NCBI GenBank assembly: GCA_030613545.1
Contig: JAUWLU010000007.1
Coordinates: forward strand, 1 to 38,074
Direction: 5' to 3'
DNA: 38,074 bases
Source: Desulfuromonadales bacterium
GTDB taxonomy: Bacteria > Desulfobacterota > Desulfuromonadia > Desulfuromonadales > Syntrophotaleaceae
Below the pieces are notes generated by a model, which did no database searches, was not told the origin of the DNA, and worked only from the letters and a program-made list of their open reading frames with translations. This document shows, one piece after another, positions 1-38,074 of the stretch (positions are counted from its first letter, which is position 1; each line of letters opens with the position of its first letter). A program made the position numbers and the translations under genes.

Positions 1-869
1 CTATCCAGCACCAGAACGCCAGGACAGCCGCCATGGAGCAGTTTCAGACGTAAATCTTCACGGCAATCGAGCAGGCCCACGGTCGGGCAGTTGCGCTCCA
101 TGAGGCAGTGAACCGGCGTCGACAGCCGCGCCCGCCAGGCGGCGGTAGCGGTGTCGAAACTGGTACTGAGCACGGGTACCTGCCGCTGGCGGGCCGTGGC
201 CAGCAGCTCCGGAGCGATCGTCCCGCCACCGGTGACCACCAGCACCCGCACCCCCAGATTCACTGCGTGGGCCTGAATTTCCTGCCGATCTCCGGTGATC
301 ACCAGCAACCGGCGCGGGTCGCAGTGAGTCAGCCGTTCGGCAAAGGATTCAAAGGCCATGGCGCCGACATAGAGCTCGAGCTCCTCCAGTTCCTTTTCAT
401 CGACGGCGTGCAATGCGCTGGCCTGCAAACACTCTCGCAAGGCGGCCAGCGAGGTCAACACCCGCCGGTTGGAGCCTTCATCCGTCGGCAGCAGAAAACC
501 TTCGGCAGCCCGCTTGAGCATCATCAGGCCCTGCGGCCGCTGCTCATCGTCGGTCACCGGCAGCAGCCGAACATCGTGGTGGTGGAGCTGTTCCAGCACA
601 ATTGCCAGAGGCGTCTCGCCGCCGATGGTAACCGCTGGCGAACGAACCAGATCCCGCACCCGGGGGGAGACATCGGTGAGCAAGGGCGGCACAGCCACGG
701 CGAGACGATTCAGCACAAATTCGGTCTGCCGATTGAGGTTGCCGGCTCGAGCCGCCGTCACGCCGGCCAGGCCCTGCAGCTGTCGCAGGCGGGCATAGCC
801 AATGGCACTGCAAATGGAGTCGGTGTCCGGATGCTTATGGCCGACCACATAAACCACGGGTTCGCTCAT
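1..869 (-). CDS. ppaC: Manganese-dependent inorganic pyrophosphatase (family II, CBS-DRTGG type), 3' end outside window
   Basis: Hydrolyses pyrophosphate to phosphate in the cytoplasm. About 289 residues are visible and the frame is still open at the window edge, so the C-terminal part is missing. The N-terminus carries the DHH-family metal site GHKHPDTDSICSAIGYA, with likely Mn ligands His11, Asp15 and Asp17. A CBS-like segment follows from about residue 69, then a DRTGG-like region around 180-285 with repeated beta strands such as RVLVVTGGGT. This insertion between the two halves of the catalytic domain is typical of nucleotide-regulated family II enzymes. The ATG lies 2 bases after the stop of the DUF3108 gene, so it is probably third in an operon with the antiporter. 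Identification is from motif recognition. Confidence 0.9.
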   Translation of the reverse strand, partial: MSEPVVYVVGHKHPDTDSICSAIGYARLRQLQGLAGVTAARAGNLNRQTEFVLNRLAVAVPPLLTDVSPRVRDLVRSPAVTIGGETPLAIVLEQLHHHDVRLLPVTDDEQRPQGLMMLKRAAEGFLLPTDEGSNRRVLTSLAALRECLQASALHAVDEKELEELELYVGAMAFESFAERLTHCDPRRLLVITGDRQEIQAHAVNLGVRVLVVTGGGTIAPELLATARQRQVPVLSTSFDTATAAWRARLSTPVHCLMERNCPTVGLLDCREDLRLKLLHGGCPGVLVLD

Positions 870-871
870 GA

Positions 872-1696
872 TCACAGCCCTTTCTGTTGCAGGGTACATC
901 GAACATCTCCCAGACCGATGACGTCTTCGACGACCACCTGGGCCGGTCGCCCCTGCTCATCGAGCCAGACATAGACGATGCCCTTGTCGGTATCGAAGAC
1001 CTCTTTGTCGAGTTGAACCTTGAGCAGAAGTCCCTGGTCGGGAAACTTGGGCTTGCGAGGTCGCTGTTTGTTCCCCAGCACCTCGACGACAATTTCGCTC
1101 GGCCCTTTGCGACTGTAGGTAGGGATGCGATATATTGCGCCCTGGACCAGCGGCCCGTAAAGACCGTGCCGAAAGTTGTAGAAAGCGGTCAGAATATCGT
1201 TGGGTTTGGCCGAAGGCATGGGCAGCACCAGATCTTCTTTTTGCCGGCCGTCGCGATTAACGCGCTGAATAATGCATTGCTGCTGATGATCGAACAGATA
1301 ACTTTTGAGCCGTACCCGCTGGCGGCCAGCCTTGGTTTTGATGATGTTCGAATCGTGGCGCAGGGAGGTGAGGCCACCCTCGTCATCGAGCTGCATCAGC
1401 GAAGCGTAGTGCTGGGCGCGATCACTGGTCAACCAGGCGGCTACGCCGAGGGTGTTGGCTTCCAGAACTGCCTGCCAACGGTTCGGCTCCTTGGTCGACT
1501 GCAGACTCAATTCGGCCTCGGCAATACGCTCAAACCATAAAAAGGCAATATCATAGCGGTAGCGCTCGGCAACGGGGGCTGTGGGCCGGCTCCTTTCGGC
1601 AGCGGCAGTGGCGGCTGCGAGACAGGGCCTTGGGGCGCCGATGAAAACAAGCAGCAGCCCGATGGCAATCCAGCGATGCTTCCAGGCGGCCCTCAC
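872..1696 (-). CDS. DUF3108 family exported protein
   Basis: A protein of about 274 residues of the DUF3108 family, whose function is not known. The start chosen is a GTG at 1696 whose last bases overlap the TGA of the upstream antiporter (a GTGA junction). A longer frame reaches back to 1753 but would run about 60 bases into the antiporter gene. From the GTG, the N-terminus reads as a signal peptide: basic AAWKHR, hydrophobic IAIGLLLVFIGA, then a PCLA-A type end (possible lipobox-like Cys). The mature part is beta-rich with RYRYDIAFLWFERIAEAEL near the start, and family-like segments such as FYNFRHGLYGPL and EVFDTDKGIVYVWLDEQGR. It is probably periplasmic. It lies between an ion antiporter and a pyrophosphatase, which does not by itself show a role. 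Confidence 0.82.
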   Translation of the reverse strand: MRAAWKHRWIAIGLLLVFIGAPRPCLAAATAAAERSRPTAPVAERYRYDIAFLWFERIAEAELSLQSTKEPNRWQAVLEANTLGVAAWLTSDRAQHYASLMQLDDEGGLTSLRHDSNIIKTKAGRQRVRLKSYLFDHQQQCIIQRVNRDGRQKEDLVLPMPSAKPNDILTAFYNFRHGLYGPLVQGAIYRIPTYSRKGPSEIVVEVLGNKQRPRKPKFPDQGLLLKVQLDKEVFDTDKGIVYVWLDEQGRPAQVVVEDVIGLGDVRCTLQQKGL

Positions 1697-2625
1697 AGGA
1701 AGAGTCCGGCGATAAAGGCCAGGTAACCACCTAGCAGCAACAGCCCTTTCCAACGACAGATTTTATAGCGATGCCCCAGCAGCGGAATGAGGCCAACGGA
1801 AAAGAGCAGCATGACCGGCATTTGCACACGCAGCAGCGAGGGATCGATGGCCAGGGGCCGAATCATCGGGCAGATACCTAGGACGAACAGGATGTTGAAA
1901 ATATTGCTGCCGAGTACATTGCCGATGCTCAGCTCGGCATGCCCCTTCCAGGCGCTGACGCCGCTGGCGGCCAACTCCGGCAGGCTGGTACCGATAGCCA
2001 CCACGCTGATGCCGATGACCAGTTCAGAGATGCCAAAGGCGCGGGCCAGAATCACTGCCGAACGGACCATCATTTCCGCACCGATACCGAGGCCGACAAT
2101 CCCCACCAGCACCAGAAGCGAATCCCGTGGTCGAGAACAGCTGGCCAGCATGGCCGAACCGAGGTTGGCCTCGCCGTCCTGGCGGCGGGCGGTGCGCAGA
2201 CAGTAGCCGAGGAACACCAGCAACAGGGCAAACGACAGGGCACCGTCGGCAAAGCCGAGATATCCGTCGCGCCCCAGCAGCAGCAACAGCAGGGAGGCAC
2301 CGATCATGAAAGGGACCTCGCGCTTGAGCAGCGAGCGGGGCACTAACAGGGGGGCAATAAGGGCGGTAAAACCGAGAATCAAACCGATGTTGGCGATATT
2401 GGAGCCGACGATATTGCCAGCGGCGATATCGGCTGAGCCCCGAAAAGAGGCCAGCAGAGAGACCATCATCTCCGGCATGCTGGTACCGAAAGCGACCACC
2501 GTCATGCCGATCACCAGCGGACGTATGCCATAGGAAGCGGCCAATCGGGAACTGGAATTAACCATGGTTTCGGCGCCGACATAGAGAATCGCCAGGCCGA
2601 GCAGAAAAAAGAAAGCGGCTATCAT
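1693..2625 (-). CDS. Calcium/sodium antiporter, CaCA family (YrbG-like)
   Basis: An inner-membrane cation/Ca2+ exchanger of 310 residues with about ten hydrophobic helices. The two inverted alpha repeats that bind the ions are clear. Repeat 1 has VAFGTSMPEMMVS (about 44-56) and GNIVGSNIANIGLILG. Repeat 2 has VAIGTSLPELAAS (about 208-220) and GNVLGSNIFNILFVLG. The conserved acidic residues of the TSxPE motifs are present in both. Length matches bacterial YrbG-type exchangers. The start ATG at 2625 has a GGAG-like element about 12 bases upstream. It heads a likely three-gene unit with the DUF3108 gene and ppaC and is transcribed divergently from the ArsR-type regulator. Whether it moves Na+ or H+ cannot be told from sequence. 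Confidence 0.92.
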   Translation of the reverse strand: MIAAFFFLLGLAILYVGAETMVNSSSRLAASYGIRPLVIGMTVVAFGTSMPEMMVSLLASFRGSADIAAGNIVGSNIANIGLILGFTALIAPLLVPRSLLKREVPFMIGASLLLLLLGRDGYLGFADGALSFALLLVFLGYCLRTARRQDGEANLGSAMLASCSRPRDSLLVLVGIVGLGIGAEMMVRSAVILARAFGISELVIGISVVAIGTSLPELAASGVSAWKGHAELSIGNVLGSNIFNILFVLGICPMIRPLAIDPSLLRVQMPVMLLFSVGLIPLLGHRYKICRWKGLLLLGGYLAFIAGLFL

Positions 2626-2667
2626 TTAACGAAACATCTCCAGAAAAATATCAGCATTGTTGTCGGG

Positions 2668-2688
2668 TTTGCCCGATGGACGGGCAAA
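2668..2688. promoter_or_regulatory. Perfect 8-bp inverted repeat in divergent promoter region
   Basis: TTTGCCCG at 2668-2675 and CGGGCAAA at 2681-2688 form a perfect inverted repeat with a 5-base centre. It sits between the divergent antiporter and arsR genes, 6 bases upstream of the -35 of the arsR promoter. There is no T-run after it on either strand, so a terminator is unlikely. A dimeric regulator's operator is the simplest reading; the adjacent ArsR-type protein is the obvious candidate, but that link is inference. Confidence 0.45.
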
Positions 2689-2694
2689 AAGCGA

Positions 2695-2723
2695 TTGACA
2701 TCCAAGGACTCGACCACTAACAT
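2695..2723 (+). promoter_or_regulatory. Sigma-70-type promoter of the arsR-rlmI pair
   Basis: TTGACA at 2695-2700, a 17-base spacer, then TAACAT at 2718-2723 (4 of 6 to TATAAT). It lies about 45 bases before the preferred arsR start, in the correct orientation. Confidence 0.6.
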
Positions 2724-2768
2724 CCATATATTCGATTTTTTATGTCATCGTCCGGCACAGGGAAAACC

Positions 2769-3068
2769 ATGCAAAATACCTTTGACAAAACCCAGAGTTA
2801 CGAACGGGAAGCGGAAATCCTCAAAGTTCTCGGCCACCCCATTCGGCTTAAAATCGTCGCCGGCCTGCTGTCGGAAGCCTGCAATGTCAAAAAGATCTGG
2901 GAATGCCTCGGTCTGCCTCAGGCCACCGTATCCCAACACCTCGCCTTGCTCAAGAACAAAGGCATTATCGAAGGACGGCGCAGCGGCGTGGAAGTTTATT
3001 ATTCGGTGATATCCGAGCAAGCCCGCCTGACCATCGAAGCCCTGTTTAAAAGCCCAACGCCAAAATGA
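2769..3068 (+). CDS. ArsR/SmtB-family winged-helix regulator
   Basis: A small DNA-binding repressor-type protein of 99 residues from ATG 2769. This start has AGGGA about 5 bases upstream; the ATG at 2742 has no ribosome site and lies close to the promoter. The helix-turn-helix is LPQATVSQHLALLKNKGI (about 49-66), followed by a beta wing EGRRSGVEVYYSV. Cys38 and Cys46 (segment EACNVKKIWEC) flank the helix before the recognition helix, but this is not the classic ELCVCDL metal site. What it senses is therefore open: metal, sulfide/persulfide, or a non-ligand role. Its stop overlaps the start of the rRNA methyltransferase (ATGA), so the two are co-translated. Confidence 0.88.
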   Translation: MQNTFDKTQSYEREAEILKVLGHPIRLKIVAGLLSEACNVKKIWECLGLPQATVSQHLALLKNKGIIEGRRSGVEVYYSVISEQARLTIEALFKSPTPK

Positions 3069-4240
3069 CCCGACTGATTTTACGTGCCGGTCACGATCAT
3101 CGCGTACAGCAGGGCCATCCCTGGGTGTTCAGCAACGAAATCGCTCGCATCGAGGGACAACCCGAAGCGGGCTCGGCCCTGGCCGTCTGCAACGCTGGGG
3201 GAAAACCCCTCGGCACCGCCTATTACAATCCCCAATCGTTGATCGCCGCCCGCCTGCTTTCCCGTCGCCAAGAAGAGATCGACAGCGTCGATTTCTTTCG
3301 CCGCAAGCTGCAAAAGGCCCTGCGCTATCGCCAGGGGCTCTACAGCAACCTCAATGCCCTGCGGCTGGTCCATGGCGAGGCGGACGGACTGCCCGGCCTG
3401 GTGGTCGATCGCTACGCCCGCGTGCTGGTGCTCCAGTTCCTCACCCTCGGCATGGAACGGCGCCGGGAGGCGATTGTACAGGCCCTCACCGAACTGCTCG
3501 ATCCTTCGGCCATCATCGCCCGCAACGACGTGGCGGTGCGAGCACTTGAAGGGCTGCCGCAACAGGTGGAGATCCTCAGCGGCGCCCTGCCAGAATCGCT
3601 GCTGATCACCGAACACGGCCTTCGCTTTGAAGTCGATGTGCTGCAGGGTCGGAAGACCGGTCACTTTCTCGATCAGAAAGAGAACCACCAGGCGCTGCAG
3701 GGCCGGGTTGAAGGGCGCCGGGTGCTGGACCTGTTCTGCTACTCGGGCAGCTGGTCGATTCATGCCGCCCGTTTTGGTGCCGCCGAGGTGCGTGGCATCG
3801 ACATCTCAGACCGAGCCGTAGCCCTGGCCACAGAGAACGCCCGACATAACTTTCAGGAACAGATCTGCTCCTTTGTTAAAGCCGATGTCTTCGAAGAGCT
3901 GAAAGGACTAAAGGCCCGAGAGGAGCGGTTCGGCACCATCATTCTTGACCCGCCGGCCTTCGTCAAGAGCAAAAAACATCTGCAGGAAGCCCTGCGCGTT
4001 TATCTGACCGTCAACCGGCGAGCCATGGAGCTGCTCGAACCGGGCGGCTATCTCTTCACCTGTTCCTGCTCGTATCATATGCAGCGGGAAACCTTTGTCG
4101 ACACCCTGCGTCGGGCCGCCCGCCTCACCGGGCGGGAGCTGCGCCTGGTCGAACTGCGCGGCCAGGCCTACGACCATCCGGTGTTACTCAACTGTCCGGA
4201 AACCGATTATCTCAAATGCCTGGTCCTGCAGGTCCTTTAA
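3065..4240 (+). CDS. rlmI: 23S rRNA (cytosine-C5)-methyltransferase, RlmI family
   Basis: A SAM-dependent methyltransferase of 391 residues of the RlmI/YccW type, which methylates 23S rRNA cytosine 1962 in E. coli. An N-terminal PUA-like RNA-binding domain (about 1-75, HPWVFSNEIARIEG) is followed by an EEHEE-like linker and a Rossmann methyltransferase domain from about 215. SAM motif I is VLDLFCYSGSWSIHAARFGA (about 220-239) and motif IV is ILDPPAFVKSK. The likely catalytic cysteine lies in LFTCSCSYHM. Length fits the family. The ATG overlaps the arsR stop, so expression depends on that regulator's transcript. It converges with bioC, 16 bases away, with no obvious terminator between them. 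Exact target nucleotide is inferred from the family. Confidence 0.9.
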   Translation: MTRLILRAGHDHRVQQGHPWVFSNEIARIEGQPEAGSALAVCNAGGKPLGTAYYNPQSLIAARLLSRRQEEIDSVDFFRRKLQKALRYRQGLYSNLNALRLVHGEADGLPGLVVDRYARVLVLQFLTLGMERRREAIVQALTELLDPSAIIARNDVAVRALEGLPQQVEILSGALPESLLITEHGLRFEVDVLQGRKTGHFLDQKENHQALQGRVEGRRVLDLFCYSGSWSIHAARFGAAEVRGIDISDRAVALATENARHNFQEQICSFVKADVFEELKGLKAREERFGTIILDPPAFVKSKKHLQEALRVYLTVNRRAMELLEPGGYLFTCSCSYHMQRETFVDTLRRAARLTGRELRLVELRGQAYDHPVLLNCPETDYLKCLVLQVL

Positions 4241-4256
4241 AACCAGCAAACTTTTC

Positions 4257-5066
4257 TCATCGCGGCGGAGCGGCCGCCAGCCCATAAACTACCTCGTAGC
4301 TGGCGGGGATTTGCCCGTCCCGCTCGTAGCGTTGCCGGTAGATATCGGTCATATTCTGCAGCAGGCGACGGGAAGCCAGTCCCCGCGGCGCTCGAGAGCT
4401 GGCATTGCCGGCGCCGATGCGCTTCAGGCTGCGCAACAGATCTGCCACTCCCCCATGGTATTCGACCAGTTCCTGCCGCTGCAGTTCCACTTGGACAAAT
4501 CCGGCCGTGGTTAGAGCCCGTTGAACGGTTGTCAGCTCCGGCAACTCGTGCAGATGCTCTGTCTCCCCGCCCCTGATCTCGGCAGCCTGCCGATAGGCCG
4601 TTTTAAGTTCTCGCAGGGTGCCCCGGCCGAACAGGGCAAAAGCGAACAGGCCGCCATCGCGCAGGATTCGGGCACTTTCGGAAAATGCTTCGGGCAGGTC
4701 AACCACCCATTGATAAACCGATGAAGAGCAGACCAGATCGACGCTGCGATCTGCAAAAGGCAAGGCTTCCGCGGCGGCATCGACAGCCAGGGCCTTAGCT
4801 ATGCGGCTGCGACCTTGCAGGGTCATGCCGTGGGCGATGTCGGACAAAATGGGTTGCAGTTGGGGATAGCTTTGACACAGCTCGTAAGACAGGCTGCCGG
4901 TACCGCAGCCGATATCAAGAAAGGTTCCCTCCTCTGGACAGCGCTGGTCCATAAGCTCCAACAGGGTGGCCACCACCTGCTTCTGGATATGAGCATGGTG
5001 GTCATAACGGTCGGCGCTGGCGCTGAAATTACGTCGCAAACGGCGGCTATCGACAGCAGCGGTCAT
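4257..5066 (-). CDS. bioC: Malonyl-[acyl-carrier protein] O-methyltransferase BioC
   Basis: Methylates the free carboxyl of malonyl-ACP so the fatty acid synthase can elongate it to pimeloyl-ACP methyl ester. The start at 5066 (MTAAVDSRRLRRNFSASADR) is chosen because its ATG overlaps the bioH TGA; a longer frame to 5087 would overlap bioH further. The length is 269 residues. The N-terminal RNFSASADRYDHHAHIQ segment is typical of BioC, and SAM motif I is FLDIGCGTGSLSYEL (about 50-64). Later motifs include DLVCSSSVYQWV and ILRDGGLFAFALFG. It is last in bioW-bioF-bioH-bioC. Position next to bioH makes BioC more likely than a generic methyltransferase. Confidence 0.93.
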   Translation of the reverse strand: MTAAVDSRRLRRNFSASADRYDHHAHIQKQVVATLLELMDQRCPEEGTFLDIGCGTGSLSYELCQSYPQLQPILSDIAHGMTLQGRSRIAKALAVDAAAEALPFADRSVDLVCSSSVYQWVVDLPEAFSESARILRDGGLFAFALFGRGTLRELKTAYRQAAEIRGGETEHLHELPELTTVQRALTTAGFVQVELQRQELVEYHGGVADLLRSLKRIGAGNASSRAPRGLASRRLLQNMTDIYRQRYERDGQIPASYEVVYGLAAAPPR

Positions 5067-5869
5067 GGCCGGCAGAACTCCCGCCACAGTTGAAAGCTTT
5101 GCTGAGGGTAGCTAAGAAAGGGGGCATGACCCGCCTGCGACAGCGCCTGAAAACGGGCCTGCGGCAGAACGTCGGCCAGATAACGGCCGGCGCCAAGGGG
5201 TACGATGCCATCTTCTGAACCGTGCATCACCAGGGCCGGCAGCCTAAGCCCGGCCAACTGCGAACGCAAATCGCCGATCCGCAGAGTCTCCAGGGCCGCC
5301 AGAGCCGCCTCCGGTTGCGGTGGTACTGCCGTCGGCGAAAGCTGCTCGATCAGCCACTGCCAGCGCTGTGCGCTCAACTCATGCGTACTGAACTGCTGGG
5401 CAAAGAAATCGTCCAGAGTCCTGGCAAAACGTCGCTGCAGTCCCCGCGCCATGATCCGCACCTGCCCCTCGGCCAGACCGTTGGGCCACTCTTCATCGGC
5501 CACAAACCGAGGCGTGGTGGCCACCAGCAATAAACGGGACAGGCGCTGCTTTGCAAGGGTGGCCAGTCGCAGGGCGATCTGACCGCCGAGAGACCAGCCG
5601 AGCAGCCGAACATCGGTAAGCTTAAGCCCTTCCATCCAGGCGGCCAGATCGCGGGCCAAAGGGTCGAGCCCGTAGTCATTGCCGGCTGTCGATTGGCCGT
5701 GTCCCGGCAGATCCGGCGCCAGCACGCAAAACTCGTCGCTTAACGTCTGCAGGGCCTCGCTGAAGACCGCTGAAGACATGGCCCAGCCGTGCAGCAACAC
5801 CAGCGGCGGACCGCTGCCGGCCTGACGGTAGCGTATCACCCGGCCGTCGGCCAAACACCATTCTTTCAT
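5063..5869 (-). CDS. bioH: Pimeloyl-[ACP] methyl ester carboxylesterase BioH
   Basis: Removes the methyl ester from pimeloyl-ACP methyl ester and so ends the BioC-started chain extension. It is an alpha/beta hydrolase of 268 residues from ATG 5869, which overlaps the bioF TGA and has GGAGC upstream; the frame extends further but into bioF. The oxyanion region is LLHGWA (25-30), the nucleophile elbow is GWSLGG with Ser93, and likely Asp220 (HGSEDGIVP) and His248 (AGHAPF) complete the triad. Length and the GWSLGG elbow match BioH. The alpha/beta fold is shared by many esterases, so the name leans partly on its place between bioF and bioC. Confidence 0.9.
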   Translation of the reverse strand: MKEWCLADGRVIRYRQAGSGPPLVLLHGWAMSSAVFSEALQTLSDEFCVLAPDLPGHGQSTAGNDYGLDPLARDLAAWMEGLKLTDVRLLGWSLGGQIALRLATLAKQRLSRLLLVATTPRFVADEEWPNGLAEGQVRIMARGLQRRFARTLDDFFAQQFSTHELSAQRWQWLIEQLSPTAVPPQPEAALAALETLRIGDLRSQLAGLRLPALVMHGSEDGIVPLGAGRYLADVLPQARFQALSQAGHAPFLSYPQQSFQLWREFCRP

Positions 5870-7041
5870 CGATCTGCTCCTCGCACAGCTCGAACCACCG
5901 CCTGCGCCGCGCCATCCAGGTCGGCCCGCTGATGAACGGCCATCAGGGTCGCCCGCAATCGGCAACGGCCGTCCGGCACCGTCGGCGGTCGAATCCCTTG
6001 TACAAAGTACCCTTCAGCCAAAAGCCTGTCGCTGGCGGCCATGGTCGGTTCCGGCTCGCCGGTGATAATCGGTACAATGGGACTGGGATGTTCCGCCACG
6101 GTCAGACCTCCCTGGCGCAAGCCGGCAACAAAACGGGTTCGGTTTTCAGCCAACCGTTGTCGCAGGTGCGCGCCTTCTTCGCCGGCCACGATTTCCAGGG
6201 CGGCCAGGGCGGCAGCGGGCACTCCCGGCGGCAGGCTGGTGGAAAAGATAAAGGACCGCGCCCGGTTGATGAGCAGTTCGATGGCCGCAGCGGGACCGGC
6301 CAGATAGGCGCCTGCCCCTCCCAGGGCCTTGCCCAGGGTGCCCATGTGCAAATCGATGTCTTCCAGACAACCGAGTTGTTCGCCGCTGCCGCGACCGCCG
6401 GCACCCAGTACCCCGGTGCCGTGGGCATCGTCGACCATTAGCAGCGCATCGTAACGCTCCTTGAGCCGCACCAGTTCGGGCAGCGGCGCCAGGTCACCGT
6501 CCATGCTGAAAACCCCGTCGCTGACGATCAGCCAGCGGCCGCTGCGGCGCGGAGCTTCCAGCGCCATAAGCGCAGCGAGCGCCGCGGCATCGCCATGGGG
6601 ATAGACGACAGTGCGGGCCTTGCTCAGTCGGCAGCCATCGATTATCGAGGCGTGGTTGAGGGCGTCGGAGAAGATCAAATCCCCGTCCTCAAACAACCCC
6701 TGCAAGATGCCGCTGTTGGCCGCATAGCCGGAATTGAACAGCAGGGCCCGCTCGCTGCCCTTGAAAGCGGCCAACGCCTCTTCCAGTTGCCGATGGCAGC
6801 TCATGGAGCCGGAAATCAGCCGGCTGCCGCCGCTGCCGGCACCGAACCGGGCGGTAGCCCCTCGAGCCGCTTCGATGACCTGGGGATGGGTGGCAAGGCC
6901 AAGATAGTTGTTGGAACAGAGCAACAGCACCCTTCGGCCATCGATCTCTACATGGGAGCCTTGAGCGCTGGTGACGGTACGCAATCGCCGAAGCAAGCCC
7001 ATTTCTTCGAGGCTATTGAGTTGATCTTGCCAGTCCGTCAT
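5866..7041 (-). CDS. bioF: 8-amino-7-oxononanoate synthase BioF
   Basis: PLP enzyme joining L-alanine to pimeloyl-CoA or pimeloyl-ACP with loss of CO2, the first ring-building step of biotin synthesis. It has 391 residues, the usual length. Visible motifs: SNNYLGLATHP (43-53), GAGSGGSRLISGS (67-79), LNHASIIDG (128-136), DDAHGTG (204-210; Asp204 and His207 contact PLP) and TLGKALGG with Schiff-base Lys238. Its ATG overlaps the bioW TGA and its TGA overlaps the bioH ATG. Because bioW and bioC/bioH flank it, this BioF could receive pimeloyl as CoA or ACP thioester; sequence does not show which it prefers. A KBL-type paralogue is unlikely given the context. Confidence 0.95.
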   Translation of the reverse strand: MTDWQDQLNSLEEMGLLRRLRTVTSAQGSHVEIDGRRVLLLCSNNYLGLATHPQVIEAARGATARFGAGSGGSRLISGSMSCHRQLEEALAAFKGSERALLFNSGYAANSGILQGLFEDGDLIFSDALNHASIIDGCRLSKARTVVYPHGDAAALAALMALEAPRRSGRWLIVSDGVFSMDGDLAPLPELVRLKERYDALLMVDDAHGTGVLGAGGRGSGEQLGCLEDIDLHMGTLGKALGGAGAYLAGPAAAIELLINRARSFIFSTSLPPGVPAAALAALEIVAGEEGAHLRQRLAENRTRFVAGLRQGGLTVAEHPSPIVPIITGEPEPTMAASDRLLAEGYFVQGIRPPTVPDGRCRLRATLMAVHQRADLDGAAQAVVRAVRGADR

Positions 7042-7844
7042 GATTGTACCACCCAGGGTTGCGGCCGGTTTAATTGGCCGATGCGGTCGAATAGCAGTGG
7101 CCGGTATTGCAGATAATTGATGAGCTCCGGCAGCTTATGTTGCCCTGCAGCAAGAAAAAAGGCCCGTCCGCCGCGCTCCTCGCCCAGAGGTTTAAGGTGG
7201 GGAAAACGGACATAGCCCTGATGAGCACTGGCCACATAGCCGGCCGTGTAGTCGGGGTCATCGGACCAGCAGAGTTCCGCCACGATTCCCGGCGTCGTAA
7301 GGACTTTTCCGGCCAGCACCAGGGCCTCGCGGACATGAGCATTGTCCAGACCCAGCGACTGCAGACCAAGGGCCAGTTCCTGGCGCGCTTGCTCGGTCAG
7401 ATCCATGCGGCTGACGCGTACCCCCCGCGCCTGGTCAGGCTCAAGACGCCGGCCGCTCACCGCATCGATGAGCATGGCCCCGCGCATGCTTCGACCGTCC
7501 GGTGCGGCCCCGGAGGCCATGGCGGCCATGGCCGTATCGATGGCCAGCGGCGACACCCCGGCCTGGCACAAAAGACCGGCCGCCGCCTGACGGCCCTGAC
7601 CATAATTGTCCACCAGGTAGGTGCGTAAATCGGGCAGCGCCACATAATCGATTTGCCCTTCGGCGACTTCTTCGATGGAAATCTGAATAGTTTCCGCCCT
7701 GCCCCGCATATGGCCCAGAGCCCGTTGCACCATGTCGGCAGCCAACGGCTCAAGCTCGATCGCAGTGCTCAGGCGTTCGGCTCCGGAGAGGTGATGACCG
7801 TTGCGTGAGGCCTGCATACGAATACTGTATAGAGGACGATTCAT
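7038..7844 (-). CDS. bioW: 6-carboxyhexanoate-CoA ligase (pimeloyl-CoA synthetase) BioW
   Basis: Activates free pimelate with ATP and CoA to pimeloyl-CoA. The start at ATG 7844 gives MNRPLYSIRMQASRNG, which matches the BioW N-terminus; a TTG 27 bases upstream has no better ribosome site and lies beside the operator. The length is 268 residues. Family landmarks: YSIRMQASRNGHHLSGAERL (about 5-24), GAMLIDAVSGRRLEPD, RGVRVSRMD, ALVLAGKVLTTPGIVAELCW, DDPDYTAGYVAS and GGRAFFL near the end. It is the first gene of bioW-F-H-C, directly behind a BirA-like operator. Having BioW together with BioC/BioH is redundant for pimelate supply (see findings). Confidence 0.93.
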   Translation of the reverse strand: MNRPLYSIRMQASRNGHHLSGAERLSTAIELEPLAADMVQRALGHMRGRAETIQISIEEVAEGQIDYVALPDLRTYLVDNYGQGRQAAAGLLCQAGVSPLAIDTAMAAMASGAAPDGRSMRGAMLIDAVSGRRLEPDQARGVRVSRMDLTEQARQELALGLQSLGLDNAHVREALVLAGKVLTTPGIVAELCWSDDPDYTAGYVASAHQGYVRFPHLKPLGEERGGRAFFLAAGQHKLPELINYLQYRPLLFDRIGQLNRPQPWVVQS

Positions 7845-7874
7845 GGCTCGAAAGCTAGCACGGTCCTTCAAATA

Positions 7875-7906
7875 TTGTCAACCTGACAAACGGATCAAGT
7901 TGACAG
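7875..7906 (-). promoter_or_regulatory. BirA-type biotin operator upstream of bioW
   Basis: On the plus strand, TTGTCAACC (7875-7883), 14 bases, then AGTTGACAG (7898-7906). The second half is the reverse complement of the first at 7 of 9 positions. This matches the known bacterial BirA operator form TTGTnAACC-N14-16-GGTTnACAA in half-site, spacing and place, about 30 bases before bioW. Biotin-AMP-bound BirA would be expected to repress the whole operon here. A TTGACA within the operator on the minus strand could also be a -35 element. Confidence 0.8.
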
Positions 7907-7926
7907 CCTTCGACACGTGATTCGAT

Positions 7927-7955
7927 ACAAAAAGGCCGCCCGAAGGCGGCCTGGT
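7927..7955 (-). terminator. Intrinsic terminator of the xseA-xseB-ispA-dxs operon
   Basis: On the minus strand, a perfect 8-bp stem AGGCCGCC/GGCGGCCT closes a TTCG tetraloop and is followed by a T-run. It lies 20 bases beyond the dxs stop and before the bio operator. Confidence 0.92.
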
Positions 7956-7973
7956 AATCGTCACTCTGTCTTA

Positions 7974-9875
7974 TCAGGATGGGTCAGCCGCGGGCCTGCC
8001 CTCTTCCATGCCGCAAAAATGTCGAATCTGCTCGGCGATTCCCGGCCCATCGATGCCGCACAGGGCACGCAGCTCCTGTTGGGTTCCCTGTTCGACAAAG
8101 CGATCCGGCAGCCCCAGGCGCAGCACACGGGGGGTAAGCTGCTCTTCGGCCAGCAATTCCAGCACCGCGGAACCGAAACCTCCGGCCAATACGTTTTCCT
8201 CCACGGTGAAGACCAGTCCGGTGCGCCGCGCTTCCTCAGAGATCAATTGCCGATCGAGGGGCGCCAGGAAACGGGCATCGACCACCGCCAGCGACAAGCC
8301 TTCTTTTTCCAGAACAGCCGCCGCCTGCAGGGCATCACGGCAGACCACGCCGAGGGCAAAGATGACGCCGTCTGTGCCCTCCCGCAGCTTCTCGCCCCGA
8401 CCGATATCGGCGGCGGCGGGCAAGTCCCCAAGGGGCAGACCGAGGGCCTGACCCCGCGGATAGCGATAGGCGAAAGGCCCGTCGACAGTGCTGGCGGTAA
8501 CCATGGCCCGCTGCAGTTCCAATTCGTCCCGCGGCGCCATGATGGTCAGATTGGGAATGTGGCGCAGAAAGGAAAAATCGAACACACCGTGATGGGTGGG
8601 ACCATCGGCCCCGACCAGACCGGCGCGGTCAATGGCAAAGGTGACCGGCAGCTTCTGCAACGCCACGTCGTGCACCACGTTGTCGTAAGCCCGCTGCAAA
8701 AAAGTCGAATAGAGGGCCACCGTGGGCCGCAGCCCCTGGCAGGCCAGGCCGGCGGCAAAGGTTACCGCGTGCTGCTCGGCGATGCCGACATCGAAGAACC
8801 GTTCCGGAAAACGCTGGGAAAAATCCTTAAGGCCGGTCCCTTCGAGCATGGCGGCGGTAATGGCGATAATCCGCTCATCCCGTTCGGCGAGTTCGACCAG
8901 GGTTTTGCCGAACACCCCGGTATAGCTGGCGGCGCCGCCCTTGCTGGCCCGGGGCCGACCGGTCTCGCGGTCAAAGGGACCGATGCCGTGAAACAGGGAC
9001 GGGTTCTGTTCGGCGGGCGGGTAGCCGCGCCCCTTGCGGGAAACGACGTGGACCAGTACCGGCCCTTTGAGATTGGCGACATTCTCAAAGGATTCGATCA
9101 ACTGGTCGAGTCGATGGCCGTTAAGGGGGCCGACATAGTCGAAGCCGAGGGCTTCGAAGAGCATGCCGGGGGTAAAGAAGCCCTTCAGGGCCTCTTCGGC
9201 GCGACGGGCCACCTTGAGCAGGTCCTTGCCAAAGCGCGGCACACTGTTGAGAAAATTCTCCGCTTCTTTTTTCAGCCGTACCGCCAGTTCCGAGGTCAGC
9301 TTGCGGTTGATGAGGGAAGAGATGGCGCCGACATTGTGCGAGATGGACATCTCGTTGTCGTTGAGCACAACGATGAGATTTTTTTTCAGGTGACCGGCCT
9401 GGTTGAGTCCCTCAAAGGCCAGACCGCCGGTCAAGGAACCATCACCGATGACCGCTACCATCTTCTGCTGTTTGCCCTGGCAGTCGCGAGCGGCGGCCAT
9501 ACCGAGGGCGGCCGAGATGGAGGTGCTGCTGTGACCGACGTCGAAGGCGTCGTGAGGACTTTCCTGACGCTTGGGAAAGCCGCTGATGCCACCGAACTGG
9601 CGCAAGGTGTGGAAACTGTCAAAGCGGCCGGTGAGCAGCTTGTGGGCGTAAGCCTGATGGCCGACGTCCCAAACAATCTTGTCTTCCGGGGAGTTCAACA
9701 CTCGATGCAGGGCGAGGGTCAGTTCGACTACACCCAGGGAACTGGCCAGATGGCCGCCATTGGCGGATACCGTGGCGATGATCTTTTCACGCAATTCACC
9801 GGCCAGTTGATCCAGTTCGGCGTAGGACAGATCCTTCAATTCAGCGGGGGATTGCAGATGCTGCAGAATACTCAT
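7974..9875 (-). CDS. dxs: 1-deoxy-D-xylulose-5-phosphate synthase
   Basis: Condenses pyruvate and glyceraldehyde-3-phosphate to DXP, the entry step of the MEP isoprenoid pathway; TPP- and Mg-dependent, cytoplasmic. It has 633 residues, normal for Dxs. N-terminal signature [14 protein letters not shown] (about 40-53) and [16 protein letters not shown]; the TPP/Mg motif runs from GDGSLTGG to NDNEMSIS. In the pyrimidine domain, [14 protein letters not shown] carries the conserved Glu, followed by [15 protein letters not shown]. The C-terminal transketolase domain is complete. The ATG at 9875 follows ispA by 24 bases, so isoprenoid precursor synthesis and chain elongation are co-transcribed with exonuclease VII genes. 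A strong terminator follows. Confidence 0.97.
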
Positions 9876-9899
9876 TGCTGGACGTACTCCATGGTTGTT

Positions 9900-10790
9900 T
9901 TAAAAGGAGCGATCGACGATGTAATGGGCGATCTGGCGCAGAGGTTCGGCGGCCTCACCGAATTCAGCCAGGCTTTCCAGGGCCAGATCCCGCAGGTCTC
10001 GGGCCCGTTGCCGTGCGCCGGTCAATCCCAGCAGCGCCGGATAGGTGGCCTTGCCCCGTGCCTCGTCGCTGCCGACATCCTTGCCGAGCAGCTCCTGATC
10101 GCCAACGATATCGAGGATATCGTCCGCCACCTGAAAAGCCAGGCCCGCCGCCTCGGCATAGCGGGTCAGGGCATCGTAGGCTGCTTCGTCGACCCCGCCG
10201 AGCAGGGCGCCGACCTGTACCGAGGCCAGAATCAGAGCTCCGGTCTTATGGGTATGGATATATTCGAGGGTCGGCAGATCGATCTCCTTGCCTTCCGATT
10301 CCATATCGACCACCTGACCGCCGACCATGCCTCTGGAACCGGCGCAACGGGCAACGATATGCATGGCCCGGCGGCAGGCATCCTCGGCCTGAAGCGTGTC
10401 GGCGGCCATACCGGACAGCAGAATAAAGGCTTCGGTTAACAGCGCGTCGCCAGCCAGTATGGCCAGGGCATCGCCATAGACCTTGTGGCAGGTGGGCCGG
10501 CCGCGGCGAAAGTCGTCGTCATCCATGGCTGGCAGATCGTCGTGAATCAACGAGTAGGTATGGATCATCTCTATAGCGCAGGCCGCCGGCAGGACCCGCT
10601 CGGTGTCGCCGCCAACGGCTTCGCAGGCGGCCAGCATAAGGATCGGTCGCAGCCGCTTGCCGCCGGCGAAGACCGAATAGCGCACCGCCTGATGAAGGCG
10701 TTCAGGCAAGGAGTCCTCAGCGGGCAGGTGACGGTCGAGGGCGGCATCGATGCGCTGTTGTCGGTCTTTGAGATAACTGTTGAGATCCAT
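9900..10790 (-). CDS. ispA: Polyprenyl diphosphate synthase (farnesyl/geranylgeranyl type)
   Basis: Trans-prenyltransferase of 296 residues that extends DMAPP with IPP. The first Asp-rich motif is HDDLPAMDDDDFRRG (about 83-97), with the two-residue insertion typical of bacterial FPP synthases. The second is VADDILD (about 223-229). GGKRLRPILMLAACE near residue 43 binds IPP, and HTHKTGALI is also typical. The ATG at 10790 has GGAG upstream. It sits between xseB (20 bases) and dxs (24 bases). Chain-length choice between C15 and C20 is not certain from sequence alone. Confidence 0.93.
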   Translation of the reverse strand: MDLNSYLKDRQQRIDAALDRHLPAEDSLPERLHQAVRYSVFAGGKRLRPILMLAACEAVGGDTERVLPAACAIEMIHTYSLIHDDLPAMDDDDFRRGRPTCHKVYGDALAILAGDALLTEAFILLSGMAADTLQAEDACRRAMHIVARCAGSRGMVGGQVVDMESEGKEIDLPTLEYIHTHKTGALILASVQVGALLGGVDEAAYDALTRYAEAAGLAFQVADDILDIVGDQELLGKDVGSDEARGKATYPALLGLTGARQRARDLRDLALESLAEFGEAAEPLRQIAHYIVDRSF

Positions 10791-10810
10791 TGCATCTCCG
10801 AATGAGAAGG

Positions 10811-11035
10811 TTATTCCTGAAATTTTTCCACAGTAAAGGTCTGATCCTGCTTTTTAAGCAGCACCTCCACCTGGGTCTCTACCACCTGAAGCAGTTTCTG
10901 ACAGCGAGCCGCACTCGCCACGCCCTGTTCAAAGGAGGACAGGGCCTCTTCCAGGGATAAATCGGCATTTTCCAGACGCTCTACCACATCTTCCAGGGTA
11001 TGGAGCGCCGTCTCAAAACTCTCTTGTTTGGGCAT
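10811..11035 (-). CDS. xseB: Exodeoxyribonuclease VII small subunit
   Basis: Small helical subunit that assembles with XseA to degrade single-stranded DNA. It is 74 residues, the family length. Typical features are SFETALHTLEDVVERLENAD and LEEALSSFEQGVASAARCQ, which form a helical hairpin. It lies 61 bases after xseA and 20 bases before ispA, in the common deltaproteobacterial order. Confidence 0.94.
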   Translation of the reverse strand: MPKQESFETALHTLEDVVERLENADLSLEEALSSFEQGVASAARCQKLLQVVETQVEVLLKKQDQTFTVEKFQE

Positions 11036-11096
11036 GCCAAATGAAATCCTCTTGAATTAAATAGATCAATCCTGATTATCGACATCCTTGACCTTG

Positions 11097-12320
11097 TCAG
11101 TCAAGGGGCTTCTCTTTAAAACATTCCGAAACCACTGCGGTAACCACTGCCTCTGCGCTTCCACGGGAAAAACGCAAATGCAGCGCTGTGCCTACTTCCA
11201 GTTCGGCGGCATCGCGAATAGCCGTTTTTTTGCCGGCGCCGGTGGCGATGGCATACCCCCGCCCCAGGGTAGCCAGGGGCGACAGGCTGTCGAGACGCCC
11301 GGCCGCGAGCCGCAGCCGGGCAGCGGCCTCCTGCCGCCGAGCCAGCATGGCCGACTCAGCGCGCCGAAGCAGATCCTGAACCTGTCGTTGGGACGAGGCA
11401 ACACGATGCAGCCCCCCCTGCAGACGTCGGCCAAGGCCGGCGATGCGCTCGCGCAGCAGGGCCAAGCGGCTGCTCATCTGCCGGCTGAGACGCAAGGTCA
11501 GGTGATCGACATGACCTTCCAGCTCTCGGCGCTCTTTGACTACCAGCTCGGCCGCGGCACTCGGGGTCGGCGCCCGCAGATCGGCAACCTGGTCGGCAAT
11601 CGTGAAATCGACCTCATGGCCGACGGCTGAAATGATCGGAATGGCCGATGCGAAGATCGCGCGGGCCACCGGTTCTTCGTTGAAGGCCCAAAGATCCTCC
11701 GGCGAGCCGCCGCCGCGACCGACGATCAGCACATCCGCCTGAGCGTGGCAATTAAGGTCGTTGATGGCTTCGGCAATCCGTGCAGCGGCGCCGTCGCCCT
11801 GCACCGGCACCGGGCAGAGCAGGACCCGCAGCCCGCTACCCCGTCGGCGCAGCACATTGAGTATATCGTGAATGGCGGCGCCCGTCGCCGAGGTGACCAC
11901 CCCGATGGTCACGGGGAAGGCCGGTAGCGGCCTTTTGCGAGAAACATCGAACAGGCCTTCGCCTGCCAGTCTGGCGCGGAGCTGCTCAAGAGCGAGCTGC
12001 TGGCTGCCGAGACCGCAGGGTTGCAGGCTGTCAACAACCAACTGCAACTCGCCCCGCTGGGCGTAGAGGGACATGTGTCCACGGGCCACGACTTCCATGC
12101 CGTTTTGCGGTATGAAGCCAAGGGCCCGATTATGCATGCGAAACATGACGGCCCGCAACTGATGGCGGTCGTCCTTGAGGGCGAAGTAATAGTGGCCGGA
12201 GGCGGGCGCGGAAAAATTGCCGATTTCACCGCTCACCGCCACCTGCATGAAATTATCTTCGACCAGTTCCTTCAGCAGCCCCACCAGGCGCGAAATGGTC
12301 AAAATTGTTGCAGATTCCAT
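11097..12320 (-). CDS. xseA: Exodeoxyribonuclease VII large subunit
   Basis: Catalytic subunit of exonuclease VII, acting on single-stranded DNA from either end. The start chosen is ATG 12320 (MESATILTISRLVGLLKE), with AGGAA upstream; an in-frame TTG at 12347 is less likely. It has 407 residues, normal length. An N-terminal OB fold (VAVSGEIGNFSAPASGHYYFALKDD) is followed by a nuclease domain with FPVTIGVVTSATGAAIHDIL, VLIVGRGGGSPEDLWAFNEE and ISAVGHEVDFTIADQVAD, then a coiled-coil region and a C-terminal LSPLATLGRGYAI motif. It is first in the xseA-xseB-ispA-dxs run and divergent from the ParA-like gene. Confidence 0.95.
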   Translation of the reverse strand: MESATILTISRLVGLLKELVEDNFMQVAVSGEIGNFSAPASGHYYFALKDDRHQLRAVMFRMHNRALGFIPQNGMEVVARGHMSLYAQRGELQLVVDSLQPCGLGSQQLALEQLRARLAGEGLFDVSRKRPLPAFPVTIGVVTSATGAAIHDILNVLRRRGSGLRVLLCPVPVQGDGAAARIAEAINDLNCHAQADVLIVGRGGGSPEDLWAFNEEPVARAIFASAIPIISAVGHEVDFTIADQVADLRAPTPSAAAELVVKERRELEGHVDHLTLRLSRQMSSRLALLRERIAGLGRRLQGGLHRVASSQRQVQDLLRRAESAMLARRQEAAARLRLAAGRLDSLSPLATLGRGYAIATGAGKKTAIRDAAELEVGTALHLRFSRGSAEAVVTAVVSECFKEKPLD

Positions 12321-12399
12321 CGTTGCGAATTTCCTGTAACAGCTCAAGGCGAGGCGAGCCTGCCGAGGGGATTTCTGCCGGACCGTTCCGGGGTTTCTA

Positions 12400-12429
12400 T
12401 TGACAGGCTGCCCTGCTTGCTTCTATAAG
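12400..12429 (+). promoter_or_regulatory. Promoter of the ParA-like gene
   Basis: TTGACA at 12400-12405, an 18-base spacer, and TATAAG at 12424-12429. This is a near-consensus sigma-70 promoter about 33 bases before the ATG at 12462. A GAGGAT ribosome site precedes the ATG. Confidence 0.72.
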
Positions 12430-12461
12430 GTAAGACTCAGCAATCAACCGAGGATCGATCC

Positions 12462-13862
12462 ATGCAGAATCCCTACGTAATTACCATCTCCAGTGAAAAA
12501 GGCGGTGTCGGCAAAACGACCCTGGCCACCAATCTGGCCATTTACCTCAAGGCCCTGAACGAAGAATTACCGGTTACCCTGTTCAGTTTCGATAACCATT
12601 TTTCTGTCGACCGCATGTTCCGTATCGGTAAAAATCCGGGACGCAACGATGTCAGCGGGCTCTTCACCGGCAACCGCCCCGAAGAGTTGCTGGAAATCGG
12701 GGAATACGGCGTCCAGTTCATTCCCTCCAATCGCCGCCTGGAGGAACTGCCCGAAGTCAGGAAAGCCGGCTTCGATCGTCTGGCCCGAACTTTGGCGGCG
12801 GGGACCCTGCAAGGCATCGTGATCATCGATACCCGCCCTACCCTGGATACCCTGACCCGCAATGCCCTGTATGCGGCCGACCGGGTCATTATTCCGGTCA
12901 AGGACGCGCCGTCCCTGGAAAACTGTAAAAATCTCTACGATTTCTGCGAAAGCCAGGGCATCTCCAAGCGAGCCCTGCGCCTGCTACCCTGCCTGATCGA
13001 TTCTCGAATACGCTACAAAGGCCCTTTCACGGATGCTTACCAGCTGCTGAAGGCTTATGCCATCAACCGCGGCTACCGCTGCATGGAGGGCTATATCGCC
13101 AAAAGCCCTAAAGTGGAATCGCTGAATACCAATCCCGAAGGACGAATCTACCCGATTCTCACCCACGGCCGGGGAACCAACGTGCATCTGCAGTTTTCCC
13201 ATCTGGCTCGCCAGGTGCTGCTGGCCGCCAAGGGCTGCGAGCGGCATCGTATTACCGAAGTTCGCCAGCATCTGGCAGCACAACAACGGCAACGGGAGCA
13301 GGCCCTGATGCAACGCCGGGAACGTCTCGTGCCCGATTGCCTGATTTGCGGTGGCCCCTTGTTTGAACAGGAAAAAGATGCCACGGCCGACTATTATTGC
13401 GAAACATCCGACGGCCGGATCAGCGGCTATCTGGAAGAAACCTGTTTTTCGGACCTGGTTTTTCGTTATTTCTACCGTTCGCAAAAGGAGATTGCACCGA
13501 GCAATCCGCTGCGAGAGCTATTTCGTGAATCGGCTCAGCGTTCCTATTTTGTCATGCGCCTGGCAGCGGCCAAAAACGGATTCGAAAAGTCCTGTCTCGC
13601 TTTTCACCGGTTCGATGACGAAGGGCTGGAAATCTCTCAGAAAACCGTTGAAATCAAGGAGTTTGAAAGCCGCTTCCTGCATCGGGAAAAGACCAAGCTC
13701 TATCGTCTGATCGAAGCGACAGTACTTGGGGAAGATGTAGAGGAAAACTGTTTTCTGCTCATCCGCCGAGTAGATTCGCCAGCGTCCACAGGCATGTTGC
13801 TTGACGAACATCGCGCGGCCTTTCAGCAGGTCATGACCACCGTAGCAAACAAGCTGCGCTGA
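12462..13862 (+). CDS. ParA/MinD-like ATPase with a four-cysteine C-terminal extension
   Basis: A 466-residue protein whose first 260 residues read as a ParA/MinD-type P-loop ATPase. The deviant Walker A is SEKGGVGKTT (11-20) with both the signature and the P-loop lysine, Walker A' is VIIDTRP (120-126), and RVIIPVKDA follows (141-149). The remainder is unusual: a charged helical stretch (about 262-290, rich in Gln/Arg), then Cys293 and Cys296 (CLIC), Cys313 and Cys328, spaced like a zinc ribbon, then about 135 residues I cannot place. No ParB-like gene or parS-like repeat is visible beside it; neighbours are xseA (divergent) and a polysaccharide deacetylase gene (convergent). It has its own strong promoter. 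It could be an orphan positioning ATPase. Function unknown. Confidence 0.85.
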   Translation: MQNPYVITISSEKGGVGKTTLATNLAIYLKALNEELPVTLFSFDNHFSVDRMFRIGKNPGRNDVSGLFTGNRPEELLEIGEYGVQFIPSNRRLEELPEVRKAGFDRLARTLAAGTLQGIVIIDTRPTLDTLTRNALYAADRVIIPVKDAPSLENCKNLYDFCESQGISKRALRLLPCLIDSRIRYKGPFTDAYQLLKAYAINRGYRCMEGYIAKSPKVESLNTNPEGRIYPILTHGRGTNVHLQFSHLARQVLLAAKGCERHRITEVRQHLAAQQRQREQALMQRRERLVPDCLICGGPLFEQEKDATADYYCETSDGRISGYLEETCFSDLVFRYFYRSQKEIAPSNPLRELFRESAQRSYFVMRLAAAKNGFEKSCLAFHRFDDEGLEISQKTVEIKEFESRFLHREKTKLYRLIEATVLGEDVEENCFLLIRRVDSPASTGMLLDEHRAAFQQVMTTVANKLR

Positions 13863-13874
13863 TTTGAGCGGCCG

Positions 13875-15062
13875 CTAGCCCCCCTTGCCCACCGTCCGCC
13901 CTTTGCCCCGCGCCAACAGCTGCGACACCGGTACCACCTCGATCCCTTGCTCGCGCAGAAACTCGGCCTCCTGCCGCAGCGCTGCCAGGGTTTCCGGATA
14001 GGGGTGGCAGATGCCTACCGCAGAGCCCCGCCGCCGCGCCACGCCTGCCAACTTGCGAATTTCTCGGGCGATGGCCGGCACCTCCCGCACATTATCCAGA
14101 AACACATCCCGCAAGGTCACCGGCACCCCGATTCGACGAGCTTCAGTGACGGCTACGGAAGCGGCACTGGTTCGGCTGTCGACAAAAAACAGGCCCCGCT
14201 CCTGCAAAACCTCCAGTACCGCCGCCATGGAATCCCGCTGTTCGGTCAGTCGTGAGCCCATGTGATTGTTGCCGCCAACGACATAGGGCAGCCCATCGAG
14301 CCATTTTCGCAATTGGCTCTGCAGTTCGGCGGGCTCCATGGTCTGGAGCAAGGCCTCGGGTCCGGGATCGATAGCCGGATAGCCGCGCGGCTCCATGGGA
14401 ATATGCAGCATCACTTCATAGCCGTGCTGGTGCGCCAAACGGGCCACCGAGGTAGCCTGAGCAGCATAGGGCAAAATGGCAAAGGTAACCGGCAATTGAA
14501 TATCGATGAGGCTTTTAGCCGAGCGCATTTCATGGCCGAGATCGTCCATGATAATCGCCATGCGCGGCCGCGCCGGCACCGGCTCGGCCACCTTGGAGGG
14601 TTTGAAATCGATCAGAAACAGCAACTGCTGGCGATAGCGTATTGCAAGCCGGCCGCCCGGTTGCCTTCTCTCGACCCGCAAATCGGCAGAAAGTTTGCTC
14701 AGACGCCGCTGCAACTCTTTAAGGTTCTTGCGATCGGGCAGCGGCGCTCGCACCTCATAGCGCAGCAGCCCGGGCTCAGAGGCGATCTGCAGCAAGTCGA
14801 AAGAGATGCCCGCCCGCCACAACATACTGTCCAGTTCTAGTTGGACATCACCCATAGCCGGAGCCTGAACAGCGGGCGTGGGCAGCGTTTTGTGGCTCGA
14901 GTGCCAGGTTTGGCGCAGATGCCCGAGGACCACCAGACACAGGACCAGGAAGCCAGTCACGAACAGGGCCGCCAGCAGGACTCTGAACCGCTGGCCTGCT
15001 GCGCGCCGGGCCGGCTTTTTACGCGGAGCTGTTTTCCGCGGAGTTGTTTTCTTTTTGGCCAT
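13875..15062 (-). CDS. Divergent polysaccharide deacetylase family protein (YibQ-like)
   Basis: A 395-residue envelope protein. A Lys/Arg-rich N-terminus (1-25) precedes one hydrophobic segment (about 27-48), so it is probably anchored in the inner membrane with the rest in the periplasm. From about residue 165 it has the divergent polysaccharide deacetylase fold: MAIIMDDLGHEM, LPVTFAILPYA, GYEVMLHIPMEPRGYP, NNHMGSRLTEQ, LFFVDSRTSA and GICHPYPET. The MDDLGH motif and late GICHP motif are the usual marks of the family. Catalytic activity has not generally been shown for this group. It lies downstream of ctpA, envC, ftsX and ftsE, as in many proteobacteria, which suggests a role linked to septal wall processing. 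Confidence 0.88.
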   Translation of the reverse strand: MAKKKTTPRKTAPRKKPARRAAGQRFRVLLAALFVTGFLVLCLVVLGHLRQTWHSSHKTLPTPAVQAPAMGDVQLELDSMLWRAGISFDLLQIASEPGLLRYEVRAPLPDRKNLKELQRRLSKLSADLRVERRQPGGRLAIRYRQQLLFLIDFKPSKVAEPVPARPRMAIIMDDLGHEMRSAKSLIDIQLPVTFAILPYAAQATSVARLAHQHGYEVMLHIPMEPRGYPAIDPGPEALLQTMEPAELQSQLRKWLDGLPYVVGGNNHMGSRLTEQRDSMAAVLEVLQERGLFFVDSRTSAASVAVTEARRIGVPVTLRDVFLDNVREVPAIAREIRKLAGVARRRGSAVGICHPYPETLAALRQEAEFLREQGIEVVPVSQLLARGKGRTVGKGG

Positions 15063-15072
15063 AATTGCTCAT

Positions 15073-15101
15073 AAAAACAGGGGGATGAAAACACCCCCCC
15101 T
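15073..15101 (-). terminator. Possible terminator or attenuator between ctpA and the deacetylase gene
   Basis: On the minus strand AGGGGG and CCCCCT (15096-15101 with 15079-15084) can pair around an 11-base loop, followed after one base by a run of five T. It sits inside the 68-base gap between ctpA and the YibQ-like gene, so it may lower read-through into the last gene. Confidence 0.45.
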
Positions 15102-15130
15102 TGGAATGGAAACGGTTGTCAATATTTCCC

Positions 15131-16453
15131 TCAGGCCGCCTTGCCGTTCAGGCCTTTGAGGATTTGCCAGCCTTTGAGAAGATCGAGAGCCCGCAGTAGC
15201 TGGTAGTCCTGCCGGGTTTTCGAATCGAGGGTGAATTTAAGCTCCTTCGGTTTCTGGGCAGGTGCTGCGCCATCCGCCTCGGAAGAGTTAATGTGATTTG
15301 CCAGGTCCTTCTCTCTAAAGGCGCTGATTCCATCAACTTCCTTTATCTCCATGGGCTTCACCAGGATATCCGGAACGATTCCCTTGGCCTGAATAGAGGT
15401 CCCGTTGGGAGTGAAATATCGAGCGGTGGTCAAGCGCAGACCGGTATCGTCATTCATGGGAATAATGGTCTGCACGGAGCCCTTGCCGAAGCTCTGAGTA
15501 CCGAGAATAACCGCCCGGTCGTTATCCTGCAGGGCGCCGGCCACGATTTCAGAAGCACTGGCACTACCGCCGTTGATCAGTATCACAATGGGGTAGCCCG
15601 GTTCGGTGCCGGGAGCATGGGCAGAAAAGCGCATCTGGCTCCCCTCTTCCCGGCCTTCGGTATAGACGATCAAACCCTGCTCCAGAAAGGTGTCGGACAC
15701 CTTGACCGCCTGGTCGAGCAGTCCTCCGGGATTGTTGCGCAGATCAAGCACCAGGCCATCCAGAGCCCCTTTGTTTTCGACTTTGAGATCGGCAAGTGCT
15801 TTGGCCAGATCGTCCTGGGTACGCTCCTGAAACTGGGCGATCCGGACATAACCGAAGTTGTCCTCGAGAGTGCGCGCCTTGATACTTTTGACCTTGATGA
15901 TCTCCCGCACAATCTCGAATTCCGTCGGCCTGGTAAAGGACTCGCGCATCACCGAGATCTTGACCTTGGTGCCTTTGAGGCCGCGCATCAGTTTGACGGC
16001 CTCCATGATGGACATGTCCTTGGTGAAACGGTCCTCGATCTTGACGATCATGTCGCCGGCCTGCAGGCCAACACGATCGGCCGGAGTATCCTCGATCGGC
16101 GAAACGACGGTCAGAATGCCGTCACGAATGGTAATTTCTATCCCCAGACCGCCAAATTCCCCACTGGTTTCGACTTTCAGCTCTTTATATACATCGGGGG
16201 GCATGAACGAGGAGTGCGGGTCGAGAGAGGCCAACATGCCGTTAACCGCGCCATAAACCAACTCCTTCATATCAACCTCTTCGACATAACTTCTGCGAAT
16301 GATCGACAGGACATCGGTGAAGAGTTGCAGTTCCTGATAGTTGTCTACCTCTTGGGCGGTCGCAGCGCGATCGGCGCGACTGGTAGCCAACCAACCGAAC
16401 AACACCAGCATCAACATCAAAGCCAAAGCTGTCGGTCGCTTGCTGTTTTGCAT
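15131..16453 (-). CDS. ctpA: C-terminal processing peptidase, S41 family (CtpA/Prc-like)
   Basis: Periplasmic serine protease of 440 residues that cleaves proteins from exposed C-termini. An uncleaved or cleaved signal segment (about 8-28) leads into a helical region, then a PDZ domain (about 98-175, starting GEFGGLGIEI) that recognises C-termini. The protease core carries the Ser/Lys dyad: Ser299 in GGSASASEI and Lys324 in SFGKGSVQ, exactly 25 residues apart as in characterised family members. Its place after envC in an ftsE-ftsX-envC-ctpA order suggests control of wall hydrolases or their activators during division. Physiological substrates cannot be read from sequence. Confidence 0.95.
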   Translation of the reverse strand: MQNSKRPTALALMLMLVLFGWLATSRADRAATAQEVDNYQELQLFTDVLSIIRRSYVEEVDMKELVYGAVNGMLASLDPHSSFMPPDVYKELKVETSGEFGGLGIEITIRDGILTVVSPIEDTPADRVGLQAGDMIVKIEDRFTKDMSIMEAVKLMRGLKGTKVKISVMRESFTRPTEFEIVREIIKVKSIKARTLEDNFGYVRIAQFQERTQDDLAKALADLKVENKGALDGLVLDLRNNPGGLLDQAVKVSDTFLEQGLIVYTEGREEGSQMRFSAHAPGTEPGYPIVILINGGSASASEIVAGALQDNDRAVILGTQSFGKGSVQTIIPMNDDTGLRLTTARYFTPNGTSIQAKGIVPDILVKPMEIKEVDGISAFREKDLANHINSSEADGAAPAQKPKELKFTLDSKTRQDYQLLRALDLLKGWQILKGLNGKAA

Positions 16454-16475
16454 TGAGTGGACTCCTGTAGGACGG

Positions 16476-17633
16476 TTAAGAACGTGGCTTGAGCCAGGTC
16501 AGGGGGTCAAGGGGGGTACCGTGATGCCTGATTTCAAAGTAGATACTGTCCGCGTCTTCATAGCCGGGATAGCCAAGCAGTTCACCTGTCGCGACCGAAT
16601 CGCCGACGCTTTTCTGCAGGCTGCTGGCCTGAGCATAGAGGGTGTAGAAATTGTCACCGTGGTCGACAATGAGCATATTGCCATAGCCGCGAAAGGTATT
16701 GGCATAGATGACTGTACCACCCCATATGGCGTGAATGGCCTGATTGCCGGATACCGTTATTTCGACCCCCTGACTGTCGTACAGGGTGCCGAGACCCGCG
16801 AGGCGACCGGTGCCAAAGGGCACCTTGATGCGACCGCTCACCGGCCAGGTCAACCGCCCCTTCTGCCGAGCGAAACCACCGGAGGTCTGAGTATACTTGC
16901 TGGCAGGGGCGGATTCAAGCCTTTTGACCAGCGCCGCAAGGCGCGCACTCTTCTCCTTGAGGGTCGTCAATTCCCCGCTTATAGCACCTTGCCGTCGCCG
17001 CAGCTTGGTCAGCAGTCGTTTCTTCAGCCGACGACCGTTCTGCAGGGTTTCGCGACTGGTTTTGAGCTGGTCCATTTGCTGCTGACGCTGCTCACGCAAG
17101 GTCTCCAGAGAGGTGAGTTCCTGAGCAAGAGCCTCTTGATCGTGGCGAAAAGAGGCCAGCAAGCTTCGATCGTGCTGCACCACCCGTTTGAACAGATGGT
17201 AGTCTTCTGCCATGGCGGCTGGCGATCGGTTGGCAAACAGGATACGCAGCAAACGCATCCGGCCGCCCCGATAGATGGCCCCGAGACGCCGCGCCACCAA
17301 CTCCCGGCGCTGCCGGCTCTGGGTCTGAATATGGACGATGGCCGCTTCCCTGCTGGCTATGTCTACCTTCAGAGACTTCAGATTGCTTGCGTGTTGCTCC
17401 TCGCGGGCGCGCAAACGGGTCAGTTGTTTCTGCACCCCCTCCAGGTCCCGCTGCAGGGCGCTCTTCTCCTTCTGCCCCTGCTCCAGGCTGGCGGCAAGTT
17501 TGTCAATGCGCTGCCTGATCTGCTTCAGTTCCTGGCGATTGTCAGCCAGATTCTCTGCACCAAGAGACCCAGCAGGGATCAGGATTGCAAGTAGCAGTAG
17601 TAGCAACAAGGATGGCGATTGGAAAAAGGACAT
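16476..17633 (-). CDS. envC: Murein hydrolase activator EnvC-like (coiled coil plus degenerate LytM domain)
   Basis: A 385-residue secreted protein: signal peptide (about 6-25, LLLLLLAILIPAGSLGA), long coiled coil (about 30-250, heptads such as QELKQIRQRIDKLAASLEQ), and a C-terminal LytM/M23 domain (about 275-383). The M23 zinc site looks lost. The usual HxGxD motif reads SQGVEITVSG, the usual HAHLS motif reads YAQAS, and the final HFEI reads YFEI. Loss of these ligands is characteristic of EnvC, which activates amidases rather than cutting wall itself. It follows ftsX by 12 bases, consistent with FtsEX controlling its conformation at the septum. NlpD-like or other M23 roles are less likely. 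Confidence 0.9.
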   Translation of the reverse strand: MSFFQSPSLLLLLLLAILIPAGSLGAENLADNRQELKQIRQRIDKLAASLEQGQKEKSALQRDLEGVQKQLTRLRAREEQHASNLKSLKVDIASREAAIVHIQTQSRQRRELVARRLGAIYRGGRMRLLRILFANRSPAAMAEDYHLFKRVVQHDRSLLASFRHDQEALAQELTSLETLREQRQQQMDQLKTSRETLQNGRRLKKRLLTKLRRRQGAISGELTTLKEKSARLAALVKRLESAPASKYTQTSGGFARQKGRLTWPVSGRIKVPFGTGRLAGLGTLYDSQGVEITVSGNQAIHAIWGGTVIYANTFRGYGNMLIVDHGDNFYTLYAQASSLQKSVGDSVATGELLGYPGYEDADSIYFEIRHHGTPLDPLTWLKPRS

Positions 17634-17645
17634 AGGCAGCCCTTT

Positions 17646-18542
17646 CTAGATACGAACGAATTTGCGCAAAGACAGGACACTGCCGATGATTCCGAGCAGA
17701 ATGCCGGTGGCAATTAACAACAATTGTTGCTGCCAGGCAAGAAAAACAATCTGACCACCACCGGACAGAGACAAGAGGGATGCCAGGCCGCGCTGCAGAA
17801 AGACCTGAAACAGGGCAAAGGAACCGCCGAGGGCAATAAGCGCACCCATCGCACCGTGAAAGGCCCCTTCGAGCAAAAAGGGTGTCTTGATAAAAAAGGG
17901 CGTGGCCCCGACCAAGGCCATAATTTCCAACTCGTCGCGGCGGGCATAAAGGGTCAGCTTAATGGTATTGGCGACAATGAAGAGGGCCGCAAAAAGCAGG
18001 AAAGCTCCGAGTACGGCGCCACCGAAACGGAGCATGTCGAGAAAAGACTCAAACCGCTCCAACCAATCCTGGCCATAGCTGAAGTCGGAAAATTCGGGGT
18101 TTTGCTTAAGCCGTGCGACCACCGCTTCAGCTGCCTGTCGACTACGATGCTCTGCTTTAAAGGAAATCTCCAGGGAAGCGGGTAGGATGTCAGCGCCAAA
18201 CCCTTCCAGAAGATCGGAATCGGGACCCAGACGAGTGCTGAAACGGCGCAAGGCCTCCTCCCGGTCTACATAGCTGACTCGAGCCACCTCCGGCATGTTC
18301 ACGATCAATTTCCGCCAATCGTTGAGTCGCGTCGATTGCGGTTCATCATCCAGATAAGCAACCACCTGAATCTCTTCGCTCCAGTGGGCAGCCAACGACT
18401 GAACATTGATCACAATCAAGGCAAAAAAGGCGAGAATAGTCAAGGCCACAGCGACGGTACCGATGGCGGCGCTGCTAAGCACCGGGCTCTGCCTGATATT
18501 ACGCAGAACGCAGCGGGTCAAATAAACAGTCTGATCAAACAC
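17646..18542 (-). CDS. ftsX: Cell division protein FtsX
   Basis: Integral membrane partner of the ATPase FtsE; transmits ATP hydrolysis to EnvC-type activators in the periplasm. It has 298 residues with a GTG start (18542) preceded by AAGGGG. TM1 lies at about 22-48, followed by a periplasmic loop of about 120 residues (ARVSYVDREEALRRFSTRLG). Three more TM segments follow, at about 173-195, 225-245 and 270-290, around the MacB-like core VANTIKLTLYARRDELEIMALVGAT. A 77-base gap separates it from ftsE, longer than the usual overlap. Confidence 0.94.
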   Translation of the reverse strand: MFDQTVYLTRCVLRNIRQSPVLSSAAIGTVAVALTILAFFALIVINVQSLAAHWSEEIQVVAYLDDEPQSTRLNDWRKLIVNMPEVARVSYVDREEALRRFSTRLGPDSDLLEGFGADILPASLEISFKAEHRSRQAAEAVVARLKQNPEFSDFSYGQDWLERFESFLDMLRFGGAVLGAFLLFAALFIVANTIKLTLYARRDELEIMALVGATPFFIKTPFLLEGAFHGAMGALIALGGSFALFQVFLQRGLASLLSLSGGGQIVFLAWQQQLLLIATGILLGIIGSVLSLRKFVRI

Positions 18543-18619
18543 CTTTTACCCCTTACCTTCGAGTAACGTCCAATGAGCCCCATCGCACGAAGGCGATAAG
18601 ACCTCAGCAAACCAGTCCC

Positions 18620-19288
18620 TCAGGGCGTAAAATCATCCACCAATTGTCCCTTGTCCAGCGCAATCACACGGCGCGGAAAACGGCGGATCATTTCGCGATT
18701 GTGGGTGGCAAGCAATACGGTCGTGCCACGGGCGTTGGCGCCCTTGAACAGATCAAAAATGCCGAGGGTCACCTCGAGGTCAAGGTTACCGGTCGGTTCA
18801 TCAGCCAGCAGGATAAGCGGATCGATAACCAGGGCTCGCGCTATGGCGACCCGCTGCTGTTCGCCTCCGGAAAGCTGCAACGGGTATTTATGCAGCTTGC
18901 CGTGCAAGCCCACGTGCTTCAGGGTTTGGTAGACCTTATTGCTGATTTCGTAACGCTTCTTGCCTTGAACTTCCAGAGGAAAAGCGACATTTTCAAAAAG
19001 GGTGCGGCTCTCGAGCAATTTGAAATCCTGGAACACAATTCCGGTGCGACGACGCAGATAGGGAATACGACCTGTTCCCATACGGGTGATGTTTTGACCG
19101 TTGACCAGGATCTGGCCTCGGTTCGGTTTTTCGGCGCAATAGAGAAGTTTGAGCAGAGTCGACTTGCCGGCTCCCGATGGCCCGGTGATATAGACGAAGT
19201 CCCCCTTGGGAATCTTTAGATTAAGATTATGAAGAGCAGCAGAAGAGTCTTTTTGATAAGATTTACAAACATTGTAAAGCTGAATCAT
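18620..19288 (-). CDS. ftsE: Cell division ATP-binding protein FtsE
   Basis: ABC-type ATPase of 222 residues, cytoplasmic partner of FtsX in the divisome. Walker A is GPSGAGKST (about 37-45), the Q-loop is in IVFQDFKLL, the signature is LSGGEQQR, and Walker B/D-loop is LILLADEPTGNLD. ATHNRE provides the switch His. The length is normal for FtsE. It begins the ftsE-ftsX-envC-ctpA-deacetylase run. Confidence 0.96.
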   Translation of the reverse strand: MIQLYNVCKSYQKDSSAALHNLNLKIPKGDFVYITGPSGAGKSTLLKLLYCAEKPNRGQILVNGQNITRMGTGRIPYLRRRTGIVFQDFKLLESRTLFENVAFPLEVQGKKRYEISNKVYQTLKHVGLHGKLHKYPLQLSGGEQQRVAIARALVIDPLILLADEPTGNLDLEVTLGIFDLFKGANARGTTVLLATHNREMIRRFPRRVIALDKGQLVDDFTP

Positions 19289-19499
19289 AACCGACTACCT
19301 TCTTTTTAAGAAACCGTCCACAACAACAGAGATTTACAGGAATTGAGATATTTTGCAGCAACCGGCATGCGCAAGGGGACGGCACCATCCGTTGAAATGA
19401 TGTACCACGTTTTCTTATGGAAGGTAAAGGGGAGCAACAAGAATTTCCTACCTGTTAAAATGACGCAAATGTCTTTGGAATCCAGGAGGGCAATGAAGC

Positions 19500-19536
19500 A
19501 AAAAAGGCAACCCCTTAAGAAGGGTTGCCTTTTTTA
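19500..19536. terminator. Bidirectional intrinsic terminator between tRNA-Asp and ftsE
   Basis: A 9-bp perfect stem AGGCAACCC/GGGTTGCCT with an 8-base loop, flanked by six A and six T. It can end transcription on both strands and would terminate the tRNA-Asp transcript 4 bases after the CCA end. The 210 bases between it and ftsE hold no convincing gene, only a 14-codon frame with a strong ribosome site (see findings). Confidence 0.92.
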
Positions 19537-19539
19537 GTA

Positions 19540-19616
19540 TGGCGGGGCTGACGGGACTCGAACCCGCGACCTCCGGCGTGACAGGCCGGCGTTGTAACCG
19601 ACTCTACTACAGCCCC
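19540..19616 (-). tRNA. tRNA-Asp (anticodon GTC)
   Basis: Minus strand, 77 bases including encoded CCA. Acceptor GGGGCTG pairs with CAGCCCC, discriminator G. The anticodon arm CCGGC-CTGTCAC-GCCGG has GTC at the anticodon; the T arm is GCGGG-TTCGAGT-CCCGT. The D stem is odd: GTAG against CAAC leaves an A-A mismatch at 12-23, where most bacterial tRNA-Asp have GTTC/GAAC. The rest of the cloverleaf is sound. Confidence 0.95.
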
Positions 19617-19627
19617 GCAAAAAAACG

Positions 19628-19692
19628 AATGGGAAACCTCGGATAGTCAAAGGAAGAAGTCTGCCTGGGCTAGACTATTCCAGTTTCCCATT
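19628..19692 (-). terminator. Long hairpin between hup and tRNA-Asp, probable terminator
   Basis: AATGGGAAAC (19628-19637) pairs perfectly over 10 bp with GTTTCCCATT (19683-19692), then after a small internal loop ATAGTC (19643-19648) pairs with GACTAT (19673-19678). On the minus strand the closing arm is followed by CG and six T, the layout of an intrinsic terminator for hup. It is larger than most, its 24-base loop contains a competing AGTCT/AGACT pairing, and its T-run abuts the tRNA 5' end. Confidence 0.65.
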
Positions 19693-19732
19693 ATAACCAG
19701 AGTGACCTGCGGCCACCCGGTATATTTGCTAC

Positions 19733-20011
19733 TTAGTTAACTGCGTCCTTCAGACCCTTGCCAGCCTTGAACTTGGGAGTCTTGGAAGCTGCAATCTCGA
19801 TCTTTTTGCCAGTCTGGGGATTCTGGCCGACGCGAGCGGCGCGCTCACCAACGCTGAAAGTACCGAAACCAACCAGAGCAACCTTATCTCCTGCCTGCAG
19901 AGCTTCAGTTACAACGTCGATAAAGGCCTTGAGCACTTTTTCTGAATCGGCTTTGCTAACACCAGCTTTATCTGCCATAGCATTTACGAGATCGGCTTTA
20001 GTCACAGTCAT
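19733..20011 (-). CDS. hup: HU-family nucleoid DNA-binding protein
   Basis: Small histone-like protein of 92 residues that binds and bends DNA as a dimer. [20 protein letters not shown] forms the N-terminal helices, [25 protein letters not shown] the beta arm with the RxGxNPQTG motif and the intercalating proline, and [14 protein letters not shown] the tail. All are diagnostic of HU/IHF, closer to HU. ATG 20011 has a perfect AGGAGG. It lies downstream of lon, as in many proteobacteria, but has its own strong promoter in the 106-base gap. Confidence 0.96.
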
Positions 20012-20056
20012 ACCTCCTCTTGGATGAGATTTTATAAGCCCCGCGAAACCGCAGTA

Positions 20057-20086
20057 CTTATATCAGAGTTTCAAAAACAGTGTCAA
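20057..20086 (-). promoter_or_regulatory. Promoter of hup
   Basis: Minus strand TTGACA (20086-20081), 18-base spacer, TATAAG (20062-20057). It is close to consensus, predicting a start near 20050 and a leader of about 40 bases that ends in AGGAGG. Confidence 0.8.
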
Positions 20087-20117
20087 GAATTTATTTCTAT
20101 GATAATTGCTGCCGGCC

Positions 20118-22523
20118 CTAGTGACGGATTTCACTCTTGGCTGGACGGGGCCGACTCTCTTGTGCTTGCAGAGGGGGCAAAGGAGCCACAACCTTGAGTG
20201 CCTCTTCCACAACCTGGTCCATGTGGCCCACAGGGACGATCTGCAAGGCTCCACGGATAGCCTCGGGCACCTCCTCTAACTGCTTCTCGTTGTCCTGAGG
20301 AATCAGAACCTTGTGGATATCTGCCCGTTTGGCTGCCAGCAGTTTTTCTTTGAGACCACCAATGGCCAATACCCTGCCCCGCAGGGTGATTTCACCGGTC
20401 ATGGCGATATCACGATCAACGGGCCGACCAGTGAGCGCCGAGGCCAGGGCAATAGCCATGGTGATGCCGGCCGACGGCCCATCTTTGGGAATCGCCCCCT
20501 CTGGAACATGAATGTGGATCTCCACCTGCTGGTAAAAGTCCTTCTCCACCCCGAGTTCCCTCCAGCGGGAGCGAACGTAGGTCAAGGCCGCTTTGGCGGA
20601 TTCCTGCATAACATCACCAAGCTTGCCGGTTACCGTAAGCTTACCTTGCCCCGGCAGGACCGCAACTTCGATATTGAGCAGTTCGCCACCGACCTCAGTC
20701 CAAGCCAGTCCGGTGGCCAGACCGACACAGCTTTCTTCCTCCTTAACACCGTATTCAAACCGAGCCACGCCGAGCAATTCCTTGATCTGGCCGTTATCGA
20801 TCAGGAAATGCTGTTGCTTATCCCGGGACTTGACCAGCCGTCGAGCCAGCTTACGAGCGATATTGGCGATCTCCCGTTCGAGATTACGCACGCCCGCTTC
20901 ACGGGTATAACGGCGAATAATTTCGTAAATGGCGGCATCGACAAACTTGATCTGCTCGGTGTTGAAACCGTGAATTTCCAACTGCTTGGGGATAAGGTAA
21001 GATTTAGCAATATTGAGTTTTTCGTCTTCGATATAACCTTCAATACGAATAACTTCCATGCGGTCGAGCAGAGGTCGGGAAATGCCGTGCAGACTGTTGG
21101 CCGTAGCGACAAACAGCACATCGGAGAGATCGTAATCGACCTCCAGGTAATGGTCTCCGAAGGTACTGTTTTGCTCCGAATCGAGCACCTCTAGGAGCGC
21201 CGAGGAAGGATCGCCACGAAAATCGCTGCTAACCTTGTCGATCTCATCGAGAAGGATGACCGGATTTTTCACCCCGACCTTACGGAGCCCCTGAATGACC
21301 TTGCCCGGCATGGCACCGATATAGGTGCGGCGATGCCCCCTTATCTCTGCTTCGTCGCGCATGCCGCCCAATGAAATGCGAGCAAACTTTCGCCCCAGGG
21401 AGCGAGCAATGGATCGCCCCAGGGAGGTCTTACCTACCCCGGGCGGTCCGACCAGACAGAGAATCGGACCTTTGATCTTTTTGACCAGAGTCTGAACCGC
21501 AAGATATTCGAGAATCCGTTCCTTGACCTTCTCCAGACCATGATGATCGGCTTCCAGAATCTGCTCGGCATGATCAAGATCGCGCCGGTCCCGAGTCCCT
21601 TTTTTCCACGGCAATTCTACCAACCAATCGATATAGTTGCGAATAACCGTGGCCTCGGCCGAGGTCGGCGACATCATTTTCAGCTTGCGTAATTCGCTGA
21701 GGGCCTTATCCAGGCCCTCTTTGGACATACGTCTGCCGCGAATAGCTTCTTCAAGTTCCTGTATTTCATTTTGGAACTCATCATGTTCGCCGAGTTCCTT
21801 TTGAATGGCACGCATCTGCTCATTGAGATAATACTCTTTCTGACTGCGCTCCATCTGTCCCTTGACCCGCGAACGAATGGTCTTTTCGATCTGCAGAATC
21901 TCAACTTCCCGGCTGATAAGGACGGCGATATCCTCAAGCCGCCTGCAGGGATCACGCTCTGCGAGCAATTCCTGCTTTTCCACTATGCGCACACCGAGAT
22001 GAGCAATAACCGTATCACTGAGCCGGCCAGGGTCGGTCAGTGCTGAAACGGAAGCAGCAACCTCCGCAGGGACTTTCTTGCCGAGATTGACATAGACCTC
22101 GAACAGATCGTTGACGCTGCGAATCAGCGCCTCCAGCTCCGGCGTTTCTTCGACGGTCAGCTCGTCAATGGCATCAACCTCGGCCAGGTAGCAATCGTCT
22201 TCACAGAGCAGACTGGCCATAGAGGCCCGCTGCTTACCTTCCATCAATACCTTAACGGTACCGTCCGGCAGCTTAAGCAATTGCACGATCTGCGCGATGG
22301 TACCGTGCGGATAAAGATCTTCTGCTTTAGGCTCGTCGATTTGCGGATCGGTCTGGGTGGCGAGAAAGATTCGCTTTTCACCGTCCATGGCCATTTCCAG
22401 GGCCTGAATCGACTTGGCCCTGGCCACGAACAGCGGCGTCACCGTATAGGGAAAAATAACGATATCGCGCAAAGGCAGAAGCGGTAACACGCTTCTGCCT
22501 TTGCCTTGTTCCAACGTATTCAT
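20118..22523 (-). CDS. lon: ATP-dependent protease Lon
   Basis: Homo-oligomeric AAA+ serine protease that removes damaged and regulatory proteins. About 801 residues from ATG 22523; an in-frame GTG at 22541 would add six residues, and neither has a clear ribosome site. The N-terminal substrate domain starts [19 protein letters not shown]. The AAA+ module has Walker [16 protein letters not shown] and Walker [10 protein letters not shown]. The protease domain carries the catalytic Ser in [12 protein letters not shown] and Lys in [13 protein letters not shown]. It is of the LonA type. It follows clpX by about 40 bases, continuing the tig-clpP-clpX-lon order. Confidence 0.96.
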
Positions 22524-22562
22524 AATATGGTCAGTAATCACTGGTAGTTATAGAACCCCTTG

Positions 22563-23816
22563 TCAGGCTGACTCAGCGCAGTCGTAGAGCACAATCGGTT
22601 TCGCCTTGCGCAGCACAACGTCTTCATTGATAACGACTTCCTTGACCCGGTCCTGGGACGGAATATCGTACATGACGTCCAGCATGGAATTTTCGAGAAT
22701 CGAACGCAGCCCGCGAGCACCGGTCTTACGCTTGAAGGCCTGGGAAGCGACAGCGACCAAAGCACCATCAGTGAACTTCAGCTTGACCTTTTCCATCTCG
22801 AAGAGCTTCTGGTACTGCTTTACCAGTGCGTTTTTAGGCTCCTGGAGGATCTGCACCAAGGCTTCTTCATCAAGCTCCTCGAGGGTCGCAATCACCGGCA
22901 GCCGACCGATAAATTCCGGGATCAGACCGAATTTGATCAGATCCATCGGCTCGACCTTAGCCAGCATCTCACCGAGGTCGACCTCCTTGGTCTGTCTCAC
23001 CTCGGCACCGAAGCCCATGCCCTTTGTACCGCTACGTCTGGAAATGATCGTTTCCAGACCGGTGAAAGCACCACCACAGATAAACAGGATATTACTGGTG
23101 TCGACCTTGAGAAATTCCTGTTGCGGGTGTTTGCGGCCTCCTTTGGGCGGCACGCTGGCCTGGGTCCCTTCGATGATCTTGAGCAACGCTTGCTGAACCC
23201 CTTCGCCAGAGACGTCCCGAGTAATGGACGGTGATTCGGACTTGCGGGCCACCTTATCGATCTCATCGATATAGATGATGCCCTTCTGGGCTTTTTCCAG
23301 ATCGTAATCGGCTGACTGCAACAGGCCGAGGATGATGTTCTCGACATCCTCACCGACATAACCGGCCTCGGTCAGGTTGGTCGCATCGGCCATGGCGAAA
23401 GGCACATTAAGCAGCTTAGCCAAGGTCTGAGCCAACAAGGTCTTGCCACTGCCGGTCGGGCCCAGAAGCAGAATGTTGCTCTTCTGCACCTCCACATCAC
23501 CGTGAGGCACGGACCCGTATTCGATACGTTTGTAGTGATTGTAAACAGCTACGGAAAGAACCTTTTTGGCCATTTCCTGCCCGATTACATACTCATCGAG
23601 GATATCTTTGATTTCAGCAGGTCGCGGCAAATTGCCTACGTCGCCGATCGAAGCATCCTCAAGCTTGGCCTCTTCAGCGATGATGTCCTTGCATAATTCT
23701 ATGCATTCGTCGCAGATGTAAACTGCCGGCCCGGCAATGAGCTTTTTGACATCATCCTGTCCTTTCCCGCAGAAGGAGCAGATCAGATACCCGGATTTTT
23801 CGTCGTTATGACTCAC
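22563..23816 (-). CDS. clpX: ATP-dependent Clp protease ATP-binding subunit ClpX
   Basis: AAA+ unfoldase of 417 residues that feeds substrates to ClpP. N-terminal zinc-binding domain with Cys13, Cys16, Cys35 and Cys38 (CSFC and CDEC). Walker A is [15 protein letters not shown] (about 118-132), Walker B is IIYIDEIDK, and the sensor arginine lies in [10 protein letters not shown]. The IGF-type ClpP-binding loop appears as [14 protein letters not shown]. Length is typical. It lies 21 bases after clpP in the same operon. Confidence 0.97.
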
Positions 23817-23837
23817 GAAGCGCCTCCAAACCTAATG

Positions 23838-24422
23838 TCAGGACTTTCTTTCTATTATTCCGTCTACAATACCATATTTTTTTGCGGCTTCGCTACCCAT
23901 GAAAAAATCACGCTCGGTATCGGCGGCTATGCTCTCCAGGCTCTGCCCGGTATGTTGGGCGAGGATTTGGTTGAGAATGTCCCGCAGACGCAGAATTTCC
24001 TGCGCATGAATGCTGATATCGCTCGCCTGGCCCTGAAACCCGCCAAGAGGCTGATGAATCATGATACGGGAATTGGGCAAGGAAAAGCGTTTTCCCGGGT
24101 GCCCTGCTGCCAGCAAAACCGCACCCATGCTGGCGGCCTGCCCAACACAGATAGTGGATACGGGTGCCTTGAGATACTGCATGGTATCGTAAATAGCCAT
24201 GCCGGCCGTCACCACCCCCCCCGGAGAGTTGATATAGAGATGGATATCCTTCTCCGGGTCTTCCGATTCGAGAAATAGCAACTGGGCGATAATCAGATTG
24301 GCCAGATGATCGTCAATGGCCCCACCGAGAAAGATGATACGATCCTTCAGCAGTCTCGAGTAGATGTCGTAAGCCCGTTCGCCACGACCTGTCTGCTCCA
24401 CCACCATGGGTATGAGACTCAT
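23838..24422 (-). CDS. clpP: ATP-dependent Clp protease proteolytic subunit ClpP
   Basis: Serine protease subunit of the ClpXP barrel. The start is ATG 24422 ([20 protein letters not shown]) because AAGGAG sits just upstream, formed by the last codons of tig; the open frame runs 66 bases further back into tig without family similarity. It is 194 residues with the full triad: Ser98 (GQAASMGA), His123 (MIHQPLGG) and Asp172. It overlaps functionally with clpX downstream and is 4 bases from the tig stop. Confidence 0.97.
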
Positions 24423-24426
24423 CAAT

Positions 24427-25752
24427 TTACTCCTTGTCGTTGCCCTGCTCGGCATCGGCCGCAATCGACTCATCGACCATCTCGACATTAGCCTTGCCGG
24501 TCAGAAAGAGGATGACCTTTTCTTCAGCGAGTTGCGCAACCAGACCACGTCTCCGCGACTCATCGGAATAAAAATTCATTACCATTTCTTTGCTGGCATT
24601 ATGCTTCTCAGCAATTTCCTCGAGCTTTTCTTCGATTTCCGACTCTTCGACCTGAATCGACTCCTGCAGGGCGATAGCCTCCAGCAGCAGATTGCCTTTA
24701 ACCTGCTTGACGGCAATCTCGCGGTAGACCTCCTTAAAGGAATCGGGAGTCATTCCCATGGATTCAAGGCTCGTGCCCTGAGACTGCATGCGGTTGCTAA
24801 GATTTTCCAGCATGTGATCGAGTTGACTCTGAATCATGCCATCGGGCACCTCAAGGGGATTACGCTCAATGAGCAGATCCACGAGCTGATCCCGGAACTC
24901 CTGCTCAATACGGGAACGCTCCTGGGATTCGTGGGCTTCCTTGACCCGAGTGCGAAGATCTTCGAGGGAAGCCAGGCCGACCTGGGCAGCAAACTCATCG
25001 TCGAGCTCAGGCAGAACCTTCTCCTTGATCTCCTTGATCTTGACCTTGAACATCGCATCCTGGCCAGCCAGATCTTTCTTAGCATAATCGAGAGGGAAGG
25101 TTACCTCGACTTCCCCCTCTTCGCCACGATTCATTCCTACCAGCTGCTCTTCAAAACCGGGTATAAAGGAATTGGAGCCAAGGTCGAGGGAATGATCTTG
25201 GGCTGCACCGTTTTCAAATGCGACCCCATTGACAAAGCCTTCAAAGTCGATGATGACCGTATCGCCGGACTGGGCCTCTTCACGATCGGTCGCTTCGAGC
25301 TTGGCATTGCCGAGGCGCATCTCCTCGAGACGGGCACCTACCAGAGTCTCATCGTCCTTGAAGGTTTCTTTCTTAAGGGGCAGCTCAAGGTAGTCCTTGG
25401 CTTCAACCTCGGGCTGAACCTCTACTTGGGCCTGAAAGGTATAGGCCTTACCCTTTTCCAGGGTGCCGCCGTCGGTGATCTCGGGGCCGGACACGGCCAG
25501 GATCTTTTCCTGCTCAAGGGCCTTGAAATAGCTGTCGCTGACCAGCCGCTCCAGAACCTGGGACTCAACGCTGGCAGCATAATGACGCTCAAGAACTGCG
25601 CGGGGCACCTTGCCTTGACGAAAACCTTTTATTTTGGCGGTTTTGGCAAGCTTCTTATAGGCCGATTCAATTTCTTCGTCGACCCGGGCGGCCGGTACCT
25701 CAAAGGAAAGTTGTTTCTTTACGCTGCTAATATCTTCAACCTTCACATTCAT
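24427..25752 (-). CDS. tig: Trigger factor (ribosome-bound chaperone and peptidyl-prolyl isomerase)
   Basis: First chaperone met by nascent chains at the ribosome exit. 441 residues. The N-terminal ribosome-binding domain contains [16 protein letters not shown] (about 40-55), the usual GFRxGxxP signature. An FKBP-type domain (about 155-240) is marked by [15 protein letters not shown] and [12 protein letters not shown], and a helical C-terminal arm region follows. The ATG has GAGGT upstream. It opens the tig-clpP-clpX-lon operon and follows a four-tRNA cluster, so folding and degradation are co-regulated. Confidence 0.97.
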
Positions 25753-25784
25753 TACTACTACCTCACAGGATAAATGGATAAATG

Positions 25785-25807
25785 TTCAGCGGCCTGGCCG
25801 CCCTGAA
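25785..25807 (-). other. Hairpin in the tig leader
   Basis: TTCAG/CTGAA outer stem and CGGC/GCCG inner stem with a 3-base loop and a 2-base bulge, about 35 bases before the tig ATG. There is no T-run, so it is not a terminator. It could be a processing site between the tRNA cluster and tig or a stability element; that is inference. Confidence 0.4.
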
Positions 25808-25873
25808 TGCACTGGCCCTCTATCAGTAAACGCGATGACTGCGTCATGGTGTTTGGAAAAACCAGCGAAGATT

Positions 25874-25958
25874 TGGTGCGAGAGGGGGGACTCGAACCCC
25901 CACGGTATTACCCGCTGGATCCTAAATCCAGTGCGTCTGCCAATTCCGCCACTCTCGC
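25874..25958 (-). tRNA. tRNA-Leu (anticodon TAG)
   Basis: Minus strand, 85 bases with encoded CCA. It is a class II tRNA with a long variable arm. The acceptor GCGAGAG pairs with CTCTCGC, and the anticodon arm CTGGA-TTTAGGA-TCCAG has TAG. Discriminator A as expected for Leu. Last of the Pro-Arg-His-Leu cluster that precedes tig. Confidence 0.96.
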
Positions 25959-26145
25959 AACAGGTAAGAACAGGATTCGGCAAAAATCCTCCGACAAGGC
26001 AGGAACGCTTTCCCATCCAGGGCATGGGCCCCGTTCGGGCAAGCGGCCGACAGAAGAAAAAATAAAAGCCCGTCAATGACAATCCTGCCGCTAATCTCAC
26101 GATAGCGGCCCGCGGATCACCGGGAGACGGGCAGTGGTTGTAAAA

Positions 26146-26222
26146 TGGGGTGAGTGAAGGGGATCGAACCCTCGACAACTGGAGCCACAATCCAGTGCTC
26201 TACCGACTGAGCTACACCCACC
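26146..26222 (-). tRNA. tRNA-His (anticodon GTG)
   Basis: Minus strand with encoded CCA. The extra G at -1 (complement of 26222) faces discriminator C, the identity mark of tRNA-His. Anticodon arm CTGGA-TTGTGGC-TCCAG. The gap to tRNA-Leu (about 187 bases) holds only a 7-bp inverted repeat GCCGCTA/TAGCGGC at 26087-26109 with no T-run. Confidence 0.96.
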
Positions 26223-26291
26223 ATAAAAGCTGCGGCACTCTACAAAACTACCCGACCACTTGTCAATCAAATTTTTCCCGTGTGGAGAATG

Positions 26292-26368
26292 TGGCACGCC
26301 AGCCAGGACTCGAACCTGGGACTCTCGGCTTAGAAGGCCGATGCTCTATCCAGCTGAGCTACTGGCGC
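26292..26368 (-). tRNA. tRNA-Arg (anticodon TCT)
   Basis: Minus strand, 77 bases with encoded CCA. Acceptor GCGCCAG pairs with CTGGCGT; anticodon arm CGGCC/TTCTAA region gives TCT; T loop TTCGAGT. Reads AGA/AGG codons. Confidence 0.96.
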
Positions 26369-26479
26369 ATGAGCCGACTCTCTACACTTTATTTATATGG
26401 CGAAACGGTTTTTGCAAGCTCCATTTCTACACTGCCGGCTGATGTCTGGTCATCATCTCAACCGGCAGGAGTGTAAAAA

Positions 26480-26556
<77 letters not shown>

Positions 26557-26886
26557 AAAGACGAATTTCTAACATGCAGCATGGAAAAAGGCAACTTCTT
26601 TTTCACCTTAAATGCTAACTACGATCCGTAACATTTGGAGCACGGATGGCTCGGTCAGGCCGATCGGGTTTAAAGGGCCGAATTCGTCCAAAGAGCCATC
26701 GAGCTGCATTCGCAAAAACTGGCCAGCGATATCGATGCTGTACCGGCATTGGAAACGGTCTGCCTCCCTGACAGGTTCGAAAAACCCCGCTAACCCATGT
26801 TTAACACTCTAAAATATTTCTTCAATAAAACAGTATGTTACTGCTCAAAAAATGACCGTATGGCACTACATTCGTGTATTTACGCC
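26557..26886. other. Gene-poor stretch between tRNA-Pro and insertion-sequence debris
   Basis: No convincing gene in about 330 bases. On the plus strand a frame is open from 26674 to 26793 (39 codons) and reads like a protein end, with RAIELHSQKLASDIDAVPAL and a TAA stop, but it has no start or ribosome site and I do not recognise it; it may be a remnant cut by the IS event. From about 26800 the sequence becomes AT-rich and probably includes the terminal part of the insertion sequence whose transposase stops at 26887. I could not define an inverted repeat there. Confidence 0.4.
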
Positions 26887-27726
26887 TCAATTGATCAGTT
26901 TCTGCACACCTCCGGGCGATGCAGAAACCTCCAACGCCTCATAAAGTTTCTTTAGCTTCGGTTCCGCAACGGTCGCTTTGCGAACATGCAGGATACGACC
27001 ATCTCGCTGCTTGAAGGTGGCTGTGACCCGCTGCTGTACCGACAACGTCTCTCGAAGGTGGGTCCAGCTATCATGAATTCCTTGGACTTTGAGCTTTTGC
27101 CGCAGCGCTTGAACAGCTTGATAAGCAAGAACCGTGATGAATAGATGTCCTTCGGCCCGTTCTTCTTTGTGATGGTAGATCGGACGTAGCCCCAATTCTG
27201 ACTTCAGGCTGCGAAAGACCGCTTCCAGATCGGTCAGCATGGTGTAGGTTTTTCACAAAGTGGCCTCATCCCAGTCCAGTTGGTTAGTGCGCAGGCAATA
27301 GACACCGGGGTGGGTCAACTGGGTTCCATTCACCGGCAGTTTTTCCCAAGTGAGAGCAACTGCTTTGACACCACTGGCATCCGGAGTCAGTTCGACCCGG
27401 TAATGTCGGCTGACCCCATGACTTTTCTCCTGCAGTCGCCCAATCCTCTGCAGCAGCTTCTCCTGTCGCTTCTCACCGCGCGGCTTGTGCAATCCTTCAG
27501 CCAGTTTAACCAGCCCGGCCTCAAAGCGCTGGCTGAATCGTGCGCTCATCGCCGCTTCCTTCTCTTGCCGCGCTTGGGAGTGACAGTACAAACGCACTTC
27601 CATCCCATCCTCGCTGAGCACTCGCTGAAGCTTGATGGTCTGCTGCGAAGCGGTGGTCGTCTCCACGGCCAGACTCTCATCAAACTGGTGGTTGCGCTCA
27701 CGACTGACCACCGAAACCAAAACCAT
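26887..27726 (-). pseudogene. Transposase remnant, IS4 superfamily (IS1634-like), 5'-truncated and interrupted by TGA
   Basis: Two adjacent open segments in the same frame, 27253-27726 and 26887-27240, are separated by one TGA at 27253-27255. Reading through gives DEATL-stop-KTYTMLTDLEAVFRSLK. Related transposases, as I recall them, have Trp here (TGG to TGA). The C-terminal half carries the E-(6)-K part of the IS4-type YREK signature (EAVFRSLK) and RAEGHLFITVLAYQAVQ. The N-terminal segment starts at VSVVSRERNHQFDE, which lies mid-protein in full-length relatives of about 550-600 residues, so the first half is missing; an in-frame TAA stands just before. The gene is dead by truncation and nonsense. 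The family name is from recall. Confidence 0.82.
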
Positions 27727-27750
27727 TTACACAAACTGCTTTACACCCTC
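27727..27750. mobile_element. Likely IS256-family terminal inverted repeat fragment
   Basis: On the minus strand, GAGGGTGTAAAGCAG then TTTGTGTAAA reads like an IS256-family end (GTGTAAA motifs near the terminus). It ends exactly where M48-like coding begins at 27751 and abuts the IS1634-like transposase remnant on the other side. Without its partner end or transposase the assignment is tentative. Confidence 0.4.
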
Positions 27751-28829
27751 ACTGGCACAGTCTTGTTGATGCCAGCCTGCTCTGCTGGTTTGTATTTGGC
27801 CCCGGCTTGCAGTATTACGATGCCTGGATCGGAATGGGACCCGAATCCTTCGTACTTGGCGGCAGCCTCTTTTACCTCGGCCTACTGCTGGCCAAAACCG
27901 TTTTAAATATCCCTTTTGACCTTTACCGGACTTTTTCCATTGAAGAGCGGTATCAGTTCAACACTACCTCGGCCTCCCTGTGGCTGAGCGATGTACTTAA
28001 AAGCACCCTGCTTTTGCTGCTCGGAAATGGCCTCTTAAGTGCCGCCGCCCTGTGGCTGATTCAGAACAGCCCGGACTGGTGGTGGCTGTGGGTCTGGGGG
28101 CTGCTGGTAGCCTTTACCCTGCTGCTCATGGTGATATCATCCCGCCTGTTGGAGCCGCTGTTCTTCACCTTCAGTCCGATAAGCCGGCCGGACCTCGAAG
28201 CGCAAATCCGGCGCCTGGCAGCCAGTACCGGCATAATCGCCACCAGGGTCCGGCAAGTTGACGCCTCCCGGCGCAGCCGCCATGCCAACGCCTACTTCAC
28301 CGGTTTGGGCCGACAGAAGCGAATCGTTCTGTTCGACACCCTGCTGCGCCAATTAAACGACCATGAAGTCATCGCGGTGCTGGCCCATGAAATCGGTCAT
28401 TGGCGTCTTCATCATCTTCGTTGGCGCCTGCTGCTGGGCGTTCTTGCGAGCCTGATCGTCAGCGCCCTGGCATTTTTGACCCTGCGCAATAACAGCCTGG
28501 CGCAGTGGTTCGGCCACCCGCAGATATCCTTTGCTGCCCAGACCGTCTATTTTGGCCTGCTCTGCAGCCTGGCCGCTTCAATTCTACGCCCACTGATTAA
28601 CAGCTGGTCCCGTCATCACGAACGGCAAGCCGACCGCTTTGCCTGCGGCGTCATTGAGCAGCCGCAGAGTCTGGCCAGCGCCCTGGCCAAAATGGCCGAA
28701 AATAATCTCTCGTTCCCCTGTCCCCATCCGCTGTTCGCCTGGGTGTATTGTTCACACCCTCCCCTGAGCGAACGTATCAAGGCTATCGCCGCAAAGCGAC
28801 AGAACGAGACGGACCCGGCCCGCTGTTGA
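27751..28829 (+). pseudogene. M48 family (Ste24/CAAX-protease-like) zinc metalloprotease, 5' end lost
   Basis: Membrane zinc protease of the Ste24-like M48 type. Family-like sequence begins at about 27753 (WHSLVDASLL) with no start codon or ribosome site; the first in-frame start is a TTG at 27807 that would give 340 residues. Full-length members are about 410-420, so roughly 70 N-terminal residues including the first TM segment are missing. The rest looks intact: AHEIGHW zinc motif, third ligand in HHERQADRFACG, several TM helices (LLLLLGNGLLSAAALWLI, WWWLWVWGLLVAFTLLLM), FNTTSASLWLSDVLKS and DASRRSRHANAYFTG. The loss coincides with an IS end. A truncated product from the TTG is possible but probably non-functional. 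Confidence 0.8.
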
Positions 28830-28856
28830 TTGGACGATTTCAGCCGACACAACGCA

Positions 28857-28885
28857 AAAGCCCCGGGACAATGTCCCGGGGCTTT
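28857..28885. terminator. Terminator hairpin downstream of first tRNA-Gly
   Basis: Perfect 13-bp stem AAAGCCCCGGGAC/GTCCCGGGGCTTT with a 3-base loop. On the minus strand it lies 8 bases past the tRNA CCA end; it also ends the M48 remnant on the plus strand. The U-tract is short (4). Confidence 0.8.
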
Positions 28886-28892
28886 GAATTTA

Positions 28893-28967
<75 letters not shown>

Positions 28968-29025
28968 TCAGTCCTTATGCTGCCCGCCGTTGCAAGCAGG
29001 CCTTTCAAGAAAAAGGTAGTTTACA

Positions 29026-29054
29026 AAAGCCCCAGGACAGTGTCCTGAGGCTTT
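29026..29054. terminator. Degenerate copy of the tRNA-Gly terminator hairpin
   Basis: Same hairpin as at 28857 but with AAAGCCCCAGGAC against GTCCTGAGGCTTT, leaving one C-A mismatch. It lies between the two tRNA-Gly genes on the minus strand, so copy 1 depends on read-through past it, or on a promoter I cannot see. Confidence 0.6.
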
Positions 29055-29061
29055 GAATTCA

Positions 29062-29136
<75 letters not shown>

Positions 29137-29174
29137 TCAATCAGTTTTGCTGCCCGCCGTTGCGAGCGGGCCTA

Positions 29175-29203
29175 TTAATAGCAAAAGGCATTTTCCAAGT
29201 CAA
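29175..29203 (-). promoter_or_regulatory. Promoter of the tRNA-Gly pair
   Basis: Minus strand TTGACT (29203-29198), 17-base spacer, TATTAA (29180-29175), followed by a GC-rich GGCCCGC discriminator, the pattern of stable-RNA promoters under stringent control. The stringent-control part is inference. Confidence 0.7.
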
Positions 29204-29236
29204 CAAAAATTTCCAGTTTTCATCTTCATTTTTTCC

Positions 29237-29824
29237 TCAGCGACTTATCACTCTGAAGAATTTAACCAGGTAGTCGATCCCCGACCAGAGAGTCAGGACT
29301 AGCGCGAAATAGAAATAGAGCAGACCGAAGCGGTGCATGGAAACATGCAGCCATTCGTAGCGCAAACCGAAGAACCAATAATAGTCGTAATGCAGCAATA
29401 GCCCGATAATCGCCACCATCTGCAGAATGGTTTTGTACTTACCGAGGTTGCTTGCGGCGATAACAACTCCCTCAGAAGAGGCAATGGACCGCAGGCCGGT
29501 AATGATAATCTCGCGAGCCAAAAGAACAAAGACCGCCCAGGCCGGTACCCGCCCGTGGGGGATTAGCATGATCAGGGCGGCCATAACAATCAACTTGTCG
29601 GCCAGGGGATCGAGAAATTTCCCCAAAACGGTGACAACTTGCCACTTTCTAGCTAGGTAACCGTCAAGCCAGTCGGTAATGGCTCCAAGAGAAAAGATCA
29701 TCGCAGCCCAAAAGGAACTCGCCCTTCCCTCCACAAGCAGCAGAACCACCAGCAGCGGTATGCAGGCAATGCGCCCAAGGGTGAGCAGGTTTGGCAGGTT
29801 CAACAGGCCCGAACGACAATCCAT
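29237..29824 (-). CDS. pgsA: CDP-diacylglycerol-glycerol-3-phosphate 3-phosphatidyltransferase
   Basis: Inner-membrane enzyme that makes phosphatidylglycerol phosphate, the committed step to acidic phospholipids. The start is ATG 29824 (MDCRSGLLNLPNLLTLGR), matching the family N-terminus; the frame extends into the transglycosylase gene upstream without similarity. It has 195 residues. The CDP-alcohol phosphotransferase motif DG-x2-AR-x8-G-x3-D-x3-D is complete, from DWLDGYLARK to LGKFLDPLADK (about 43-69). Several TM helices follow. It lies 16 bases after the lytic transglycosylase gene. Confidence 0.95.
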   Translation of the reverse strand: MDCRSGLLNLPNLLTLGRIACIPLLVVLLLVEGRASSFWAAMIFSLGAITDWLDGYLARKWQVVTVLGKFLDPLADKLIVMAALIMLIPHGRVPAWAVFVLLAREIIITGLRSIASSEGVVIAASNLGKYKTILQMVAIIGLLLHYDYYWFFGLRYEWLHVSMHRFGLLYFYFALVLTLWSGIDYLVKFFRVISR

Positions 29825-29840
29825 GGCAAAAGCTTTCTGG

Positions 29841-30413
29841 TTAACGATAAAATTGCAGATACTTCTTGACCTGCGCGATATAATTGCGGGTCTCGGCAAA
29901 GGGCGGCACGCCGCCATAGCGGCGCACGTTGCCGGGACCCGCGTTGTAGGCCGCTAGCGCCAACTCCAGGTTACCGCCAAATTGATCGAGCATCAGCCGT
30001 AGATAACGACTGCCGCCACGGATATTTTCAGCCGCATTAAAGGGGTCGCTCACCTGCATCTCCCGCGCGGTAGAAGGAATAAGCTGCATAATACCCTGCG
30101 CCCCCCGGGCAGAGACCGCCTTGGGATCATAATTGCTCTCGACCTTGATAACCGCTTTAATCAAGGCTTCGTCCAGGTCGAAGGCCTTGGCCGAGCGGGC
30201 TATCTGATCGCTGAGGGTCCCGCTGCCGGCATCCGGCTTGGGGGTCTCTTTTAAATAGAAGCGAAACTTGTTACCCGTCGGGGTATTGGTAAAATGGACC
30301 ACCCCGTTGGCGTCGACATATTTATAAATGTCGCACCAACCTGCAACGGGACAGAAACATAACATCGTTGCAGAAAAGATGCTGCCAATTAAAACACACT
30401 GAACTGTTTTCAT
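29841..30413 (-). CDS. Soluble-type lytic transglycosylase with DUF4124 domain
   Basis: Cleaves peptidoglycan glycan strands to anhydro-muramyl products in the periplasm. 190 residues: signal peptide (about 1-26, ending VAGWC-D, possibly lipidated at an internal Cys), DUF4124 segment DIYKYVDANGVVHFTNTPTG (28-47), then an SLT domain (about 70-188). The likely catalytic residue is Glu92 in KVESNYDP, followed by the typical GAQGIMQLIPSTA, NIRGGSRYLRLML and ALAAYNAGPGNVRRYGG. ATG 30413 follows a recognisable promoter. It is probably cotranscribed with pgsA. Confidence 0.93.
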   Translation of the reverse strand: MKTVQCVLIGSIFSATMLCFCPVAGWCDIYKYVDANGVVHFTNTPTGNKFRFYLKETPKPDAGSGTLSDQIARSAKAFDLDEALIKAVIKVESNYDPKAVSARGAQGIMQLIPSTAREMQVSDPFNAAENIRGGSRYLRLMLDQFGGNLELALAAYNAGPGNVRRYGGVPPFAETRNYIAQVKKYLQFYR

Positions 30414-30442
30414 AAGCGATCCACCAAGCCGGTTTTTCAGCG

Positions 30443-30471
30443 AATATATATTGAAAGCCTCAGTATTTCAA
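30443..30471 (-). promoter_or_regulatory. Promoter of the transglycosylase-pgsA pair
   Basis: Minus strand TTGAAA (30471-30466), 17-base spacer, TATATT (30448-30443). The -10 lies within a 10-base palindrome AATATATATT. It is divergent from the nadB promoter, with 23 bases between the two -35 elements. Confidence 0.6.
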
Positions 30472-30494
30472 CAGATTTACCAAAGGCAAAATTC

Positions 30495-30523
30495 TTGACA
30501 ATACTGGACCGGACCCTGATAAT
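30495..30523 (+). promoter_or_regulatory. Promoter of nadB
   Basis: TTGACA (30495-30500), 17-base spacer, GATAAT (30518-30523), near consensus. The predicted start near 30530 gives a leader of about 110 bases before the TTG start of nadB. Confidence 0.8.
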
Positions 30524-30546
30524 AAATTTTTTAAAGCGAATGGTAT

Positions 30547-30635
30547 GAGGCCATAGACGTTTATGTCGGTGGCTTTTTTGCGGCCTCGATTCAATCTATA
30601 TCGCCTTTTTGCGCTTTTTCTTTAATCGGTGAGGC
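30547..30635 (+). promoter_or_regulatory. Candidate attenuator in the nadB leader
   Basis: Between the promoter and nadB lies an intrinsic-terminator-like hairpin: GCCATAGAC (30550-30558) against GTCGGTGGC (30565-30573) with one mismatch and one wobble, then six T (30574-30579). Overlapping it, GAGGCC (30547-30552) can instead pair with GGCCTC (30582-30587). GCCTC can also pair with GAGGC (30631-30635), which is the nadB ribosome site. These exclusive pairings suggest a switch; no known class is recognised. Confidence 0.5.
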
Positions 30636-30642
30636 TTTTCTT

Positions 30643-32241
30643 TTGAAGATTACGTCAGACTTTTTGGTCATCGGCAGTGGCATCGCCGGCCTTTCCTACG
30701 CCTTGAAGGTCGCCGAGCGGGGCACCGTTGCCCTGATAACCAAACGGGACATGTCGGAAACCGCCACTAACCTGGCCCAGGGCGGCATCGCGTCGGTCAT
30801 TTCCACGGAAGACTCCTTTGCGTCTCATTTCAAAGACACCATGGTGGCCGGGGTCAACCTATGCCACGAGAACGTCGTGCAACTGGTTGTGGAAAGCGGA
30901 CCCAAGGCCATTCACGATCTAATCAACTGGGGCGTCAAGTTCACCAAAAAAGACGACGACACCTATGACCTGACCCGCGAGGGAGGGCACAGCAAACGAC
31001 GCATTCTGCACGCCAAGGATATTACCGGCCGAGAGATCGAACGGGCTCTGGTGACTGCGGCCCGCTGTCATCCCAATATCACCATTTACGAGCATCATAT
31101 CGCCGTCGATCTGATCACCGACGCCAAAACCAGCGGGCGCCGGGAATGCCCGAGCCATTGCCTCGGCGCCTATGTTCTCGACATCGAGGGCCGAGAGGTC
31201 ATTCCTTTTGGTGCCAGGGTCACCGTGCTCGCCACCGGAGGCGCCGGCAAAGTCTTTCTCTACACCACCAACCCCGATGTGGCGACCGGAGACGGTGTGG
31301 CCATGGCCTACCGGGCCGGAGCGACCATTGCCGATATGGAATTCATGCAATTCCATCCCACCACCCTCTATCATCCCAATGCCAAGTCATTCCTGATCTC
31401 CGAATCGGTGCGCGGAGAAGGAGCTATCCTGCGCCGCCGCGACGGGACCGCCTTTATGGAGGCCTACCATCCGCTGAAGGATCTGGCACCGCGGGATGTG
31501 GTGGCTCGAGCCATCGACAACGAATTGAAAGTGCATGGTGACGACAGCGTTTTTCTCGATATCACCCATCGCGATGCCGACTATATTCGCAACCGCTTCC
31601 CGAATATCCACGAAACCTGTCTCAAATTCGATATCGACATGACCCGCGACCCGATCCCCGTGGTACCGGCCGCCCACTACCTGTGTGGCGGGGTTAAGGT
31701 CGACACATGGGGAGAGTCGGACCTGCAGAACCTGTTTGCCATCGGCGAAGTCGCCTTTACCGGTCTGCACGGCAGCAATCGACTGGCCAGCAACAGCCTC
31801 CTTGAAGGGGTGGTCTTTGCGGACCGCGTGGCGCAACGCTCCCTGGAACGTCTGGACGAAGCGGTCGAGACCTACCCCACTGTGCCCTCGTGGGACTACG
31901 GCCAGGCCACCGACAGTGATGAAGAGGTGGTCGTGGCCCACAACTGGGATGAAATTCGCCGCTGTATGTGGAACTACGTCGGCATCGTCCGCTCCGACCG
32001 CCGCCTGGCTCGAGCATTGCGCCGCATGCAGATGATTCAACAGGAAATCGCAGAATATTATTGGGACTTTTATCCGACTTCCGACCTCATTGAATTACGC
32101 AACATCACCACCGTTGCCAAACTGATCGTTCGCTGCGCCATACAGCGCAAGGAAAGTCGCGGCCTGCATTTCAATATCGATCATCCTGAGACCGACGACC
32201 TCCACTGGAAGCGGGATACAACCATTCGCATCACCTTTTAA
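30643..32241 (+). CDS. nadB: L-aspartate oxidase NadB
   Basis: FAD enzyme that oxidises L-aspartate to iminoaspartate, the first step of de novo NAD synthesis; NadA would take the product. 532 residues. The start is a TTG (30643) preceded by GGTGAGG. FAD-binding N-terminus FLVIGSGIAGLSYALKVAERG (about 7-27, given here in part), then TNLAQGGIASV, HSKRRILHAKDITGREIE and the FRD-like active-site region MEFMQFHPTTLYHP. SNRLASNSLLEGVVFADR and the helical C-terminal domain with MWNYVGIVRSDRRL are typical of NadB rather than succinate dehydrogenase. It shares a transcript with chorismate mutase, 23 bases downstream. The long leader may control it. Confidence 0.95.
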   Translation: MKITSDFLVIGSGIAGLSYALKVAERGTVALITKRDMSETATNLAQGGIASVISTEDSFASHFKDTMVAGVNLCHENVVQLVVESGPKAIHDLINWGVKFTKKDDDTYDLTREGGHSKRRILHAKDITGREIERALVTAARCHPNITIYEHHIAVDLITDAKTSGRRECPSHCLGAYVLDIEGREVIPFGARVTVLATGGAGKVFLYTTNPDVATGDGVAMAYRAGATIADMEFMQFHPTTLYHPNAKSFLISESVRGEGAILRRRDGTAFMEAYHPLKDLAPRDVVARAIDNELKVHGDDSVFLDITHRDADYIRNRFPNIHETCLKFDIDMTRDPIPVVPAAHYLCGGVKVDTWGESDLQNLFAIGEVAFTGLHGSNRLASNSLLEGVVFADRVAQRSLERLDEAVETYPTVPSWDYGQATDSDEEVVVAHNWDEIRRCMWNYVGIVRSDRRLARALRRMQMIQQEIAEYYWDFYPTSDLIELRNITTVAKLIVRCAIQRKESRGLHFNIDHPETDDLHWKRDTTIRITF

Positions 32242-32264
32242 CACGCTGCTAGCTGGAGAGAGTC

Positions 32265-32537
32265 TTGGATATCGATAGCATACGGGAGCAGATCGATCAG
32301 CTGGACGATCAGCTGCTGGAAATATTCAACCGGCGAGCGGCCCTCGCCCTGTGTATCGGCGAGATAAAAAAAGAGCAGCAACTGGCCGTATACGACCCCA
32401 GCCGGGAAAAGCGCATCTTTACCCGCATGCAACAGGCCAATAACGGCCCCCTGGACAACAGTGCCATCGTCCGCCTGTTCGAACGGGTGATTGACGAATC
32501 AAGAAGCCTTGAGCGTATCTTGACGAAAGGAAAGTAA
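32265..32537 (+). CDS. Chorismate mutase, AroQ type (stand-alone)
   Basis: Rearranges chorismate to prephenate in phenylalanine/tyrosine synthesis. 90 residues from a TTG start (32265) with GGAGAG upstream. The AroQ fold is clear: helix 1 with IREQIDQLDDQLLEIFNRRA (about 6-25), the catalytic-helix Arg and Lys in NRRAALALCIGEIKKE, and IFTRMQQANNGPLD then IVRLFERVIDESRSLE. It lacks the prephenate dehydratase domain of PheA fusions. It lies between nadB and a DAHP-synthase-like ferredoxin domain gene, the latter only 4 bases away, so an aromatic-pathway pair follows nadB. Confidence 0.92.
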   Translation: MDIDSIREQIDQLDDQLLEIFNRRAALALCIGEIKKEQQLAVYDPSREKRIFTRMQQANNGPLDNSAIVRLFERVIDESRSLERILTKGK

Positions 32538-32541
32538 GGCC

Positions 32542-32748
32542 ATGCTGGTGGTAATGAAAAAATCTGCTTCGGATGAAGACCTGCGACAGCTCAAACAGCA
32601 CCTGATCGATCTCGACTTCGACTTTCATCAATCGACCGGTATCGACCGTATCATTCTCGGCATCATTGGCGAAACCAGTCACTTCGATGTCGCCCGGCTG
32701 CGCTCATTGCCCGGGGTACTGGAAGTTTTCAAGATCCCCGAAGAGTAG
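32542..32748 (+). CDS. Stand-alone DAHP synthase ferredoxin-like domain protein
   Basis: A 68-residue protein equal to the N-terminal ferredoxin-like (FXD) domain that precedes the barrel in type I-beta DAHP synthases, where it mediates feedback inhibition by Tyr/Phe. MLVVMKKSASDEDLRQLKQH and IDRIILGIIGETSHFDVARLRSLPGVLEVFKI (the latter at about 34-65, split here by comma: GIIGETSHF, LPGVLEV) fit the beta-alpha-beta pattern of that domain. It ends with a normal stop and a terminator 17 bases on; there is no barrel downstream. It may be a free regulatory subunit that pairs with a catalytic DAHP synthase or with the adjacent chorismate mutase. That is inference. Confidence 0.8.
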   Translation: MLVVMKKSASDEDLRQLKQHLIDLDFDFHQSTGIDRIILGIIGETSHFDVARLRSLPGVLEVFKIPEE

Positions 32749-32765
32749 CAGGTCCGTCAGGTAAG

Positions 32766-32802
32766 AAAAAAGGAGGCTTGCCGAACGGCAGCCTCCTTTT
32801 TT
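32766..32802. terminator. Bidirectional terminator between the nadB operon and pyrE
   Basis: Stem AAAAAAGGAGGC-TGCC with one bulged T, loop GAAC, then GGCA-GCCTCCTTTTTT. T-runs on both strands serve the two convergent units. Confidence 0.93.
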
Positions 32803-32822
32803 GCTTAGGTCTATCGGTCGAT

Positions 32823-33386
32823 TCAGCGATCGCTGCCGACCACCTCGCTTTTGGTGAAAATGGCCCGCAAGGCCAAGCCCTGGGCCTCGACCGCTTCCCG
32901 ACCTCCTTCTTCGCGATCGACCAGCGAGATGATGCCCACCACCTCCAGGCCCTCTTCCCGAGCCCGGTCAACGGCTTTGAGCGCCGAACCGCCGGTGGTC
33001 AATACGTCTTCAACGATCACCACCCGCGCGCCGGGGACGAGGTTCTTCCGTCCTTCGAGCCACTGACCGGTGCCGTGTCCCTTGGGCTCCTTGCGAATAA
33101 TAAAGGCAGGAATGGGATCGCCGGCCAACGAACTGGTCATGGAAAGGGCGGTGGCGATGGGATCGGCGCCCATGGTCAGCCCCCCTACCCCATCGATGGG
33201 ACCGGGAAAATGTTTCAATTCGTCGAAAAAGGCCTTGCCCACCAGCACCGCACCCCGAGGGTGCAAAGTGGTCTGCTTGCCGTCAAAATAAAAGGTGCTT
33301 TTGCGCCCCGAAGCCAGGGTGACTTCCCGCTCCTCATAGGACACCTGCCGCACGATTTGTTTCAGTTCATCACGGTCGTTTGCCAA
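32823..33386 (-). CDS. pyrE: Orotate phosphoribosyltransferase PyrE
   Basis: Transfers the PRPP phosphoribosyl group to orotate to give OMP in pyrimidine synthesis. The start chosen is TTG 33386 (MANDRDELKQIVRQVSYEER) with a strong GGAGG 7 bases upstream, giving 187 residues, the usual length. An ATG at 33422 in the same frame would add 12 residues unlike the family and has a poorly spaced ribosome site. Motifs: TLASGRKSTFYFDGKQTTLH (about 23-42), GLTMGADPIATA, FIIRKEPKGHG loop and the PRPP-binding VVIVEDVLTTGGSALKA. Single gene, convergent with the nadB unit. Confidence 0.93.
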   Translation of the reverse strand: MANDRDELKQIVRQVSYEEREVTLASGRKSTFYFDGKQTTLHPRGAVLVGKAFFDELKHFPGPIDGVGGLTMGADPIATALSMTSSLAGDPIPAFIIRKEPKGHGTGQWLEGRKNLVPGARVVIVEDVLTTGGSALKAVDRAREEGLEVVGIISLVDREEGGREAVEAQGLALRAIFTKSEVVGSDR

Positions 33387-33491
33387 ACCCTTCCCTCCAC
33401 TCGCTAAAATGTAACCTGCCATGCCCCTCGCATTTACCAGGAGGCCATCACTGTTTAGTCATTGGGCCGTTGTCGGCCCGGCGGTATTCCT

Positions 33492-34898
33492 CTAAAAAAG
33501 TCCCAACTGATCGTCATCGCTCAGCCGCGGAAACTTGACCGGATAGTCACCACTGAAACAGGCGTCACAGAAGTTACCGCAGCTGCCGTCCTGGACCCCG
33601 ACCACTCGGCGCATTCCATCGATGGACAGATAACCGAGCGTGTCGGCGGTAATATAGCGACAGATCTCATCGATGGTGTGGGACGAAGAAATCAGCTCCT
33701 TGCGCGTCGGCGTGTCGATCCCGTAGAAACAGGGATAACTGGTCGGCGGCGAAGAAACCCGCATGTGTACTTCCTTGGCGCCGGCCTTGCGAATCATCTT
33801 GATAATCTTGCGCGAGGTTGTGCCCCGTACCACCGAGTCATCGACGACCACCACCCGTTTGCCTTCAAATACCTCGCGGATGGCATTGAGCTTGACCTTG
33901 ACTCCAAAATGACGAATCGACTGCTGCGGCTCAATGAAGGTACGACCGACATAGTGGTTGCGGATCAAGCCCATCTGAAACGACAATCCCGATTCCTCGG
34001 CATAGCCGATGGCCGCAGGCACGCCGGAGTCGGGCACCGGAATCACAATATCGGCCTCAACGGCATGTTCGCGTGCCAATTCCTTGCCGAAATCCTTGCG
34101 CTTTTCATAGACCTGCTGGCTAAAAATGGTGCTGTCAGGGCGGGCGAAATAGATAAGTTCGAAGATACACTGGGACAGTTTTCGCTCTTCAAAGGGATGC
34201 ATGGAGGTCATGCCGTCTTTGTCGAAAACGATCATCTCGCCCGGTTCGACTTCACGAATATACTCGGCTTCGATGAGGTCAAGGGCGCAAGTTTCCGAGA
34301 CGACCACATAGGCGCCATCAACCTTACCGAGTACCAGCGGCCGAAAACCGCTCGGGTCGCGCACCGCGACCATCCGCGTTTCAGTCAGAAAGACCAGGCT
34401 GTAAGCGCCCCGTACGGCACGCAAGGCCTCAGCTACACGATCGGCGAGGGCATCGGCCTGAGAGCGCGCCAGCAGATGAATGATGACCTCGGTATCGGCC
34501 GTGGTGGAAAAAATCGAACCGCTCTTCTCCAACTCACTACGCACCTCCTGGGCATTGACCAGGTTGCCGTTATGGGCTACGGCAATGCTGCCCCGGGAAT
34601 AGTTGACCGTGATGGGCTGACAGTTTTTGAGGCTGTCGCCCCCTGCCGTAGAATAGCGAACATGGCCGATGGCCGCCTTGCCGGGAAGGCTGTTGAAAAT
34701 ATTGTTGTCCTTGAACACGTCAGCAACCAGACCGCCGCCGACATGGGTACGGATCCGCGAACCGTCAGAAGCGGAGATGCCACAGCCTTCCTGACCGCGA
34801 TGCTGCAGGGCATAGAGCCCCAGGTAGCTCATATTGGCGGCTTCCGGATGACCAAAGATACCGAAGACACCACATTCATCGTTAAATTTATCGTACAT
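33492..34898 (-). CDS. purF: Amidophosphoribosyltransferase PurF (Fe-S, propeptide type)
   Basis: Makes phosphoribosylamine from PRPP and glutamine, the first committed purine step. The start is ATG 34898 ([14 protein letters not shown]), with GGGAAG upstream. It has 468 residues. Cys9 is the predicted N-terminal nucleophile after removal of an 8-residue propeptide, as in Bacillus PurF. Glutaminase landmarks: [13 protein letters not shown] and RYSTAGG. The PRPP loop is [17 protein letters not shown]. Cysteines in [15 protein letters not shown] and CGNFCDACF match the positions of the 4Fe-4S ligands of the Bacillus-type enzyme. It follows purQ in a purL-purQ-purF order. Confidence 0.95.
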
Positions 34899-35011
34899 AA
34901 AACCACTTCCCGGCATGCAACATGCCTGCTGAACCTGACGACGCCTTGAGACGGATCGTTGCCGCCTGGCAGTCCATATTTAAACACGACTCCACCGGCC
35001 AGATTCAACCG

Positions 35012-35836
35012 CTACAGCAACTCCTCGCGGATGAACTTCACGGCGTTCTGATAGAGCCACAGGCCCATACCCTCTTCCGGCAGGTCGTCCTCCCGTGTCC
35101 AGCGCGGATGCTGGGTGCGGTGCACGTAGGCCTCGGGGTGGGGCATCAGGCCGAACAGCCGGCCGGTTTCGTCGCAAAGGCCAGCGATAGCGGCCATGGA
35201 GCCGTTGGGGTTGGCCGGGTACTCCATGGTAGGCGAGAAATCGGCCGTGCTGTACTTGAGAACCGAGAGATGTCTCGATTCGAGGTCTGCAAGGACCTGC
35301 TCCGATTCAGCGACCAGCTTCCCTTCGCCATGACGCACCGGCAGGTAGATACCGTTCAGACCGCGGGTAAAGACACAGGGAGAGTCGGCGTCGGCCTTGA
35401 GATAGACCCAACGGTCTTCGAAACGGCCGTTGTCGTTGAAGGTCAGAGTGGCGGACTGGCGGAACTCGCCGTTAAGAGCCGGCAGCAGGCCCATCTTGAC
35501 CATCAGCTGAAAACCGTTGCAAACCCCCATGATCAGCTTACCGTCAGCAACGAATTGCCGAAGATGATCGCTGAGATGCTCGCCACTGCCGGCAACCGGC
35601 GCATGCAGCAGGCGATTGGCACCGGCCTTGGCCGAGCCGAGATCGTCGCCGTCGAGAAAACCGCCGGCCAGATTAAGAAAGTGATAGTCGGCCAGCCGCG
35701 CCCGGCCGGCAAGGAGCTCGGAGATATGGACGATATCGACCACTTCGGCGCCGGCCAGTCGAATGGCGTGGGCCGTCTCCCGCTCACAGTTGGTACCGTT
35801 GCCGGCAATAACGATGGCTTTAACTTGCTTGGACAT
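35012..35836 (-). CDS. purQ: Phosphoribosylformylglycinamidine synthase, glutaminase subunit PurQ
   Basis: Hydrolyses glutamine and passes ammonia to PurL in the fourth purine step. 274 residues, longer than Bacillus PurQ (about 227) and near the size of the glutaminase domain of fused PurL. Class I glutamine amidotransferase triad: Cys in IMGVCNGFQLM, and His and Glu in LFGLMPHPEAYVHR. AIVIAGNGTNCERETAHAIR at the N-terminus is typical. It is 3 bases from the purL stop, with GGAG just before the ATG. A 95-base gap to purF holds nothing recognisable. Confidence 0.94.
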   Translation of the reverse strand: MSKQVKAIVIAGNGTNCERETAHAIRLAGAEVVDIVHISELLAGRARLADYHFLNLAGGFLDGDDLGSAKAGANRLLHAPVAGSGEHLSDHLRQFVADGKLIMGVCNGFQLMVKMGLLPALNGEFRQSATLTFNDNGRFEDRWVYLKADADSPCVFTRGLNGIYLPVRHGEGKLVAESEQVLADLESRHLSVLKYSTADFSPTMEYPANPNGSMAAIAGLCDETGRLFGLMPHPEAYVHRTQHPRWTREDDLPEEGMGLWLYQNAVKFIREELL

Positions 35837-35839
35837 CCC

Positions 35840-38074
35840 TTACATCTCCCTTAACGGCGATTGCCACGCCTCTTTGAGATCATCGATAGTGGAGCGAACC
35901 AATACCTCGCCCTGCAGGCCCACAATCCGCAACTCCTGATCCTCCGTTACCTCGCCGAGCAAGGAGACGGCCTGATTGGCAAACAGGGATTCGAAAGCCT
36001 GTTGCTGGGCAGGCCGCACGGTCACCAGCAGACGGCTCTGTGATTCGGAAAAGAGCAGCGCATCTTCCCGCAGCGCCCCTTCGCAGGTCACCTGGCGCAG
36101 GTCGGCATGGATGCCGAAACCGCCGGCAAAGGCCTTTTCCGCCAGGGCCACAGCCAGACCGCCGTCGGACAGATCGTGACAAGAAGCGATCAGGCCCTGT
36201 TGCTGGGCGCCATTGAGGGTACGATAGCGCTGCAAGGCGCTGGCGGCATCGACTCTCGGCACGTTGGCACCGAGGTGGCCGAGCATGTCGTAGTACTCCG
36301 AAGCGCCGAGTTCATCACCTGTCGTGCCGAGCAAATAGACCAGGTCGCCGGGACGCTTGACGTCCATGGTCACCCCTTTGCGCAGATCGTCGGTCTTGCC
36401 GATGACCGAAAAGAGTACCGTCGGCGGAATCGAAATCTTGGTATCGCCGATCTGATAGTCGTTCTTCATCGAATCTTTGCCGGAAATCAGCGGCACGCCA
36501 AAGGCGACGCAGTAATCGTACAGAGCCTTGTTCGCCCTTACCAGCTGGGCCGCCTTGAATTCCCCATCGGGAGTGCGATCGCTCTGTACCGGATCGCACC
36601 AGCAGAAGTTGTCAAGACCGGCCACATGGTCGATGTTGCCGCCGACGGCCACATAGTTGCGCAGCCCTTCGTCGATAGCACAGGCCATCATATGGTAGGT
36701 ATCGATATCGCTGTAACGAGGGCAGATACCGTGGGCCACCACCACGCCTTCAAAGGAATCGGCCAGGGGCCGAATCATAGCCGCATCGGCAGGCCCGTCG
36801 TTAGCCACCCCGACCAGCGGTTTGAGGACCGTGGCACCCTGCACCTCGTGGTCGTAGCGCCGCACCACGCTCTCCTTGGAGCAGATATTGAGCCGCGCCA
36901 GCAGATTATGCAAGGTAGCGCTCATGTCAAGAGGCTGAGAGAGTTCCGGCTCCTGGTGACCGCGGTCTTCCCAGCGGGCCTGCAGCTTGAGCTGGGGCAC
37001 ACCTTCATGGATGAAGTCCATGGGCAGATAACAGACGGTCTGGCCGGCATACAGGCAGTGATAGTAGCCCGAATCGGTAAACTGGCCGAGATCGGTAGCT
37101 TCCACATCCATCTGTCGGGCCAAGGAAATAAACTCCTCGACCTGATCTGCCGGTACCGCCACAGTCATGCGCTCCTGCGCCTCGGAGATGAGGATCTCCC
37201 AGGGCTGCAGGCCGGCGTATTTGAGAGGCGCCCGGTCAAGATGCATTTCAAAACCGCCGGTGTCTTCGGCCATTTCACCCACCGAGCTCGACAGGCCGCC
37301 GGCGCCGTTGTCGGTAATGGAGCTATAGAGACCCCGGTCACGGGCGATGAGCAGAAAATCGAACATCCGCTTCTGGGTGATGGGATCGCCGATCTGCACC
37401 GCCGTGGCCGGCGATCCTTCGTGTAGCTCTTCCGAAGAGAAGGTGGCACCGTGAATGCCGTCCTTGCCGATGCGGCCCCCGACCATGATAATGCGATCTC
37501 CGACCAGGGCCTGTTTGACATGACCTGGCTGACCATGCAGATCAGCTGGCATCAGGGCCGCGGTGCCGCAGTAGACCAGGGGCTTACCGGCAAAGCGGTC
37601 ATCAAAGACGATGGAACCGTTGACGGTCGGAATACCGCTCTTGTTGCCGCCATGCTCGACCCCTTCGACCACCCCTTCAAAGATGCGGCGCGGATGGAGC
37701 AGTCGCGGCGGCAGCGGGTGGGCATAAAAGGGCGACGCGAAACAGAAGACATCGGTGTTGAACATCAGCCGGGCCCCCATGCCGGTACCGAAAGGATCAC
37801 GGTTGACCCCGACGATGCCGGTCAAAGCCCCGCCGTAGGGATCGAGGGCGCTGGGCGAATTGTGGGTTTCGACCTTGAACACCAGGCTCCAATCGTTATT
37901 GAAGCGAATCACCCCGGCGTTATCCTTAAAGACCGACAGACAGATGTCCTTGTCGCCCATGGCCGCCCGAATGGTGCGAGTGGCGCCAACGATATAGGTC
38001 TTGAACAGGGAGTCGATGGTCTCGTTATTGCCCTGGCCGTCGTCATAGTCGATGTTGGCAGCGAAGATCTTGTG
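35840..38074 (-). CDS. purL: Phosphoribosylformylglycinamidine synthase PurL, 5' end outside window
   Basis: ATP-dependent synthesis of FGAM from FGAR. The frame is open to the window edge: 744 residues are visible and the start lies beyond 38074. Features: FKVETHNSPSALDPYGGALT, GIVGVNRDPFGTG, EHGGNKSGIPTVNGSIVFD, GGRIGKDGIHGATFSS, DNGAGGLSSSVGEMAED, LISEAQERM in the first half-repeat, then ISGKDSMKND and CHDLSDGGLAVALAEKAFAG in the second. Since a small-type PurL is only about 740 residues in total, this one must be larger, with additional N-terminal sequence (perhaps a PurS-like domain). It carries no C-terminal glutaminase domain; that function is supplied by purQ, 3 bases on. Confidence 0.95.
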   Translation of the reverse strand, partial: HKIFAANIDYDDGQGNNETIDSLFKTYIVGATRTIRAAMGDKDICLSVFKDNAGVIRFNNDWSLVFKVETHNSPSALDPYGGALTGIVGVNRDPFGTGMGARLMFNTDVFCFASPFYAHPLPPRLLHPRRIFEGVVEGVEHGGNKSGIPTVNGSIVFDDRFAGKPLVYCGTAALMPADLHGQPGHVKQALVGDRIIMVGGRIGKDGIHGATFSSEELHEGSPATAVQIGDPITQKRMFDFLLIARDRGLYSSITDNGAGGLSSSVGEMAEDTGGFEMHLDRAPLKYAGLQPWEILISEAQERMTVAVPADQVEEFISLARQMDVEATDLGQFTDSGYYHCLYAGQTVCYLPMDFIHEGVPQLKLQARWEDRGHQEPELSQPLDMSATLHNLLARLNICSKESVVRRYDHEVQGATVLKPLVGVANDGPADAAMIRPLADSFEGVVVAHGICPRYSDIDTYHMMACAIDEGLRNYVAVGGNIDHVAGLDNFCWCDPVQSDRTPDGEFKAAQLVRANKALYDYCVAFGVPLISGKDSMKNDYQIGDTKISIPPTVLFSVIGKTDDLRKGVTMDVKRPGDLVYLLGTTGDELGASEYYDMLGHLGANVPRVDAASALQRYRTLNGAQQQGLIASCHDLSDGGLAVALAEKAFAGGFGIHADLRQVTCEGALREDALLFSESQSRLLVTVRPAQQQAFESLFANQAVSLLGEVTEDQELRIVGLQGEVLVRSTIDDLKEAWQSPLREM

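Follow-up and report, generated by a model that had tools for sequence, protein, structure and literature searches.

Premature terminators in 5' leaders are common, with 15,930 predicted in the survey of Naville and Gautheret (2010; PMC2965389), the main text of which does not name nad genes. The NAD+-I (nadA motif) riboswitch precedes nadA (PMC7708056), and a PreQ1-like element, matched to the Rfam PreQ1 family, has been predicted before Shewanella nadB (PMC2659441). Here we consider a hairpin followed by six T residues in the leader of nadB in the window, by which we mean the whole stretch of 38,074 nucleotides that was analyzed (Table 1). The product of nadB supplies a precursor for the synthesis of NAD. 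Like the surveyed 5' terminators (PMC2965389), this element consists of a hairpin and a U-run between a promoter and a coding region, but it differs from them in that no antiterminator or sensor was identified. Like the NAD+-I riboswitch, it is located in the leader of a gene for de novo NAD synthesis; however, it shows no Rfam match at E = 10 and no tandem aptamer, and has only about 20 nt before the hairpin. The nadA genes with the NAD+-I riboswitch are, moreover, those of other phyla. For Shewanella, a structured RNA had already been listed computationally in the 5' UTR of nadB (PMC2659441), but that element comes from other bacteria and no PreQ1 match was found here. None of these three systems is the same as the nadB hairpin, which is real, conserved and of an ordinary kind; its interpretation as a switch is unsupported, and it is most likely a simple, local brake on transcription and not a new riboswitch.

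Table 1. Features of the nadB leader and neighboring genes, in window coordinates
Feature	Position	Strand	Remarks
pgsA, upstream neighbor	29237-29917	-	
Lytic transglycosylase gene, upstream neighbor	29841-30413	-	
nadB promoter, TTGACA-17-GATAAT	30495-30523	+	11/12 consensus matches
Short 5' leader before the hairpin	30530-30548	+	start near 30530 predicted from the promoter
Terminator-like hairpin, GGCCAU-A-GAC / GUC-G-GUGGC	30549-30573	+	loop variable, 6-7 bases
T6 run directly after the hairpin	30574-30579	+	6/6 columns invariant in four genomes
GGCCTC, proposed 3' strand of the antiterminator and anti-ribosome-site segment	30582-30587	+	
Shine-Dalgarno region of nadB, GGTGAGGC	30628-30635	+	direct sequence reading; GAGGC invariant in the genus
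nadB, L-aspartate oxidase, TTG start	30643-32241	+	TIGR00551 and NF006567 above curated cut-offs

Promoter and gene context of nadB

For nadB we used 58 genomes of the order together with named GTDB contigs, and comparison of the upstream regions across the order revealed that the conserved part is the promoter. A TTGAC(A/T)-17..19-NATAAT element precedes nadB in 65 distinct leaders, nearly all of them from Desulfuromonadales, at a distance from the gene that varies from 34 to 176 bases. The strong promoter that the first-pass annotation had placed upstream of the hairpin is borne out as a near-consensus one, and a scan downstream of the hairpin found no second promoter. It had also been remarked that no gene on the same strand precedes the hairpin, and this holds: no plus-strand gene ends nearby, and both upstream neighbors are encoded on the minus strand. 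Between promoter and hairpin, only 11 of the 26 columns across 30524-30548 are invariant in the genus alignment.

Several other features of this neighborhood are recorded here in their own right. The nadB promoter stands back to back with a divergent minus-strand promoter of the lytic transglycosylase gene (TTGAAA-17-TATATT, 30471-30443), and the TATTTCAAC block, which bears the divergent -35 box, recurs before nadB in many Desulfuromonadales. The start codon of nadB, at the same position throughout, is TTG both in the genus of the window and in the sister genus; two other genera of the family have GTG, and most of the order has ATG. In two genomes of different families (L053 in G010 and L054 in G042) nadB is matched twice, by overlapping stretches that lie in different frames, which suggests a frameshift or an assembly error. 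Further along the window, a strong bidirectional terminator-like hairpin (32770-32798; -17.5 to -20 kcal/mol, with T-runs on both strands) sits between the chorismate mutase gene and a convergent gene on the opposite strand (32823-33422).

Stability and distribution of the hairpin

The terminator-like hairpin with six T residues is present in the nadB leader, at 30549-30579, as had been noted. Its arms are GGCCATAGAC and GTCGGTGGC, the stem ends at 30573 and the T6 run begins at the next base, which is the sequence arrangement of an intrinsic terminator, with modest stability and one mismatch, A.G, in the stem. The segment 30530-30579 folds with -13.7 kcal/mol (z = -2.6 against shuffles), and the terminator has a predicted equilibrium probability of about 0.8 in the window. 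Furthermore, when the transcript is ended at the U-run the same hairpin forms in the leaders of all four genomes that carry it. It should be noted, however, that on its own the core hairpin of the window reaches a modest -9.7 kcal/mol, which counts against a terminator, and it is the weakest but one of the 12 terminator-like hairpins listed in the window. It was missing from the terminator scan of the window, probably because of the A.G mismatch. The window leader is marginal by comparison with shuffles, 44 of 1000 of which yield an equally good hairpin and T-run, and the stability of the whole leader is not unusual (z = -0.47); the leaders of the three relatives perform better, with equally good elements in 4, 7 and 18 per 1000 shuffles.

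All four congeners with a readable leader (G000, G001, G003 and G004) have the hairpin and T6 at this site, and a pattern search found one such site in each of these genomes and none in the 54 other genomes searched. In a fifth congener (G002) the assembly shows neither nadB nor its divergent neighbor. Among the leaders read, the element is absent before nadB in the sister genera and elsewhere in the order. The nearest sister genus (G007, G009) has an 88% identical NadB and an equally long leader of 113-114 nt, the sequence of which is unrelated in the hairpin part. Given its restriction to one genus, the hairpin is a genus-level gain or a sole remnant, and not a family-wide control element of nadB.

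All four genomes agree in 24 of the 25 alignment columns of the arms and T6, as against 21 of the 50 columns of the flanks and loop (Fisher p = 3e-6). While the arms and U6 stay constant, the loop differs in sequence and its length changes by one base; all 9 pairs of the stem are intact and identical in the four genomes, and within the arms only the mismatched base varies (A.G or A.A). Since the arms and T6 are near-invariant while the loop changes, the hairpin and T6 have probably been kept by selection. The first-pass annotation had named conservation in close relatives as a check that could refute its proposal, and on this point the stem and T6 came through in all four congeners, although it should be borne in mind that the carriers are four closely related genomes only, three of them draft assemblies. 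RNAalifold found no pair with both sides changed; as the stem pairs never vary, covariation neither confirms nor denies the stem.

Candidate roles of the hairpin

We consider it probable, if by no means certain, that the hairpin is a promoter-proximal intrinsic terminator that damps the transcription of nadB without a cis-encoded switch. RNA polymerase would start near 30530 and immediately transcribe the hairpin with its U6, where part of the transcripts would end at a length of about 50 nt; the remaining polymerases would read through into nadB, the transcription of which would thereby be damped. The start site, the actual termination and the effect on nadB are what we infer. The brake would then sit between a strong, order-wide promoter and nadB, and any regulation of the read-through would have to use a trans-acting factor or the elongation machinery, there being no cis antiterminator or aptamer. 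A brake beside a near-consensus promoter has no obvious purpose, and this counts against the terminator reading. If real, it would represent an early terminator that a single lineage acquired behind a promoter that is otherwise conserved, and an NAD synthesis gene tuned without a riboswitch; it would also mean one false candidate fewer among the possible NAD-pathway riboswitches.

The foremost alternative, which we regard as having a small but appreciable chance, is that a trans-acting RNA-binding protein, a small RNA or an elongation factor sets the read-through at the hairpin. In its favor, the arms agree base by base, a stricter conservation than pairing by itself would require; but the four genomes are too close to part sequence constraint from shared descent, the single site per genome argues against a regulon sharing the hairpin, and no candidate factor was identified. 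The narrower proposal, that the conserved hairpin is the target of a trans factor which senses the status of NAD or aspartate and governs termination before nadB in this genus, seems rather doubtful to us. Somewhat less likely than trans regulation in general is that the hairpin does not terminate transcription but stabilizes the nadB mRNA or insulates the 5' end of that mRNA. Its location within about 20 nt of the predicted 5' end is consistent with such a role, as is the consensus fold, in which the U-run pairs with upstream A-rich sequence and lengthens the hairpin; however, U6 is invariant amid changing flanks, and a mere stabilizer does not need it. We think it improbable that the imperfect inverted repeat GGCCATAGAC/GTCGGTGGC, lying just 3' of the promoter and downstream of the start site, is a DNA operator that binds a repressor: the spacer between the arms differs by one base in G001, the genomes have no second copy, and four genomes of the family lack 3H, the effector domain of NiaR, which was the repressor type looked for. 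Furthermore, a loop that varies in length and sequence between fixed arms and U6 is expected of an RNA hairpin and less of a DNA operator with fixed spacing.

Alternative pairings and the ribosome site

A more elaborate proposal, made in the first-pass annotation, is a three-segment attenuator in which an antiterminator, the terminator and sequestration of the ribosome site compete, and which would be switched by a ligand or by leader translation. The complementarities on which it was built are all present in the window: GAGGCC (30547-30552) is complementary to GGCCTC (30582-30587), and GCCTC (30583-30587) to the ribosome site GAGGC (30631-30635). Formation of the antiterminator would indeed exclude the other two pairings, and would also free the ribosome site. 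The terminator and the ribosome-site helix both occur in the predicted fold, which speaks for the proposal; but as they do so in the same minimum-energy fold, they coexist, and the three pairings are therefore not all mutually exclusive as had been claimed.

The antiterminator fares poorly as a switch arm. Its pairs are complete (7/7) in the window only, with 3, 3 and 2 of 7 in the same columns of the three congeners, and its equilibrium probability is about 0.005 versus about 0.8 for the terminator. Its 3' strand (30582-30587) follows the U-run (30574-30579) and, being transcribed later, would come too late to prevent termination there. The antiterminator is thus neither conserved in the relatives nor able to form before the polymerase has made the U-run, as the alternative helix of a cis-antiterminator attenuator would be. 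A possible upstream antiterminator, ATGG (30541-30544) with CCAT (30551-30554), was seen by eye in the window only and was rejected.

The pairing with the ribosome site (CCUC+1 with 1+GAGG) has 5 pairs permitted in the four genomes, one of which is changed on both sides across them (A-U, G-U and G-C). It is, however, matched by 258 of 500 shuffles, with no significant covariation, and the nadB ribosome site is hidden no more than in shuffled leaders; the pairing is not distinguishable from chance. A search of the leader against Rfam, at the gathering cut-off and at E = 10, returned nothing relevant, including no match to the NAD+ riboswitch models with which a comparison had been suggested. 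With a start near 30530, as predicted from the promoter, the RNA ahead of the hairpin would be about 20 nt long, too short to hold either an aptamer or a leader peptide. There is neither a conserved aptamer nor a known riboswitch family in the leader, which is unconserved outside the genus. Given an antiterminator that none of the three readable congeners has intact, that is improbable at equilibrium and whose 3' strand comes too late, a sequestration not above shuffles, no Rfam match and no aptamer room, the attenuator or riboswitch architecture is not supported; the broken antiterminator of the congeners alone appears largely to refute it, and we hold it to be very improbable.

Three further candidates were rejected. 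The short leader ORFs ATGGTATGA and ATGAGGCCATAG of the window, considered for a leader-peptide attenuator, are not conserved, being without an ATG counterpart in G001, G003 and G004. For UTP-sensitive slippage, the T-run concerned (30527-30532, close to the start site) proved to be interrupted or missing in the congeners, and for a sigma-54 reading of TGGC...TTGC, judged by eye, the spacing is 7 versus 10.

Apart from these pairings, a pyrimidine-rich stretch, TATATCGCC.TTTTACGTTTTTTCTTTAATCG, precedes the nadB ribosome site within 30597-30642, a segment in which 39 of 46 columns are kept in the genus and which is partly kept in the hairpin-less sister genus. This stretch is possibly a translation enhancer.
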